DNA of 64,000 bases from assembly GCA_025060505.1 (NCBI GenBank), contig JANXBU010000008.1, positions 1-64,000 on the forward strand. Direction: 5' to 3'. Positions 1-64,000 of the stretch are shown piece after piece. The position numbers and the translations under genes are program-made. The stretch comes from Candidatus Calescibacterium sp. (GTDB lineage: Bacteria > Calescibacteriota > Calescibacteriia > Calescibacteriales > Calescibacteriaceae). The stretch's first letter is position 1, and each line of letters opens with the position of its first letter. The notes beneath the pieces were generated by a model. That model was not told where the DNA came from, did no database searches, and saw only the letters and a list, made by a program, of their open reading frames with translations.

Positions 1-351
1 AAAATATACATATTGAGCAAGCTTACCGAAAGAGATAGGGAGGTGCTGAACGCTATGGAAGATATACAGAAGATAGACATAAGGGAACTTGAACTATTTC
101 AAATAGGGAAAAAAGAAGGGGTTCAGGAAGGAATCAAGGAAGGAATTAAGAAAGGTATCAAGGAAGGTATGCATAGAGGTTTGAGAGAGGGATTAGAGTT
201 AGCATTGAGATTGAAGTTTGGGGCTCAGGCTCAGAAGTTTGTAACGAAGATAAGGAAGATAAGAGATTTAGATACACTAAAAGTAATAGCGAAGAAAATC
301 CAAAAAGCAAAGACATTGAAGGATATTGACAAGATATTAAATTCAAATTAG
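1..351 (+). CDS. C-terminal part of an Rpn-family recombination-promoting nuclease / PD-(D/E)XK transposase-like protein (5' partial)
   Basis: The reading frame is open from base 1, so the TTG at 13 is probably not the start and the gene begins before the window. What remains is the tail typical of Rpn/YhgA-type proteins: a run of Gly-Xaa-Lys/Glu-Gly repeats (EGVQEGIKEGIKKGIKEG, about 35-60 residues from the left edge), then an 'ALRLKFG' helix and a charged helical end. The family joins an N-terminal PD-(D/E)XK nuclease to such a tail and is found scattered as mobile or transposon-like genes. The nuclease domain lies outside the window, so activity cannot be judged. The family call rests on the repeat tail alone. 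Confidence 0.6.
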   Translation, partial: KIYILSKLTERDREVLNAMEDIQKIDIRELELFQIGKKEGVQEGIKEGIKKGIKEGMHRGLREGLELALRLKFGAQAQKFVTKIRKIRDLDTLKVIAKKIQKAKTLKDIDKILNSN

Positions 352-572
352 TCAGCGTTCAAACTAACAATTCATTTCCGTAGTTATTATCTATCGGAAA
401 CTTAGCTTTGCCGCAACCATATTAAAATCTCTTACAATTTTTGGACTTTACATCATCATGCGAATAACAATATTGCTTTGCAACAGAGAAAAATTTCAAT
501 AAATCGAAACAGCTCATAATTACAACAAAGTAAATATCACAAATATCATTTCAAAAAGAGAAAATAAAAAAC

Positions 573-578
573 TATACA
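573..578 (+). promoter_or_regulatory. -10-like hexamer just upstream of thiL
   Basis: TATACA lies 5 bases before the thiL ATG (584), and no Shine-Dalgarno sequence is visible. With transcription starting about 6-7 bases after a -10 element, the mRNA would begin at the start codon. Inferred leaderless promoter, one of several in this window. Confidence 0.4.
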
Positions 579-583
579 CACAT

Positions 584-1654
584 ATGCTCAACGAAAGAGA
601 GATAGAGCAGATAATAAAAATAGGTAAAAAAGTCGGATGGATAAATTCCAAAGATGGCAAAAGATATATCAAAGGTGGTAAGATCAAAGGAATTGATGTA
701 ATCACAAAATGGGGAAGTGATAGTTTCTCAGTGAAAATTGGAGACAAGCATGTGATAATAACATCTGATCAACATATAGAGGGAACACATTTTGATACAA
801 GATATTTTGACCTTGACGAGATAGGGGAAAGGGCTCTGCGGTGTGCTGTAAGTGATATTAGCATAACAGGAGCGGAACCGGTGATAGCTTTCGTAAATGT
901 AGCAGTACCTTCAACAAAAATAGCGGAAAAAATAGGAGATGGTCTCATAAGAGCTTCAAAAGAACTCAAATTAAAACTCTGTGGAGGAGACGTAGGCAAA
1001 TCAGATAGAATAAACATATCCTGCTTTGCCATCGGGATATCTGAAACAAAACCTTTTTCAAGATTTGGAGCAAAACCTGGAGATCACATATTTATAACTG
1101 GAACTGTTGGGGATTCAGCACTGGCTTTCCATGTTATAAAAGCAAAAGGCAGGAGATTTGCTGAAAAAAACATACCTTATGCGTTTGAAAAGTTCCTGAA
1201 ACCTCCTGTGAGAAAAATTCCAGAAAAATTAAAGAAACTTATAAAATTCACAGCAGATCTTTCAGACGGTTCGCTGATAACTTGTCAGTGGATCAGTATC
1301 ATAAACTCTGTATCTATGGAATTCTTCCCGGAAAGGATGCCGCTTTCCGAAGAGTTTCTGAAATTTTCAAAGGATTTTTTGAAAGATCCTCAAAGCTTAG
1401 CAATAACTTGGGGCGAGGACTACGAACTTCTCTTCGGAATAAGCGAAGACAATCTGAAAACAGAAGAAGATTTCAGAAGATTTGAAAAAACAGGAGAAGT
1501 AATTGGAATAGTTTTATCTGAAAAAGACTGCGAGCGTGCTCTTAAGAAAAAGTATCCGTACATAAAAATAAAAGGTATAAGAGAAGAAAAACTTTACATT
1601 TTCTTCACACCGATCATAAAAATCAATCCAAAAATAGGTTTTTCTCATTTCTGA
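584..1654 (+). CDS. thiL: Thiamine-monophosphate kinase ThiL
   Basis: ThiL phosphorylates thiamine monophosphate to thiamine diphosphate with ATP in the cytoplasm, the last step of thiamine cofactor synthesis. The family marks are present in order: a GSDSFSVKIGD-type N-terminal strand, 'DQHIEGTHFD' (substrate/Mg binding), 'GGDVGKSD' near residue 133, 'RFGAKPGDHIFITGTVGDSAL', 'DLSDGS' near 225 and 'GEDYELLFG' near 277. At 356 residues it is slightly longer than the usual 310-340 because of a short basic tail. It stands alone on the plus strand, with no other thi gene and no TPP riboswitch that I can see. The start is the first ATG after a TATACA box; no ribosome binding site precedes it. Confidence 0.92.
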   Translation: MLNEREIEQIIKIGKKVGWINSKDGKRYIKGGKIKGIDVITKWGSDSFSVKIGDKHVIITSDQHIEGTHFDTRYFDLDEIGERALRCAVSDISITGAEPVIAFVNVAVPSTKIAEKIGDGLIRASKELKLKLCGGDVGKSDRINISCFAIGISETKPFSRFGAKPGDHIFITGTVGDSALAFHVIKAKGRRFAEKNIPYAFEKFLKPPVRKIPEKLKKLIKFTADLSDGSLITCQWISIINSVSMEFFPERMPLSEEFLKFSKDFLKDPQSLAITWGEDYELLFGISEDNLKTEEDFRRFEKTGEVIGIVLSEKDCERALKKKYPYIKIKGIREEKLYIFFTPIIKINPKIGFSHF

Positions 1655-1677
1655 AATTCCTTAACTCTAAACCAGCT

Positions 1678-2109
1678 TTATTTACCATATTGATTCTTTG
1701 GTATTTCTGGGGGATGATATTCTTCGCTGTGCTTTGCCATAATCGTTTTAGCTCTGAAAATTCTGTTTTGATCATCCCATCTTCCCTCAACTATTGTTCC
1801 TTTTGCTTTGCCAAAGAGGTCTGGCGGAACTCCCGTAAACGTCACTGGCATTGAGTATTTTCCATCTGTTATCATAAAGTAATGTTTTAAACCTTCTACC
1901 TGAAGTTCCGACACAAATCCACCCACTTTTAGGTTTTTGTTTCTATATTTTTCTATGTTCTGAAAGAATTCGGAAGGAGTTATGTAAAACGATGCACTCT
2001 CTCTCATACCTGCAAAAATAAGGTATCCAGTGGTCAGCGCTATAGCTAAAAATGAAATGAGGATTTTCCTATCCATAGGTTTCGCACCTATTCTTTCATA
2101 TATACTCAT
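1678..2109 (-). CDS. ccmE: Cytochrome c maturation haem chaperone CcmE
   Basis: CcmE holds haem covalently on the outer face of the inner membrane and passes it to apocytochromes c (System I). The 143-residue protein has one N-terminal membrane anchor (about residues 14-34), then the OB-fold region ('FYITPSEFF', 'LKVGGFV', 'VTFTGVPPDLF', 'GTIVEGRWD'). The haem-attachment motif near the end is 'AKHSEEYHPPE', with His127 as the expected covalent ligand and Tyr131 in the canonical HxxxY spacing. Its partner ccmC lies about 5 kb away on the other strand (7145), separated by two unrelated envelope genes, so the ccm genes are not in one operon here. Confidence 0.9.
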   Translation of the reverse strand: MSIYERIGAKPMDRKILISFLAIALTTGYLIFAGMRESASFYITPSEFFQNIEKYRNKNLKVGGFVSELQVEGLKHYFMITDGKYSMPVTFTGVPPDLFGKAKGTIVEGRWDDQNRIFRAKTIMAKHSEEYHPPEIPKNQYGK

Positions 2110-2251
2110 TTGAAAGACAAAAACTATCAGATTCAGAATTTATTTATCTATGTCATAAAGACACTATAGCTTCTGGCTTCAAAACTTTAGACTGATTCGT
2201 GAAAAATTCATTTTTCAAAACAAGGTTTGAAATCCGCTGATTCCCAAAGAA

Positions 2252-3010
2252 TTATGGGACTATCATTTCTTGTGGGTCAGATGGTACTCCTCCTACTCCA
2301 TTTTTATCCTCATAGATTATACGCCAGAATATTTTTCTTGAGAAAATCCTAAATGTTATCTGCTCCGGAAAAAATTTGTTATCTCTTACATATACATAAT
2401 ATATTGGATTGAAGAAGTTTTGATCCAAGGCAAACTCTAAAAGATAAACATCAACATCGTCTTTCTTTTCCCACAAAAAAAGAGGGATAATGACCTCCTG
2501 TCCGTTTCTCGGAAAGACCAAATTTATCTTAGGTTTCAGAACATACATACGAGATTCTGCCGGCAAATATCCATATCCTTTTCTTATTATCAGGCCTCTG
2601 TATTGCGCTTTCCCTTCTATGACTTCGAATTGAACATTATTCCTGTTTTTCAGAATAACCGAACAATTGTCGCAAGCGAATTCATCTTTCACCTGAACAT
2701 TACAATTTTCAGAATATACAAATATAAGACCTGTGTATTTTTCTATACTTACCGTAGGTTTCGATAACTTCAAATAAGAATCAAATACAACAACTGAACT
2801 CTGTGGGAACAACTTCAGGATACACTTACCAAAACTATTTGGGAAAGATACAATGAGCATTCCATCTTTTGTTGAAAAAGTTTTTTCGTTGTCGCTTTTG
2901 TTCTCTCCAATAGAATAAAATACCGTTGGATAAATTTTCTTCTGACAACCAAGAAAAAAAAACAAAGCGAAGATCAGACAAAGAAACATTCTATTTTTCA
3001 CAGCAAACAT
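2252..3010 (-). CDS. Lipoprotein with FecR-like and fibronectin-like regions
   Basis: A lipobox ending at Cys22 (FFLGC) marks it as an exported lipoprotein. The middle (about residues 45-150) reads like the FecR-type beta-sandwich found in surface proteins, with alternating hydrophobic strands such as 'GMLIVSF' and 'VQFEVIEGKAQYRG'. The C-terminal 90 residues look like an Fn3-type domain ('PLFLWEKKDDVDVYLLEFALDQNFF'). It lies 15 bases downstream of the giant ASH/OmpA gene on the same strand, so the two are very likely cotranscribed and may work together at the cell surface. I do not recognise a specific function, and the domain names are by pattern only. Confidence 0.65.
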   Translation of the reverse strand: MFAVKNRMFLCLIFALFFFLGCQKKIYPTVFYSIGENKSDNEKTFSTKDGMLIVSFPNSFGKCILKLFPQSSVVVFDSYLKLSKPTVSIEKYTGLIFVYSENCNVQVKDEFACDNCSVILKNRNNVQFEVIEGKAQYRGLIIRKGYGYLPAESRMYVLKPKINLVFPRNGQEVIIPLFLWEKKDDVDVYLLEFALDQNFFNPIYYVYVRDNKFFPEQITFRIFSRKIFWRIIYEDKNGVGGVPSDPQEMIVP

Positions 3011-3025
3011 AAATTTTCAGCAAAA

Positions 3026-6000
3026 CTACTTCATAAATATTTTTATCTCTGCTCTTCTGTTTACTGATTTTACTTGTGGGTCATCAGATTTTTTCAATGG
3101 AAACATAGAACTGTAACCAACTATCTTGATTGGTATCAGCAGTCCCTTCTCAAAGAGGTATTTTCTTACAGAGTTTGCTCTTGAATAAGATAGCTCCAAG
3201 TTCCAAGATTCAGACCCAATATCGTCTGTATGTCCTTCAATCAATATCTCTCTTATCTTATCTATGTTTTTACTTACAAAATCCGCCAACTCTTGCAACT
3301 GCCTTTGTGCCTGTGACGGTAAAGAAGCGGAATTCAAAGGAAAACCAGATATGGTTACCCTCACAACCACGTCGTCTTTTTCAGTATAAATATCGTATAA
3401 CTTCTGCCTGAATATTTGAGTTGCCCTTTCACGGATTATATCCTCCATATCTACTTCCTTAATTTCTTTCGCTAAGGTATGTTCCTGAGGAACGTTTTTC
3501 TTTATCTCCCCTGTTTTTCTCTCTTCATCGGATTTTTTCTGTTCAAACTTTTCCTGATCTAAGTTTTCTTTCGTTCTTACATCCCCAAATAAATTCTCTC
3601 TTGTCTCAACTTTTCCTTCTTCTACCGTATCAGCAACGGATTTATCATCATGACCTATCTGCTCGCCCTTTACAGCTTCCCGTGGATCAATCCTAAGCCA
3701 CACAAATTCTGGTTTTGAAATATATAAATCCCTTGAAAAACTACCAGATTGTATTCTAATATTCTTGCTACCCCTTAACACAACATAGTATGTTTGAATA
3801 TCAAACTCGCTTTCATCTATGCTAACTTTTATATCTCTTTCTATTGGTATCCCAGTTCTATCTGTTGAATAAGTTATCAGAGTTGGTTGAATTCTTTCCA
3901 CATTTATTTTTATATTCGGTTTGACATTTGAAACATATCCCTTTGAAATTTCAAATCCTTCACACATAACCTGCACCTCGTATGTTCCTCGTGGGAGTTC
4001 AAAACTAAAATTTCCATCCTTTGAGACTTTTGAAACCATAATCTCTTTTATCTGAACTATACAGCCCGATACTTTGTTTCCAAAAGCATCAAGTATAATT
4101 CCAGATGCTTGAAAATACTTTATAGATGGGTCCGCCTTTGGGTTTATGTTAGCTGTTGCCGAAAAAAATATTCTGAATTCAGATGATCCAAAACCTCCTA
4201 TAAGGCCTTTTGAAATACCAAACTTACCAATGAACTCATCTATGCTAAAACCAACAGATGTTGAAATCTCAGATGAAACGAATCCCTTTTTTATTGCCAA
4301 AGGAAAAAGTATGTAAGCATCATAACCGTTGAAGATTTTATTTGTGATCTGTATAGATGCTCCACCAGATAATAAACTTCTCAAAGGAATATCTCTTCCA
4401 CCATATATTGCCCCAATGTTTGAACTAAAATTATCTAACTTCATTCCACCTATTATGCCCAAAGAAAATGGAGAGCTATTGATATAGAATTTCTCTGATC
4501 CAACAGGAACACCAGCAAATAACTCTGAGAAAAAAGATATGTTCTGTGCTTCATATAGCATCATCTTTCCTCCAACAAAAAAATCAGATACACCAAGACC
4601 TCTGAGATCTCCACTGAAATAACCAATTGGTATAGAAGCGTACAAGACTGAATCATCTGAAATACTGTAAGATGCTGAAAACTCACTTATCAAAGAAGAT
4701 CTGATGAGATCGAAACTCTGAACTATTCTTTCTTCTTTATAAATGTTTCTCTGAAGCTGACCAAAAGAAATGTAAAACACATTTGAGAAAGAAACAGTCT
4801 CTTTTGTGAGAAAATTAGGTTCCCTTGTGAAGAACAATCTACCATCTGATTTTGGAGAAAAAATTATGTTTAAAGATAAAGCCTCATCTATGAAAACAGC
4901 CTGTATAAGAAAGAAAGAAAGCACGAGCTTTAACTTATATACGCGCACAAGCTTGAGCATGAATAAGATAAGACCAATAAATACTATAAAGGAAAAACTA
5001 AAAGATTTGCAACCCTTTCCTTCAAGTACAACATCCGGAGATTTTGATGTCGCAACCACTCTCACAGTTTTTTCTGGCATTTCAGGATCGTTTGAAAATA
5101 GATACAAATATGCTGAAAAATTCCCATATTTCCCCTGCGGTGAAAAAGATAACCTCAGCGGGAAGGTTTCACCGGGGGAAACTACTATATCATAAGCAGA
5201 AATTGTAAATACATCTGATTGGATATTTAATTTGACTTCAAGATCAGTATCACCTGTATTTTCAATTGGGAATATCTCATACTTTGATTCATCCGACCAA
5301 ATAGTTCCAAGATTGATTTCGTCTTTTACATTCATTCTTGGATATCCACCATACCCAGATATATTTATTTGAATAAACTTGGGTGATATATTCTGCTTGC
5401 TCTCAAAGGAGTAGCTTGAAGATTGTGGAAGAAGAGCAACAACTGTAATCTGCGCTTCATACCTTGTTAGATCATTCGGAGAAAATATTACAGGAAAACT
5501 TATCGTCTCCTGATATTTTAAAAGCAATGGAAAAGAATAACTCTGTTCATAAGAAAATCCATCTTTTTTTCCAAAGTATATATTTGAAATGACAAATGGG
5601 AATGGCTTCTCGTTTGATATAATAATATCTTTTCTCTTACGCCAGCCAACTCTAACATAGCCGAAATCTATTGATTTGGTCGCAGATATATCTGGAATAT
5701 AGGCTCTACCGAACAAGTTTATACGGAATCTTATTCTCTCTACATCATTTGTCTCAATCTCCAAGTATGATGAAAAATCTCCTTCAGCTTGCGGGCTGAA
5801 ATATAATGGAACCTCAACACTCTGTGCCGGTAAAAGAACCATCGGAAAATCAACATCTTGGTGAAGCGAAAAAGGACTGTTCGGAGGTATATATATATTC
5901 CTTATAACCAAATTCTCCGCTCCGACATTTGATATTTCTATGGTCCTAACCCTTGTCTCCCTCGGTATAAGGATTCCGAAATCAACAGTTATGCTCTCTG

Positions 6001-7096
6001 AAAACAGAGTGGGAAACGGATTTGAAACACCATAGCCTTCAAGATCAATAACCAAATAACCTATGTTCGTTATTAAAGTTACACTCCTTGAAAAATATCC
6101 GGCTGAATTTGGAGTAAAGGTAATCGGAAGAAAAAAATCAGACTGAACATATACTGGAAATTTTCCCAAATAAAATGGTGGATTATCAATTGCTCCAGAT
6201 ATAACCAGCGGATAATTTCCCTGATTTGATATCCTTGCAAATTTGGTATGAGATCTACCGACAAGAACTCCGGGAAAATTCAAATTTTTCTCAAAGCTAA
6301 CATTTGGATAAGCCCATACTCCAGAAACATAAAATGTTATATTCTGTTCATATCCGTCAATCAATAGTTCTAAGTCAAATACTTTTGAAAAGCTACCTGA
6401 CTTCTGACCTGAATAATTCAATGTAGTAGAACATCTTGTTTTATCTTTTGGTATAACATAACTAATCTCACATGAATAGCTACTTTTGATATAAATGGTA
6501 GAAAGTTCTGTGAAGTTTTGAACCTCAAAATCTATTTTCGGATTATCTTCTCTGAACACATATCCTAGATTCTGTTCATTCCTAACAACAATCTTATCTG
6601 AAGAAAATCCTTCTCCCTTTATGAAAACATTTTTCTTCTCAGACGTTGAATTATTATTAATCTCAACAACAGCAAAAAATACATCTTGAGATGTTGGAGT
6701 AAAGTTGAGTGTTATTTTATCTCCAACTATGTTCGTTTGCGGCAGAGAGAAAACATTCTGATATGGCTGAGATATTGATAGAGTATAATTTCCATTCGGT
6801 ACAGAAAACGAGCATGTTTTTGTCTGCCCAATATAAGATACCCCGCACGATACTTCCGTTGGTATAGCACAATAAGCATCATATACTTTAATCAGAACAG
6901 ACCAAATTATGAAGCAACAGAGAGACAAAAAGTAAGCCTTCTTACTTGGCTCACTTCTATATTGCGTGATAGATTCTTTTCTATATCGGAATTCATATTC
7001 TCTACGAAGTTTCAGATTTTTGATGGAGAATTCTGTTTTCAGATTTGTGGAAATTTTATTCTCTTTCAGATTTGCGAAATTTTTATTTATTTTCAT
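3026..7096 (-). CDS. Giant ASH-domain / beta-barrel / OmpA-domain envelope protein, possibly two proteins in one frame
   Basis: The 1356-residue ORF has two halves. Half one: a 52-residue N-terminal extension, a signal-like hydrophobic stretch (about 55-75), about four ASH/HYDIN-type immunoglobulin-like repeats (about 265-690, each with an '..DFG...G....R.I.I.N.G' opening), then 'GKGC' (Cys696), a hydrophobic helix and a basic cluster, as in MYXO-CTERM-type C-terminal anchors. Half two starts at an internal ATG (residue 713, base 4960) with its own perfect signal peptide, then a probable outer-membrane beta-barrel, a carboxypeptidase-regulatory-like domain ('GNFSFELPRGTYEVQVM'), a charged linker, and a C-terminal OmpA peptidoglycan-binding domain ('ILIEGHTDDIGS', 'SYSRANSVRKYL', 'NRRAEIKIFMK'). 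A FecR-like lipoprotein follows 15 bases downstream. See findings for the nested-start question. Confidence 0.8.
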   Translation of the reverse strand: MKINKNFANLKENKISTNLKTEFSIKNLKLRREYEFRYRKESITQYRSEPSKKAYFLSLCCFIIWSVLIKVYDAYCAIPTEVSCGVSYIGQTKTCSFSVPNGNYTLSISQPYQNVFSLPQTNIVGDKITLNFTPTSQDVFFAVVEINNNSTSEKKNVFIKGEGFSSDKIVVRNEQNLGYVFREDNPKIDFEVQNFTELSTIYIKSSYSCEISYVIPKDKTRCSTTLNYSGQKSGSFSKVFDLELLIDGYEQNITFYVSGVWAYPNVSFEKNLNFPGVLVGRSHTKFARISNQGNYPLVISGAIDNPPFYLGKFPVYVQSDFFLPITFTPNSAGYFSRSVTLITNIGYLVIDLEGYGVSNPFPTLFSESITVDFGILIPRETRVRTIEISNVGAENLVIRNIYIPPNSPFSLHQDVDFPMVLLPAQSVEVPLYFSPQAEGDFSSYLEIETNDVERIRFRINLFGRAYIPDISATKSIDFGYVRVGWRKRKDIIISNEKPFPFVISNIYFGKKDGFSYEQSYSFPLLLKYQETISFPVIFSPNDLTRYEAQITVVALLPQSSSYSFESKQNISPKFIQINISGYGGYPRMNVKDEINLGTIWSDESKYEIFPIENTGDTDLEVKLNIQSDVFTISAYDIVVSPGETFPLRLSFSPQGKYGNFSAYLYLFSNDPEMPEKTVRVVATSKSPDVVLEGKGCKSFSFSFIVFIGLILFMLKLVRVYKLKLVLSFFLIQAVFIDEALSLNIIFSPKSDGRLFFTREPNFLTKETVSFSNVFYISFGQLQRNIYKEERIVQSFDLIRSSLISEFSASYSISDDSVLYASIPIGYFSGDLRGLGVSDFFVGGKMMLYEAQNISFFSELFAGVPVGSEKFYINSSPFSLGIIGGMKLDNFSSNIGAIYGGRDIPLRSLLSGGASIQITNKIFNGYDAYILFPLAIKKGFVSSEISTSVGFSIDEFIGKFGISKGLIGGFGSSEFRIFFSATANINPKADPSIKYFQASGIILDAFGNKVSGCIVQIKEIMVSKVSKDGNFSFELPRGTYEVQVMCEGFEISKGYVSNVKPNIKINVERIQPTLITYSTDRTGIPIERDIKVSIDESEFDIQTYYVVLRGSKNIRIQSGSFSRDLYISKPEFVWLRIDPREAVKGEQIGHDDKSVADTVEEGKVETRENLFGDVRTKENLDQEKFEQKKSDEERKTGEIKKNVPQEHTLAKEIKEVDMEDIIRERATQIFRQKLYDIYTEKDDVVVRVTISGFPLNSASLPSQAQRQLQELADFVSKNIDKIREILIEGHTDDIGSESWNLELSYSRANSVRKYLFEKGLLIPIKIVGYSSMFPLKKSDDPQVKSVNRRAEIKIFMK

Positions 7097-7101
7097 ATTT
7101 C

Positions 7102-7107
7102 AGTATA
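7102..7107 (-). promoter_or_regulatory. -10-like hexamer of the giant OmpA-domain gene
   Basis: On the minus strand TATACT is followed by 5 bases (GAAAT) and then the ATG at 7096. No Shine-Dalgarno sequence fits between them, so the mRNA is probably leaderless. By inspection only. Confidence 0.45.
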
Positions 7108-7144
7108 ACATAAAACAGAATTTTCATACCACAAAATTTAGATT

Positions 7145-7831
7145 ATGAGGTATTTTCCTCCCATTATAATTTTTCTGGTTTTCCTTGTAGCAGTTGGCAC
7201 ATATTTGGCTTTTTTTGTAGCTCCTCCTGATGCTTTGCAGTCGGACGCCCAAAGAATAATGTATATACATGTTCCGAGTGCGTGGGTTGGGTTGAGCTTC
7301 ATAATAATAAGCGCGCTTTTTTCTCTGGTATATATTTTCAAAAGCAGAGGTTGGGCAGATAGCTTCGCCTGGTCATTTGCCAAAGTCGGAGCAGTATTCA
7401 CTCTATTGGCTCTTGCAACGGGATCTATATGGGCAAAGCCAATATGGGGAGTATGGTGGGTATGGGAAGCACGACTCACAACAACACTCATACTATTTAT
7501 GATATATGTCGCATACATTATACCAGGTATAGATGAAAAATCAAGGCAGAACACCAAAAAACTAAGAGCTATAATATCTATCATCGGAGCCCTGAACGTT
7601 CCTATTGTGTGGTTTGCTGTAAAGATATGGAGAACACTTCACCAGGAATACTCAATAATAAGAACTGATGGACCATCTATTCATCCAGATATGCTCAAAA
7701 TTCTTCTGTACAACATATTTTCTGTATTTATCTCAGCAATCGTTATAGCAATTTACGACGCTGTAAAGAACTACTCTAAAATCCTCTCGAAAGTTCCTCA
7801 ACAAGAGAAATTGGCTTTGAAAGAATCGTAA
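7145..7831 (+). CDS. ccmC: Haem exporter/handling protein CcmC
   Basis: CcmC is the inner-membrane protein that presents haem to CcmE in System I cytochrome c maturation. The 228 residues carry about six membrane spans, the haem-handling Trp-rich motif 'WGVWWVWEARLT' (residues 101-112, with Glu where many homologues have Asp), and the two flanking histidine ligands His42 ('MYIHVPSAW') and His166 ('RTLHQ'). Length is normal. It is a single gene on the plus strand; its 3' end overlaps the convergent gene at 7776-8819 by 56 bases. The ABC subunits CcmA/CcmB and the ligase CcmF are not in the window. Confidence 0.93.
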   Translation: MRYFPPIIIFLVFLVAVGTYLAFFVAPPDALQSDAQRIMYIHVPSAWVGLSFIIISALFSLVYIFKSRGWADSFAWSFAKVGAVFTLLALATGSIWAKPIWGVWWVWEARLTTTLILFMIYVAYIIPGIDEKSRQNTKKLRAIISIIGALNVPIVWFAVKIWRTLHQEYSIIRTDGPSIHPDMLKILLYNIFSVFISAIVIAIYDAVKNYSKILSKVPQQEKLALKES

Positions 7832-8819
7832 TAAAACCAAGACCCTCATTTGTAGTTGATATGTAATCTCTAAAATATGTAAGAGAAGATCTATAATCTC
7901 CTTTTGCAAAGTATATATCACCAAGCTTTCTCATAGCTATCCAGAAAAATTTATCTCTATTGATAGCTTCGGAGAGATTATTCACTTCGTTGTCGGAAAA
8001 ATCTCCATAAAATTGAGATATAACAAACAATCTTATTGCCTCCGCTCTACCTTTCGAATCACTTGGAAGCACGATTTTAAGTAAGTCCATCGCCCTTTTT
8101 ATATTTTCATTGTTCAGAACATCATCTTCTGTTGCAAATTCAGGAGCCTTCTTCATTATATATCTTGAAATATAGGAAAGACCATCTGATATCTCTCCCT
8201 TTCTCATTTTTTCCAGACCCGCCACAAGCCAACCATCCTGCTCCGCTGGATCAAAAATTATCTTATCATATGGGGGGGCTGTTCCCCTTGTTGGAATTCT
8301 ACCAATCAGCTCATTAAGCCCAACAATTTTTTCTTGAGAAAATTTGTAAGGAACAGGGTTAAACTTTGTTGTCTGAATTTTCGCAACAGAAGCTATATAG
8401 AGTCTGGCTAATCTTGAAACATAGGTTTTTATTTCATATATTATGTCTGGTATAAATGCTATAGTTAGACTTTCTATTACTCCTATATCATCACTGTTTT
8501 TTATTGGAGTTTCCCCCTTTCTCAGTATATTCATAAAGAATATGATACGATCTTTGGACTTTTTGAAAGACGAAACCACCACAAACTCATTGGATCCTAT
8601 AGAAGATGGAATATTATCTACAATATCTACTTTAACACGCTCTTTCCTAATTTCAAGCTGCATAGATTTTGAAAATGTGTTAGATAACCAATCTATCTGA
8701 CTATCACCAGAAATGTTCTTCGGTTGAACTATTATCACTCTAAAATCCTGACCATAGGATTGACCTCCAACAAGAAATGATATAAAAGATACAATTAAAA
8801 ATCTCTTGAAGAAATTCAT
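7776..8819 (-). CDS. Exported protein with TPR-like C-terminus, unknown function
   Basis: A clear signal peptide (residues 1-23, ending SYGQ-D) sends this 347-residue protein to the periplasm. The N-terminal part (about 25-130) alternates strands and helices in the way of TolB-N/FlgO-like small domains ('FRVIIVQPKNISGDSQIDWLSN'). The last 120 residues are helical, and 'AMRKLGDIYFAKGDYRSSLTYFRDYI' is a TPR-like unit. The end of the gene overlaps the 3' end of ccmC on the other strand. I cannot assign it to a named family. A scaffold or assembly role would fit the TPR-like tail, but this is inference. Confidence 0.6.
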   Translation of the reverse strand: MNFFKRFLIVSFISFLVGGQSYGQDFRVIIVQPKNISGDSQIDWLSNTFSKSMQLEIRKERVKVDIVDNIPSSIGSNEFVVVSSFKKSKDRIIFFMNILRKGETPIKNSDDIGVIESLTIAFIPDIIYEIKTYVSRLARLYIASVAKIQTTKFNPVPYKFSQEKIVGLNELIGRIPTRGTAPPYDKIIFDPAEQDGWLVAGLEKMRKGEISDGLSYISRYIMKKAPEFATEDDVLNNENIKRAMDLLKIVLPSDSKGRAEAIRLFVISQFYGDFSDNEVNNLSEAINRDKFFWIAMRKLGDIYFAKGDYRSSLTYFRDYISTTNEGLGFITILSKPISLVEELSRGF

Positions 8820-9087
8820 AGAGTAAATTAATTATGAATAATTTAATTTAAATCTACCAAGTTTATAATTTAAAATGCTGGAATAAAAGATTAACAAATC
8901 CTAACGCGTTCAATAAAAAGTCTTACATCACCAAGAGCGGAGTAGGCTGAAAAACTCCAAAATTAAATTACTTCATGTTCAATGAATAAATGAACAGAAC
9001 TTTTTAGCATTTTTTCTGTTAAATTAAAATTTAATAAACTATTTCCTTTTTCAATTTAAATGTTAAAAAGAATTAAAAACGCTATGA

Positions 9088-9855
9088 TTAAAGCAAATCA
9101 TCAAAAGCATATATTTCTTTGATGAAATTGATAACATCCTTGAATACATAAAATGACAGTTGCAAAAGACTAATGAAATTATATGAAGATTTAGAGATTT
9201 TCTCTCTCCCTACATATAAATCATAGAAGAAAATCTTATTACCAAAGCTTTTGTTTTTTCTATCAAAATCTAGAAGTAAAAGAGCAAAAAGATATATGCT
9301 GAAAAAATTTGAGCAATTCAAAACGTATCTCAAATACTTGTAATGAAAAGCAGAGAAGGATGTAATGTATCTTATGCTGCTAAGAATGTTTCCCGTATGA
9401 ATCCCCTTTAGCTCCAGAAAAATTCTTAAGAACAATGAAATCAAAGTGTAAAAAAACTCTGAGCAAAAATGTCTCAAATTAGACCTTATTTTGTTCCTAT
9501 TCAAACCAATTACGATCTTGTCTTGCAAAGAAACGAGATTTACAATATATTCAATATTCTGAGTAATACTTGGTAGCATATCATAGTCGCAGATAACAAC
9601 TAATTCATCCTTACCAGAACTTCCAAACTTGTATGACATCAGGAATTTTAGTCCCTGATATATAGCATGGTATTGACCTGACCTTTTTGCAAACGGTATA
9701 AAATTAACATTATGTAAGCTTCTTACATCACTGAATACTGAACTTTCTACACCGTCTAAGACAAAAAAATATGAAAAGTCTTGTCTGTTTTGAGTTTGTT
9801 GGAATAGGATTTCGTTCTTATAGCAACATACAGGAACAACAAAATTTACATTCAT
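9088..9855 (-). CDS. GT2-like glycosyltransferase without membrane anchor
   Basis: This 255-residue protein has the order of elements seen in dolichyl-phosphate-sugar-synthase-like family 2 transferases: an N-terminal 'VNFVVPVCCYKNE' strand, 'KRSGQYHAIYQGL' (where the family has the N/G...A...G helix), a DxD-like metal site 'VICDYDMLP' (Asp90, Asp92), an Arg-rich segment before a long helix ('KIRSNLRHFCSEFFYTLISLF') and a late 'GREKISKSSYNF' like the SKY loop. It lacks the C-terminal membrane spans of GtrB-type proteins. It is very Phe/Ile/Asn-rich and sits between two unusually A+T-rich intergenic stretches, so it may be a recent acquisition. Sugar donor and acceptor are unknown. Confidence 0.55.
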   Translation of the reverse strand: MNVNFVVPVCCYKNEILFQQTQNRQDFSYFFVLDGVESSVFSDVRSLHNVNFIPFAKRSGQYHAIYQGLKFLMSYKFGSSGKDELVVICDYDMLPSITQNIEYIVNLVSLQDKIVIGLNRNKIRSNLRHFCSEFFYTLISLFLRIFLELKGIHTGNILSSIRYITSFSAFHYKYLRYVLNCSNFFSIYLFALLLLDFDRKNKSFGNKIFFYDLYVGREKISKSSYNFISLLQLSFYVFKDVINFIKEIYAFDDLL

Positions 9856-10044
9856 ACAAAATAAATTTTTACATTCGTCTGAAAATTAATCATCAATACA
9901 GCGTTTTGGAATCCCTTATATTGTCCTTATTTAATTGATAAGACGAGCTCAAAGGCATGCTCTTTCCAAAGGGTTTTCGCAGTCTCCCAGAATTTAGATA
10001 AGCTTCACTGAAACTTTAATTTAATAGTGTAGAAATTACTGCAA

Positions 10045-11226
10045 TTAGTATATCTCAAGTATTCTTTTTGCGATTACTTCTTCCTGTATTTCAGATGTTC
10101 CTTCAAAAATTTTGAAGATACGGCCATCTCTCCAGTATCTTTCTATTTCGTATTCTTTGGAGTATCCATATCCTCCAAATATCTGCATCGCCTCTGATGT
10201 GACATATTCAACCATTTCTGCTGCATAGAGTTTCGCCATACCAGCCTCAAGATCACATCTTTTCCCCGTATCTTTCATTCTGCAAGCGTAGTAAGTAAGC
10301 TGTCTGGCTGCTTCTATATATGTAAGCATCTTAGCGAGTTTCGCTCTTATGAGCTGAAAGCTTGATATTGGGACTTCAAATTGGTACCTTTCCTTTGAAT
10401 ATTTTACAGCAAGATCAAAGGCTCCCTGTGCAACTCCAACTGCTCTTGCGGCAGTCTGAATTCTGGCTGATTCATAAGTTTGCATAAGTTGGTAGAACCC
10501 TTTACCCGGTTCCATACCAATCAGGTTTTCCTCCGGCACAAAACAGTCTTCAAAGTGAAGTGTCCAGCAGTGCATACCATGATACCCAACAGTTTCTATG
10601 AGCTCACCTGTTATGTTTTTGTGTTTTATTCCCTCATGCGCCTCGGAGGGATCCTTTTCAACTATGAAAATTGAAAGTCCCTGATGTCTCTTTGATGGAT
10701 TGAAAGTTGTTCTTGCAAGAACAACAAGAATATTTGCTCTGTTTGCAAATGTGCACCAAGTTTTGGTACCACTCAGGATCCAACCCCCTTTAACTTTCTC
10801 AGCTCTCAGCTTCATACCAGCTGTATCGCTTCCAGCATTTGGTTCCGTAAACGCTGCAGCAGCAAATATCTTTCCAGTAGCAAGACCAGGTAAATACCTT
10901 TTTTTCTGTTCCTCCGTTCCATTATTGAGAAGCAAAGTTTCTGCTATTATGTTTCTCGTCATCACACTACCAACAGAAAGCCAAACACGAGAAAGCTCCT
11001 CAGCAGCTATAGCCATAGACATGTAGTCCAAACCAAGCCCACCCCACTCCTGGGGAACAAGTATTCCGAAATACCCCAGATCTGCCATCTTTCTTATTAT
11101 CTCCCAGGGTATTTCTTTATCTTGAATATCAAGCTTGTGCGCAATTGGTCTGACCTCTTTTTCCGCAAAATCCCTTACCTGTTGTCTTATTTCTTCGTAA
11201 ATACCATCCTTTCTATCTTCAACCAT
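10045..11226 (-). CDS. Acyl-CoA dehydrogenase
   Basis: FAD-dependent enzyme that inserts a trans-2 double bond into an acyl-CoA (fatty-acid or amino-acid breakdown). The 393-residue product has the usual three domains: N-terminal helices, a central beta-barrel ('AAAFTEPNAGSDTAGM', 'GTKTWCTFAN' around the flavin) and a C-terminal helical domain. The catalytic base is Glu in 'IFEGTSEIQEE' (about residue 375), the position used by short- and medium-chain enzymes. An upstream in-frame ATG at 11265 exists, but the start at 11226 is preceded by a strong AGGGAGGA site. No ETF or other beta-oxidation gene is adjacent, so the substrate is open. Confidence 0.9.
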   Translation of the reverse strand: MVEDRKDGIYEEIRQQVRDFAEKEVRPIAHKLDIQDKEIPWEIIRKMADLGYFGILVPQEWGGLGLDYMSMAIAAEELSRVWLSVGSVMTRNIIAETLLLNNGTEEQKKRYLPGLATGKIFAAAAFTEPNAGSDTAGMKLRAEKVKGGWILSGTKTWCTFANRANILVVLARTTFNPSKRHQGLSIFIVEKDPSEAHEGIKHKNITGELIETVGYHGMHCWTLHFEDCFVPEENLIGMEPGKGFYQLMQTYESARIQTAARAVGVAQGAFDLAVKYSKERYQFEVPISSFQLIRAKLAKMLTYIEAARQLTYYACRMKDTGKRCDLEAGMAKLYAAEMVEYVTSEAMQIFGGYGYSKEYEIERYWRDGRIFKIFEGTSEIQEEVIAKRILEIY

Positions 11227-11232
11227 CTGAAT

Positions 11233-11240
11233 TCCTCCCT
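11233..11240 (-). promoter_or_regulatory. Ribosome binding site fixing the acyl-CoA dehydrogenase start
   Basis: AGGGAGGA on the minus strand, 6 bases before the ATG at 11226. It argues against the upstream in-frame ATG at 11265. Confidence 0.75.
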
Positions 11241-11373
11241 TTCTTTCAAGATATGTAAAGAACAAAACCTTTTCTCATTATTCAAAATTTTATTGCTTTG
11301 TTACAATAAAACAAAAATATCCCTGTGTGTCTCCTCAATTAACCAAACTCTTTGCAAGGAATAGTATCACAAA

Positions 11374-12234
11374 TCAGATCGAATCTAACAGAAGTTTCTG
11401 TCTTATCTCCACAAGAAAAGGAAAGACTCTGTATATAAAAGATGGACCATGATGAGCGAGAAAATCATAAATTCCGGGTGTCACGAAAACTCTGTTATTT
11501 CTTATAGCTTTGAGATCACCGAACCTTGAAATAAGAGATTCTTTTATCTTCTGAATATCTCTTGATTTTCTGAACATCTTTGGCTCATATATTATCACAT
11601 CTGGTTCGTTTTGTCTGACAAAATCAGGCTCTGGTTTTAGCCACTCTGCTGGGAAATTACCGAATATGTTCTCAAAACCAACAAAGTTCAGGGCATCTGT
11701 AATATAGCTGTAAGCTCCAAAAGTTACAGGTCCGCCTAAATCTATTTCAACATAAACCTTTATTTTTTCCTTGATGGACACATCATCTTGATTTACATAC
11801 TGAGCCAACGAACTCAGAAGTCTCTTCTGCAAATCGAAGGAATTCTGGTAGTATCCGCAAACAATGCCCACCTCAACGCAGGTGGAGATCAAATCAGATA
11901 CAGTCAACGGTAATCTTACAGCATAAACTGGGTATGTATCAGAAAGCTTTCTGGCAAATTCAAGCTGGTAGCCTGTTGTTGTGAAAATCAGATCCGGATT
12001 GATCTTCTGTATTACATCTTTTTTGTATGAAGCGTATGAGCCCACAATATATCTTCCTTCTCTTATTTTCTCGCTCGGATGAACACAGTATACGCTTATT
12101 CCTTTGAGAATGTCCCCCAAACCCATCTGAATTATAGATTCTGAAACAGATGGACTGAAGCTAACAATTCGCTGACAAAAATCAGGAAGCTCAAGCCACT
12201 TGCTCGTTGCCTGACAATATATTTTCCTTGCCAT
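11374..12234 (-). CDS. BtuF/FepB-like metal-cofactor-binding protein lacking a signal peptide
   Basis: The sequence follows the periplasmic cobalamin/haem/siderophore-binding fold with a helical backbone: 'CQRIVSFSPSVSESIIQMGLGDILKGIS', 'VGSYASYKKDVIQKINPDLIFTTTGYQ' and 'GGPVTFGAYSYITDALNFVGFENIF'. Unlike true BtuF it has no signal peptide or lipobox and starts 'MARKIYCQATSKWLELPDFC'. Such cytoplasmic-looking BtuF relatives are known in bacteria and archaea, with unclear role. The ATG lies 2 bases after the hemC stop; a TTG at 12240 is less likely. Coupling to hemC suggests a tetrapyrrole-related job, which is inference. Confidence 0.7.
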   Translation of the reverse strand: MARKIYCQATSKWLELPDFCQRIVSFSPSVSESIIQMGLGDILKGISVYCVHPSEKIREGRYIVGSYASYKKDVIQKINPDLIFTTTGYQLEFARKLSDTYPVYAVRLPLTVSDLISTCVEVGIVCGYYQNSFDLQKRLLSSLAQYVNQDDVSIKEKIKVYVEIDLGGPVTFGAYSYITDALNFVGFENIFGNFPAEWLKPEPDFVRQNEPDVIIYEPKMFRKSRDIQKIKESLISRFGDLKAIRNNRVFVTPGIYDFLAHHGPSFIYRVFPFLVEIRQKLLLDSI

Positions 12235-12236
12235 AA

Positions 12237-13148
12237 TCAAACTTTTATTTTACTGAATATTGAATCAACAATATGTTTCGCCTTAACGGAGTAATCTAAA
12301 TCTAATAATCCTTCATAACTTACCGATCTTGATGCATCTCCAAACAATCTGAATTTCACAAATAGCTTCCCATCTGAAATATCGGTGCACACTCCAAGAG
12401 GCAAAGAGCAACCCCCGCCAAGCTTTCTCAAAATCTCCCTTTCCAGCTCTCCCAAAAACTCCGATCTTTCATCGTTGATGTATCTTGATAAGTCATAAGC
12501 TTTGGTTCCTTCCCTTGTCTCTACAACTATTATACCCTGTCCCGGCGAATATAGAAAATCTTTTGGATCAAGAATCTCGTAAGGTATATCTTTCAGAAGT
12601 TCTTCCAAGCCAAGTCTCAACACTCCTGCAAGAGCTAAAACAATGCAATCGTATTGACCAGACCTTACTTTGTTGATCCTTGTATCAACATTACCCCTTA
12701 TCTGCGCGAAATCAAGATTTCCTTCTTTGAATTTCTCACGAAGTAAAAACTCTCTCCGCAAAGATGATGTTCCTATGATGATCTTGGAACCTTGCTGCAA
12801 CCTCTGTTTTATCTGCTGAAAATTCATCCCAACAATTATGTCAGATGGATTTTCTCTCGTAAGAAAAGCAGATAGACAAAGAGACTCCGGAATATCCAGC
12901 GGAACATCTTTCAATGAATGAACCGCAAAGTCTATATTTCCTCTAATAAGCTCGTCTTCTATGTCTTTTACGAAAAGTCCTTTGTGTGGAATTTTAGAGA
13001 AAGGTGCATCAAGTATTTTATCTCCCTTTGTCTTTATGACTACAATCTCAAATTCTGTATCTGGGAATCTCGCTTTGAACTCCCGAATAAAAATCTCAGT
13101 CTGTTTCAGAGCTAATTTGCTCCCACGAGTTCCAATGCGAAATCTCAT
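12237..13148 (-). CDS. hemC: Porphobilinogen deaminase HemC (hydroxymethylbilane synthase)
   Basis: HemC joins four porphobilinogens into hydroxymethylbilane, an early step of haem/sirohaem/cobalamin synthesis. The 303-residue protein begins with 'FRIGTRGSKLALKQTE', carries 'GLFVKDIEDELIRGNIDFAVHSLKDVP', 'GTSSLRREFLL' and 'QIRGNVDTRINKV', and has Cys247 in 'LGGGCSLPLG' for attachment of the dipyrromethane cofactor. Length is normal. Its ATG overlaps the stop of the small upstream ORF (13145-13148) and its stop is followed 2 bases later by the BtuF-like gene, so the three are probably translated from one message. Confidence 0.95.
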   Translation of the reverse strand: MRFRIGTRGSKLALKQTEIFIREFKARFPDTEFEIVVIKTKGDKILDAPFSKIPHKGLFVKDIEDELIRGNIDFAVHSLKDVPLDIPESLCLSAFLTRENPSDIIVGMNFQQIKQRLQQGSKIIIGTSSLRREFLLREKFKEGNLDFAQIRGNVDTRINKVRSGQYDCIVLALAGVLRLGLEELLKDIPYEILDPKDFLYSPGQGIIVVETREGTKAYDLSRYINDERSEFLGELEREILRKLGGGCSLPLGVCTDISDGKLFVKFRLFGDASRSVSYEGLLDLDYSVKAKHIVDSIFSKIKV

Positions 13149-13390
13149 TGAAATTTTTCCAGAAAATCTCTTTTTGTCTCTGGTTCTTCCAACATATATA
13201 CCGAAGGTCTTACCGCAAACAATCCTTCTGTATTTGCATATGTATCAACTACTTTCACAAAGCTCGTTCCAGCTAGTTTCTCCCATAAATTTATCTTGTA
13301 CCCAAAAGATTCTTTCAGATCCTGTATCAGCTTATCTTCATTCTCAACTCGCACAAGAGATACTAAGAGATTGGTTGCTTCACCAAACAT
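13145..13390 (-). CDS. Small protein upstream of hemC, unknown
   Basis: An 81-residue frame overlaps the hemC start by 4 bases (ATGA-type overlap), the usual sign of translational coupling. Three in-frame ATGs are possible (13408, 13399, 13390). The last is the only one with a plausible ribosome site, AAAGGA 9 bases upstream. The product is soluble and mixed alpha/beta in appearance ('NLLVSLVRVENEDKLIQDLKESFG', 'TSFVKVVDTYANTEGLFAVRPSVYML'). I do not recognise a family. The overlap with hemC is the main reason to believe it is real. Confidence 0.5.
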   Translation of the reverse strand: MFGEATNLLVSLVRVENEDKLIQDLKESFGYKINLWEKLAGTSFVKVVDTYANTEGLFAVRPSVYMLEEPETKRDFLEKFQ

Positions 13391-13459
13391 ATTCCACATT
13401 CCTTTCATTTGATGAAACTTTCACTCTCTGGTTTTTTATAATTTTTACTCCCAAAAAAC

Positions 13460-13657
13460 TCAACGCATAAAGGCTCCTTCAATAAATCTTCTCCATCCAT
13501 CCGTCAAACACCAGACTGAATTCTCAAAGTTCCTGAGCTCCCTTGAAATTTGATTCTCTCCTGATATTCTCCTGTTTTCCTTCAGTGGCATCAAAATAGA
13601 TAAAGCTGATCTTTGGAAACTCAAAACTAAAAAATATAAAAACATTCTATCTTCCAA
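13460..13657 (-). CDS. Possible small ORF after rtcB
   Basis: A 65-codon frame begins with TTG just after the rtcB stop, with AAAGGA from the rtcB 3' end as a possible ribosome site; an ATG lies 4 codons in (13645). The product has a short hydrophobic start and a Trp/Arg-containing end ('SVWCLTDGWRRFIEGAF'). It fills the gap between rtcB and the hemC group. Nothing else supports it and it may be chance. Confidence 0.25.
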   Translation of the reverse strand: MEDRMFLYFLVLSFQRSALSILMPLKENRRISGENQISRELRNFENSVWCLTDGWRRFIEGAFMR

Positions 13658-13658
13658 A

Positions 13659-15098
13659 TCATCCTTTTATCACTCCAACTGGAACAAGTTTCGCTACAAT
13701 GAGCGAAAGACCTGCGTTTTCACAAACCCTAACGACATCATAAACATCTTTGTATGCTTCCGACATTTCTTCCGCAAGCAAATGCCTTTCTCTGGCCTTC
13801 ACAATAATTCCTCTTTTTCTGAGTTCAGAACTTATATCTCTTCCTCTTGCAACCTTTATCGCTTTACTTCTTGACATGCTTCTTCCAGCCCCATGGCAGG
13901 TAGAACCAAAGCTCTCTTCCATAGAATTTTCAGAAGCAACAAGAACATAAGAGTATCTGCCCATATCACCCGGAATTATGACCGGCTGACCAACATCTCT
14001 GTATTTTTGCGGAAGCTCTGGGTGATTTTTCGGGAATGCACGAGTTGCTCCCTTTCTATGAACCACAACTTTTCTTTCCTTTCCGTTTATCCTATGAGTT
14101 TCTATTTTTGCTGTGTTGTGAGCGACATCGTAAAGCAGAGTCCATCCGAGCTCACTTTCTGTTATTCCTAGAGCTTTTACGAGAGCCTTTTTGCAATAGT
14201 GAGCTATAATCAAACGGTTTGAGAAAGCATAGTTTATAGCTGATTTCATTGCAGAGATGTAATTCTGAGCTTCCTGAGTTCCCATTTTCATAAAAGCTAG
14301 CTGATTATCTTTAAGCTTTACTCTGTTCTTCTCACACCATCTCAATGCTACCCTTATGTAGTCCTCACATATCTGATGACCAAAACCACGCGAGCCCGAG
14401 TGAATGAGAACAGTAACCTGTCCTTCTCTCAAACCCCATTTTTCTGCTATATCTTTTCTTACCACCTGCTCAACATAACCAACTTCAACAAAATGATTTC
14501 CAGATCCAACCGTTCCAAGTTGATCTCTTCCTCTATCGTATGCTTTCTCCGAAACAGCATCAAAATCGGCTCCATTTATAACACCGAAAGACTCAATACT
14601 TTCAAGCTCCTTTTCATCGCCAAAGTTAAGGTAATTGACAACAAACTTTGCACCTTCTTCCGAAACCCTCCTCATCTCAGATTTTGAAAGTTTAACATTT
14701 CCGGAAAGCCCTACTCCAGCTGGTATCATATCAAAAAGCGTGCTGACAACATTCTCAATTTTGTTCTGTATAGATTTTATATCAAGGTTCGTTAAGTGAA
14801 GTCTGACTCCACAGTTTATATCAAATCCAACTCCACCTGGACTCACAATTCCAGACTCATAATCAAAAGCAGCAACTCCTCCAACTGGGAATCCATAACC
14901 CCAGTGTATATCTGGCATAGCAACTGCCTTTCCAACTATACCCGGCAAAGAAGCAACATTTACAAGCTGCTCAAATGATTTGTCTTCAACTATTTTTGGA
15001 AGCAAAATATCATCAGCAAAAATCACAGCATCAACATTCATATCTCCATGTTTTTCTATGACATACTTGTAAGGCGCTACTTTTTTCATCTGATCCAT
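13659..15098 (-). CDS. rtcB: RNA-splicing ligase RtcB
   Basis: RtcB joins RNA 2',3'-cyclic phosphate or 3'-phosphate ends to 5'-OH ends using GTP and Mn2+ through a guanylated histidine. All key motifs are present in 479 residues: 'DINCGVRL' with metal ligand Cys96, 'GTVGSGNHFVE', 'HSGSRGFGHQ', 'HNTAKIE', 'HRKGATRAFP', and 'STCHGAGRSMSR' with the nucleotidylated His402. The family's usual length is about 480, so it is intact. No archease (activator) or RtcA is beside it; the upstream gene is rplM. The ATG at 15098 follows a TTATCT hexamer by 8 bases, with no Shine-Dalgarno site. Confidence 0.96.
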   Translation of the reverse strand: MDQMKKVAPYKYVIEKHGDMNVDAVIFADDILLPKIVEDKSFEQLVNVASLPGIVGKAVAMPDIHWGYGFPVGGVAAFDYESGIVSPGGVGFDINCGVRLHLTNLDIKSIQNKIENVVSTLFDMIPAGVGLSGNVKLSKSEMRRVSEEGAKFVVNYLNFGDEKELESIESFGVINGADFDAVSEKAYDRGRDQLGTVGSGNHFVEVGYVEQVVRKDIAEKWGLREGQVTVLIHSGSRGFGHQICEDYIRVALRWCEKNRVKLKDNQLAFMKMGTQEAQNYISAMKSAINYAFSNRLIIAHYCKKALVKALGITESELGWTLLYDVAHNTAKIETHRINGKERKVVVHRKGATRAFPKNHPELPQKYRDVGQPVIIPGDMGRYSYVLVASENSMEESFGSTCHGAGRSMSRSKAIKVARGRDISSELRKRGIIVKARERHLLAEEMSEAYKDVYDVVRVCENAGLSLIVAKLVPVGVIKG

Positions 15099-15175
15099 AA
15101 TGCAAGAGATAAGTAATCACAGTAAGCTCATAAAGAGAGAAAATCAGATAATGGTTTTAATTCCGCAAAATTACC

Positions 15176-15619
15176 TCATATTCCCAATTGTTGGGGTTTC
15201 TGTGCTTTATGTGGATGTTCCGGACCTGGATATATCTTCAATCTTTTGAGCATTTTTTTTCTCTGGAAATTCTTCGGAAGCATTCCTTTGACTGCAAGAT
15301 ATATAAGACGGGTTGGATCTCGTCTCATAAGCTCAGCTGCTTTGAATTCTTTTAGTCCCCCGGGATATCCTGTATGCCATCTATAAATTTTCTGCTGCCA
15401 CTTCTTTCCAGTAAGAACTACATCTTTCGAGTTTATCACAACTACAAAATCTCCCATATTTTGATTCGGCGTATAAACTGGTTTGTGCTTACCTTGAAGA
15501 ATCAAAGCTATCTTTGAAGCAATTCTGCCGAGAACCTTACCTTTGGCATCAACCAAATACCAGTTTCTCTGTATATATCCTTTTTCTTTGCTCAAAAATT
15601 TTGTTGCCTGATTATACAT
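15176..15619 (-). CDS. rplM: 50S ribosomal protein L13 (uL13)
   Basis: Early-assembling large-subunit protein. The 147 residues include '[30 protein letters not shown]', '[18 protein letters not shown]', '[11 protein letters not shown]' and 'KGMLPKN', all diagnostic. In most bacteria rpsI (S9) follows directly; here the next gene on the strand is rtcB, so the rplM-rpsI pair is broken in this genome. A slightly long N-terminus precedes the conserved core. Confidence 0.97.
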
Positions 15620-15730
15620 AGGTTCTTATCTTTATTCTGAATTCAACAGAATTTGAGATTTTCAATTTGTTTTTATTTTTGTCATAACAGAATTCAAGCT
15701 TCCAGAACTTTGAAAAAATCTAAAATCTTA

Positions 15731-16855
15731 CTATTCCCCCGCTATAACCCATACTGCATCGTACTGATGGAAGAATGTCCAAGCATTAGCCACTCCTCTT
15801 CTGAGTTGCTTTCTTATGTCCATAACATCTCCCACGAGTCTTTTTGTTATCTCAATCATACGAATTAGTCCAACAGCACCGGGAGGATTCGTGCAAAGCG
15901 CACCACCTGATGGGTTGATTGGTAATTTTCCCTCCTTAAAAAATGATCCATCGTGAATTGGCTTTACAAGTCTTTTTTCAGCAACAAGTTCAAGCGCTTC
16001 TATTGACATAAGTTCTATGTGAGGAAATACATCTACAATCTCCGCAAAATCAACCTCCCTTTTTGGATTTTTTATTCCAGAAAGCTTGTAGGCTCTTCTT
16101 GCAGCGTAACGGAGAGAGTTAAGATGAGCTATATCTTCGTAACCTGGGTAGTAAGGTCCCATATTAACTCCGAAGCCATCTATCCAAGCTCTTCTCTGTT
16201 TAGTTTTAACGATATCACCTCTTGCAAATATCATAGCTGCCGCTCCATCTGTTCTTGGCGCCATCATCAGTTTCCTTATCGGTTCAGCAACATAAGGAGA
16301 AGTAAGAATATCTTCAAGTATTATCTTTTCTCTAATATGAGCATCTTCATTTGCAAAACCATTCCTCCTGTTTTTTATAACAATCATACCGAGCTCTTCC
16401 TCGCCTATCCCGAGTCTATCCATAAAGATTTTAGCTTGTAGAGCAGAAAAGCTTATGTAATCAAGCCCAGTTCCCCTAAGGTATTCAGCCTGAGAAAAAA
16501 GAGATGAAAGATATTTCAGGTCTGTCTCCGACCCCTTACCATAACCAACAACTAAAGCAATCTTGCTCTCACCACTCATTATGCTCGTCACAGCATAAAC
16601 AGCTCCAAAAGCTCCGTCTATATTCCTTAAAAAAGTATGTTTCTTCACACCCTTCAGAGGTATTTTCCTGACAACATCAGATATATCATTGTGAGAAGAG
16701 AAAGCGCATTCAATAAAGTAGTCTATATCATTATAATCTATCTCAGCATATCTTACCGCTTTCTCTATAGCTTCCTTCGCTAAATCTACCTCAGAAAGAG
16801 GCGAATCTGATTCCATTCTGGAAATACCAATTCCAATTATTCCAGCTCTCGTCAT
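15731..16855 (-). CDS. Thiolase-fold protein lacking the catalytic Cys and His
   Basis: The 374-residue chain has the thiolase/SCP2-type layout ('AGIIGIGISRMESDSPLSEVDLAKEAIEKAV', 'MAPRTDGAAAMIFARGD', 'PINPSGGALCTNPPGAVGLIRMIEI'). In active thiolases the nucleophile sits in a CASG-like motif; here the segment reads 'RNIDGAFGAVYA' (residues 78-88) without cysteine. The second site, GHPxGA, reads 'TNPPGA' (Asn323 for His). It therefore looks non-catalytic, like one subunit of heteromeric thiolases whose partner carries the active site, or a binding protein. No DUF35 or second thiolase is adjacent. Its ATG overlaps the end of the PKD lipoprotein gene by 4 bases. Confidence 0.75.
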   Translation of the reverse strand: MTRAGIIGIGISRMESDSPLSEVDLAKEAIEKAVRYAEIDYNDIDYFIECAFSSHNDISDVVRKIPLKGVKKHTFLRNIDGAFGAVYAVTSIMSGESKIALVVGYGKGSETDLKYLSSLFSQAEYLRGTGLDYISFSALQAKIFMDRLGIGEEELGMIVIKNRRNGFANEDAHIREKIILEDILTSPYVAEPIRKLMMAPRTDGAAAMIFARGDIVKTKQRRAWIDGFGVNMGPYYPGYEDIAHLNSLRYAARRAYKLSGIKNPKREVDFAEIVDVFPHIELMSIEALELVAEKRLVKPIHDGSFFKEGKLPINPSGGALCTNPPGAVGLIRMIEITKRLVGDVMDIRKQLRRGVANAWTFFHQYDAVWVIAGE

Positions 16856-18321
16856 TGTATAGAGAAAGAAAATACCCTTTCATTCTTTATTTGTGCATTT
16901 TTCAGTTTTCCTGCTCCAAGATCACACAAAGACATAGAAGAATTCACAGAACAATTACTATACAAACCAAAATTCAAATATTGAGAACCATCTGCACAGT
17001 ATATACAAGATGACAAATCAGAAATGAAACCAGAAGGTATAGCATATATCTGAATGACATACCTTCCAGGCGATGTAAGAGTATATGAAAATTCTTTCAC
17101 AGATATGTGTTCATCTTGTGATAACTTTTCAACAAACTTTTCTTTGAAATTAGATATACCTTGTATATGATCTGAGTAGATATATATATCGTAATTCCCC
17201 ACAACATCAAAAGAAACCACTCTGATTTTCAAAGTTGTTGGAGAAGGAAATGTTTTTTCGTTAACCGGATTTCCGTTTGCGTCTGTCATTTCAACATACA
17301 TAGCAGGCGATTGAGCAAAAGCAGAAATCGGTCCGAATTTCTTTGTTCCAATCTTACCAGATTTATCATAAGCTATAGCTGTTATGAAAAACTCCCCTTC
17401 TTTTTTGTATTGATGAGATAGTCTGAAAATGTACCTTCTTCCAGACTGCTCCAATGCTCTCTCAAGAAGAACTGGTTCAGCTTCTCCATCTCCCCAGTCC
17501 ACAAAAATTCTCTGAACATCAGAATCAACATCTGCAACTCCAAGGAAAATCCCTATATCTAATGGAACAACTCCAAAAACAGAGTTTCCGAGAATCACTC
17601 CGCCTCTAACATAGTCATAATCAAAAAAAATCAATGGACTAACATTTTCAGAAGATCCGGCTCCCTCAAAAACAGATACCTCAATTGTTTGCGATGCTGA
17701 AAGCGGATATGGTGCAAACCTGTTTGAATCATACACAATAATTGTTATATTGTAATCACCACCTAACAAATATCTGTGAGAAGCTTCGCAATTTTCAGCC
17801 TGTGTATATTCCCCATCTCCCCATATAAATAGAACATAAGAAATACCATTCATATCAGAACATACGGCTTTAACATAAACAGTGTCTCCGGGAACAAAGT
17901 TTGAAGTTGGCTCAACAAAATCTGGATCTTTGTATGCAGAAAACTTTTCTATTTTTGGAGCATCGTTTGTTATAATTGTTTCTTGTGTCTCAGCAGCTCC
18001 GGAGTCATCCATTCCGTAAAGTTTCACATAAAAAACTCCTAATCTCTCATAAGTTTTTGTGAGCGTGACCTTGTTGTCTTTCAATTTATCTTTTATACTC
18101 TCCCGAGTTCCATCTCCATAGTCAATAATAAGGTTTTTTATACTCCCCCTTGAAGGAATAGCCTCAATTGAGAAAGAAACAGTAAGTGGAAAATTTCCGT
18201 AATTCTGAGATGGAGTTATAACAAGCATAGGACCAGCGGTCGGAGGAAGCTCTTTTAAGTCCGTGCAAGAATAAAGCCACACAGAACACGAAATAAAAAA
18301 CAGAACTTTTTTGCTTTTCAT
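16852..18321 (-). CDS. PKD-repeat lipoprotein
   Basis: The signal peptide ends in a lipobox at Cys19 ('VWLYSC'). The mature 470 residues carry at least three PKD-type Ig-like repeats, each with the typical core 'DYGDGTRESI', 'IWGDGEYTQAENCEASHRYL' and 'DWGDGEAEPV', followed by strands such as 'YKKEGEFFITAIAYD'. The Cys-rich end ('SSCIYCADG', 'NCSVNSSMSLC') may hold disulfides. PKD domains mediate protein or carbohydrate contacts at the surface. TTATAT lies about 8 bases before the ATG. The 3' end overlaps the thiolase-like gene, an unexpected partner. Confidence 0.8.
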   Translation of the reverse strand: MKSKKVLFFISCSVWLYSCTDLKELPPTAGPMLVITPSQNYGNFPLTVSFSIEAIPSRGSIKNLIIDYGDGTRESIKDKLKDNKVTLTKTYERLGVFYVKLYGMDDSGAAETQETIITNDAPKIEKFSAYKDPDFVEPTSNFVPGDTVYVKAVCSDMNGISYVLFIWGDGEYTQAENCEASHRYLLGGDYNITIIVYDSNRFAPYPLSASQTIEVSVFEGAGSSENVSPLIFFDYDYVRGGVILGNSVFGVVPLDIGIFLGVADVDSDVQRIFVDWGDGEAEPVLLERALEQSGRRYIFRLSHQYKKEGEFFITAIAYDKSGKIGTKKFGPISAFAQSPAMYVEMTDANGNPVNEKTFPSPTTLKIRVVSFDVVGNYDIYIYSDHIQGISNFKEKFVEKLSQDEHISVKEFSYTLTSPGRYVIQIYAIPSGFISDLSSCIYCADGSQYLNFGLYSNCSVNSSMSLCDLGAGKLKNAQIKNERVFSFSIQ

Positions 18322-18379
18322 AAGTAAAAATATAAGAAAGTCTAAAGGAAATTTCTACGAAAATATCTATGAAAAACGA

Positions 18380-18637
18380 TTATTTGAGCTTCCTGATAAG
18401 AACACGCCAATGTCTATCATCTATCTTTTCCTGAGATAAAATCTCATGTCCATCTTGCTTCAATGAAAGTGGAACGTTTCTTATTGGCTCCCCGTCATCA
18501 AGTATGACCTCTATAATCTGACCAACTTCCATTTCTTCCATTCTTATTTTTGTTTTGACATAATTCAGCGGACACGGTGTTCCTTTCAGATCTAAAAACA
18601 CATCAACTTTCGTTTGCCCTGATAAAGCCTGTTCCAT
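18380..18637 (-). CDS. tusA: TusA-family sulfur carrier
   Basis: The 85-residue protein has the SirA/TusA signature 'LDLKGTPCPLNYVKTK' with the sulfur-carrying Cys22 in CPxP-like context (CPLN here), followed by the beta-alpha-beta elements 'GQIIEVILDDGEPIRNVPLSLKQDGHEIL'. TusA proteins pass persulfide sulfur to tRNA thiolation, molybdopterin synthesis or sulfur oxidation; which one applies cannot be told. The ATG follows TAATAT by 6 bases. No cysteine desulfurase or DsrE-type partner is adjacent. Confidence 0.85.
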   Translation of the reverse strand: MEQALSGQTKVDVFLDLKGTPCPLNYVKTKIRMEEMEVGQIIEVILDDGEPIRNVPLSLKQDGHEILSQEKIDDRHWRVLIRKLK

Positions 18638-18879
18638 ATCAAAATATTACCAATCCTGCAACACATATAGTCTTTTCACAAAATTTTGTTGTAATCTTCC
18701 ATTGATTTCATTATTATATTTCCTCAAAGAAGAATAAACCTATAGTAGAGCAAATAACAAAATGTAGCACATATAAATCATTACATGACAAAAAATAAAA
18801 ATTTGGATGCCACTTACCTGAATTTCTATCTGATTTTAATTGAAGCTCGGGAAGCAAAATTATAATAAGAAACTTGAAC

Positions 18880-19539
18880 ATGAGCAAAAAGATAATCATA
18901 ACAGTAGATGGTCCAGCTGGTTCTGGCAAAAGCACGGTAGCAAAACACATCGCAAAAAAACTTAATATGAAATTTCTGAGCTCTGGAAAAATATATAGAA
19001 CATTCGCTTATCTTGAAACACAATATGGATACGATGAAGCACAGAAGCTTATCAAAGAAATAAAAATAAATGAAGGAAATATAATTTTCAGAAATCAGAA
19101 CTTAGATAGCATAATATCTTCGGAAAAAATGGGACAGAAAGCATCTGAACTATCAAGGAAAAAAGAAGTAAGAGAAATCGTGAATAGGATACAAAGAGAT
19201 GTAGTTTACGGAACTCCGGAAGACTTTGTGGTAGAAGGAAGAGATGAAGGAACTGAAGTTTTTCCAGAAGCAGATCTGAAAATATTCCTTGATGCCTCGC
19301 CTGAAGAACGCGCGAAAAGAAAATATCTTGAACAAAAAGAAAAAGACATTAACTACTTCATCCAAAAAATAAAAGAAAGAGACAATATGGATTCAACGAG
19401 AGAAATCTCCCCCCTAAAAGTTCCAGAAGGTGCAATCGTAATAGATACAACATCAAAAACAGTTGAGGAAGTGGTACAAGAAATAATCAAGGAAATCAAA
19501 AAAATTCCAGATCTTTCAATCAAAATCCAGCAAGTCTAA
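18880..19539 (+). CDS. cmk: Cytidylate kinase
   Basis: Cmk phosphorylates CMP/dCMP with ATP. Marks: P-loop 'GPAGSGKSTVAKHIAKKL' near the N-terminus, 'SSGKIYRTFAY' for the CMP site, 'VVEGRDEGTEVFPEADLKIFLDASPEERAKRKY' (the family consensus EGRDIGTVVFPDA is slightly altered) and a C-terminal 'GAIVIDTTSKTVEEVVQEI'. A TTG two codons upstream (18874) is an alternative start. TATAAT at 18861-18866 lies 13 bases before the ATG, or 7 before the TTG. The 3' end overlaps the convergent folC by 20 bases. Confidence 0.92.
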   Translation: MSKKIIITVDGPAGSGKSTVAKHIAKKLNMKFLSSGKIYRTFAYLETQYGYDEAQKLIKEIKINEGNIIFRNQNLDSIISSEKMGQKASELSRKKEVREIVNRIQRDVVYGTPEDFVVEGRDEGTEVFPEADLKIFLDASPEERAKRKYLEQKEKDINYFIQKIKERDNMDSTREISPLKVPEGAIVIDTTSKTVEEVVQEIIKEIKKIPDLSIKIQQV

Positions 19540-20761
19540 CTGTATCTTTAAAAACATTATAAAGATAAAAAGTTCCCGTGAAGCAAATCATCTCGCGCTT
19601 TCCCGAAAGGAGTTCAGGCATTTTGTCCAAAGGTATAATTTCTGAGCTGATCCCGATCTCATTGCAGAAACTTTTTATCTCCTCTGATCTACAAGCTCTT
19701 TCACTTTTTATCTCGGTTATGTAAAGATAATTTATTTTCGGTTTCAGTATACTCAGAAAAGTTTTCCAATCTTTATCTTTCATAAAAGCTACAACAAATG
19801 TGATCCGATATGGAATAGTTCTGAGCAAGAATTCAGCAGAAATAGGATTGTGTCCTCCATCATATATGAAGTTTCCTCTCCTCTCCAGTCTACCCTTCAC
19901 TCTCCTTACATCAAAATCAAAGAATCCCTGATTTCTACTGAAAAATTCCTTCAGAATAAGGTATGATGCAAAAGATGAAATAACTGAGTTCTCAACAAAG
20001 ACATCTGGACCAAAGAAATTCACAAAAATCGGTTCCTCCATATAACCTTCTTTAAAAATCTCTATCTCTTTCCTTCTGAAAATGAAATCCTCTTCAAGGG
20101 TTCGCTCTTTGTAAGAAAATTCGTTTATTATTCTTCCTGTTGAAACAGACTTTATCGCATCAAATTGTTCCTCACCTTCCTTGTGAAGAGTTATTCTGGT
20201 AGAACTTGGTGGAACACACAAAGCTTTTTCGTATGCAATATCATACAGTGTTTTTCCAAGAAAATCTGTATGATCAAAATGAACTCTACCGATAATTCCT
20301 ATTTTTGCTTTTGCGGTAGACACAGCATCAAGTCTTCCCCCCATTCCAACCTCTAAGGAAGCAAAATCTACTTTTCTTTGTGCAAACCACAGAAAAGCCA
20401 TAGCAGTCGCATGCTCAAAATATGTTAGTTCTAAATCTAATTTCTTTTCAGCAGAAAAAACTACATTTGATAGATCGGAAATTTCATCATCACTTATCTC
20501 TGTTTCAATTTGATTTTCAACCAACTTAATTCTCTCAGAAAACCTCTCAAGGTGCGGAGATGTATAAAGAGCTATCTTCCCAAAACGCGAAAGATTATAC
20601 GCTATATTTGTTGTTATCTGTCCTTTTCCAACCGTTCCGGTTATAACACAAGATTCAAACTTGAACTGTGGATCACCAAAATATTTAAGAATCTTGTCAA
20701 GTCTTTCAAGGCCAAGAGAAATTTTAGTCTCAGCTTTCAAAAAAATTGGAGCAGATAACAT
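19520..20761 (-). CDS. folC: Folylpolyglutamate / dihydrofolate synthase FolC with altered P-loop
   Basis: FolC adds glutamate to (dihydro)folate or dihydropteroate in an ATP-dependent Mur-ligase-type reaction. Family motifs: 'LYTSPHLERFSERI', 'LEVGMGGRLDAVS', 'VHFDHTDFLGKTLYDIAYEKA' and 'GRLERRGNFIYDGGHNPISAEFLL'. The P-loop reads 'TGTVGKGQIT' (residues 41-50), whereas the family consensus is GTNGKGS[TV]; the Asn and Ser are replaced by Val and Gln. Everything else looks intact, and 413 residues is a normal length. It stands alone, with no other folate gene in the window. Confidence 0.85.
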   Translation of the reverse strand: MLSAPIFLKAETKISLGLERLDKILKYFGDPQFKFESCVITGTVGKGQITTNIAYNLSRFGKIALYTSPHLERFSERIKLVENQIETEISDDEISDLSNVVFSAEKKLDLELTYFEHATAMAFLWFAQRKVDFASLEVGMGGRLDAVSTAKAKIGIIGRVHFDHTDFLGKTLYDIAYEKALCVPPSSTRITLHKEGEEQFDAIKSVSTGRIINEFSYKERTLEEDFIFRRKEIEIFKEGYMEEPIFVNFFGPDVFVENSVISSFASYLILKEFFSRNQGFFDFDVRRVKGRLERRGNFIYDGGHNPISAEFLLRTIPYRITFVVAFMKDKDWKTFLSILKPKINYLYITEIKSERACRSEEIKSFCNEIGISSEIIPLDKMPELLSGKREMICFTGTFYLYNVFKDTVRLAGF

Positions 20762-21007
20762 AAAATCAAAAAATAAAAGTGAAATTAAATATTTGATACA
20801 AAGTCAGAATATCTTACTGAAACAAGAGAATAAATTACTCTGTCGCAAAGCTTTTCAAACTCATCCAAAAAATAAAGAATTTCTCAATTGCAACAGAGTT
20901 CCGAATAATGAAAATTAACATAAAAAGTCAATCTTGTAAAAAATTTTATCACAAAAATTTCAATCCAAATAACAATAATTTATCAAAATTTTATTATCTT
21001 TTAGATT

Positions 21008-23689
21008 ATGAGAACCAAAAAATATGACAAGATCAAGAACTTTAACATATGGCTTGCGGGATTTCTATTGGTTGCTTTTTCGATACTGAAATCTTGTTCA
21101 AGCAAAAGCAGTAATGAATACAAGCTAACAAAACCTGCAACCTGCTGCGTCTCAAAAACAACCGGAAGAATAATATGCGGAGCGGATCCTGATATGTGTT
21201 CAGATTGGCTACCTCATATGAGAGATAAATATGGAAGATATGTATTTATGCACGGAATAAATTTATCTGGAAGTAATAAATTCCCCGTAAATGAAGATCC
21301 ATGCACATTTAAGATAGACGGAGTTCCCACCTATGTAGGTAAACCGTTTCCAGAAGAAAAGGCAGATGAGTATTTCAGGCAAATAAGAAACCTCGGGTTC
21401 AATTCCGTCAGATTCCTTATATCAGTAGAAGGAGTAATGCCGGAAACTCCCGCGCGGTTTGATGAAAGATACCTTGATTACATAGAAAAGATGATACAGA
21501 AAGCCTACGAATACGATATTTATGTTCTTCTTGACTCCCACACAGATGCCGTATTTTCAAGGTTCTTTATTGCAAGATTCAACGACACAGAATCACCAAT
21601 TGTAAGAAGAATAAGACAGCTCTTATCAGCTGCTGGAGGAGGAGCCGGTCTAACGGGTCTGATTCCGATACCAGAAACAATCGGAGCACTCATACCAAAC
21701 GGAGGGAGAAACAAATGCAAAGGTAATGATATAGATTTCCCGTACAACAATGCAGTAAGAGGCAATATGTTCCCAAGATGGGCTATCGAAGCTATATTCC
21801 CAGAAAGAAACCTTGACTCAAAAATATGGGGATATCCAAGAATTACTATATTCCTAAGAAATTTTATATCTAAACCAGAAAACTGGGACAAAATAGTCAG
21901 AGTTATCTCAAAATTTGATAAAAACACCGGAGAACTCCTTAGGCCATTGAGAGAAGAAGTTTTAGATTTTCTTGAGGAAGGAATAAAGAAATTTCCTGTT
22001 GATGTTACAAACATGACTTTTGAGGAGATTATCTCAAACACAACAGATATGCTACCACTTACAAATTGGGGTGTCAACACTGTATTATCTCTTGATGTTC
22101 AGAGAGCATGGGCTGCATTTTTTGCCGGAAGAGACGTCTTCCCGGATCTTGAAGCATATGACCCGGTTGATGGAAAAACTAAAAACATTCAGGACTTTCT
22201 CCAAGATGCTTACGCAAGAATGTGGAATGAGGTCGCAAAAAGAGCTGCTAAATATCCAAATGTTATAGGATATGACCTTATGAATGAACCAAGTGGTTTC
22301 TTTCTCATACTAACACTCGCCGCCGCTTTTGTTCAGATTGGATCAAAAGATGGAATAGTAAACCTACTTGAAACCATATTTGCGGACCGAAGATTTGCGG
22401 AAGATTTTGTAGATGTTCTAACAGGTATAGGAATACTACCTCCTGTAACCGAAAATAACAGAGAAATCATCAAAAGAGTCTACGGATTTGATAAAGCAAA
22501 CTTGTTTGCCCTGATTGGTTTGAACTATGGATTCGACAGAGGATATATACTACCCTTCCACGAAAAAATGGGGAAAGCCATTGAAGAAGCAGATCCGGAT
22601 GCAATAATATTCGTAGAAAGAACAATATCATCTATCGAAACACTCCTCACATTTATATCCCCCGGAGGCGGAGAATCATTTTTCGATATACCTTACACAA
22701 GACCGAAACTAAAACAAGTTGTATATGCTCCGCATTGGTATCCAGACATATATCCTTTCCCGGGTTTCAATTCACCTTATAGAGTATTCCAGTTTGAAGA
22801 AAAAAGAGCAAAAGCCAAAGAATACGCCACCTCAATATATGGAATGATCTCAACTCACAGAAAATATATGGGAAATGTTCCGGTTGTTCTCGGAGAGTTC
22901 GGAACATATTTCACATTATCTACAAGAAAAGTTGATTTTGATTCTTCAAGAGGATACAAAGTATACAACCCCAAAACAGACGAAGAAATTGAAGTAGGAA
23001 ATATATGGCAGGGAGCAGTTATAAATGCAAGAAACGAGGACTTCTTGATACCCAATTTGGTTCTAAACGATCTATTTGAAGCAGTTGATTCTTTAAATCT
23101 CCAGAGAATCCTCTGGTGCTGGTCCTGGGAAAATGATGATTACAGAGGTGAAGGTTGGAACTCTGAAAATTTCTCAATAGTTGAACCTGTAACAGAGCAA
23201 AACTGCCAAGGTCGCGGTATCAAAAACCCGCAAACATGCGAAGGAGACCCATATATAGCAAAAGTACAAGATGGAATATACCTTGTTCCAAGAGGATACA
23301 AAATATATTCAAGAACTCATCCGGACTTCACAAGTGGGAAGATCAAATCTCTAAAATTTTACACATACTATCATTTCTTTGACCCAGAAAAAGATGTGGT
23401 AAATAAAATCGGAGAATTTGAAATGGAAATGGAAAGCAAAGAAACCGACCACCCTACTGTAATCTACATTCCTTACTACATATATTATCCACAAGGATTT
23501 TATGTATGGGTATCGGATGGTTTTGTTGTGTATGATCATGAAAAATTCAAGCTGTACTGGTACCCAGAAGAAGATTCGCCAGAGTTCATACACAAAATAA
23601 AAATAAGGGGAATTCTTGAGGGTCAGGAAAACGAAAACTGGGACTACTTCATAAAAGAAGATAGAATAATATCAAGGAAAGGTAGATAA
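21008..23689 (+). CDS. Glycoside hydrolase family 5-like lipoprotein (endoglycoceramidase-like)
   Basis: An 893-residue exported lipoprotein (lipobox Cys30, 'SILKSC'). The catalytic TIM barrel starts at 'YGRYVFMHGINLSGSNKFP', with 'IRNLGFNSVRFLISVEGVMPE' and 'YDIYVLLDSHTDAVFSRF'. The acid/base is Glu427 in 'YDLMNEPSGF', the aromatic-His strand is 'VYAPHWYPDIYPF', and the nucleophile is Glu630 in 'VVLGEFGTYF'. These are clan-A GH5 marks, and the layout (long insertions, extra C-terminal beta domain from about 760) is closest to endoglycoceramidase-type members. About 180 residues between strands 4 and 5 are extra. TATTAT lies about 10 bases before the ATG. The natural substrate is unknown. Confidence 0.82.
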   Translation: MRTKKYDKIKNFNIWLAGFLLVAFSILKSCSSKSSNEYKLTKPATCCVSKTTGRIICGADPDMCSDWLPHMRDKYGRYVFMHGINLSGSNKFPVNEDPCTFKIDGVPTYVGKPFPEEKADEYFRQIRNLGFNSVRFLISVEGVMPETPARFDERYLDYIEKMIQKAYEYDIYVLLDSHTDAVFSRFFIARFNDTESPIVRRIRQLLSAAGGGAGLTGLIPIPETIGALIPNGGRNKCKGNDIDFPYNNAVRGNMFPRWAIEAIFPERNLDSKIWGYPRITIFLRNFISKPENWDKIVRVISKFDKNTGELLRPLREEVLDFLEEGIKKFPVDVTNMTFEEIISNTTDMLPLTNWGVNTVLSLDVQRAWAAFFAGRDVFPDLEAYDPVDGKTKNIQDFLQDAYARMWNEVAKRAAKYPNVIGYDLMNEPSGFFLILTLAAAFVQIGSKDGIVNLLETIFADRRFAEDFVDVLTGIGILPPVTENNREIIKRVYGFDKANLFALIGLNYGFDRGYILPFHEKMGKAIEEADPDAIIFVERTISSIETLLTFISPGGGESFFDIPYTRPKLKQVVYAPHWYPDIYPFPGFNSPYRVFQFEEKRAKAKEYATSIYGMISTHRKYMGNVPVVLGEFGTYFTLSTRKVDFDSSRGYKVYNPKTDEEIEVGNIWQGAVINARNEDFLIPNLVLNDLFEAVDSLNLQRILWCWSWENDDYRGEGWNSENFSIVEPVTEQNCQGRGIKNPQTCEGDPYIAKVQDGIYLVPRGYKIYSRTHPDFTSGKIKSLKFYTYYHFFDPEKDVVNKIGEFEMEMESKETDHPTVIYIPYYIYYPQGFYVWVSDGFVVYDHEKFKLYWYPEEDSPEFIHKIKIRGILEGQENENWDYFIKEDRIISRKGR

Positions 23690-24090
23690 AACCAAAAGAA
23701 GAAGTACAGAATATCAAAACGACATATTGGGTAGCAAGCAGGCACAAACTATTTTACTGTAAGATTTACTGTAAGATCCATTTCCAGGTACTGCGCAGAT
23801 AAGAAATGATTCAATAAGCTCTCCCGAAAAACTCTGCCATGCCATGGCACCTAATGAATACAGAAAAATTCTTATCTTTCTGTTATATGAAATTCCTGCC
23901 GAAAAAAATTTACAAAAGTTAGAGAGCCAAGTTGTATCTGTAATTCCGTAATCGGAACAGAAGAATATATAAATCAAAACTTTTTCAGGAGAACAGAAAA
24001 AATAAACAAAAGTATTTCATAGCAAATAGGACATAGCCTCACAGGGGTTCGCGCACCTTAGCGAGAAAGCGTATACTTATTAAGTAAACC
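23690..24090. other. Non-coding stretch between the GH5 gene and the IS relic
   Basis: I see no convincing gene here. An 87-codon minus-strand frame exists (23714-23977) but has odd composition and no ribosome site. The stretch holds a tandem duplication of the 12-mer TTTACTGTAAGA (23753-23776) and a 26-base segment (23926-23951) that matches part of the aldehyde dehydrogenase gene (24709-24734) at 25 positions. It may be decayed sequence. Confidence 0.5.
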
Positions 24091-24099
24091 AAAACTACC
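24091..24099. repeat. Target-site duplication, left copy
   Basis: AAAACTACC directly abuts the left inverted repeat of the element at 24100-24432 and is repeated exactly at 24433-24441, on the other side. Confidence 0.85.
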
Positions 24100-24103
24100 T
24101 GCT

Positions 24104-24141
24104 GTGTCCAATAAAGGATTCAATATCCTCCAACACACCCA
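24104..24141. repeat. Subterminal 38-bp direct repeat, copy 1
   Basis: Starts GTGTCCAATAAAGGATTCAA, inside the left inverted repeat, and ends ACACACCCA. It contains the small palindrome AGGAT-TCAAT-ATCCT. Copy 2 at 24176 differs by one base. Confidence 0.85.
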
Positions 24142-24175
24142 ATAAGCTTATCAACTGTCATCGGAGAATCTAAAA

Positions 24176-24213
24176 GTGTCCAATAAAGGATTCAATATTC
24201 TCCAACACACCCA
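24176..24213. repeat. Subterminal 38-bp direct repeat, copy 2
   Basis: Second copy, 72 bases after the first; one C-to-T change breaks the inner palindrome. Probably a transposase-binding repeat or the trace of a nested end. Confidence 0.85.
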
Positions 24214-24348
24214 CACACCCCTATAACCCACTTACATAACCATAACATCAACTCAACTCACCAACATACCCACACCACCGCTTAAAAACATGCTCGTTAT
24301 CATAACTTTGAAGTTTAGCTCCTTCCGTATGTTCTCAAACTTCACGCT

Positions 24349-24394
24349 ACTGACATACTAAGTCTTTGTTATAATCTTTCCAGCTCCGCTCCAT
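24349..24394 (-). pseudogene. Remnant of a transposase N-terminus
   Basis: ATG at 24394 on the minus strand opens a 15-codon frame (MERSWKDYNKDLVCQ) that ends in TAG (24347-24349). The Trp-x-x-Tyr-Asn-x-x-Leu-Val spacing is that seen at the start of several DDE transposases of the IS5/IS4 type. Its place about 26 bases inside the inverted repeat is where a transposase gene would begin. Confidence 0.5.
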
Positions 24395-24432
24395 ATGGTC
24401 AATATTATCCTATTAAATAATTGGACACAGCA

Positions 24433-24441
24433 AAAACTACC
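24433..24441. repeat. Target-site duplication, right copy
   Basis: AAAACTACC, identical to 24091-24099; it contains the aldehyde dehydrogenase stop codon (CTA on this strand). Confidence 0.85.
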
Positions 24442-26044
24442 TTATACTTTTGAGCATATCTCTGAATTTCTGATTTTTTCTAATTTCCTCAACAAGCTTG
24501 TACAAATCTGCAAACTTCTGAAATGCTCCTTTTTTGAAAACTATTCTTTGTGCCAGAGCAAAAAGCTCATATTTTTCTTTTGAGTATGGGTAGCCCCATG
24601 GCTTGTTTCTTATTTGAATCTGTTCCACATTTATGTGCTGTGGGAAAAGAAATTCTCTGAAACCATCATCAGAATGCGATCGTCCTATTCCGCTTTCCTT
24701 CATTCCCTGCCAAGGTGTATCTGTAATTCCGTAAGATGTCGCGTGATCGTTTACCATGACCGAACCTGCCTCTATTTTCTTTGAAACTCTCTCCCCTCTT
24801 TTCAGATCCCGTGTCCACACAGAAGCAGTAAGTCCATATTTCGTATCGTTGGCGAGCCTAACAGCCTCATCTTCATCTTTGAATGTCATTATAGGTAGAG
24901 TTGGACCAAAAGTTTCCTCTCTCATACAGGTCATAGAGTGATCAACATTAACAAGGACTGTTGGAGCATAAAAATATCCTGGGAGATTTTCTATTCTTGT
25001 ACCTCCAAAAAGAACTTTTGCACCCTTCTGAACAGCTTCCATAACATGTTCCGATACTGTTTTGAGTTGAGACTCGTTCACAAGAGGTCCCATATCTGTT
25101 GAAGGATCAAGTCCATTGCCTACCTTCATCTTTTTCGTTTTCTCTACAACAAGGTCTATGAAATCTTTTGCTATTCTCTCGTGAACATACAATCTCTCAA
25201 CAGATGCGCATACCTGACCAGCATTTGTGAAAGCTCCCCAAACAGCTCCAGATGCAGCAGCCTCCAGATCAGCATCGTCAAAAACTATCATAGGATCTTT
25301 TCCACCAAGTTCAGCAACAACCGGAATAATATTATCAGCACATCTTTTCAATATACGTTTGCCAACTTCAGTTGAACCAGTAAATATAACTTTTCTTATT
25401 GGAGGAGCACACAAATATTTTTCCGCAAGGGTACCACGAGTTACTGTCACCTCCAAAACACCAGAAGGTAGACCAGCCTTATCAAAAATATCCTTTATTT
25501 TCAGCCCTATAAGAGGAGTATCCGACGCGGGTTTGAAAACAACCGTGTTCCCAGCAAGTAAAGCGAAAACTATTCCAGACATAGGAATTGCAAAAGGATA
25601 GTTCCACGGAGAAATCACAGCTACAACTCCAAGGGGTCTTGGAACTATTTTTGATTTCTTAACAAACTTGAAAAGATGCAATGGGATTTCATACTCCTGA
25701 ACGAGCTCTTGCCCCCTCTTTGAATAAAAAGATATAAGATCAACAGCTACCATAACATCAGCAGTTATTGCTTCTATAAGAGGTTTTCCCTGCTCCTTTG
25801 AGATCAAAGTTGTTATCTCATCAAGCTCATCAAGTATTATCTGCCCAGCTTTTGAAACTATCTCAGCTCTCTGCTCAAAGTCTAATCCAGACCAATTAGG
25901 AAAAGCTCTATAAGCTCTTTCAACCTTTCTTCTAACCTCAGCATCATCGTCAAGAGGAACTCTATCAAGAACTTCAAGAGTTGCCGGATTTACATCAACT
26001 ATATAGTTCTTTCCGTCCGATTCCTCTATTTTCAGAAGACTCAT
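24437..26044 (-). CDS. Aldehyde dehydrogenase (NAD(P)+), succinate-semialdehyde-dehydrogenase-like
   Basis: Oxidises an aldehyde to the acid with NAD(P)+. Motifs: 'SPWNYPFAIPMSG' (residues 145-157), 'FTGSTEVGKR' near 221, general base Glu245 in 'VAELGGKDPMIVF', nucleophile Cys279 in 'NAGQVCASVERLYV', and 'ETFGPTLPIM'. At 535 residues it has about 50 extra at the C-terminus, Lys/Phe-rich and helical, beyond the usual end near 'SGIGRSHSDDGFREF'. Start: ATG 7 bases after GAAGGAGGT, the best ribosome site in the window. Substrate is not clear. The IS relic lies directly behind the stop. Confidence 0.92.
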   Translation of the reverse strand: MSLLKIEESDGKNYIVDVNPATLEVLDRVPLDDDAEVRRKVERAYRAFPNWSGLDFEQRAEIVSKAGQIILDELDEITTLISKEQGKPLIEAITADVMVAVDLISFYSKRGQELVQEYEIPLHLFKFVKKSKIVPRPLGVVAVISPWNYPFAIPMSGIVFALLAGNTVVFKPASDTPLIGLKIKDIFDKAGLPSGVLEVTVTRGTLAEKYLCAPPIRKVIFTGSTEVGKRILKRCADNIIPVVAELGGKDPMIVFDDADLEAAASGAVWGAFTNAGQVCASVERLYVHERIAKDFIDLVVEKTKKMKVGNGLDPSTDMGPLVNESQLKTVSEHVMEAVQKGAKVLFGGTRIENLPGYFYAPTVLVNVDHSMTCMREETFGPTLPIMTFKDEDEAVRLANDTKYGLTASVWTRDLKRGERVSKKIEAGSVMVNDHATSYGITDTPWQGMKESGIGRSHSDDGFREFLFPQHINVEQIQIRNKPWGYPYSKEKYELFALAQRIVFKKGAFQKFADLYKLVEEIRKNQKFRDMLKSIR

Positions 26045-26051
26045 CTCTCAT

Positions 26052-26059
26052 ACCTCCTT
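26052..26059 (-). promoter_or_regulatory. Strong ribosome binding site of the aldehyde dehydrogenase gene
   Basis: AAGGAGGT on the minus strand, 7 bases before the ATG at 26044; an unambiguous contrast to the many genes here without such a site. Confidence 0.8.
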
Positions 26060-26232
26060 CCTGAAATATAGAACAAAATCAAGAAATTTATAAACTTTTC
26101 ACAAAAATCTATGTAGGGAATCTACCTATAAGAATCTTGTCAAAAAGAATGAAAAAAGGAAAAAAATATCATTCGGGAAAATATCCATCAAAATTTCCTA
26201 AAACTGTATAAAATTTTAAAATTAAATAAGGA

Positions 26233-27561
26233 ATGGGGGTAAGCTATCCAGCAGAAGAAATATTCAAAAGTATAGAAAGCAAAATAGTATCAATCAAAAC
26301 CGGAGGCAGCAGAATATACGGAAAGATAGAAAGTATATCAACAGTTTATGTTATCTGCTCAATGCCCGGCGGAAGCGTTGGAGACTATGTAGTAATTCAC
26401 ACACCATTTGGAGAACTAGGAGGAGAAATAGTCGGATTTAAAGAAGGAAAAGCAGTTATAATACCATATAATGGAACATCTGGTCTTTCGATTGGTATGA
26501 AAGTGGAAAATGTTATACCCCGGAACACACAGAAAGTTGGATTTGGACTTCTTGGTAGAATAGTTGACGGCCTTGGAAATCCGATAGATGGAAAAGGTTC
26601 CCTGAAACTTGAATATGAAATGCCGATCTTCGGAAATCCGGAAAATCCACTCAAAAGAAAAATAATAAATAATCCGCAAGATGTTGGAATAAGAGCGATA
26701 AACTCAATACTGACAGTTGGAAAAGGTCAGAGAATAGGAATATTTGGTGGATCAGGTGTCGGAAAGACCACACTTCTTGGTATGATGGCCAGACACACAA
26801 CAGCTGATGTGAATATAATAGCACTTATAGGTGAGAGAGGAAGAGAAGTAAAAGAGTTTGTTGAAAAAATACTTGATGAAGATTCCATCAAAAAATCTGT
26901 TGTTATTGTATCAACCTCAGATACCCCACCGCTTCTGAGAGTCAGAGCAGCTTTTCTAGCTCACACGTACGCTGAGTTCTTCATGAGACAAGGTATGGAT
27001 GTGCTTCTGATTATGGACTCTGTAACAAGATTCGCAATGGCTATGAGAGAAATTGGACTTTCTCTCGGAGAACCCCCGACAGCAAGAGGATATACGCCAT
27101 CTGTGTTCTCAACAATGCCCAGAATACTTGAAAGAGCCGGCGCATTTGAGAAAGGAAACATCACGGCATTCTACACGATACTCGTCGAAGGTGACGACAC
27201 AAATGAGCCCATATCAGATAATGTAAGAGCTATCGTAGATGGACACATTGTTCTTTCAAGACAACTTTTCACAAAAAGAATTCTGCCATCAATAAATGTC
27301 CTCCAATCAATTTCAAGAGTCATGCCAGATATCGTTTCAGAAGAACATCTTGAAAAAGCTTTCAAATTCGTAAGAGTTCTTTCCGACTATCTTGAAGCAG
27401 AAGACCTAATAACAATAGGAGCATACAAAGGAGGAAACCCAAGACTAGACTATGCTATAAAGAAATCTCAGGAAATTTTCAATTTTATAACACAGAGAAT
27501 AACTGAAAAGGCACCTTTTGAAGAATCCGTTGAAAAACTCATGAACCTTATGAAAGATTAA
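26233..27561 (+). CDS. fliI: Flagellar type III export ATPase FliI
   Basis: FliI is the hexameric ATPase that helps flagellar export. The 442-residue chain has the F1-beta-like layout: N-terminal barrel ('ESISTVYVICSMPGGSVGDYV'), P-loop 'GGSGVGKTTLL' (172-182), 'GERGREVKEF', Walker B 'VLLIMDSVTRFAMAMREIGLSLGEPPTARGYTPSVFSTMPRILER', and 'EGDDTNEPISDNVRAIVDGHIVLSR'. The 'GEPPTARGYTPS' loop separates type III ATPases from F1/V1. No other flagellar or secretion gene is near, so its partners must be encoded elsewhere. A non-flagellar type III ATPase (SctN) is possible but less likely given the chemoreceptors in the window. Confidence 0.88.
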   Translation: MGVSYPAEEIFKSIESKIVSIKTGGSRIYGKIESISTVYVICSMPGGSVGDYVVIHTPFGELGGEIVGFKEGKAVIIPYNGTSGLSIGMKVENVIPRNTQKVGFGLLGRIVDGLGNPIDGKGSLKLEYEMPIFGNPENPLKRKIINNPQDVGIRAINSILTVGKGQRIGIFGGSGVGKTTLLGMMARHTTADVNIIALIGERGREVKEFVEKILDEDSIKKSVVIVSTSDTPPLLRVRAAFLAHTYAEFFMRQGMDVLLIMDSVTRFAMAMREIGLSLGEPPTARGYTPSVFSTMPRILERAGAFEKGNITAFYTILVEGDDTNEPISDNVRAIVDGHIVLSRQLFTKRILPSINVLQSISRVMPDIVSEEHLEKAFKFVRVLSDYLEAEDLITIGAYKGGNPRLDYAIKKSQEIFNFITQRITEKAPFEESVEKLMNLMKD

Positions 27562-27567
27562 ACGGTT

Positions 27568-27650
27568 AATAAAAATAAAAAATAAAATAAAATAAAACAA
27601 AACAAATAAAATAAAACAAATAAAACAAAGCAAAATAAAAAATATACATG
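27568..27650. repeat. Low-complexity A-rich tract
   Basis: About 80 bases built from AAAATA/AAAACA-like units on the plus strand, nearly free of G. It separates fliI from the photolyase gene. It may act as an UP-like element or be slippage-derived; no gene is in it. Confidence 0.6.
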
Positions 27651-27689
27651 AAATCAAAAGATACACCATCAAGAAAAATCTATAAATAG

Positions 27690-28991
27690 ATGAGAGCAAT
27701 ATATCTTTTCAAAAGAGATCTGAGAATAGAAGATAACAGAGGACTATACAAAGCTTGCTCCGAATTCAAAGAGATTATACCAATATTCATATTTGATCCA
27801 GATATAATCCAAGAACTCAGAGCTCAGGGGGAAAGATTATTTTTCCTGATGAAATCTGTCGAACTGCTTTCTTCCAAAATAGATCTATATTGCTTCTACG
27901 GAAAAACGAAAGATATCCTCAAAGATGTTTTCAAAGTGGTTAATCCCAAGGCGCTTTATACATCCGTATCATACAGCTGGAGCGGAAAAGAAAGAAACGA
28001 ACACATAAAGGATGTGTGCAAGGAGTACGGTGTTCAGTACATAGAAGTTCTTGATAATTTTCTGGTTGATCCAAAACAAATTCTACAAAAAAAAGTTTTT
28101 ACTCCCTTCTACAAAGAATGGATACAAAAAGTAGATCTAAATCAAGTGAGAGCCGAAAAGGTAAATATACCAAAACTTCCCCTACCAAAACTCAAAGACA
28201 TAAAAGTTTTTCTTGACTTAAAAGAATATTATTACTTCAAACCAGAAGATTTCAGAGCAAGGCTTGAGAATTTCGATTTTGAAAACTACGAGAGCAAAAG
28301 AAATTTTTTAGATACAGATGGAACATCCAAAATCTCTCCTTACATAAGATTCGGACTGATCTCAATAAGAGAGATATTCAAAATGGCAAACAACAGAAGC
28401 GAGCAGTTTATAAAAGAACTTGCGTGGAGAGAATTCTGGTATCATATAGCATACAACTTTCCAGAGACAAAAAACATAGAGTTCCAAGAAAAAAGAAGAA
28501 GTATAAAATGGGAGAACCGCGAAGATTATATAAAAAGATTTCTTGAAGGCAAGACTGGATACCCCATAGTTGACGCTGGAATAAGACAGCTTGTTGAAGA
28601 AAAATGGATACACAATAGAATGCGTATGATACTTGGGAGTTTTCTCACAAAAGTTCTTTTTATTGACTGGAGAATTGGGGAACAATTTTTCAAGGAAAAT
28701 CTTTTAGATTACGATGAAGTTGTAAACACAGGGAACTGGCAATGGGTAGCATCCGTTGGAGCTGATCCAAGACCACTCAGATTATTTAACCCTATTATAC
28801 AAGCCCAAAAATTTGATCCAGAGTGCAAATACATAAAAAAATACATTCCAGAGCTCTCAAAAACACCATGCTACCAAATACATAATCCACTTGAAAACAA
28901 AATCAATTACATAAAACCAATAGTGAATTACTACGAAAGGAGGAATCTTGTTAAAGAAATTTATGGAATCGAAAAGATTGAAGACAATTAA
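27690..28991 (+). CDS. phrB: Deoxyribodipyrimidine photolyase (class I)
   Basis: Repairs UV-made cyclobutane pyrimidine dimers with blue light via FADH-. The 433 residues start 'IYLFKRDLRIEDNRGLYKAC' (antenna domain) and carry the FAD-binding half: 'GTSKISPYIRFGLIS', 'ELAWREFWYHIAYNFPE', 'GKTGYPIVDAGIRQL', 'WIHNRMRMILGSFLTK' and 'NTGNWQWVASVGADPRPLRLFNP', the last being the adenine/flavin loop of CPD photolyases. Conserved Trp residues for electron transfer are present. It converges with crtZ, a carotenoid gene. A cryptochrome role cannot be excluded from sequence alone. Confidence 0.92.
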   Translation: MRAIYLFKRDLRIEDNRGLYKACSEFKEIIPIFIFDPDIIQELRAQGERLFFLMKSVELLSSKIDLYCFYGKTKDILKDVFKVVNPKALYTSVSYSWSGKERNEHIKDVCKEYGVQYIEVLDNFLVDPKQILQKKVFTPFYKEWIQKVDLNQVRAEKVNIPKLPLPKLKDIKVFLDLKEYYYFKPEDFRARLENFDFENYESKRNFLDTDGTSKISPYIRFGLISIREIFKMANNRSEQFIKELAWREFWYHIAYNFPETKNIEFQEKRRSIKWENREDYIKRFLEGKTGYPIVDAGIRQLVEEKWIHNRMRMILGSFLTKVLFIDWRIGEQFFKENLLDYDEVVNTGNWQWVASVGADPRPLRLFNPIIQAQKFDPECKYIKKYIPELSKTPCYQIHNPLENKINYIKPIVNYYERRNLVKEIYGIEKIEDN

Positions 28992-29064
28992 TTCAAAAGA
29001 TGGAATATAATTAAGTGTTATAAAGTATTATAGCTGATTGTTCCGCCATAAATCCCGAAACCAT

Positions 29065-29514
29065 CTAACTTTGTTTTTTGAAATATTTCGGCGACACAAT
29101 AAGGAGCCCAAAAGGTCCATCTGCATCTTTATCTCTTGATCTATGATGAACAAGATGTGCTTTCAGGATAGCCCTCAGATATGAATTGCGGAAGCTCGGA
29201 GATGAACCAAACCTTCTATGTATCAAAACTTCATGAACGAGGGAATAAACGAACCCATATAAAGTTATACCAATACCAACAAAAATAAGATTTTTCATCT
29301 GCGGAAAAATTTGGGAAACAAGCATAACTAATATAGCGGGTGATGCGAACAACAGAACAAATAAATCATTTCTGTAAAATCTCTTTCTTACACTTTGATG
29401 ATGATCCTTGTGCCAATTCCACAAAAAACCATGCATAATATATTTGTGAGAGAGAAAAGCAACAATCTCCATGAAAATAAAAGAAAAAATGATCAAAGAT
29501 ATCTGAAAAAGCAT
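29065..29514 (-). CDS. crtZ: Beta-carotene hydroxylase CrtZ-like (fatty-acid-hydroxylase superfamily)
   Basis: Small di-iron membrane hydroxylase that adds the 3-OH to beta-ionone rings, giving zeaxanthin-type carotenoids. Four His clusters match CrtZ: 'SHKYIMHGFLWNWHKDHHQSV' (HxxxxH and HxxHH), 'HEVLIHRRF' and 'AHLVHHRSRD'. Four hydrophobic segments are visible. The start is placed at the Met at 29514 because TATAAT (29521-29526) followed by 6 bases precedes it; the longer frame to 29562 would overlap that promoter. No other carotenoid gene is in the window, but photolyase is its convergent neighbour, fitting a photoprotection role. Confidence 0.82.
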   Translation of the reverse strand: MLFQISLIIFSFIFMEIVAFLSHKYIMHGFLWNWHKDHHQSVRKRFYRNDLFVLLFASPAILVMLVSQIFPQMKNLIFVGIGITLYGFVYSLVHEVLIHRRFGSSPSFRNSYLRAILKAHLVHHRSRDKDADGPFGLLIVSPKYFKKQS

Positions 29515-29520
29515 GTAATC

Positions 29521-29526
29521 ATTATA
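29521..29526 (-). promoter_or_regulatory. TATAAT promoter element of crtZ
   Basis: Perfect TATAAT on the minus strand, 6 bases (GATTAC) before the ATG at 29514. It marks a probable leaderless mRNA and decides the start against the upstream in-frame Met. Confidence 0.5.
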
Positions 29527-29609
29527 GTATAGACCAAATGAAAAACAATCAGAAAAATGCAAGAAAACAATAGATGATGAAACGAAATTTTTGATTTTGT
29601 TTTTAGAAT

Positions 29610-30452
29610 CTATAAACTTTTTGAAGCAAGGTATCTAATCGCACATTCTCTGGCAATAGATCTTATTCTTGAAATGTAGTCAGCTCGTTTTTCAACCCCT
29701 ATTACTCCTCTGGCATCAAGAATATTGAATATATGAGAACACTTTATGCAAAAATCATATGCTGGGATATAAAGTTTTTCAGAAAGCAATCTTTTAGCTT
29801 CAGACTCGTATAAATCAAAAGATTCAAAAAGCATCTTAGTATCGGCTTTCTCAAAATTATAGATACTCCACTGCCTTTCTCTTTCTTGATAAAAATCCCC
29901 ATAGGTTATATCTCCCCATCTTATATCAAATACATTCTTTTTTCCTGTTATAAACAAAGATATTCTTTCAAGACCGTATGTTATCTCAAAAGAAGTCGGA
30001 TCAAGTTCAATTGATCCCATCTGCTGAAAGAAAGTTAGTTGTGTTATTTCCATACCATCAAGTCTTGCCTCCCAACCAAGACCCCAAGCTCCGAGCGTTG
30101 GTGATTCCCAGTTATCTTCAATCAATCTGAAATCTCTTGTCCTTACATCTATTCCAATGCTTCTCAGACTTTCAATGTAAATCTCAACAGGATCAGATGG
30201 AATAGGTTTCAATATAACCTGAAGCTGAAAGTAATGCTGGAGCCTTTGCGGGTTTTTTCCATATCTTCCATCTTGAGGTCTCCTTGATGGCTGAACATAT
30301 GCTACATTCCATTTTGATTTTCCAAGAACACCAAAGAAAGTTGCAGGATGAAAAGTTCCAGCTCCAACCTCAACATCATACGGTTGCATAACTGTACACC
30401 CCTTTGAAGACCAGAAATCAAGTATCTGAGATGTTATCTTCCAAAAATCCAT
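29610..30452 (-). CDS. glyQ: Glycyl-tRNA synthetase alpha subunit
   Basis: The catalytic alpha subunit of the bacterial alpha2beta2 GlyRS, charging tRNA-Gly. 280 residues, normal length, with the diagnostic start '[22 protein letters not shown]', '[33 protein letters not shown]', '[33 protein letters not shown]' and 'GLERI'. The beta subunit gene glyS, nearly always directly downstream, is absent; the next downstream gene is crtZ. The beta subunit must lie elsewhere. The ATG is preceded by 'GAGGT' with no spacing, so that is not a usable ribosome site. Confidence 0.95.
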
Positions 30453-30597
30453 ACCTCATATTTAGCACATGATTTATAACTTTGAATTTTTACAATTTCG
30501 GTTTCCCAAATTTTTCAAAACTCATATATTTTGGATATGTTCATAAATCGGTCAAATTCCAAGAACAAAAAGTCAAAAGTGATTATATTAATTACAA

Positions 30598-31074
30598 ATG
30601 CTCAATTGCCACAAAACATCTAAAAATAGAATAAACAATTCTGAGATTGGAAAAAGAATTATAGCAATCTCAATTTTTCTCTCTCTTTCCATTTTTTTCT
30701 CCGGAACAGGCGTGGTAAATTCTTCCTCAGGAGAAATATACATAGTTATCAATTCCTCTCTTGGAAATATATCTCTTGAAGACATAAAGAAGGCATACAG
30801 AGGAGAAATATCTAAAATACAGGGCAAAGACATCGTTCTTTATGAACTACCACTTGATAATCCAGCAAAGAAAGTATTCATAGAAAAATTTCTCGGTCTA
30901 GATCTTGAATCATATCGGAAAATATGGCTTGTCAAACTTATGGGAGGAGGTTCTATCCCAAAAGTTGCAAAAGAAGATGAAATCATAAAGAATGTATCTG
31001 CTCAAGATAATGCGATCGGATACATACAAAGAGCAGTTCAATCAGATAACATAAAGGTTATATCTATAAAGTAA
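30598..31074 (+). CDS. Exported PstS-like phosphate-binding-domain protein (single lobe)
   Basis: 158 residues with a signal peptide (about 19-43, 'RIIAISIFLSLSIFFSGTGVVNSS') and then a small domain of the PBP-like type found in PstS relatives: 'VINSSLGNISLEDIKKAYRGEISKIQGKDIVLYELPLDNPAKKVFIEKFLG', ending 'NAIGYIQRAV'. Such proteins are about 140-160 residues long and often lack transporters; the ligand is unproven. TATATT lies 8 bases upstream of the ATG. It faces a chemoreceptor gene (31103-32629) that ends 28 bases away, which may or may not be meaningful. Confidence 0.7.
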   Translation: MLNCHKTSKNRINNSEIGKRIIAISIFLSLSIFFSGTGVVNSSSGEIYIVINSSLGNISLEDIKKAYRGEISKIQGKDIVLYELPLDNPAKKVFIEKFLGLDLESYRKIWLVKLMGGGSIPKVAKEDEIIKNVSAQDNAIGYIQRAVQSDNIKVISIK

Positions 31075-31102
31075 TAAGAGATCATATTACATACATCCAA
31101 AG

Positions 31103-32629
31103 TCATATCTCAAATTTAGATACGATTGTTCTTAGATCTTCTGAGACCTTCATTATAGACGACATATATTTCTCAAAACCAGATATATGCTCCCCTATAC
31201 CCTGAATAGCTTGAACAGATTCAAGAACTCTTTTTGAAACCTCCTTTGTCATAGACCTAATCTGTTCAACAGCGTTTGAAATTTCAGTTATCATATCAAC
31301 AGACCTTTTAGACAATACATCAATGGATTGCAGAGAAATCAGACTTCTTCTATTTTCATCCGCTATTTTTTTGATTTCATTATCTATAAACTTTATAGTT
31401 TCAACAACAGAAACTATAACATCTGTGAGAACTCCAACAGACTTGCCTATACTTGTTGAAACTATCTTGGTTCTAGAGGAAAGTTTTCTAATCTCATCTG
31501 CAACAACAGCGAAACCCTTTCCCTTCTCTCCAACCCGTCCAGCTTCAATTGAAGCATTGAGCGAAAGTATGTTTATTATATCGGATATATCGTTTATTGC
31601 GCTTACATATCCAGAAATTTCTTTCTTCATTCTTTCAAGCTCCCCAGCCTTGCTAAAAAGCTGACCGAACCTCTCCTCTATTTTTTCAAACATCTCTATG
31701 TTTTTTCTTATTTGTGAAATTTCCTGAGATATCTTTTGAGATGAGTCTTTCTGGAAAGATAGTATCTCTGCTCCGCGCTGAGCTATACTTTCAATCTGAT
31801 CCCAAACAACCTGAGTTGAATTCTGAACACTTGACATATATTGCTGAACTTTCTCTGATTCGTCAAGTATTTTAGAATAAGAACCTCTTGCAGAGAAGCA
31901 ACTTTCCTTCAAACTATCTGATTCCATAAGAAGCTTTTTTATTATATCGGCCAAAGAATCCATAAAAGAATCAAAATTATCTGTAAGAGTTTCTATTTCA
32001 TCACCTGACCTGTATTTTATTCTGAGCTTAAGGTTCGTTCCACCTTTTGCAATCTCCCCAAGCACTACAGCAACTTTTCTGATACCACGCAAAATACTCC
32101 TAGATATAACCATTGATGAAGCTCCCCCAATAATTATCGTGAAAGGTATAGCTGATAGAACAAGGAAAAGAATTATATTACTATACCTCTTTATTGAAGA
32201 TATTATAGAAATTCTAATATTTTCATAACTTGAATCAAGAATCTTCTTGGATTCAGCAAGCTTCGCCATAGCTTCTTCATCCCCTTTTATAACATCTTCA
32301 AACAAACCTATATAAGATTCCATAGATCCTCTGAATGTCTTAACCTCCTGAGAAAAACCTATATCTGATATATTTTTGAGAAAAGCATCCATTTCAAACA
32401 TTATTTTCTTCGCTTCCGAAATATCATCAGCTGACATCTTAGTTATTGCTTCATAGAGCTTTGAAGTTATTCTCATGTTAAACGATTCCACCTGAGACAA
32501 AGCTGGCATAATGTCAATAAGGTTCTTCTGGAGAGATGAGAAATAAAATATGAACAAGATAAGTATCGTGTTCAAAAACACCACAACAAAAAATGCAGAA
32601 AGTATCTTCAATCTTATACTCATCCTCAT
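31103..32629 (-). CDS. Methyl-accepting chemotaxis protein with periplasmic domain
   Basis: Transmembrane chemoreceptor, 508 residues: TM1 about 8-30, a short helical periplasmic sensor domain (about 31-150, Asp/Glu/Lys-rich), TM2 about 152-175, HAMP (about 176-230) and a cytoplasmic coiled-coil with signalling tip '[41 protein letters not shown]'. The tip differs slightly from the usual [16 protein letters not shown]. The sensor resembles a four-helix-bundle type; the ligand is unknown. It would act through CheW/CheA, not encoded here. Confidence 0.9.
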
Positions 32630-32705
32630 ATAAGAAATTTTAAATATGAAACGAGATAAAAAACAAGTTTTTAAGCGTATGTAGCTACACTATTGAAAAA
32701 AGAAA

Positions 32706-33995
32706 CTATTTTAAAGATACCGATTTGATCTCTTTGAAGTCTTCCGTAACTCCTTTTGTATCAACTATTTGCCAAATCTCATAAACTCCTCCCTTTACAT
32801 CACCGTTTTGGTCAAAATCCACATCACCTGAAACACCTTTGTAGTCTATATCAGCACCAGCCTTTGCCTTCTGAACAACATCTTTCCAGTTTCCACCAGA
32901 AGCCGGCGGTTTGACTTTCTCTCCACCGTTTGTCAGATTAACAAGAACCTCCTTCACTTTTTCTGGATTGTATTCCCCAACTGCTTCTATACCTAAAGCT
33001 ACTACGAAAAAAGCATCATATGCATGTTCAAGAAAAGAGGCCGGTTCAGATCTAAATTTGCTTTTGTATGCTTCAGCAAATCTCTTGTAATCTGGATCAT
33101 CCGCCGAGGGTTTTGGAGCAGTTCCACTCATACCCTTAACAAATTCTCCGATACTAGATATACCCTTATCTTTAACACCATCTACGCCAAAAAGATATGG
33201 CTTTCGCTTCCCGGTATTAGTTATATATGTCTGAAGGTCTTTCAGAAGATTTATTCCATCATCAACAAAAGAAATTATAACAATTCCATCTGGATCTCCA
33301 TATTTGTAAAGTTCAGCAACTTCACTTGAAAAATCTACTGTTTTATCCTCAGAGTAACCAACCGATGTCCAAGTTTCTCCTCCTTTTTTTCTAAATTCCT
33401 CTCCGAAAGCCTCCGCTAACTTTGCTCCATATGCATCATTTCTGTATATTATAGATACCTTCCTCGCTCCAACATCATCGTATGCATAATCTGCAAGAAC
33501 CTTGCCTTGAAGAGCATCAGATGGGGGAGTTCTCCATATATAGCCTCCATCATTTAGCTCAGATATAAGCGGACTCGTTGCAGATGGAGAAATAATTATT
33601 ACCTTGTTACTTACAACAGCTGGGCAACTTTTATTTTCGGCTCCGCCACATATCCCTCTGATTATAGCAGAACTTGTTGCTGGACCAATGATAAATTTTA
33701 TACCCTGAGATACAAGCTTATCAAAACATCTCTTTGCACCATCTGGAGAAGTTCCATCATCACATATCTCCAACTTTACATTCTTCCCAAGAATACCACC
33801 TAATTCGTTTATCTGATCCTCGGCCATTTTTAAACCAGTTATCACATCCTCCCCAAAAGATGCTTCTTCTCCAGAAAGCGGAAGTATAACACCTATCTTC
33901 AGTGCTTCCTTCTTCTCTTCTTCCTCGGCAGCACAAGAAATTAAGACTAAGCTTCCGATTAAAAGTAAGTGAAAAACCAATCTAATCCCAACCAT
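32706..33995 (-). CDS. Branched-chain-amino-acid-type substrate-binding lipoprotein (LivJ family)
   Basis: Lipobox at Cys21 ('VLISC'), an acidic linker and then the type I periplasmic-binding fold: 'LKIGVILPLSGEEASFGEDVITGLKMAEDQINELGGILGKNVKLEICDD', 'GPATSSAI', 'YIWRTPPSDALQGKVLADYAYDDVGARKVSIIYRNDAYG'. In Gram-negative bacteria these usually feed LivHMGF permeases; none is in the window. The ligand need not be an amino acid, since the family also binds ureas and aromatics. TAAAAT (34003-34008) lies 7 bases before the ATG. Confidence 0.88.
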   Translation of the reverse strand: MVGIRLVFHLLLIGSLVLISCAAEEEEKKEALKIGVILPLSGEEASFGEDVITGLKMAEDQINELGGILGKNVKLEICDDGTSPDGAKRCFDKLVSQGIKFIIGPATSSAIIRGICGGAENKSCPAVVSNKVIIISPSATSPLISELNDGGYIWRTPPSDALQGKVLADYAYDDVGARKVSIIYRNDAYGAKLAEAFGEEFRKKGGETWTSVGYSEDKTVDFSSEVAELYKYGDPDGIVIISFVDDGINLLKDLQTYITNTGKRKPYLFGVDGVKDKGISSIGEFVKGMSGTAPKPSADDPDYKRFAEAYKSKFRSEPASFLEHAYDAFFVVALGIEAVGEYNPEKVKEVLVNLTNGGEKVKPPASGGNWKDVVQKAKAGADIDYKGVSGDVDFDQNGDVKGGVYEIWQIVDTKGVTEDFKEIKSVSLK

Positions 33996-34002
33996 ACCTA
34001 AT

Positions 34003-34008
34003 ATTTTA
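34003..34008 (-). promoter_or_regulatory. -10-like hexamer of the LivJ-type gene
   Basis: TAAAAT on the minus strand, 7 bases before the ATG at 33995, with no Shine-Dalgarno sequence between. Confidence 0.4.
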
Positions 34009-34144
34009 ATGAACTATGAAAAAAAATTCAAGATTATTTTCAAGATTTTGAAAAATGAATATTCCAGAATAAATAAACTTTACAGAACCAAAATAAAACG
34101 GAAATAGCGAAAAATTACTCCAAATTATAAAAAAAAATTGAACT

Positions 34145-35455
34145 ATGAAAAGATTCAAGATAGGCGTTGTTGGAGCTGGATATGTTGGACTGACAACTGC
34201 TATTTGCTTCTCTGAACTCGGACACCACGTCATATGTTATGACAAAGATACAGAAAAAATAAAAAAACTCAAAGAAGGAAAAATTCCTATATACGAACCA
34301 GGACTTGAAGACATATTGAAAAAAACATACCAGAAAAATATTTTCTTTACCGATAAACCAGAAGAAATTTATGCTAATTCAGAGGTCATATTTATATGCG
34401 TTGGAACACCGGAAATGCCTGACGGAAGTGCTGATCTATCTTATATAGAAGCCTGCTCCATTGAGCTTACATCCTATCTGAAAGAATATAAACTTATTGT
34501 AGAAAAAAGCACAGTACCTGTTAGAACAGCTGAATGGATAGAACGAACCATAAAGCTATACAATCCGCATGCAGATTTTGATGTTGCATCAAACCCTGAA
34601 TTTCTGAAAGAAGGCAGTGGTATCAAGGATTTCTTCCAACCAGATAGAATAGTTCTTGGAGTTTCCTCCGAAAGAGCAAAAAAAATATTACTTGAAATAT
34701 ACAACGAAAAAGAGTTCCCTTATCCAAAAATAATCACAGATGTTAAGACTGCAGAACTAATAAAGCACGCATCAAACTCGTTTTTGGCATTGAAAATATC
34801 TTATATAAATATGGTAGCAAACTTCTGCGAAAAAGTTGGAGTTGATGTTGATGTCGTTGCAGAAGGTATGGGGCTTGACAGAAGAATAGGCAGAGAATTT
34901 CTAAAAGCAGGTATAGGTTGGGGTGGAAGTTGTTTCCCAAAAGATGTAAAAGCTTTCATAAAAATGGCAGAAGAAAACCACGAGGATTTCTCAATACTGA
35001 AAGAAGCATACAAAATAAATGAAAAAAGGATTGATCACTTTATAGAAAAAGTTAAAAAAACTTTGTGGGTAATAAAAGGCAAAAGACTAGCGATCTGGGG
35101 ACTTTCTTTCAAACCAAATACAGATGATATAAGAGAATCCCCAGCAATAAAAATCATTCCAAGATTACTGAATGCAGGAGCTTATCTTAAACTATATGAC
35201 CCAGAAGCTATGGAAAACACCAAAAAGATAATACCACCAAACGTCAACGTAAATTATGCAGACTCAATCGAGGAATCCGTAAAAGAATCGCATGCGATAT
35301 TGATCCTGACAGATTGGGACGAATTCAAAAACGCAAACTTACCAACTTTGAAAAAATACATGATAACACCAATAATTATAGATGGAAGAAATATTTACGA
35401 TCCAAAAAAAGTCAGAGAACTCGGATTTCTGTATGTTCCAACAGGTAAGCCATAA
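34145..35455 (+). CDS. ugd: UDP-glucose 6-dehydrogenase
   Basis: Oxidises UDP-glucose to UDP-glucuronate with 2 NAD+, for surface polysaccharides. 436 residues: N-terminal Rossmann 'IGVVGAGYVGLTTAICFSELGHHV', 'YEPGLEDIL', 'VGTPEMPDGSADLSYI', 'EKSTVPVRTAEW', 'NPEFLKEGSGIKDFFQPDRIVLG', catalytic Cys263 in 'GIGWGGSCFPKDVKAF', and the C-terminal NAD-side domain 'LAIWGLSFKPNTDDIRESPAI'. Intact. Neighbours are unrelated; a WecA-like transferase lies 7 kb away and could share a polysaccharide pathway. Confidence 0.95.
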   Translation: MKRFKIGVVGAGYVGLTTAICFSELGHHVICYDKDTEKIKKLKEGKIPIYEPGLEDILKKTYQKNIFFTDKPEEIYANSEVIFICVGTPEMPDGSADLSYIEACSIELTSYLKEYKLIVEKSTVPVRTAEWIERTIKLYNPHADFDVASNPEFLKEGSGIKDFFQPDRIVLGVSSERAKKILLEIYNEKEFPYPKIITDVKTAELIKHASNSFLALKISYINMVANFCEKVGVDVDVVAEGMGLDRRIGREFLKAGIGWGGSCFPKDVKAFIKMAEENHEDFSILKEAYKINEKRIDHFIEKVKKTLWVIKGKRLAIWGLSFKPNTDDIRESPAIKIIPRLLNAGAYLKLYDPEAMENTKKIIPPNVNVNYADSIEESVKESHAILILTDWDEFKNANLPTLKKYMITPIIIDGRNIYDPKKVRELGFLYVPTGKP

Positions 35456-35533
35456 AGCTCAAAATCAAAAATGTTTCGCTGTATCACAAAATAATTCTTA
35501 GTAAAAATACTCAAATACCCGCAGATTATCCGA

Positions 35534-36520
35534 TTGAAAAGAGACAAAAATATCTCAAAACCACACAGCAAAAAGAAAAAAACTAAAAATTTGAACTCAC
35601 AAATGATAGAAAAATCAACAATTTTTGAGGATAAAATAAAATCAAGTCTTGAGAAACACAGAAAAATACTTACAGAAATTCTGAAAGTCTCAGATAAATT
35701 CGGAGTTAGAACATATCTGGTAGGTGGTTTTATAAGAGATGTTGTTCTTGAAATAGAAACAGCAGATATTGATCTTGTAGTTGAAGGAGATACGTATGAG
35801 CTTTCACAAGAACTCAGAAGAATTCTTCGCGGTAAGAACTACAAATATATTGAGAATTTCGGAACAGCTTCTTTTGATATAGAATTTTATGGGAAAGTAT
35901 ACAGAATAGATTTTGCAAGAGCCAGAAGAGAAGAATATCCTATTCCCGGCGAGCACCCGAAGGTTTCCTTCGTTGATGATGTAAGAGTTGATCTTCTGAG
36001 AAGAGATTTTAGCATAAATGCAATAGCTATTGAATTTGATCAGAATCTTAATTTCAAATTTATAGATGTAGTCGGTGGACTAGATGACCTTATGGCCAAG
36101 AAAATAAAAATTCTGCACAAAATGAGCATAGCAGACGATCCCACAAGAATTTTGCGAGGAGTAAGAATTTCTCTGAAAACTGGTTTTGAAATAGATCAAG
36201 GAGTAATTGAATCTCTTGAAATAGCAAAGAAAATTGGAGCTTTCAAAAATGTTCACGGAAGTAGATTTTTCAGTGAAATGAAGATCACAGCCAAAGAAGA
36301 TTTTTTCGATAAATTTATCGAGAAACTAAAAGAACTAAATGTCTTGATCTCAATCCATCCAGCACTTGATATAAATGTATATAACTTTTCAGGAGATTGG
36401 CAAGATAAAATAGCGGAGCTCATTTTAAGAGTATCACCAGAATCAAGGTACGAAATAGCAAGCTTTTTCGGAGTTCCAAAGAGCATATCAAAGAGATTAG
36501 AGAAACTCTCTCGGGTCTGA
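35534..36520 (+). CDS. tRNA nucleotidyltransferase / poly(A) polymerase family (CCA- or CC-adding type)
   Basis: Class II nucleotidyltransferase: '[26 protein letters not shown]' with the GG...RD signature and the two catalytic Asp, then '[43 protein letters not shown]' and '[21 protein letters not shown]'. At 328 residues it stops soon after the head-neck region and lacks the long body/tail of full CCA-adding enzymes, as in CC-adding or A-adding members; which activity it has cannot be told. The annotated start is TTG (35534); an ATG at 35603 would remove a basic N-terminal 23 residues. The 3' end overlaps convergent leuC by 24 bases. Confidence 0.85.
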
Positions 36521-37963
36521 TATATACCCTTTTATTGCAGATGCAGCAGCTGTAAGAGGACTTGCAAGATGAGTTCTTCCATCTCTGCCTTGTCTTCCCT
36601 CAAAATTTCTGTTTGATGTACTTACGCATCTTTCTCCGGGAGAAAGAATATCTGGGTTCATTCCGAGACACATACTACAACCTGCGTTTCTCCACTCAAA
36701 GCCAGCTTCCTTGAATATTTTGTCAAGACCCATCTTTTCAGCTTGAAATTTTACAAGTTGAGAACCCGGAACAATCATAGCTCTTACCCATGGTGCCACC
36801 TTTTTTCCCTTAACAATCTGAGCAGCAGCTACAAGATCATCCAATCTTGCATTTGTACAAGAACCAATGAAAACTCGATCAATCTTTATACTTGTCATAG
36901 GAGTTCCGGGAGAAAGTCCCATATACTTCAGAGCTCTTTTGGCATGTTCCCTTTCAACAGGATCTTCAAATTCCTCAGGATTCGGAACCGCCTCTCCTAT
37001 TGAAACCACATCAGATGGTCTTGTTCCCCAAGTTATCTGTGGTTCAAGATCTGAAATATCAAAGTAAAGTTCCGCATCAAATTTAGCATCAGGATCAGAT
37101 TTAAGAGTTTTCCAGTAATTCAGAGCTTCTTCAAAATTGCGTGCTGAATACATTCTACCTTCAAGATACTTAAATACTTTTTCATCTGGTTCAATTATTC
37201 CTGTTCTGGCACCTCCTTCTATTGTCATATTGCATATAGTCATCCTTTCCTCAACAGAGAATTGTTTTACCACCTCTCCTGTATACTCTATAGCATAACC
37301 TACTCCACCGGTTGTTCCTATCCTACCTATTATGTAAAGTATAACGTCTTTTGATTTTATTCCTTTGGGTAAAACTCCCTCAATAGCAACCTTCATTTGT
37401 TTTGGTTTGTTTAGCCAAAGCGTTTGAGTAGCAAGAACATGTTCTACTTCGCTTGTTCCTATTCCGAAAGCAATCGCTCCGAATGCCCCGTGAGTCGATG
37501 TATGACTATCTCCGCAAACTATTGTCATCCCCGGCTGAGTTAGTCCAAGCTGAGGTCCTATTATATGGACTATACCCTGGTATTGACTATCTATACCGAA
37601 AAATTTTATACCAAACTCCTGAGCATTTTTTTTGAGATATTTGACCTGCTTCAAAGATATAAGATCAATCTCATATCCATCAAGCGAGAGTTTCTCATAT
37701 TTATTCAAAATATTTTCTGGAAAATCCAGTTCTTCAAAGATGTATCTGTTGTCGTCAGTAGGAACATTATGATCTACAACAGCAAATGTAAGATCTGGTC
37801 TTCTGACTTTCCTCTTCGCTAATCTAAGACCATCAAAGGCTTGAGGACTTGTAACCTCATGAACAAGATGAAGATCTATGTATATAAGATATGGTTTATT
37901 CGGATCATCCGGTTCAACAACAACATGCTCCTTCCAAATTTTTTCAAAGAGAGTTTCGCTCAT
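36497..37963 (-). CDS. leuC: 3-isopropylmalate dehydratase large subunit
   Basis: LeuC with LeuD isomerises 2- to 3-isopropylmalate in leucine synthesis, using a 4Fe-4S cluster. Features: '[24 protein letters not shown]', 'VVDHNVPT', '[34 protein letters not shown]', cluster ligands in '[13 protein letters not shown]' and '[15 protein letters not shown]', and '[12 protein letters not shown]'. The 488 residues include a roughly 20-residue insertion after 'NRYIFEELD' relative to common LeuC. TATAAA lies 5 bases before the ATG. leuD and other leu genes are not adjacent. Confidence 0.93.
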
Positions 37964-38076
37964 ATAATTTTATACTTTAGTTATTTTTCGGCTGCTTTCA
38001 GCTTTTGCAGATTACTGGACTTATATCCAAAGAGAAATGAGAGATTATGAAAAAATTAAATTCAACGTTGTAAGAA

Positions 38077-38370
38077 CTATTTCTTTGCCATATTTTGTTT
38101 TACTATTTTTGGTATATCAAACATAGATATTACATCTTTGCCGAATATCTTTTTTAGCTTTTCATCTGCTTTTATTTCACGCTTTACTTGAAGTCCCTTT
38201 TGTTTTATGTATGTCCATATACCTTTTATTGCCTCTTGCATCGTAGCTTTTGTCTTTCCGACTATATCAGATAACTCAGGAGAAAGTTCAAATTCTTTAA
38301 AGAACGAAGCTGGAGCCTGCCTTTTCTTCTTCTCTGATTTTTCTTTTTTCGTCGTTTTACTTTTCGCCAT
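38077..38370 (-). CDS. SWIB/MDM2-domain protein
   Basis: 97 residues: a basic N-terminal tail of about 20 (Lys-rich, 'KSKTTKKEKSEKKKRQ') and one SWIB domain (about 25-94) with the family pattern 'FELSPELSDIVGKTKATMQEAIKGIWTYIKQKGLQ', 'IKADEKLKKIFGKDVISMFDIPKIVKQNM'. SWIB domains occur in eukaryotic chromatin remodelling subunits and in some bacteria such as chlamydiae, sometimes fused to topoisomerase. The Lys-rich tail suggests nucleic-acid binding. The gene has its own TATAAT (38392-38397) and AAGGAGGT. Confidence 0.85.
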   Translation of the reverse strand: MAKSKTTKKEKSEKKKRQAPASFFKEFELSPELSDIVGKTKATMQEAIKGIWTYIKQKGLQVKREIKADEKLKKIFGKDVISMFDIPKIVKQNMAKK

Positions 38371-38378
38371 AGGTTATT

Positions 38379-38397
38379 ACCTCCTTGAACTATTATA
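38379..38397 (-). promoter_or_regulatory. Promoter -10 and ribosome site of the SWIB gene
   Basis: On the minus strand TATAAT (38392-38397) is followed by AAGGAGGT (38379-38386), 8 bases before the ATG. This is a short conventional 5' leader, expected to give strong expression. Confidence 0.6.
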
Positions 38398-38454
38398 CTC
38401 ATTAGATATTTAAATCTTAAAAAATTTCCCAAAAAACAAAAATTTAAAAATAGT

Positions 38455-38460
38455 TATAAT
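38455..38460 (+). promoter_or_regulatory. TATAAT element of the short chemoreceptor gene
   Basis: Perfect TATAAT 9 bases before the ATG at 38470, with no ribosome site between; the mRNA would have at most a few bases of leader. Confidence 0.45.
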
Positions 38461-38469
38461 TCTATTGTT

Positions 38470-39555
38470 ATGCTTGCTGTAATAATAGGAAATACAGTAG
38501 TTATACTGTCTTCTATAATCGGCATACTCGTAAGCGGATTTTCCATTGGGGTGATTTTAGCATCAGTTGGAGGTATCATCGGAACCAATATAGTTTTTAT
38601 ACTTGCAAAAATACAGGAGAACAAAAGTTTTCAAGACGCACTAGATGACGCTAAAGCAGCGGAACCAAAAACACAAAGAGGAAAAGACATAAAATCAATA
38701 ATAAACGAAATCCTACAAAAAGAGAAAGAAAACCTGGCCAAAACACTAAGTGCACTTGAAAATTTACTAAACGAATTTGAAAACAAATTCAAAAGCATAT
38801 CAAGAGAAAATGAAATGCAGTTGAATAAAGTGAACGTTGTTGTAACTGCTTCGGAAGAACTTTCAGCATCGGCTGCGGAGGTTGCATCAAGAATAATTCA
38901 AGTCGCATCAAAAGTAGAAGAAACTTCTTCAATATCAAAAGGAGGTCTTAGCAGAATGGATGAGGTTGTAAAAGTTATGGATGAGGTTGTATCAACTATG
39001 AAAGGTGTAATGGGTATGGCAAAGGAACTTGAAGATCAAACGAAAGAAATATCTGAAATAATCTCAATAATAGAGGACATAACAGACCAAACAAACCTAC
39101 TTGCTCTGAACGCAGCGATTGAGGCTGCACGAGCCGGAGAACAAGGTAAGGGATTCGCGGTTGTGGCAGGAGAGGTCAGAAAACTAGCAGAAAGAACATA
39201 TAGTGCTGCAAGAGAAATATCCGAGAAGATAAACCTCATTGTATCAAAAGTTGGCGAAACCTACAAAGCCATAGAATCTGAATTCGAGGTTACCAAAAAA
39301 GGATTTGAACTCATAACAGAAGGAAAAAAAAGCTTCGAAAATGTTACAAACTACACAAACGTAATAAACACAGAAACAACAGCCATATCAACTGCAACAG
39401 AACAACAATCAAAAGTCACTGATGAAATATCAAGAAACCTTCTGACCCTTCTTGAAAGCGCAAAAAATATAGATGCTTCTTATCAGGAAGCAATAAACCT
39501 ACTACAAAGACTAAAAGAAGAATTCAAAAAGAGACTTGAAATCCTGACCAAATAA
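38470..39555 (+). CDS. Methyl-accepting chemotaxis-type signalling protein with short membrane anchor
   Basis: 361 residues: two closely spaced hydrophobic segments at the N-terminus (about 1-46) with no room for a periplasmic sensor domain, no HAMP, then a coiled-coil with signalling tip '[58 protein letters not shown]', the canonical CheA/CheW-contact hairpin. The sensory input must come through the membrane, a partner protein, or cytoplasmic signals. pepP starts 31 bases downstream on the same strand. Differs from the receptor at 31103, which has a full sensor domain. Confidence 0.9.
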
Positions 39556-39586
39556 TTTTGCAAATTAGAGAATAAAAATCTAAAAA

Positions 39587-40927
39587 ATGCTCGTATTTCC
39601 AATTGAAATAATAAAGAAAAGACAAAAAACTTTATTTGAGAAACTACCCCCAAATTCAGTAGCAATAATACCATCTGAAAGCATAAAAATAAGAAATAAT
39701 GATGTAGAATATAGGTTCAGACCATCATCAAGGCTACTTTACATCACCGGAATAAAAGATCCAAATACAATAGCTGTTATATCCAAGAAAAAATTAAGTG
39801 ATGGCGAGGAAACGAAAATAATAATTTTCAGAAAAAAAAACAAATTCGAGGAAGCTATATGGATAGGCTTCTCAACTCCGGATGAAGAATTAAAACAGGT
39901 ATGCGATGAAATAGAAAACATAGAAAACTTTGATACAAAAATATCAAAAATAATCCAGAACACAGAATACCTTTTTTATCCCATCGGAGAAGATGGAAAC
40001 ATTCAAAATAAAATACTTAAGTCATACTATGAACTCAAAAGAAAAGCAAGAGCAGGAACACTACCTCCTAAACTAATATCAGATATCGACACAATACTTG
40101 GAGAACTGAGAGCTAAAAAAGATCAATATGAAATAGAGAATATAAGAAAAGCAGTAAAAATAACAAAAAAGGTACTCAATGAAATTGCCCTGAAACCCGG
40201 AATGATGGAATACGAAGTTGAATCACAAATAATCAGAACATACAGAATGTACGGAGGCGAGGAGGCATTTCCAACAATAGTAGCGTCTGGGAAAAATTCC
40301 ACAATCTTACATTATACACAGAATTCTTCCGTTCTGAAAATACCCTGCGTTATAGATACAGGTGTTGAAATAAACTTTTACGCCTCAGATATAACAAGAA
40401 CATTTATACCAGAGGATTTTCCAGATGAACCAAAAGAAAAAGTGAAAATAGCTCAAGACATAAAATCGCAAGTTGAGATTATACAAAAAAAAGTTATAGA
40501 GAAAGCTAGAAAAGGTGTATCATTTGAAGAACTAAACCTAATCGCTCAAAGGGAAATATCGTACTGTTTGATTGACATCGGAATTCTAAAAGGTAGCATT
40601 GATGAAATTCTTGAAAAAAAGTTATTTAAGCCTTTCTTTCCACACAGAATAGGTCATCATCTTGGACTTGATGTACACGATGTTTGTCCATACTACGAAG
40701 ATCAAAACAGAGCAAAGAAATTAGAAGCCGGAAACATAATAACAATAGAACCAGGAATATACTTCCCCTACCTTGAAACAGTCTATGTGAAAGACGGACA
40801 AATATATGAAAAACCAGATGCAGAAGGTCAATACTACAAAACAGAAATCCCAGAAATCTTCAGAGGAATAGGTGTCAGAATAGAAGACGATGTAATTATA
40901 ACAGAAGATGGCAACGAAGTATTGTAG
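39587..40927 (+). CDS. pepP: Xaa-Pro aminopeptidase (PepP, M24 family)
   Basis: Di-metal peptidase that removes N-terminal residues before proline. N-terminal creatinase-like domain ('RQKTLFEKLPPNSVAIIPS', 'FRPSSRLLYITGIKDPN') and C-terminal pita-bread domain with the metal ligands: Asp in 'VIDTGVEINFYASDITRTF' (both Asp), His in 'FPHRIGHHLGLDVHDV', Glu in 'ITIEPGIYF' and Glu in 'GVRIEDDVII'. 446 residues, normal. 31 bases after the chemoreceptor gene, probably cotranscribed by position only. Confidence 0.92.
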   Translation: MLVFPIEIIKKRQKTLFEKLPPNSVAIIPSESIKIRNNDVEYRFRPSSRLLYITGIKDPNTIAVISKKKLSDGEETKIIIFRKKNKFEEAIWIGFSTPDEELKQVCDEIENIENFDTKISKIIQNTEYLFYPIGEDGNIQNKILKSYYELKRKARAGTLPPKLISDIDTILGELRAKKDQYEIENIRKAVKITKKVLNEIALKPGMMEYEVESQIIRTYRMYGGEEAFPTIVASGKNSTILHYTQNSSVLKIPCVIDTGVEINFYASDITRTFIPEDFPDEPKEKVKIAQDIKSQVEIIQKKVIEKARKGVSFEELNLIAQREISYCLIDIGILKGSIDEILEKKLFKPFFPHRIGHHLGLDVHDVCPYYEDQNRAKKLEAGNIITIEPGIYFPYLETVYVKDGQIYEKPDAEGQYYKTEIPEIFRGIGVRIEDDVIITEDGNEVL

Positions 40928-41183
40928 AAAGATTATTAAAAGAAAGATTACTAAAAATTATATAATCAAACCACAGAAGCTAACAGCAAATTTATGCGCT
41001 CCACTGCTCTACGTTAAGCGATGTGATATGTCAGAAAATGCTCTTTGCTGATATCCACAATATCAAAGACTTATTGGGCAGCTGGATACTAGAAAAAGCG
41101 CAAGCGATAAATACCTTTTTACTGTTTAAACAAGTAGATTTTTTATTTGTTGTTCAGGAAATATAAAATTTAGAACAACAGAA

Positions 41184-42266
41184 TCAGAAGATATCGGCTC
41201 TCCTCTCAAGCAGCTTTTTTGCTTTCTCTTTGGCTATTTCATTTGGAAGAACAGCATCTGGTAGAACATCAGATTTTGTTTCGAATATTTCCTTTATAGT
41301 TTCATCAAATATTTGCTCTCCGGTTCTATCTGAAAAGAGCTTAGCAACTTCTGGTTTTGAAATTTCTTCGAGTTCCTTTCTCATCTTCTCGAGCTGTGAC
41401 TGAAATTTGGCTTTTATCTCTGGGTCCTGAATTTCTGCTATTGTTGATTCATACCCTTTAATTTTATCTTTCAGTCTTTGTATTTCCTCTTCATAGAGCT
41501 CTTTTTCTTTTTTATCCTTGAGAAGTGAAGCATAGAATCTCGCATAAGCTAACTTTGCTAACAAGAATTTGCCATCACTTTTCTTCATTGCTCTATCAAA
41601 TAGAATTTTAGATTTTACTGGGCTTCCACCGAGAATGCTCGGAGCAGTGGCATAAAAAGATGCCCGAAGCAAAAGCGGCCCGCCGTAGAAAAAGCTATCA
41701 TCAAGCTCTATCAATCTGTCTAAAACAGCAACCATTTTTGAGATTTCCGCGACAGATTCAGGAGATCCACCTGATGCAGCAATCCAGTATGCAAGGCATG
41801 AACCATACCAAAAACCGTCTTTGATGTCATCTTTTGTCAATGTCTTTGCGAGATCCTCCGGAAATGCTTCGTTGTTTTTTAATTTCTCCAAAGTTTCTGC
41901 AAATTTTTTGTTTTTCAATGCTAAGGTTCGTTCTGCATATTGGTATCCCTTGTAATAAAGAATCTGAGCTCGCTCAACACTCTGATCCTCTACGAACCCA
42001 AAACCGTATGAACAATATATTTGTGCAAGAGCCCCGAGAATTTTAGGATTATCTGGATCCAGTCTTCTTGCCGTTTCCATAATCATTATGTTTGAAGGAA
42101 TTCCGGCAGCGGCTATAAAGGCAACATCATATTTCTGCGCCTCCGGAGCAAAATCAGCAGTCGTCTCAGCCGTAGCTATAAGAGCTATTCTCCGAATATT
42201 ACAAGAGTAAAGAAAAGACCCTCCAAACAAGAAAAATGCAGCAACTATAAATATTCTTCCTTTCAT
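41184..42266 (-). CDS. TatT-like lipoprotein (TRAP-transporter-associated TPR protein)
   Basis: Lipobox Cys22 ('SFLYSC'), then helical repeats as in Treponema TatT (TP0956): 'FAPEAQKYDVAFIAAAGIPSNIMIMETARRLDPDNPKILGALAQIYCSYGFGF', 'GFWYGSCLAYWIAASGGSPESVAEISKMVAVLDRLIELDDSFFYGGPLLLRASFYA', and 'GGSPVKSKILFDRAM'. A charged coiled-coil of about 60 residues ('ELYEEEIQRLKDKIKGYES') replaces the usual end. TatT assembles in the periplasm with a TRAP substrate-binding protein; no TRAP genes are here. Start set by AAAGGAGGAAA (42272-42282). Confidence 0.8.
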   Translation of the reverse strand: MKGRIFIVAAFFLFGGSFLYSCNIRRIALIATAETTADFAPEAQKYDVAFIAAAGIPSNIMIMETARRLDPDNPKILGALAQIYCSYGFGFVEDQSVERAQILYYKGYQYAERTLALKNKKFAETLEKLKNNEAFPEDLAKTLTKDDIKDGFWYGSCLAYWIAASGGSPESVAEISKMVAVLDRLIELDDSFFYGGPLLLRASFYATAPSILGGSPVKSKILFDRAMKKSDGKFLLAKLAYARFYASLLKDKKEKELYEEEIQRLKDKIKGYESTIAEIQDPEIKAKFQSQLEKMRKELEEISKPEVAKLFSDRTGEQIFDETIKEIFETKSDVLPDAVLPNEIAKEKAKKLLERRADIF

Positions 42267-42392
42267 ATTTATTTCCTCCTTTGTATGCTTTTGTTACTGT
42301 ATAATTTAAAATTCAAGACTTCAATTTTCCTAAAATTTTTAATTTTTTAAGTATTATTTTCTCAAGATTTATCGTTAATCTTTAATTTCTTC

Positions 42393-43547
42393 ATGCTTGA
42401 AAATATCAGAACATTTTTCAAAAATCCAAAAGGATTCTTCATTGTATTCTTGTTATTGTTCGTTATAAACTCTTTCTGGCAAACCGTCGGTATGAATCAA
42501 ATAGTGTTTCTTCTGATCTCGTCTTTCCTGATTTCTATCATTCTCACTCCATCTATGGTTGAACTATCAAGAGTTCTAGGAATAGTAGACAAACCAGATG
42601 AGCAAAGAAAAGTCCACCAATCAGCAACAGCTCTGCTGGGTGGAGTTGCAGTAGCACTATCTTTTGCAGGGGCGATAATTCTCTCTAAAAACTCATTTCC
42701 GGAAAAATACAAAACTCTTATGATAGCTGGAACACTTATAGCTCTTGTTGGTATGCTTGACGATATTTTCAAGGTTCCCGCTAAAATAAGATTACTATTT
42801 CAATTTTTCCTTGCAATGTGGGTTGCATCATCCGGCATAACTCTGAGCCTCTTCCCAACAAAAGAGTTACTAGGACAAAAGCTCAACGAATTCTTAACGA
42901 TAATATGGATAATAGGATTTACCAACGCATACAACTTCATCGATGGACTTGATGGACTAGCAGGCGGACTCGGAATAATAATTGTTATATTCTGTTCTAT
43001 AATATCTTCAATGAATGGAGAACCAGATGTGTTCATAATATCTATGCCCCTTGCAGGTGCTCTTTTGGGATTTCTCATATTCAACTTCAAAAGAGCCTGG
43101 ATATTTCTCGGAGATGTTGGAGCACAATTCTGTGGATTCATAATATCCTCAATATCTGCTGATACAGCTTGGTCACAACCTGGAAACTTCCTCAAGGCGA
43201 TAACGGGACCAATGCTCATTCTATGGGTACTGCTCTTTGATATGACACAAATAACAATATTGAGAATAAAATACGGTTTCGTAAAGAATATTACAGACTG
43301 GATAAATTTCACAGGCAAAGATCACATACATCACAGATTACTCCTTCTATCAGGCTCAGACGTAAAAGCTGTAATATACCTCTACATAATCTCAACAGTA
43401 CTATCCTCTACTTTCGTACTTCTTGGAACAATACCTCTGAACTTTATTGAATGGGTAATTATAGATGCATTTATTCTTTTAGGATCACTAGGATTTATGA
43501 TCTTTCTCGATAAAAAAACATCAGAAAAAGCATTTGGAATAACCTAA
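42393..43547 (+). CDS. Polyprenyl-phosphate sugar-1-phosphate transferase (WecA/MraY-like)
   Basis: Integral-membrane enzyme that moves a sugar-1-phosphate from a UDP-sugar to undecaprenyl phosphate, starting a surface glycan. 384 residues, about 11 spans, with family motifs 'DKPDEQRKVHQSATALLGGVAV', 'GMLDDIFKVPAKIRLLFQ', 'TNAYNFIDGLDGLAGGLG' (catalytic Asp pair), 'FLGDVGAQFCGF' and 'DHIHHRLLLL'. The 'HIHHR' loop is WecA/TagO/WbcO-like rather than MraY-like. pgeF follows 11 bases downstream. Works with ugd-type nucleotide-sugar enzymes in principle. Confidence 0.9.
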   Translation: MLENIRTFFKNPKGFFIVFLLLFVINSFWQTVGMNQIVFLLISSFLISIILTPSMVELSRVLGIVDKPDEQRKVHQSATALLGGVAVALSFAGAIILSKNSFPEKYKTLMIAGTLIALVGMLDDIFKVPAKIRLLFQFFLAMWVASSGITLSLFPTKELLGQKLNEFLTIIWIIGFTNAYNFIDGLDGLAGGLGIIIVIFCSIISSMNGEPDVFIISMPLAGALLGFLIFNFKRAWIFLGDVGAQFCGFIISSISADTAWSQPGNFLKAITGPMLILWVLLFDMTQITILRIKYGFVKNITDWINFTGKDHIHHRLLLLSGSDVKAVIYLYIISTVLSSTFVLLGTIPLNFIEWVIIDAFILLGSLGFMIFLDKKTSEKAFGIT

Positions 43548-43558
43548 TTTATAATCAG

Positions 43559-44230
43559 ATGGAAAGCAGATTTTATGAAAACGAAAACGGCATAATTTTC
43601 AACTTATCAGAAAAAACAAAAGCGATATTTTTCTTCAAGAACGCTTATCCGGAACAGCCGGTCATTTTTCCAATACAGAAACATACCAGAAATATTGCCG
43701 TATACCCTAATTTTGATTTCTCTGATGGATATGATGGCATCATTATTCCCAACAATCTTGAAGTAAACATCGGTGTAAAAACAGCAGACTGTCTTCCTGT
43801 TATATTCTATTCAGATAAGGTAAAGGGAGTTATTCACGCAGGATGGCGTGGGATAGTAAATGGAATATTCGAAGAACTAGAACTCAAACTCAAAATTTTT
43901 AATGAAAGAATTGAAAATCTTTTGTTTGTTATAGGACCTCATATATGCGGTAAATGCTACGAAGTTAAAGAAGATGTAAAGAGTATATTTGAGAAACTTT
44001 GTGCCAAAAAATCAATAGATAAAGAAAAAGTTATCAAAACAGAAAATGGAAAGCTCTTCATAGATCTCTTCTCGTTCGTATATGAGACGTTAAAGAAAAA
44101 ATCAGAAAAAATAAAAGTATTTCATTCCGGAGTATGTGTAAAAGAAGATACAAGGTTTTTTTCAAGAAGAAGAGGTGATATGATTTCTCAACCTTCTTGT
44201 ATCATAGTTGAAAATAAACTTGCAAGATGA
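43559..44230 (+). CDS. pgeF: YfiH/PgeF-family purine nucleoside phosphorylase / laccase-domain protein
   Basis: Members of this family (YfiH, YlmD, FAMIN-like) act on purine nucleosides, and PgeF edits peptidoglycan precursors. Marks in 223 residues: 'GVKTADCLPVIFYSDKVKGVIHAGWRGIVNGIFEE' (His and Cys of the metal site), 'VIGPHICGKCYEVKEDV' and 'HSGVCVKEDTRFFSRRRGD'. Slightly short but complete. It starts 11 bases after the WecA-like gene; a TATAAT overlaps the gap (43550-43555) only 3 bases before the ATG, so cotranscription is the simpler reading. Confidence 0.9.
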   Translation: MESRFYENENGIIFNLSEKTKAIFFFKNAYPEQPVIFPIQKHTRNIAVYPNFDFSDGYDGIIIPNNLEVNIGVKTADCLPVIFYSDKVKGVIHAGWRGIVNGIFEELELKLKIFNERIENLLFVIGPHICGKCYEVKEDVKSIFEKLCAKKSIDKEKVIKTENGKLFIDLFSFVYETLKKKSEKIKVFHSGVCVKEDTRFFSRRRGDMISQPSCIIVENKLAR

Positions 44231-44292
44231 CTTATGAAATTACTAAAAAAGAAAATGATAAAAGCTACGTGCGGAATATCAAAAAACAATTA

Positions 44293-45219
44293 TCAATCTA
44301 AGCGTCCTTTTGTTAATAGGTAATATAAAACAGCCATTCTCACAGCTACGCCGTTTTTGACCTGATCAAATATCAGAGAATTTTCTGAATAAGCAACAGT
44401 CTGATCTATTTCTACCCCCATATTCATAGGTCCTGGATGCATTATGAGAAGTCCTTTCGCTTTCTCTACTAAATCTTGTTTCACACCCCAGAACTCAAAA
44501 TACTCTCTCTCAGATGGATAAAAAGCATTACCGTGCCTTTCCCTCTGCAATCTCAGAGCAATAATAAAATCGGAAGATAGTACATCGTTGTCTATAAAAT
44601 TTTTAACTTTAACACCTTCTGGAAGATTTTGATACAATGTGGTATATGCGGAAACAAGTATAACCCGTGCTCCAATTTTTGAAAGGAGTTTTATATTACT
44701 TCTGGCAACACGAGAATGAAGTATATCTCCTACTATTGAAACCTGAACATTCCTGAATTCCGATAAATTCTTTACACTCTTGTGTTTCATCATAGTAAAG
44801 AGATCAAGCAAAGCTTGTGTTGGATGCTCATTCTTGCCATCACCAGCGTTCACAACTGGAATTTTCAGGCGTTCAAAAATGAACCAAGGAACTCCTTCTC
44901 TGCTATGTCTCACAACAATAAGATCAGCACCGAGCGACAATATCGTATTTGCAGTATCAAGCAAATTTTCACCCTTTTCTACGGAAGAACCAGAAGGTGA
45001 AAAATTCACTATATCAGCGGAAAGAAGCTTTGACGCAATTTCAAAAGAAATGCGTGTCCGCGTAGATGGCTCAAAAAACATAAGTGATATAACTTTTCCT
45101 CTCAATGTTGGCAGCTTCTTTATTTCTCTTGAAAGAACATCATACATAGAGTAAGTGCTATCAATTATTTCCTGTATCTCGGAGAGTTTCAAAGAATCAA
45201 CGGAAAGCAGAGATTTCAT
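44293..45219 (-). CDS. pyrB: Aspartate carbamoyltransferase catalytic subunit
   Basis: Makes carbamoyl-aspartate from carbamoyl-phosphate and aspartate, the committed pyrimidine step. 308 residues with 'MFFEPSTRTRISFEIA' (phosphate site), 'SPSGSSVEKGENLLDTANTI' (mobile Lys loop), 'VVRHSREG', 'NAGDGKNEHPTQALLDLFTM' and the 240s-type loop end 'LLIMHPGPMNMGVEID'. Length and motifs normal. No pyrI, pyrC or regulatory attenuator is seen beside it. The ATG is 5 bases past an A/T-rich AATATTTTTATTGA stretch, no ribosome site. Confidence 0.95.
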   Translation of the reverse strand: MKSLLSVDSLKLSEIQEIIDSTYSMYDVLSREIKKLPTLRGKVISLMFFEPSTRTRISFEIASKLLSADIVNFSPSGSSVEKGENLLDTANTILSLGADLIVVRHSREGVPWFIFERLKIPVVNAGDGKNEHPTQALLDLFTMMKHKSVKNLSEFRNVQVSIVGDILHSRVARSNIKLLSKIGARVILVSAYTTLYQNLPEGVKVKNFIDNDVLSSDFIIALRLQRERHGNAFYPSEREYFEFWGVKQDLVEKAKGLLIMHPGPMNMGVEIDQTVAYSENSLIFDQVKNGVAVRMAVLYYLLTKGRLD

Positions 45220-45356
45220 TCAATAAAAATATTTCACAGGACTTGAAATTTTATGAATTTACTACTTTTTTTATTTGATAGATGTAAGGTTCTCGCTAGC
45301 TTTTCACTCTATCGCAAAGATCAAATGTAACAAAATAGAAAAGAGATCTTGAAATA

Positions 45357-46991
45357 CTACTTTTTTTGCAGTTGAGAGAAAAGCGCCCCCAGAGAAACTC
45401 CTTGGCTTTGTCCTTTGACTTCCTTCAGCATAACCTTATTTTCACTGAGAACAAATGCATCTATATTCTTGCTGTAATCTAGAACTTCACACTTTATCTC
45501 TTCATCCTTTGAATATCCAGATATTTTTGATACAAGTTCATTTACAGGAACAAAACCTCTGAGAAATTTTCCATCTTTTTCAAAAACAACCCAAATACCT
45601 TTTTTAGATCTATCAACATTCTGAACAATTCTTGCCTTCACTGTCTTACCAACAAGTTCATCTAGAATACTTTTCAGAACATCTTCGTTAACCTTCTTTT
45701 TACTAACAATTACATCATCTTTCCTAACAGAAAGAACTTTGACCTCTATTTCATCTCCTTCTTTCAAGTTTTCAGAATCTATAAACCAAGAGATTTCACT
45801 TTTTGGAAGAAACGCTCTAACCTTAGCTTGAGCTTCATCAACTTCAACATCAACGATGTATCCCTTCCTACTAACACTCCTAACAACGGCTTTTCTCACT
45901 TTATCTTGAGAAGCTCTGAGTGATTCATATGGATTTGGTAAAACTTTCTTCATACTCAGAGTTATCTTCCTTTCTTCCGGAGAAACATTTATAACAGCTG
46001 CTGATATAGTCTGCCCAACCTGAAATTTATTTTTTATATCTTCACCTCTATCCCAACTAGCTTCGGAGAAAGGTAAAAGGGCCTCAACCTCTGACTCACC
46101 AACTTTCAACTTGACAAATACCCCGAAATCCTTCACATCAGATATTTCTCCCTCAACAACATCTCCAGCCTTGAATATCTCCTTTGCTCTATACCAAGGA
46201 TTATCATAAATATGTTTTATACTGCATCTTATATCTGGATCAACTTCCATTATTTTGACTTTGACAACCTGACCGTTTTTAAGTCTATCCTTACAACTTT
46301 CCACTCTGTTCCAATCTATATCATCTCTGAGTATTCTTCCTCTGACTCCTCCTCCAAAATCTATTTCTGCAAATAAATTGTAAACCTTTATAACCTTTCC
46401 ATCCATTATAGCACCAACTTTAAGATTTGACAGAACCTTTTTCCTTTCCTCCTCCCTGATAACCTGCAAGTAAGTTTTTCTTGAAAGAATATATCTATCA
46501 CTTCTGTCTGATTTTTTTATAGCAAATTCATAGTGACCTCCCACCTTTATATCTTCCGCTTCAGAAAATGGACAGAAGAGAACATATCTTCCAAAATCGA
46601 GTCCAGATAACTCGCCAACGTCGACTTCAAAGCCACCTTTTGATTTTCCTATTACTATACCGTGAACAGATTTACCTTCTTCATAGAGTTTGGAAAGGTA
46701 GTCATTTAATCTTTTTTCTTTTGCCGCTTTGTAAGATAAAATAAAAAGTCCCTGCCCTCCTCTACTGACAACCTGCGCTTCAATAGTTTCACCGGGATAA
46801 AGTTTTTCTTTATCTATCTCAGATGTTTTTATTTTTCCCTCTATTTTGAATCCGAGATCAACTATTGCATTTTCTCCAATTATATCTACAATACGACACT
46901 TTACAATTTGCCCTTTCTGAATCTCCGAAATATCATTGTAGAGATACTTTTCCAACTCTCTTTCTATGTTCATTTCAGATTCTGATTTCAT
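45357..46991 (-). CDS. rpsA: Ribosomal protein S1 (six S1 domains)
   Basis: Binds mRNA on the 30S subunit. The 544 residues hold six S1 OB-folds at about 20-88, 102-178, 190-262, 275-350, 365-435 and 445-525; the fourth is the most canonical ('GDVVEGEISDVKDFGVFVKL...EALLPFSEASWDR...VGQTISAAVINVSPEERKITLSMKKV'). The first two match the ribosome-binding pair of S1 by position. Divergence of domains 2, 5 and 6 is unusual, so a general S1-domain RNA-binding protein is the alternative. If leaderless mRNAs are common here, S1 would matter less for their initiation. Confidence 0.85.
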   Translation of the reverse strand: MKSESEMNIERELEKYLYNDISEIQKGQIVKCRIVDIIGENAIVDLGFKIEGKIKTSEIDKEKLYPGETIEAQVVSRGGQGLFILSYKAAKEKRLNDYLSKLYEEGKSVHGIVIGKSKGGFEVDVGELSGLDFGRYVLFCPFSEAEDIKVGGHYEFAIKKSDRSDRYILSRKTYLQVIREEERKKVLSNLKVGAIMDGKVIKVYNLFAEIDFGGGVRGRILRDDIDWNRVESCKDRLKNGQVVKVKIMEVDPDIRCSIKHIYDNPWYRAKEIFKAGDVVEGEISDVKDFGVFVKLKVGESEVEALLPFSEASWDRGEDIKNKFQVGQTISAAVINVSPEERKITLSMKKVLPNPYESLRASQDKVRKAVVRSVSRKGYIVDVEVDEAQAKVRAFLPKSEISWFIDSENLKEGDEIEVKVLSVRKDDVIVSKKKVNEDVLKSILDELVGKTVKARIVQNVDRSKKGIWVVFEKDGKFLRGFVPVNELVSKISGYSKDEEIKCEVLDYSKNIDAFVLSENKVMLKEVKGQSQGVSLGALFSQLQKK

Positions 46992-47065
46992 TATTGAATT
47001 TCTGAATTCTTACTATTTAGACATATGTAATATATTTTTTGTTTTTTCAAAAAAGTTAGCGAAAA

Positions 47066-47974
47066 TCATATAACACGTTTCACAATAATTCCACTATTTT
47101 TTACCTTACCTATCGCAACTATATTTGATGATTCATCACACAAAGCACAATATTCACCAACTGCACCCTGTATTTTCACCTTAGGTGGAGCACCATTTTT
47201 TATTCTCTGTATATCCTGCTCTCTCAAAATTATCTTTCTCATATCGAGCATTTCCGGAGTTACTTTTTTGATATATTTCTTTATTTCTTCAGGTGTTGAG
47301 TTTTTTATGACATCAGCCGGAATGGCATCACTTTCTGTAAATATACTACATCTTATCCTACGAAGCGATTTCAGAGTTCCACCAACTTTCACTCCATTGA
47401 CTTGCAAGCTATCACCTACATCTCTTGCCAATGCACGAACGTACATGCCACCGGATGAAATAACTCTTATTTTAACTATTGGGATTTGTATTTTAATTAT
47501 ATCTATACGATATATCGTTACTTTCGATGGTGTAAGTTCGAGAAACTTCCCCTTCTCTCTTGCCCAAAGATAAAGAGGCTGTCCCATATATTTCTTTGCT
47601 GAAAAATACGGAGGAACTTGTTCAATTATTCCTTCAAATTTCTTTAATACAGAAATTACCTCTTCTTCTCTCAAATCTTTCAGAACATCCGGCGGACAAG
47701 AATATATTTCCTCACCTGTTATATCATCTGTTATGGTTCTTTTTCCAAGAAGTATCTCAGCAATATATTCTCTATCTTTATCTATTATATATGGAATAAA
47801 TTTTGTTGCTTTTGATATTGCTAATGGCAAAACCCCCGAGGCAAAAACATCAATAGTACCTATATGTCCAACTTTCGTCCTCAACTTCTTCTTCAAGATG
47901 TTATCAATATAAGTAGAGGTTTTTCCCTCAGGTTTGTCTACAACTATGATACCACTGATATCTTGAAAATTCAT
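47066..47974 (-). CDS. truB: tRNA pseudouridine-55 synthase TruB
   Basis: Makes pseudouridine 55 in the T-loop of tRNAs. 302 residues: 'GIIVVDKPEGKTSTYIDN', catalytic Asp in 'KVGHIGTIDVFASGVLPLAI', 'YIAEILLGKRTITDDITGE', 'QVPPYFSAKKYMGQPLYLWARE', 'VISSGGMYVRALARDVG', and a C-terminal PUA-like part. The motif usually reads GTLDPLATG; here Ile, Val-Phe and Ser replace Leu, Pro-Leu and Thr, but the Asp is kept. No infB/rbfA/rpsO neighbours, which are common elsewhere. Confidence 0.93.
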   Translation of the reverse strand: MNFQDISGIIVVDKPEGKTSTYIDNILKKKLRTKVGHIGTIDVFASGVLPLAISKATKFIPYIIDKDREYIAEILLGKRTITDDITGEEIYSCPPDVLKDLREEEVISVLKKFEGIIEQVPPYFSAKKYMGQPLYLWAREKGKFLELTPSKVTIYRIDIIKIQIPIVKIRVISSGGMYVRALARDVGDSLQVNGVKVGGTLKSLRRIRCSIFTESDAIPADVIKNSTPEEIKKYIKKVTPEMLDMRKIILREQDIQRIKNGAPPKVKIQGAVGEYCALCDESSNIVAIGKVKNSGIIVKRVI

Positions 47975-48183
47975 ATAAAAAAGGTAAAATAAGAATTATC
48001 TTGAAGATTTATTTATGTTTTTCTCAAATTTTCAGGAAGAATATGTGAATAAGAACAAACATTTTGATTTTATAATAAGAGCAAACACTTTGATTCTATA
48101 TTGATCTTAGAAAGCGTCTCATTTATCAATCACATTACTTGAAAATTTTCAAAAAAATTTTATAAATAAAAAAGTTTGAATTT

Positions 48184-48939
48184 ATGACAATAGATCTTTC
48201 CGGGAAAGTGGCCTTGATAACTGGAGGAGGAAGAGGAATAGGGAAAGCAATATCTATTGAGCTTGCAAAGTCTGGAGCAGATATAATAATCAACTTTTTG
48301 AGAAATGTTCAAGCTGCCGAAGAAACCAAAAAAGAGATAGAATCTTTGGGAAAAAGATGCGAACTTATAAAAGGGAATATAGCAGAAACTGAAACAGCAT
48401 CAAAAGCGAAAAAACTAATTGAAGAAAAATTCGGAAAAGTTGATATTCTTATACTTAACGCAGCGAGTGGAGTTCTGAGAAAATTTTGGGAAATGGATCT
48501 TAAACATTTCAGATGGACATTTGAAATCAATGTTTTTGGACAAATAAATCTTCTGAAAGAAATTTTGCCGCTTATGAAAGAAGGCTCAAAAGTGATTGGA
48601 ATATCAAGTCTAGGTGCTACCAGAGCCATACCGTATTACACATTCGTTGGAGCTTCAAAAGGCGCATTTGAGTCAGCTTTGAGACACATAGCAGTTGAAC
48701 TCTCATCAAGGAAAATAAACGTAAATATAGTTGAAGCAGGAGTTGTCGAAACAGATGCACTGAAATTCTTTCCTAACAAACAAGAGCTCATCTCAGAATC
48801 ACAAAGAAGAACTCCTCTTGGAAGACTTGTCTCCCCAGAAGATGTCGCAAAAGTTGTTCTGTTCCTTTCATCAGATCTATCTGATATGATACAAGGCCAA
48901 ACCATAGTTGTTGATGGCGGATACTCTATTTTGGCATAG
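48184..48939 (+). CDS. fabL: Enoyl-ACP reductase of FabL type (short-chain dehydrogenase)
   Basis: Reduces enoyl-ACP with NADPH in fatty-acid synthesis. 251 residues: cofactor site 'KVALITGGGRGIGKAISIELAKSGADIIINFLRN', 'LILNAASG', and the active site with Tyr-x6-Lys spacing in 'YYTFVGASKGAFESALRHIAVEL'. FabI/FabL use Y-x6-K, whereas FabG ketoreductases use Y-x3-K. The C-terminal part 'RTPLGRLVSPEDVAKVVLFLSSDLSDMIQGQTIVVDGGYSILA' matches FabL closely. It stands alone, without fab genes next to it. Confidence 0.88.
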   Translation: MTIDLSGKVALITGGGRGIGKAISIELAKSGADIIINFLRNVQAAEETKKEIESLGKRCELIKGNIAETETASKAKKLIEEKFGKVDILILNAASGVLRKFWEMDLKHFRWTFEINVFGQINLLKEILPLMKEGSKVIGISSLGATRAIPYYTFVGASKGAFESALRHIAVELSSRKINVNIVEAGVVETDALKFFPNKQELISESQRRTPLGRLVSPEDVAKVVLFLSSDLSDMIQGQTIVVDGGYSILA

Positions 48940-49197
48940 CTTTACTTTTGCCGAAAACATATAGAACTTTTTGGAATAATGGCTTGACACTAAATCAATA
49001 TACCTCTGTACTAACGCAACAAAACATAATTTTTACGATCTGTTGATTAACTCAACAATACAGTAGCCTGAATAGAGTAAAAAAGACCTGTTGCAAAGAA
49101 GAAATAAACACACAAATACCTGCAAACTTTGGAAATCACAGATGGATTGCACTGGTCTGTGCATACAAAATACTTTTTATTTGTTTCCCCACATTCG

Positions 49198-49812
49198 CTA
49201 CTTTGTTCTTATCACAGGAAGATTTATATTAAATCTGTAAGAAATTGTTCTCACAAAAAATATCAAAAGAATAGATAACCAAGTTGATATCTCATCTTGC
49301 AAACCAACTCTTTTCAGAAAATACAGAAGAAATAACCCAGCCAAACTAGCAGTTGCATACACCTCCTTTCTGAAAACAAGCGGTATTTCCCTAACAAGAG
49401 ATTCTCTTATGATCCCTCCTCCTATTCCAGTTATAAGACCACAAACAGTGGAACCCAAAAATCCAATATTGACCTCATCATAAGCTTTGTTGAAACCTAT
49501 AACACTGAAAACACCAAGTCCAACAGCATCAAGATAAATTATTGCATCCTTGTAATTACCTATTCTTTTGAATACCAAAGTGAAAAGTATTCCGGCAATT
49601 ATAGGAATTATGTAAAACTCATTCTGGAAGTAAAACGGAATTCTGTTGAGAAGTATATCTCTTATCGTTCCTCCGCCAACAGCCGTAAGGAAACTCAAAA
49701 CAAGCACTCCAAAAAGATCCAATCTTTTTTCTATACCTCTCAGAGCACCTGTTATTGCAAAAATGAAAGTTCCAAAAATATCAAGAATATAAATTATCTG
49801 CATACTATCCAT
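49198..49812 (-). CDS. TRIC/UPF0126-family membrane protein
   Basis: 204 residues, about seven spans, with the internally repeated Gly signatures 'TAVGGGTIRDILL' and 'TGIGGGIIRESLV' that define prokaryotic TRIC-type cation channels (YadS/YicG/UPF0126). 'LDAVGLGVFSVIGFNKA' is also typical. Role: K+/Na+ conducting trimer in tested homologues. The only oddity is a slightly extended, Arg-ending C-terminus. The downstream 258 bases hold nothing I recognise. Confidence 0.88.
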   Translation of the reverse strand: MDSMQIIYILDIFGTFIFAITGALRGIEKRLDLFGVLVLSFLTAVGGGTIRDILLNRIPFYFQNEFYIIPIIAGILFTLVFKRIGNYKDAIIYLDAVGLGVFSVIGFNKAYDEVNIGFLGSTVCGLITGIGGGIIRESLVREIPLVFRKEVYATASLAGLFLLYFLKRVGLQDEISTWLSILLIFFVRTISYRFNINLPVIRTK

Positions 49813-49912
49813 AATAACACAAACATATAGTATTTTGAGAACTCAAGCGGATTGATTCTAATGAAGATAGAATTCAAACCAGTAAAGAAATATTCTCAAC
49901 AAAATCACAGAT

Positions 49913-51271
49913 TTACCATTTCACAACAAAGTTCCTTTCATCAAAGTTCCCAAACATTATGTATTGAGCTGCTGGCAGATTCGGAAAAAATTCATAGTTT
50001 TTCCCCATTGTAGACCACTGGCGACATTCATCACATCTTGTCTTATAGAAATTTGTCATAATACCATTTTTGTACACCCTATGTATTGCGTACCCTCCGG
50101 GATAATCCTTAACAGATGCCATCTCCGAAAACCTAACTCCTTTATAGTAGTTCGATTTGTTCCTATGAGTGTGACCTGAATAGACGGCTTTGACCTGCTC
50201 GTTTTTAGAAATTATATCAAGCAACCTGTTCCTACTCGATGTGTCATTCAAAACCGAGAGCTGTCCGAGTAAATCATCAGGTTGCGAAACAACTGGATGA
50301 TGTATAAATATTATTGTGACCTTATCTCTGTTATCTTCAAGTGTTTTCTCTAACCAATCGAGCTGCTGATCTGATAGCTTACCCCAACCAGTCTTAAGAT
50401 CAGATGAATCAAGACCAATAAATAAAAATCCCTTATAAACAAAAGATATATAAACTTGGCCATATTCATCTATGTTGTATTTTGCTCCGGAGATAGGAGA
50501 GAAATTTTTCAGATCAAAAACCTTCACAAAATAATCTTCTGGATTATCCCCAACTCTATCGTGATTTCCGCGCAGCGGGATGTATGGCATCTTGAAAATA
50601 GAAAAATACTCTTTTGCTTTTTGAAATTCATCCTCCTTGTATTCACTTGTTATATCTCCATTTATAATAACAAAATCAGCTCCTCTTTCATTTATCTCTT
50701 GAATGGCAGCTCGGTTCATAAAAGACCAATGCGGATTCTGCGGATCAGGCCATTTCATACCCTCATTGAGTTTCCTTCCACCAACAGTTATAAGTCCTGC
50801 TATCTCTTCTCCAAAATGTAAATCGTTCATACTGGCAAAGCTAAAAATGAACTCATTACTTGGGGGAGATAATGTTGTCACAACTCCCGGAGAAAATTCA
50901 TTTGGTTCTCCCTTAACTTTACCACTCATCGTATAGTAGTAATATGTCTTACCAGATTCCAAATCTTTAACTTCACAGTAATGAAATTTAACAAGTTTAT
51001 CTTCACAAACATACCCTTTCATCTTCTCGGTTGTCTCTCCGTAATATATTATAGATCTACTTTCCGAATCACTCTCCCAAGTTACAATAAATGAGTTATC
51101 TGTAACTGTCACAAGTTCCTCATTTATTATTTTCGTAACATTCTGCTCTTCTGGGAGTATTTTTATTTCCTCTGCTTCCTTTTCAGATGAACAACCTACA
51201 ACCAAAGAAGAAAACAGTAGAATAAGCCAAAGCAATTTTAAATGTTTCATCCTCAGTATGATGTGTTTCAT
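49913..51271 (-). CDS. Metallophosphoesterase lipoprotein with purple-acid-phosphatase-like N-terminal domain
   Basis: Lipobox Cys27 ('SSLVVGC') then an Fn3-like domain (about 50-130, 'SFIVTWESDSESRSIIYYGE', 'VKDLESGKTYYYYTMSG'), and a calcineurin-type phosphoesterase domain with the metal motifs 'MNDLHFG' (DxH), 'INGDITSEY' (GD), 'LRGNHDRVG' (GNHD), 'IIFIHHPVVS' and 'YSGHTHRNKS' (GHTH). The C-terminal part has a CxxC ('RCDECRQW'). Likely periplasm- or surface-facing phosphatase; substrate unknown. An in-frame Met at 51250 is an alternative start, giving a shorter n-region. Confidence 0.88.
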   Translation of the reverse strand: MKHIILRMKHLKLLWLILLFSSLVVGCSSEKEAEEIKILPEEQNVTKIINEELVTVTDNSFIVTWESDSESRSIIYYGETTEKMKGYVCEDKLVKFHYCEVKDLESGKTYYYYTMSGKVKGEPNEFSPGVVTTLSPPSNEFIFSFASMNDLHFGEEIAGLITVGGRKLNEGMKWPDPQNPHWSFMNRAAIQEINERGADFVIINGDITSEYKEDEFQKAKEYFSIFKMPYIPLRGNHDRVGDNPEDYFVKVFDLKNFSPISGAKYNIDEYGQVYISFVYKGFLFIGLDSSDLKTGWGKLSDQQLDWLEKTLEDNRDKVTIIFIHHPVVSQPDDLLGQLSVLNDTSSRNRLLDIISKNEQVKAVYSGHTHRNKSNYYKGVRFSEMASVKDYPGGYAIHRVYKNGIMTNFYKTRCDECRQWSTMGKNYEFFPNLPAAQYIMFGNFDERNFVVKW

Positions 51272-51437
51272 AGCAGAAAATTCAAATAAACTAAAACTGA
51301 TGAATAAGACTTACAAAAAAATTTTCCCAAAAATTAGAAATCTCCGATTACCTTCTTAACCAGCAAAATTCACAGAAATAAGATCAGATTATCTGAATGA
51401 GCACAAACAAAAAATCCGCAATACAATATTTCAAAAG

Positions 51438-52193
51438 CTATATAATTTCAAATGATAGAAGGTTGATAGAAAATCCGATACCCTCTTTGTTTTCAATTTT
51501 GTATCTTCCACCGGAGAGAAATTTCATACCGTCCAAGAAGCCATAAAAAATCAAACCATCATAGTAGCTCTTCTCAACTTTCTCAGAAAGATTGTAGATT
51601 TTCTCACCTCTGAATCTTGAAGAAAATATTTCCAAGTCCTCCGGAACATTCTGAATAACTTTTTTTATCTCCTCAATATTTGTTATTACCTTAAAAAATA
51701 TTTGCGCAATATCTTTTCTTAATTTACCAGATTCAATAAGCTCCGATATTTTAGTTGTATCTTTTCTGAAAAAGAAGTCCGAGTTTTCACCGAGCGTATC
51801 TATGGTAAGACCATAGTGTCCGATCATCAAAACAATACTGTATCCCGTGATTTTTTTAATATCATCAGCGATACTGTTTAGAACATCGGTACAAATAAAT
51901 ATATCATCTTTAAGTATGGAATTTTCTCTGACGATTTCGCAACCTATTTGATATATCTCCCTTGGTTTACCGAAAGAAGTTGTTCTCAGAATACTTCCTC
52001 TGTAATAAACTTTTCTGTTTGGAAAGATTTTCGCGATTTCAGATGTGAAATCTTCTCTTATCTGGATTGCCTTTCTATCAGAAGAAAAATCAATCAGTGG
52101 TATATGAATTTCTTCAAATCCAAATTCCTCTAATATTTCAAGAGTTCTAAATTCAATCTTTCTCAAATTTTTTGTACTGAGCATAGACTTCAA
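51438..52193 (-). CDS. HisZ-like, class II aminoacyl-tRNA-synthetase-fold protein (short)
   Basis: The 251 residues follow HisZ/HisS-type catalytic domains: 'RTLEILEEFGFEEIHIPLIDF' (motif 1), 'IREDFTSEIAKIFPNRKVYYRGSILRTTSFGKPREIYQIGCEIV' (motif 2 region) and 'YYDGLIFYGFLDGMKFLSGGRYKIENKEGIGFSINLLSF' (motif 3-like). True HisZ is about 320-400 residues; here the linker between is short and the HisS anticodon domain is missing. HisZ activates HisG in histidine synthesis, but hisG is not here. The group HAD phosphatase - methyltransferase - HisZ-like is tightly spaced (4 and 11 bases). Confidence 0.75.
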   Translation of the reverse strand: MKSMLSTKNLRKIEFRTLEILEEFGFEEIHIPLIDFSSDRKAIQIREDFTSEIAKIFPNRKVYYRGSILRTTSFGKPREIYQIGCEIVRENSILKDDIFICTDVLNSIADDIKKITGYSIVLMIGHYGLTIDTLGENSDFFFRKDTTKISELIESGKLRKDIAQIFFKVITNIEEIKKVIQNVPEDLEIFSSRFRGEKIYNLSEKVEKSYYDGLIFYGFLDGMKFLSGGRYKIENKEGIGFSINLLSFEII

Positions 52194-52204
52194 AAATCAA
52201 ATAC

Positions 52205-52858
52205 TTAATTCTTTCTAAAAATTCCATAGACAAAAAATTCAATGCCAGCTCCCTCCTCACATACATCTAATTTCTCAAGGAATGTAAATTCTCGTTCAAG
52301 AGTTTTTGGAGTAAAAAATCTATCATAGTGTCCTCTATGAAATATAAAATCCTTATTTCTCTGTTCAGCTGGATGATGTTTGAAGTTTTCACTGAACACG
52401 CCTATGAGAAAAACTCCGTTTCTTTTGAGAATTCTATCTATTTCACTTTTGTAATATCTTGCATCTTTTTTTCTTATATGATGAAAAACACCAAAGTCAA
52501 CAACTATATCTGCTGATTCACTTTTGATTGGTATAAAGAAAGCATTTGCAAGAATGAATAAGACATTGTTTGTTTTACCTATCTTTCTGATAGCACTGTT
52601 TATTGGTTCTCTTATAATATCAAATCCAACAACAGTAGATCTTGGGAAAAGATCTCTGAGCATCTTTATATGTCTTCCCTCTCCACATCCTATATCAACA
52701 CACAGAATATTCTTTTCTTTGTACTGTTGTTGTATTTTTTCAAGAAATTTTATGAAAGTTTTCTCTGGAGTGTCAGATGGCCAAGGGGTTTTACCAGAAA
52801 GATAGGTCTTTCTATAAAACTCAACATCTGTTCTGAAATTTTTTGTTTGATTTCTCAT
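52205..52858 (-). CDS. Class I SAM-dependent methyltransferase
   Basis: 217 residues with a Rossmann methyltransferase core: motif I 'ILCVDIGCGEGRHIKML' (about 50-66), motif II acidic 'VVGFDIIREPINSA', then 'ILANAFFIPIKSESADIVVDFGVFHHI' and 'ILKRNGVFLIGVF'. The 'FYRKTYLSGKTPWPSDTPEKTFIKFLE' lead-in resembles thiopurine-type and small-molecule methyltransferases, but the substrate is unknown. It lies 4 bases after the HAD gene and 11 before the HisZ-like gene. Confidence 0.85.
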   Translation of the reverse strand: MRNQTKNFRTDVEFYRKTYLSGKTPWPSDTPEKTFIKFLEKIQQQYKEKNILCVDIGCGEGRHIKMLRDLFPRSTVVGFDIIREPINSAIRKIGKTNNVLFILANAFFIPIKSESADIVVDFGVFHHIRKKDARYYKSEIDRILKRNGVFLIGVFSENFKHHPAEQRNKDFIFHRGHYDRFFTPKTLEREFTFLEKLDVCEEGAGIEFFVYGIFRKN

Positions 52859-52862
52859 AAAC

Positions 52863-53528
52863 TCATAATGTTTTCAGAATTTTCCATCCCATAGATTTCG
52901 CGAATTTTTTGAGATTAGGGTCAGGGTTTACAGCAATTGGATTTCCAACAGAAAGCATAGTATCTATATCATAGAAACTATCTGTATAAAAGAAGCTTTC
53001 CGTCAGATCTATTTTGTTCTCGCGAGCAAATTTTTTCATCCAGTATGTTTTTCCCTTGCCAATACATATAGGTTCAATAACTCTTCCGGTAAATTTTCCG
53101 TCAACAATCTCAAGTTCTATTGCTACTACGTCAGAAACATTTAAGTATTGAGCAAAAGGTTTTATTAATATTGAGAAGTTTCCAGAAAGTATAACAACTC
53201 TGTGTCCAGCACTTCTATGCTTTTCTATAAGATCAAGAGCTTTTGGCAGAATCCTGTTTCGTCCTTTCTCAAAAATAGATTCAGCAATATCTACAAAAAC
53301 TTTAACATCTGTTCCTCCAATATCTTTGAGATTTTCCCTTATAACATCTTCCCCGCTCAAAAGGTTCAAACGATATTTTAAAAGCCATATATACCAAACA
53401 AAAAGACGATAGCGCGGGACTTTTCCCATTCTTATAAGCTCTTCCCCAAGCATACGATACAGATCTTTTCCCACCACAACATAGTCAAAATCAAAGAAAG
53501 CAGCTACATTGTTTTTAAACAAGTTCAT
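52863..53528 (-). CDS. HAD-IB family phosphatase
   Basis: SerB-like HAD phosphohydrolase. The nucleophile motif reads 'AAFFDFDYVVVGKDLY' (DxD kept, with Val where most have Thr), motif II 'GHRVVILSGNFSILIKP', and motif III/IV 'GKGKTYWMKKFA' and 'FFYTDSFYDIDTMLSVGNPIAVNPDPNLKKFAKSMGWKIL', as in the family acting on phosphoserine, phosphorylcholine or lysophosphatidate. I take ATG 53528 as the start; the longer frame begins with TTG at 53570. First gene of the three-gene group. Confidence 0.85.
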   Translation of the reverse strand: MNLFKNNVAAFFDFDYVVVGKDLYRMLGEELIRMGKVPRYRLFVWYIWLLKYRLNLLSGEDVIRENLKDIGGTDVKVFVDIAESIFEKGRNRILPKALDLIEKHRSAGHRVVILSGNFSILIKPFAQYLNVSDVVAIELEIVDGKFTGRVIEPICIGKGKTYWMKKFARENKIDLTESFFYTDSFYDIDTMLSVGNPIAVNPDPNLKKFAKSMGWKILKTL

Positions 53529-53666
53529 CCTAAACACCAAAATAACTTCAATGAATTTTAAATATTTCAAAAATCAAGAGAGTAAAAATAAATTCATTTA
53601 TTCAAAAACCTCTGAGAATCCACTACCAATACATTTTGTTCGTAGATAAATTATGTGATAAATAGA

Positions 53667-54275
53667 TTACCTATAAAAAGCATTTTTAACTCCAAAAACT
53701 ATATACTCAACAGCTATTGCTGATATGAAGATGGCCATAAGCTTTGAAACTATTATAGAACCAGTCTTACCCAAAAGATTATTTAGTCTTTCAGAATTCA
53801 TAAGTATAAACCAGTTCAGAGCAGAAACAAGAATAACTGAAACAACAGTAGGCAAAATACCAAATTGTTGTATTGAGAGCATAGAAGTCGTTATTGCTCC
53901 CGGCCCCACAAGGAGTGGGAAGGCTAGTGGAACAACTCCTAGAAACTCTTTTTTCTCTTTATCATACACTTCAGAAAGCTCACCAATGAGCATCCTTATA
54001 GATATAAAAATCAGAAGAACACCTCCGGCAATAGCAAAACTGTAAATACTTATATTGAAAAACCTAAGAACACCCTCACCGAGAATAGAAAAGAACATAA
54101 GCAAAATAAATGAAACAACAATAGCCTGACGAAAAATAACTCCTCTTCTTCTCTTAACACTCTCCGTGAGAGATAAGAAAATCGGAATGTTCCCAATAGA
54201 ATCAACTATTATAAAAAGAGAAACGGAAACCTTCAGTATATCAACAATATGTTCTGTTATAACCTCAAAATCCAC
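53667..54275 (-). CDS. MarC-family membrane protein
   Basis: 202 residues and about six spans with the MarC/UPF0056 marks 'FIIVDSIGNIPIFLSLTE' at the start and 'GVVPLAFPLLVGPGAITTSMLSIQQFG' in the middle. The family has no proven transport role. The gene stands alone between the HAD gene and the divergent Bax1 gene (54335), so the two could share a divergent promoter region of 59 bases. Confidence 0.88.
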   Translation of the reverse strand: MDFEVITEHIVDILKVSVSLFIIVDSIGNIPIFLSLTESVKRRRGVIFRQAIVVSFILLMFFSILGEGVLRFFNISIYSFAIAGGVLLIFISIRMLIGELSEVYDKEKKEFLGVVPLAFPLLVGPGAITTSMLSIQQFGILPTVVSVILVSALNWFILMNSERLNNLLGKTGSIIVSKLMAIFISAIAVEYIVFGVKNAFYR

Positions 54276-54334
54276 AAAAATACTGGTTAATTACAATAGT
54301 TATAAAATATCTTTTTATAAGAAGATATTCTATA

Positions 54335-55729
54335 ATGTCTTCAAACGAAAAATTTTATCTCAATACTGTGGAAGAAAAAAATGAATCGATATTTATAATC
54401 CCAAAGGAACTGCTGAATTTCAAAATAATTGGAAGGAAGATAGTTCCAAAATTCATTGAACAAGATGAAGCAGATATAATAAAACTATTTGAACTGTGGA
54501 AAAATTCGTTAGGAAAGACAAAAAAAGAGATAAGGGAAAAATTTCAAGCATATGAGAATTTCTCAAATTACAAAAAAATCAGAGGTTACTTTTATATCCT
54601 GAGCAGAATATCTGATTTCAGAAAAGCTTTTGAAAGAGCGGGAGAGCTAAGAGAATTTTTGTTCGGTCTCGGTCCAGCTCTCTCCGAATCAGAAAGACAA
54701 AACATAGCTCAGAAAGCAAAGAGTACTTTTGGAATAAAACTATCAAGCGATACGATATGGGGAGACCTTGATGAAAACTCAGTTCTTGAAGGATTCAAAG
54801 AAATGTCAGTTGAAGAAACAATAAAGCTCTACAACTTTTCTCTTCTGTGCGGAATAGCTCTGCTATCTCACAAAATAAAGTTCAGAACAACAAATATCGG
54901 AAAAGTTCTAAGATACATCAAAAAGCTCAAACTTATGTACGACATAGATACAGAAGGATGGATTTATGTCTTCGGGCCTGAATCAATTCTTACAGAATCA
55001 CAAAAATATAAACTTCAACTCTCAAAATGCTTCTACTACCTGCTTAAACAAAAGAACTCAGATGTGATAGTTGAAACAAAAAAAGGAACTCTTGAAATAT
55101 CTCCAAAAAACTTAAAGTATATACCAGAATTCGAAACAGAAGAAGAAAAATATGACTCAAAAATAGAAGAAGATATATCAAAACTTATCAAAGATGCAAT
55201 ACCCTACGCAACAATTCAAAGAGAAACAGATGCTTTTTTATCAAAATCTGGCATATTCATTCCAGATTTCAAAATAAAAAGTGCAGAGAAAGAAGTCTTT
55301 TTGGAAATAGTAGGTTTCTGGACAAAACAATACATAGAAAGAAAAATAGAAAAATTATCTGATTTCAAAAGAGAAATAGTTCTTATAGCTTCTGAAGAAA
55401 ATTCAATTGAAATAAAACAAAAAATACCTCAACATAGAAACCTAATAGTTTTCAGCAAAAAGATACCCTACCTTGAAATAATAAAGAAAATGAAAGAACT
55501 AATAGGATATACGAAAAAACAGGAAGAAATCCAAGAACGAACAAATCAAAGAGTTTTAGATGAACTCAGAGAAAAACTAAAAGACCAAATGGATTTTTCC
55601 GAAGCATCGGAAATAATAAAGTCAAAAGATCTTGATGTAAAAAGCACATTAAAGATACTCGGTTTTGAGATTCTATGGGAATCTCTGATTCCACCAAAGG
55701 GCAAAATAGTAAAAAAAACGGAAAAATAA
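54335..55729 (+). CDS. DUF790/Bax1-type nuclease (partner of XPB helicase)
   Basis: Bax1 is a nuclease that pairs with archaeal XPB in DNA bubble and repair processing; some bacteria carry both. The 464-residue protein has the long helical N-terminal DUF790 part (about 30-240; 'LLSHKIKFRTTNIGKVLRYIKKLKLMYDI') and a PD-(D/E)XK-like core near 311-340: Asp311 in 'GIFIPDFKIKS', Glu324 in 'EVFLEIVGFWTKQYIERKIEKL'. The C-terminal tail is a charged coiled-coil. No XPB helicase gene is in the window, which is the odd point. The ATG sits inside a TATAATG, so the true leader is unclear. Confidence 0.85.
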   Translation: MSSNEKFYLNTVEEKNESIFIIPKELLNFKIIGRKIVPKFIEQDEADIIKLFELWKNSLGKTKKEIREKFQAYENFSNYKKIRGYFYILSRISDFRKAFERAGELREFLFGLGPALSESERQNIAQKAKSTFGIKLSSDTIWGDLDENSVLEGFKEMSVEETIKLYNFSLLCGIALLSHKIKFRTTNIGKVLRYIKKLKLMYDIDTEGWIYVFGPESILTESQKYKLQLSKCFYYLLKQKNSDVIVETKKGTLEISPKNLKYIPEFETEEEKYDSKIEEDISKLIKDAIPYATIQRETDAFLSKSGIFIPDFKIKSAEKEVFLEIVGFWTKQYIERKIEKLSDFKREIVLIASEENSIEIKQKIPQHRNLIVFSKKIPYLEIIKKMKELIGYTKKQEEIQERTNQRVLDELREKLKDQMDFSEASEIIKSKDLDVKSTLKILGFEILWESLIPPKGKIVKKTEK

Positions 55730-55973
55730 AAACAAAAAGAAAAATATGCTGTCTCAAAAATTAAATTCTCTCTGAATAAAAATTTCGGGTTTCAAGCAAA
55801 TGCGAGACGAGATTTGGAATCTCAAAAGAGCAAGAAAGCAAGTAAAATATACTGATCTCAGATGTGATCTTACATGAAAATCAACAATTTTTACAATAAA
55901 CGTGTATAAATAAGAAAGTAAAAAATAAACTAATTGGAGACGAATGTAATAAGATATAACAAGGAGGAAAAAT

Positions 55974-56393
55974 ATGAAATTTGAAAGGACAATAGGTCAT
56001 ATAAAGGATATATCAGAAAGAATAAGAGCTGAAATGCAGTCAATACCCCGTTCAATAAACCCGCAAAATGTTGTGGAATCAATTGAAGTAGTTCTGAAGT
56101 TTATGAACTCAATCATAAGGATAAAATCTGCTATAAAAATAATAGAAGCTGCTGAGAAATTTGATATCCCGCCAAGAGACAAGATACAAATACAGTATTA
56201 CAAAGAAGTTTTAAAAGAATATATGACAAGTATATACAACTCATGCACAAGAGTTTTGGATCTCTTAAAAAACACGTTCTCAGAAGAATCTTTTGAGAGA
56301 ATAATATTTAACGAATTAGAAAATGATGCAAAGGAAATAGTCAAACCATACTTACCAGCAGAGATATTAGGAACAAAAGAGAAAACAAACTAA
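55974..56393 (+). CDS. Small helical protein, unknown
   Basis: 139 residues, nearly all helix, with a conspicuous AAGGAGGA (55961-55968) 5 bases before the ATG. Two amphipathic stretches ('VESIEVVLKFMNSIIRIKSAIKIIEAAEKF' and 'YKEVLKEYMTSIYNSCTRVLDLLKNTF') look like a four-helix bundle. No family recognised. It follows Bax1 by 244 bases on the same strand and faces NfeD. The strong ribosome site argues for real, abundant expression. Confidence 0.6.
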   Translation: MKFERTIGHIKDISERIRAEMQSIPRSINPQNVVESIEVVLKFMNSIIRIKSAIKIIEAAEKFDIPPRDKIQIQYYKEVLKEYMTSIYNSCTRVLDLLKNTFSEESFERIIFNELENDAKEIVKPYLPAEILGTKEKTN

Positions 56394-56433
56394 ACTAAAA
56401 CCGGAAATCTGAAATTAAGATAGTGGTATTGTC

Positions 56434-57945
56434 TTATTCACTTTCTTTTTTAACTAAAAGTGTCATACCCTTGTGAGATACCACCTTGATACGCTCTCCT
56501 TTGGTTATCTTTTCATCACCTACAGCCTGAGCATCCCATATTTCACCGCTTACAGATATTTTACCTCTACCATTCTGAAAATCAGTAATAGAAACACCCG
56601 TTTGATCTATCAAACCTTCAAATCCAACAATAGATTTTACCCTTTGAGCTGAAAGAGCTTTGTATGCAACAAATATAAAGAAAAGAGCAGTAGCTATTGT
56701 TGTTGATATTATTGCTTTGTATGAAGCACGGAATATTGGTTCTGGTGAGTCAAAAAGCATAATTGATCCCAAGAACATACTAAGTATTCCAGCTAATGCC
56801 AATATTCCAGATGTTGCTAATTTAACTTCAAGCAAGAAAAACACAATAGCAAGAAGAATAAGAGCAAGCCCTGCCCAGTTTACAGGAAGAGCTTGAAGAG
56901 AATATAGACCAAGCACCAGACATATAGCTCCAATAACTCCGGGAAACACAGCTCCAGGATTTGCGAGCTCAAAAAATATACCCCATATACCAATTGTCAT
57001 AAGTATATATGCTATATTAGGATCTGAAACTACTTTGAGCACTTTATGTTTTATGTTAGGCTCAACCCTGACCACCTCATAGGATTGTATATTGATGGTT
57101 ATCTCTCCAGCAGAGGTTGTCACCTTTCTTCCTGAAACTTTTTTTATAAGATCATCAACGGATTCTGCTATAATATCTATAAGACCGTTTTTTAAAGCCT
57201 CTTCCGATGTAAAGGTAGCAGCTTCTCTTACTGTTTTTTCAAGAGCTTCCGGATTTCTTTTGTGTCTCTGAGCAATCGCTCTTATGTATGCTATAGCATC
57301 GTTTTCTATTTTCTTTCTGAGTTTTTCATCAATTCTTTCTCCTCCCATAAGCACAGGTGAAGCAGCACCTATTGATGTTCCAGGAGCCATAGCAGCTATG
57401 TGAGCAGAAGCCGTGATAAAAGTTCCAGCTGATGCCGCGCGAGCTCCAACTGGCCACACAAAAACACAAACTGGAACATAAGAAGCTTCAATAGCACGTA
57501 TTATATCTCGCATAGCTGGATCAAGTCCACCAGGAGTATCAAGAAGTATAATAAATAAGCTTGCTCCACCTTTCATCGCTTCTTCAAGAGAATCCACAAT
57601 AAAATTGGCAACAGCTGGGCTTATAGCACCATCTACTCTCACAACATAAACCCGGGACGCACCTGAGCTTGAAATTTCCTTTTTTTCCTGAGCTTTCTTG
57701 CTGCGCTGTATTAAATCCTCATCCTCTCTCTTGGTATCTGCCTCCTTCTTGCTGTCTACCCCACTTTCTATCTCCTTTTTACCGGAGTTACTATTGGAAC
57801 CTTGTTCAACGCCTTCTATTCTTTTTTTTATATCTCCTATGATTCTCCTTACAGCATCTTCATCTGCACTGAAAACATTCAGAGCTTGAAATAAAAGAAT
57901 TGAACCAAAAACAATTCCTAGGCGTCTGCTAAAATTATTGACCAT
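56434..57945 (-). CDS. nfeD: NfeD-family membrane-bound serine protease
   Basis: 503 residues: signal/TM at 10-28, a Ser/Lys/Glu-rich spacer, then a ClpP-class protease domain (about 95-290) with 'IILLDTPGGLDPAMRDIIRAI', nucleophile region 'GARAASAGTFITASAHIAAMAPGTSIGAASPV', followed by four to five membrane spans (about 310-430) and an NfeD OB-fold ('LIDQTGVSITDFQNGRGKISVSGEIWDA'). NfeD long forms usually sit in an operon with a stomatin/slipin gene; none is adjacent here. Upstream on the same strand, 62 bases away, is TolQ-like. Confidence 0.92.
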   Translation of the reverse strand: MVNNFSRRLGIVFGSILLFQALNVFSADEDAVRRIIGDIKKRIEGVEQGSNSNSGKKEIESGVDSKKEADTKREDEDLIQRSKKAQEKKEISSSGASRVYVVRVDGAISPAVANFIVDSLEEAMKGGASLFIILLDTPGGLDPAMRDIIRAIEASYVPVCVFVWPVGARAASAGTFITASAHIAAMAPGTSIGAASPVLMGGERIDEKLRKKIENDAIAYIRAIAQRHKRNPEALEKTVREAATFTSEEALKNGLIDIIAESVDDLIKKVSGRKVTTSAGEITINIQSYEVVRVEPNIKHKVLKVVSDPNIAYILMTIGIWGIFFELANPGAVFPGVIGAICLVLGLYSLQALPVNWAGLALILLAIVFFLLEVKLATSGILALAGILSMFLGSIMLFDSPEPIFRASYKAIISTTIATALFFIFVAYKALSAQRVKSIVGFEGLIDQTGVSITDFQNGRGKISVSGEIWDAQAVGDEKITKGERIKVVSHKGMTLLVKKESE

Positions 57946-58007
57946 CTCATTAGATAGTTTATAACCTATACCTGATCCAAAACTTTTCTCAAAAAGATTT
58001 AGTAAGG

Positions 58008-58730
58008 TTACGGAGAAAAATTTTTGCCTCTTAACTTTTTTCTTAAACTTTCTCCTGAACCTTTTACATCTGTAAAATCCATATCAGATGCTCTTTCCGA
58101 TGTTCTGGCATCTATTTCATCTATTTCTCTTTCTATCTCGGTAGAAAGTGTTTCAAGCTGACCGGACATCTTTTTCAACTTATTCTGAAAAAAATTGTAG
58201 GCAATAACAGCTGGGATAGCGACAAAAAGCCCAAGAGCAGTGGTAAATAGAGCTTCGGCAATTCCGGGTGCAACAACTTCAAGACCAGCTCTTCCCATTT
58301 TAGCTATATCTCTGAACGAATGCATTATTCCCCAAACAGTACCAAAAAGTCCAACAAAAGGTGCAGATGAACCTATTGTAGCATAAATAAATTGAAACCT
58401 TGATATATCTGAAATTATGTTTCTAACCTCCTGCTCAATAAACCTCAAAATTTTCTTTTTTTTGGATAGAGCAACACCAACCTCTGAACAAAGCCTTGCC
58501 AAAGGTGAAGGATAAAATTCATCACACCGACCATACGAATACATAAGAAAATCTTTGAGATCTTGCTGAGACCAGAAAAAATCTATAAATTCTGTATTCT
58601 TTCTCTCCATTTTTAGGAACCAGATAAAGTTGTAGATTATCAGAGCCCAAAGAACAACAGATGATGAAAAAAGTATCAATATAACCACTTTAACAGGTAA
58701 AGACGCATGAAGTAGTGCTTCCTTTATCAT
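58008..58730 (-). CDS. TolQ/ExbB-type proton channel protein
   Basis: 240 residues with three membrane spans (about 14-37, 115-140, 160-185) and the MotA/TolQ/ExbB core 'FIYATIGSSAPFVGLFGTVWGIMHSFRDIAKMGRAGLEVVAPGIAEALFTTALGLFVAIPAVIAYNFF'. The conserved Pro-Gly-Thr-Trp and channel residues are present. 'TolR/ExbD' and TonB/TolA partners, normally next door, are absent, so I do not give a gene symbol. TATAAA lies 9 bases before the ATG. Energises an outer-membrane system (Tol-Pal or TonB-type) in the usual view. Confidence 0.85.
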   Translation of the reverse strand: MIKEALLHASLPVKVVILILFSSSVVLWALIIYNFIWFLKMERKNTEFIDFFWSQQDLKDFLMYSYGRCDEFYPSPLARLCSEVGVALSKKKKILRFIEQEVRNIISDISRFQFIYATIGSSAPFVGLFGTVWGIMHSFRDIAKMGRAGLEVVAPGIAEALFTTALGLFVAIPAVIAYNFFQNKLKKMSGQLETLSTEIEREIDEIDARTSERASDMDFTDVKGSGESLRKKLRGKNFSP

Positions 58731-58899
58731 ACAATTAAATTTATAAAATCCAGATTAGACAACCAAGTAATCTGAAGTTATAATTTTAATTTGAAGTTAT
58801 AATTTCATCGGTTGGCTAAATTTTTTGATCGTATGCTGTAAAAATGATGAAGGAAGATAATACAAATTCTATCATAAATAAAATCCTTACAAAAATGCA

Positions 58900-59495
58900 T
58901 TAATTTATCTCACTATGCCAGTTAATTATATCTCTCGGTAGGTTATTGAGCTCTTTTACTATACCTCCCAGCACAGTTTTATGAATTTTAGGTTCAAAGT
59001 TCTTTGGCATAAACTCAACCTTATTATTCACATATACTCCGTCGAGAAATAAGCTTGCAAGAAGTCTATTTTTAGAAGGCTTCTCATTAGTACCCCACTC
59101 ACTTTCCCATTCATATGAACCGGACTTTTTACCTCTATCCGGTGTTACAAGAACATACTTTATTTTACGCATTAGTCTATAATAGACGGCATAGAAAAGA
59201 GTTTCTGTAAGTCTACCGTGCAGGCTGGTCTTACAACTTACTATACAGACAGGATAAGAGAATTCCTTTGAATATACCACAATATCAGTATCTCCAGGTG
59301 GTAGAAACTACCCCTATAATATACTTCAATACACAAGATCCTGTAAAGCTCCGTATTGATTGCCCTTGTGCTTTAGAGCTTCTACCTCATTATTACCCCC
59401 TAACTTGATAGTTTCTATATTATCATGGCCTTTCAGAGATTCAATTAAAAAATTGTAGATATAACTTTCCCAATCCTTACCACTTTTTGAAACAT
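58900..59495 (-). pseudogene. Decayed PD-(D/E)XK restriction endonuclease
   Basis: One reading frame runs through the region but is broken. The intact piece downstream of 59280 reads 'VVYSKEFSYPVCIVSCKTSLHGRL', so with the upstream in-frame 'PPGDTDI' it gives the PD...(x)SCK nuclease site (Asp, then Cys-Lys). Upstream, the same frame continues to 'KSGKDWESYIYNFLIESLKG'. In-frame stops are TGA (59326-59328), TAG (59314-59316) and TAG (59308-59310). A start ATG (59493-59495) with AAAGGAGG 7 bases before it is one base out of frame, across an A5 run (59484-59488). The product had about 200 residues. It directly follows the methyltransferase relic. I do not name the specificity family. Confidence 0.8.
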
Positions 59496-59499
59496 CTGA

Positions 59500-60295
59500 T
59501 TACCTCCTTTTTATCTGATCCGGATTACTTTGTTGCAGATATAGTTCCTTTACAGTGCTCTGAATCCTTTGGTTTGCAATCTTACAATATTTCTCACTCA
59601 TTTCTACTCTTATTGCTCTTCTGTTTAACTTCATTGCGGAAACAAGCGTGGTTCCGGAACCAACAAATGGATCAAGTATTAAGTCATCAATAAAAGAAAA
59701 GAGTTTTATACACCTTTTGGGAAGCTCCTTAGGGAACGCAGCCGGGTGCCCACATTTTTTTGCTCTCTCCCGAAAAACTCCACAATCCATTGGTTCATTG
59801 CACAAATTCATCTTTTGTTATATCAGATATACCTTTTCTTTTCTTTCTCCATGTTTTTTTATAGAGAACGACTATAACCTCAACTGGAGCTATGACATAC
59901 GGAGCCGCGGCACTGGGCCATGACCCCCATGCAGTTCTTCTTGATATGTTTCCTTCGTTCCAAATTATAGTAGAATGGTATCTAAAGCCTATCCTCTTGG
60001 CTACATACAGAACGTCTGCATACACACTTTACTATTCACCCTTGTTTTTATCTAAGAGAATGTTAAAACAAATTCTACCATCTTCTTTAAGAAGTCTGTA
60101 AGCTTTTGAGAGCCATTTTTCTGTAAATGACAAGTACTCCTCGTATTTCATCTTGTCTCTAAAATCTTCATATTCAATCCCAACATTATACGGCGGCGAG
60201 GTTATCAGAAGATCTATTGAATTCTCATCAAGTTCAACTCCTAAAAAGTCCCCACATATAAGTTTTATACGATCGTTCAAAAAGGTATAATTCAC
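59500..60295 (-). pseudogene. Decayed beta-class DNA methyltransferase (N4-cytosine or N6-adenine)
   Basis: Three reading-frame pieces make one methyltransferase. Piece 1: 'DLLITSPPYNVGIEY' (motif IV, TSPPY) to 'NILLDKNKGE', then TAG (60032-60034) and TAA (60029-60031) where homologues have Gln-Gln-Ser-Val-Tyr-Ala-Asp. Piece 2: 'VYADVLYVAKRIGFRYHSTIIWNEGNISRRTAWGSW' to 'DEFVQ', then TGA (59795-59797) where 'WTNGLW' is expected. After 'SFSGESKK' an A7 run (59755-59761) shifts the frame by one. Piece 3: 'CGHPAAFPKELPKRCIKLF' and motif I 'DPFVGSGTTL'. Not functional as read. It is followed by the endonuclease relic. Confidence 0.85.
59503..59510 (-). promoter_or_regulatory. Ribosome binding site relic of the restriction gene
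   Basis: AAAGGAGG on the minus strand lies inside the methyltransferase 3' end, 7 bases before the endonuclease ATG (59495). It supports a former methyltransferase-endonuclease operon with translational coupling. Confidence 0.6.
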
Positions 60296-60390
60296 ATTAT
60301 AAAGTATTAGTCAATCAATAAAAAGTTAAAGATTTTTTATAACATAAAATCACTCTCTGTTTAAAATTACGATTCATTTCTTCGCTAAAA

Positions 60391-62601
60391 TTAAGCCCCA
60401 AGAGAATTTCTCAAAGATTTTCTCCACAAATTGAAAAGTTCCGAGATTTTGAAAGAAAAAAGACCTTCAACTTCAAATATGTCATCATCAACTGTCTCAC
60501 CTATTACCTGAAAAGTTATAGAATTCTTTGAACATAAAGATAAAAAATCCTGTAGTTTGTTTTTCTCAATAGAAACAATGTATAGAGGAAAAGCTTCTGA
60601 AAATATATAAAAATCCCACCTATCTTTTATAAAGTTCTTTGAAACTTTAAGTCCGCACAAATCTTTGCCAGAAAACTTACCAAACACAGCACTTTCAAAC
60701 AGAGCTAGTACCAAACCTCCATCTGATACATCATGACAAGAAGAAACAATCTTGTTCTTGTTTATAAATCTCACAAAATTCATGAGCTTTTTCTCAAGCT
60801 CAAAATTCGGCTCAGGAATTTTCCCGCCAACCTTCTCAAAATTTACATACAGATAAGCGCTCGCAGAGATCATAGGATAAATATCACCAATAGCAATAAC
60901 AAATCTTCCGGGTTCAAAGTACGGTTTCTGAGGTTCAGAGAAAGGAAAAATTTCACCTATGGTTCCAACAACAGGTGTTGGAGGTATTGATACACCATCG
61001 GTTTCATTGTAGAAACTAACATTTCCAGAAACAACAGGAATACCAAGCTCTTCAAGTGCCTTTTTCATTCCATCAACAGACAAAGCGAACTCCCACATAA
61101 CCTCCTCATTTTCTGGATTACCAAAATTCAAATTGTCTGTTATTGCAAGCGGTTCAGCACCAACACAAGCTAAATTTCTACATCCTTCAAGAACAACAAG
61201 CATAGTACCTACATAAGGATCTGTGAAGCAGTAAAGAGGATTCCCATCAAGAGATATTGCCAACCCTATGTCTTTCTGTTTCCCATACTCATCAAATTTT
61301 TCAAGGCTGTTGAGTCTCAAAACACCTGCATCGGCACCAGGGATGTAGTAGGTCTGCCCAAGAACTGTTGAGTCGTACTGTTCATAAATAAACTCCTTTG
61401 AAGCCAAAAGCGGAGAAGAGATCATCTTAATAAATGTTTCAGATGGATCAGGTGGTATAGGAAGTTTTTCCAAAGCAATATCCCTTAACGAATCAGACCA
61501 AACGGGCCGTCTCTTTGGTCTATCATACTTTGGAGCATTATCTATCAGAAATTTAAGTGGTACAGATAAAACTTTCTGAGCACCATCGAAAACTTCATAA
61601 TTACCGGTATCTGTAAGTTCGCCGATTATCTCGCATTCAAGACCCCACTTTGAAAAAATATCTTTGATTTTCGGGAAATTTTCGCTATCTGCAACTATAA
61701 GCATTCTCTCTTGTGATTCAGAAAGCAAAAATTCTACTGGTTTGAGATTTTGCCTTTTTGGTATGCGAGATATATCAATTTTAGCTCCAAAACCACCCTT
61801 TGCTGCAACTTCTGTTGTAGAGTTCAATAGCCCAGCAGCACCCATATCTTGCATAGCTATAACTCCAACCTTTTCAAGTGTCTCCAAAACAGCTTCAATT
61901 AAACACTTTTCTGCAAACGGATCTCCTATTTGAACAGATGGTCTCTTTTTCTTCTGATCTTGCTGTTCAAATGCTTCAGAGGCCATAACCGAACCACCAA
62001 TTCCATCTGCTCCAGTTTTAGCTCCGCAATATATAATCACACCCTTTCTCTGAGGCTTACTTGAAACTGGTCTGATCCCCTCCGGAACAACTCCGACACA
62101 CATAGCATTGACCAAAATATTATGGTTGAAAAACTTGTAAAAAAGAGTCTGTCCTCTTATAATAGGAACCCCTATTGAATTTCCGTAATCAGATATACCA
62201 TCAACAACTCTTTCGCAAAGATACTTCATTCTTCCAGAGAGCTCACCAAAGCAAAGAAAATCAGCAAGAGCAACGGGCCTTGAACCAACACAAAGAACAT
62301 CTCTCACTATACCACCAACACCGGTAGCTGCACCAGAGTATGGCTCTATGTAAGATGGGTGATTGTGAGACTCTATCTTGAAAGCAACATAAGTTCCATC
62401 AGAGAGCCTGATTATCCCGGCATTCTCTCCAGGACCAAAGACAACTCTTTCTGATTTTGTCGGAAGCTTCTGTAGATGAATTTTGGATGATTTATAAGAA
62501 GCGTGCTCGCTCCACAGTGCATCAAAGATGGAAAGTTCTATGTCACTCGGATCTCTTTGTAGAAAATTCTTTATTATCTCAATCTCAGACTTTGTAAGCA
62601 T
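60391..62601 (-). CDS. purL: Phosphoribosylformylglycinamidine synthase II (PurL)
   Basis: ATP-dependent amidation step of purine synthesis (with PurQ/PurS). The 736-residue small-type PurL shows 'SIFDALWSEHASYKSSKIHL', 'GPGENAGIIRLSDGTYVAFKIESHNHPSYIEPYSGAATGVGGIVRD', 'DMGAAGLLNSTTEVA', and a second half with 'GADAGVLRL', 'DNLNFGNPENEEVMWEF', 'VSGNVSFYNET' and 'VSDGGLVLALFESAV'. Length is right for the bacterial small form. It lies 11 bases after tig; no purQ or purS is adjacent. The PurL start is the ATG at 62601. Confidence 0.95.
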   Translation of the reverse strand: MLTKSEIEIIKNFLQRDPSDIELSIFDALWSEHASYKSSKIHLQKLPTKSERVVFGPGENAGIIRLSDGTYVAFKIESHNHPSYIEPYSGAATGVGGIVRDVLCVGSRPVALADFLCFGELSGRMKYLCERVVDGISDYGNSIGVPIIRGQTLFYKFFNHNILVNAMCVGVVPEGIRPVSSKPQRKGVIIYCGAKTGADGIGGSVMASEAFEQQDQKKKRPSVQIGDPFAEKCLIEAVLETLEKVGVIAMQDMGAAGLLNSTTEVAAKGGFGAKIDISRIPKRQNLKPVEFLLSESQERMLIVADSENFPKIKDIFSKWGLECEIIGELTDTGNYEVFDGAQKVLSVPLKFLIDNAPKYDRPKRRPVWSDSLRDIALEKLPIPPDPSETFIKMISSPLLASKEFIYEQYDSTVLGQTYYIPGADAGVLRLNSLEKFDEYGKQKDIGLAISLDGNPLYCFTDPYVGTMLVVLEGCRNLACVGAEPLAITDNLNFGNPENEEVMWEFALSVDGMKKALEELGIPVVSGNVSFYNETDGVSIPPTPVVGTIGEIFPFSEPQKPYFEPGRFVIAIGDIYPMISASAYLYVNFEKVGGKIPEPNFELEKKLMNFVRFINKNKIVSSCHDVSDGGLVLALFESAVFGKFSGKDLCGLKVSKNFIKDRWDFYIFSEAFPLYIVSIEKNKLQDFLSLCSKNSITFQVIGETVDDDIFEVEGLFSFKISELFNLWRKSLRNSLGA

Positions 62602-62612
62602 TCTTTATTTAT

Positions 62613-63779
62613 TTATATCTCTATAAGTTCATAGATTTTCTGACGAGCCTTTTCAAATTTTATTCGGTCTTTTATATTCTCTCTTACTCCTCCGGTTAAT
62701 TTATCTGCTCTGCCAACGCCCAACTCTTTTGAAATATATTCATCAACTTCTGTATCAGATACCTCTATCTTCAAGTCCTCTATCAAATTTAGAAGTATAG
62801 AAAACTCTATGGCTTGGAATATAGCTAAGCTTTGCGCCTCTTCACGAGAGATTTCTCGCTCAGATGAAGAAACTCTTGATAAGTATGTTTCTATAAGACT
62901 AACTGGAACCTCAATCTTATTCTTTTCCTGAATCTTTCTTATAGCTTCAATGTAAAGCTGATCTTTTAACAACTTCTTTTTCATATCTTGTATCTTTTTT
63001 CTTGCATCCTCATACATCTCCTGTTCGCTGTTATAACCAAGAGTTCTTGATAAATCCTCATCTGTTGGTAAAACTTTTTTCCTTATATCTTTAAGAGTTA
63101 TTGAGACCTTTCTGTTGCCATTCACAACTATCTCTTTTCTTTCATTTTTTTTCATTCCCAAAACAGTGTTTTTGAACCAATCCTCAGATTTTGCAATACT
63201 TATGAGCTCATCTTTTGCCCTACTTATAATTCTCTGGGTGGAAATGTCTTTTACAGAAATATCAAAAACGCCAACTTCATCTTCTTCACCTTTTATCTCC
63301 TGTTTTTCAGAAACATCCAAAACTGCAGCTTTTTCACGTCTCGAATCTATATATTGCTTCACCTCCTGGTCCGAAACTTCTAGCTTCATATCTTCATTGG
63401 CACCTTTTTTAAAATCTACATTAGTGTCTATCTTTTTTCTTGGAATCACCTCAACATTCAAAGAAAATGAAATACTTCCATCAGATTCATTCCATATGAG
63501 ATTAGTTATACGAGAAACAAAAATCCATTTATCCTTCTTGCTCGTTTCTTGATCTAGTATCTCCGAGATTTTTGCATTGACAGCTTTTGATTTTATCTCA
63601 TCTTTATATCTTCTTTCAACAATATCAAGAGGAGCATTTCCTACTCTGAAACCAGGTATCTTGACGTCTTTAGCAAGATTTCTCAATTCTCTTTCATAAA
63701 CTTCTTTGAACTCATCAAATTGTATCTTTCCTGAAATCTCAAATTTCCAATCAGAAATATTCTTGAAAGAAATCTCCAT
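62613..63779 (-). CDS. tig: Trigger factor
   Basis: Ribosome-tied chaperone and prolyl isomerase. The 388 residues start with the ribosome-binding domain 'FDEFKEVYERELRNLAKDVKIPGFRVGNAPLDIVERRYKDEI' (the GFRxGxxP loop; the Lys of the usual GK is Asn here). A PPIase-like middle (about 140-225; 'VGVFDISVKDIS', 'MKKNERKEIVV') is present but looks degenerate. Then the chaperone arm 'LPTDEDLSRTLGYNSEQEMYEDARKKIQDMKKKL', 'PVSLIETYL' and a C-terminal helical end. Gene order rpmE-tig-purL with gaps of 9 and 11 bases suggests one operon. Confidence 0.9.
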   Translation of the reverse strand: MEISFKNISDWKFEISGKIQFDEFKEVYERELRNLAKDVKIPGFRVGNAPLDIVERRYKDEIKSKAVNAKISEILDQETSKKDKWIFVSRITNLIWNESDGSISFSLNVEVIPRKKIDTNVDFKKGANEDMKLEVSDQEVKQYIDSRREKAAVLDVSEKQEIKGEEDEVGVFDISVKDISTQRIISRAKDELISIAKSEDWFKNTVLGMKKNERKEIVVNGNRKVSITLKDIRKKVLPTDEDLSRTLGYNSEQEMYEDARKKIQDMKKKLLKDQLYIEAIRKIQEKNKIEVPVSLIETYLSRVSSSEREISREEAQSLAIFQAIEFSILLNLIEDLKIEVSDTEVDEYISKELGVGRADKLTGGVRENIKDRIKFEKARQKIYELIEI

Positions 63780-63788
63780 GTTTGATAC

Positions 63789-64000
63789 CTACTTGTTCTT
63801 GTTCTGAATGAAGTCTCCGTACTTTTTCTTGAATTTTTCTACCTTACCGAACTTATCTATAAGCTTTTCTTCCTCAGCTCCCTTATAGAATGGATGACAT
63901 GCAGAACATATTTCAATTGAAAAATCAGAACCCTTTGTTGACCTTACCTCTATAACATTACCACAAGCACATGTTATTCTTGTAACATTATAGTTCGGAT
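63789..64000 (-). CDS. rpmE: 50S ribosomal protein L31 (bL31), 5' end outside the window
   Basis: The minus-strand frame from the right edge to the stop at 63789-63791 encodes 69 residues: 'PNYNVTRITCACGNVIEVRSTKGSDFSIEICSACHPFYKG' then '..DKFGKVEKFKKKYGDF'. This is the zinc-ribbon form of bL31 with its CxC and CSACHPF cysteines. Only the first 6-8 residues are missing, since the protein normally begins just before 'HPNY'. Zinc-containing type A; the alternative form lacks these cysteines. It precedes tig by 9 bases. Confidence 0.93.
   Translation of the reverse strand, partial: PNYNVTRITCACGNVIEVRSTKGSDFSIEICSACHPFYKGAEEEKLIDKFGKVEKFKKKYGDFIQNKNK

Follow-up and report, generated by a model that had tools for sequence, protein, structure and literature searches.

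One open reading frame, probably two envelope proteins: an internal cysteine tag runs into a second signal peptide in Candidatus Calescibacterium

Does a long open reading frame from Candidatus Calescibacterium encode one envelope protein or two, and if two, by what route is the second one produced? The frame lies on the minus strand at positions 3026-7096 of the window (the whole 64,000-nt stretch of DNA that was analysed), and no internal stop interrupts its 1356 codons. The features discussed below are listed here with their window coordinates.

3026..7096 (-), ORF with the order adhesin, internal cysteine tag, second signal peptide, beta-barrel, OmpA; 1356 residues in a single open frame
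6866..6943 (-), N-terminal signal peptide, about residues 52-77; read from the sequence
5057..6049 (-), residues 350-680, Ig-like domains of the ASH / choice-of-anchor D type; Pfam PF15780, PF22073, PF22544 and PF07610
5009..5020 (-), GKGC motif that marks the internal sorting tag, residues 693-696; GxGC invariant in 9/9 homologues
4958..4960 (-), in-frame ATG (M713) suggested as an internal start; no conservation
4955..5002 (-), tag helix (the first hydrophobic stretch), residues 699-714; sequence and alignment
4928..4954 (-), basic cluster KLVRVYKLK, residues 715-723; shared between the tag (as its cytoplasmic end) and signal peptide 2 (as its n-region)
4874..4927 (-), second signal peptide, residues 724-741; h-region followed by the predicted signal peptidase I site ALS/LN (the slash marks the cut)
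4112..4873 (-), TraB-like outer-membrane beta-barrel, residues 742-995; AlphaFold model, Foldseek and profile-profile match
3941..4105 (-), carboxypeptidase regulatory-like domain, residues 998-1052; PF13620, E 7.5e-7, just under the gathering score
3056..3343 (-), OmpA peptidoglycan-binding domain, residues 1252-1347; PF00691, E 3.5e-14, and Foldseek to Pal/OmpA
2252..3010 (-), putative lipoprotein (lipobox FLGC), downstream neighbour; conserved beside orthologue and paralogue

In the first half of the ORF, Ig-like domains of the ASH / choice-of-anchor D kind follow one another (NCBIfam choice_anch_D match, 1.1e-27). In the second half the beta-barrel is followed by the carboxypeptidase-regulatory-like domain, a long low-complexity linker (residues about 1135-1240) and the OmpA domain. 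At 6866-7096 (-) a leader of ~51 residues, which is unusual, stands ahead of the first signal peptide. Aligned orthologues have ordinary N-terminal signal peptides without this leader, and the true start of the ORF may lie downstream of the listed ATG.

Orthologues with 31-36% identity were found in four genomes of the same family (phylum Candidatus Calescibacteriota), one of them Candidatus Calescibacterium nevadense, and all four are single frames that run uninterrupted across the seam. Four of the five genomes, including the window's own, also encode a longer paralogue of 2232-2667 residues, in which these parts follow in the same order within one frame. The window ORF, the four orthologues and the four paralogues make up the set of nine homologues used below. 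A comparison of homologues for a stop codon between the two halves, as suggested in the preliminary description of this locus, revealed none, and every homologue in the lineage is fused.

At the junction, residues 693-742 read GKGC-KSFSFSFIVFIGLILFML-KLVRVYKLK-LVLSFFLIQAVFIDEALS/LN without a stop codon. The second hydrophobic stretch occupies residues 724-736, and the cleavage-site context (...DEALS/LN) falls at residues 739-742. The segment has the basic n-region, the hydrophobic h-region and the small residues at -3 and -1 that make up a signal peptide. When the homologues were aligned by eye, the -1 position of the predicted signal peptidase site was small in 9/9 and the -3 position in 7/9, the latter being imperfect in the paralogues L025 and L026. 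GxGC is kept in 9/9 Calescibacteriota homologues at the junction and K721 is invariant across the five orthologues, which argues that the junction is more than chance. The preliminary description was right to see a MYXO-CTERM-like tripartite tail at GKGC (GxGC, helix and basic cluster are all present), two proteins in one frame with no stop between them (the frame is continuous in all lineage homologues), and a basic cluster of the anchor that is also the n-region of the next signal peptide.

The same tripartite tag, followed by a stop codon, is found at the C-termini of L042-L047, L049-L051 and L058 (L041 excepted) in the same genomes; tag proteins were sought by profile search only and their number is a lower bound. 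Two of them, L044 (G000:C60) and L049 (G000:C38:85147-85215), belong to the window genome itself and end in GCQC or GGGC, a helix, basic residues and a stop. Both are standalone members of the tag family, as yet without a name, to which the internal tag of ORF 3026-7096 belongs. Each of the five genomes encodes exactly one PF02517 (CPBP) protein, and in the four genomes scanned the best matches of this sole CPBP protein are the myxosortase models. Its scores against Mrt_core (NF040914) are 97.0 (own genome, CPBP gene at G000:C38:28716-29012), 86.9, 97.2 and 92.7 bits, all below the cut-off of 100, and the CPBP catalytic motifs EExxxR, FxxxH and HxxxN/B can be read in the sequence as PEEIFFRGF, FMLIHLP and HAMSN. 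A rhombosortase was considered as the processing enzyme and rejected, the single rhomboid scoring 18.6 vs a cut-off of 84. The T2SS secretin GspD scores above cut-off in the relative G001, and two secretins are encoded in each of the five genomes, the window's included. Passages of Guo, Haft and Wall (2025, PMC11980579) report that MYXO-CTERM proteins use the T2SS.

The MYXO-CTERM model itself (TIGR03901) found no match in the five Calescibacteriota genomes and none when applied to the window tag alone. The window tag has the tripartite MYXO-CTERM layout of Cys motif, helix and basic residues; it does not have the C-terminal location, 660 residues following it in frame. In common with the MYXO-CTERM/myxosortase system are the invariant Cys tag with its helix and basic end, a CPBP glutamic protease that is closest to Mrt proteins, and GspD in the family. 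The differences are the lack of a TIGR03901 match, a protease that falls just below the Mrt_core cut-off, and the internal position of the tag. The C-terminal tags, the single myxosortase-like CPBP protein and GspD or other secretins, in the absence of a model match, make this lineage look built to work like MYXO-CTERM, yet by the curated model it stands outside that family.

For the barrel half, the AlphaFold model has a mean pLDDT of 69 (moderate), with the barrel mostly at about 80-90. In Foldseek the barrel resembles FapF and a COG4313 channel (TM-score to target 0.6-0.7) and the C-terminal end resembles Pal/OmpA. The barrel fold is common to these outer-membrane channels and ORF 3026-7096, with no sequence relation between them shown, and FapF and COG4313 channels are not known to carry an OmpA domain. 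Homology was detected with the TraB-like barrel superfamily (hhalign 99.3%, E 1.6e-20, 243 columns). Against the TraB model NF033763 (cut-off 700 bits) the whole window protein reaches 38.8 bits, through its OmpA part only, and the barrel alone gives no match; four fused members of the other-phylum set described below do match NF033763 in the barrel region. A sequence search for solved relatives of the barrel returned none that was credible.

We searched other groups with a profile of tag plus barrel and found the fused layout in other phyla, with different adhesins and tags: L090 and L103 (GRGC, GHGC), L097 (GIGC), L092 and L100 (GFGC), and L093. The internal tag of L090 is MYXO-CTERM (20.1 vs a cut-off of 20), and that of L093 is CFI-box-CTERM (95.5 bits vs a cut-off of 40), located behind choice-of-anchor D domains. 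In L093 (G269:C23, 5243-9622, minus strand) this CFI-box-CTERM lies mid-protein; after it come a second signal peptide and a TraB-like barrel, but no OmpA domain. One tag-rich set from another phylum is probably Myxococcota, to go by its MYXO-CTERM and TraB matches among others, and 166 of its 195 genomes have a match. The 150 matches listed for this set divide into 108 fused frames, from 70 genomes, and 42 standalone barrels; there are no intermediates between the two forms among them. An A.A site follows signal peptide 2 in 37/39 fused homologues of this set. One family (L144, L146, genomes G481-G488) has giant adhesins, encoded by fused frames about 4950-5220 residues long that show this tag/barrel seam.

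The two halves also occur as separate genes. In the pair L101, a 1102-residue ORF ends in GGCGC-helix-RRRTVKKH-stop, and 33 bp after the stop lies the ATG of a signal peptide-barrel-OmpA gene. In the pair L162, a 1771-residue ORF with a MYXO-CTERM-like tail abuts a barrel gene. There are two genes here and one frame there, and the seam falls between tag and signal peptide; this is our main reason for reading the fused form as a two-protein precursor. Most of the standalone barrels checked have no tagged gene directly upstream, which suggests that the barrel also works, or is recruited, alone.

We consider it likely that ORF 3026-7096 is one translation unit and the precursor of two partner envelope proteins, an adhesin and a barrel-OmpA protein. 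The cell would probably make one chain and then cut it in two; a single chain processed by two proteases is the most likely route to the second protein, and one that the preliminary description overlooked. Several findings come together in this reading: the single frame is conserved, the tag is invariant, a second signal peptide follows it, the barrel is homologous to TraB-like barrels, each genome has one myxosortase-like enzyme, the tag also occurs standalone, GspD is present in the family, and split versions are found in other groups. From these we infer the following steps. The N-terminal signal peptide would direct export of the ASH-domain adhesin until the helix of the GxGC tag stops transfer, so that the basic cluster remains on the cytoplasmic side. 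Sec export of the barrel-OmpA half would then restart at the second hydrophobic segment, which differs from an ordinary signal peptide only in its position. A signal peptidase I cut after residue 741 would free the TraB-like barrel for insertion into the outer membrane, with its OmpA domain sitting on the peptidoglycan. On the other side of the loop the single myxosortase-like CPBP protease would cut at the GxGC tag, probably once its Cys has been lipidated, and the lipid-anchored adhesin may reach the surface via the T2SS. The two cuts would leave a short two-helix hairpin as remnant, and a single chain would have yielded an adhesin and its outer-membrane partner in a 1:1 ratio, as a counterpart of the myxobacterial TraA/TraB gene pair. 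The fusion of the genes would cost nothing in topology, because the one basic cluster serves both signals, ending the first on its cytoplasmic side and forming the n-region of the other. Several points speak against a polyprotein: a hairpin precursor with two cuts is more demanding mechanistically than two genes, the -3 residue is imperfect in L025 and L026, the enzyme scores just below its family cut-off, the tag falls outside the MYXO-CTERM model, and a long leader precedes the first signal peptide.

Alternatively, the chain may stay uncut at the tag, either as a polytopic protein whose inner-membrane hairpin and outer-membrane barrel bridge both membranes, or with a cut by signal peptidase only. 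The single frame kept by all lineage homologues and the long linker before the OmpA domain (residues about 1135-1240) fit such a protein. However, some homologues are encoded by two genes, with the break exactly at the seam, the tag cysteine is invariant though an uncleaved hairpin has no need of it, and a clear A.A site stands after signal peptide 2 in 37/39 fused homologues of the other phylum. These data make an uncut chain unlikely, and they weigh less on the variant with the signal-peptidase cut only.

The preliminary description had proposed instead that the second protein is made by initiation at ATG713, yielding a separate barrel protein alone or beside the fusion. The codon is indeed at base 4960, in frame and just ahead of the basic cluster, and its product would be 644 residues long. 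A Shine-Dalgarno (SD) motif is found at only 6/50 window ORF starts, so its absence at ATG713 is weak evidence against a start there. The homologues, however, do not keep the codon: an ATG in the n-region of signal peptide 2 is absent from 8/8 of them (four orthologues, four paralogues), the orthologue L005 and the paralogues L023 and L026 lack ATG, GTG and TTG altogether in this region, and the remaining frames have scattered TTG or GTG only. In the 39 fused homologues of the other phylum, Met occurs at background frequency in the n-region (0.0295 per residue, against 0.0275 for the flanking helices), and an SD-like motif precedes a start-like codon at one junction only. The hexamer TTATCT does stand 5 bases before ATG713, as had been pointed out, but it is not a start signal shared with other genes: it occurs within 25 bases upstream of 2/50 window ORF starts vs about 1.1 expected, and for that reason carries no weight. 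A leaderless -10 box before ATG713 was rejected as well, since TANNNT shows no significant enrichment near starts (21/50 vs 17.3 in shuffles, a value reached by 148/1000 shuffles). With n-region codons unconserved, Met at background and TTATCT unenriched, we rejected the internal start as a conserved mechanism and regard initiation at ATG713 as the source of a barrel protein as very unlikely; a start at 713 may occur in this one species but is not a conserved device. As for a recent frame fusion, assembly error or lost stop in one genome, the window does come from a fragmented draft (115 contigs, 86% completeness), but eight homologues (from four further genomes and a second locus here) are fused alike in single frames with GxGC invariant in all nine, and the chance of such an artefact is negligible.

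A precursor cut at an internal tag has been suggested before. Passages of Guo, Haft and Wall (2025, PMC11980579) describe MXAN_5598 of Myxococcus xanthus as having an internal MYXO-CTERM, a barrel and OmpA, suggest that it arose by gene fusion and is processed at the internal tag, compare it with TraA plus TraB, and regard internal MYXO-CTERM motifs as rare; the second signal peptide is not discussed in those passages. M. xanthus vesicle proteomics lists MXAN_5598 too, under the name 'OmpA domain protein'. As described in those passages, it has in common with ORF 3026-7096 a large adhesin region, an internal tripartite Cys tag, a barrel and OmpA in one ORF, and the window ORF is of the same kind, in another phylum, with another (ASH-domain) adhesin and a tag outside the curated MYXO-CTERM model. 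In the TraA/TraB pair (PMC3325183), too, the gene for a Cys-tagged surface protein stands immediately ahead of the gene for a barrel-OmpA partner, and the window ORF's barrel is homologous to TraB-like barrels. The pair differs in that TraA and TraB are two ORFs with a four-base overlap and that TraA has a PA14-like and Cys-rich region in place of ASH domains; the kin recognition of TraA/TraB outer-membrane exchange is not implied for ORF 3026-7096. Our literature searches found no description of the arrangement beyond MXAN_5598, nor of its breadth or of the tag/signal-peptide seam as a rule.

More generally, we lean towards the view that several phyla make adhesin/barrel pairs as polyproteins, with a cysteine tag and a signal peptide back to back round one cytoplasmic basic loop and an intramembrane CPBP protease and signal peptidase I cutting on either side to give a 1:1 pair, and that in Calescibacteriota this route is fed by a cysteine-tag/myxosortase-like system of their own, so far undescribed. 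If so, cysteine-tag sorting reaches outside Myxococcota, and internal tags, which the literature describes as rare, are in fact frequent. The order of tag Cys, helix, basic loop and signal peptide would then serve as a sequence rule for finding surface adhesins that are annotated only by their OmpA domain, and provide a clean way to test adhesin and barrel as a stoichiometric pair.

Two minor observations concern the surroundings of the ORF. The putative lipoprotein at 2252-3010 has no Pfam or NCBIfam matches; similar ORFs adjoin L004, L006, L007 and the paralogues L024-L026, and it is likely a third partner of the adhesin and the barrel. Finally, the low count of SD-like motifs in the window (6 of 50 ORF starts) suggests that translation in this lineage may depend little on Shine-Dalgarno pairing.
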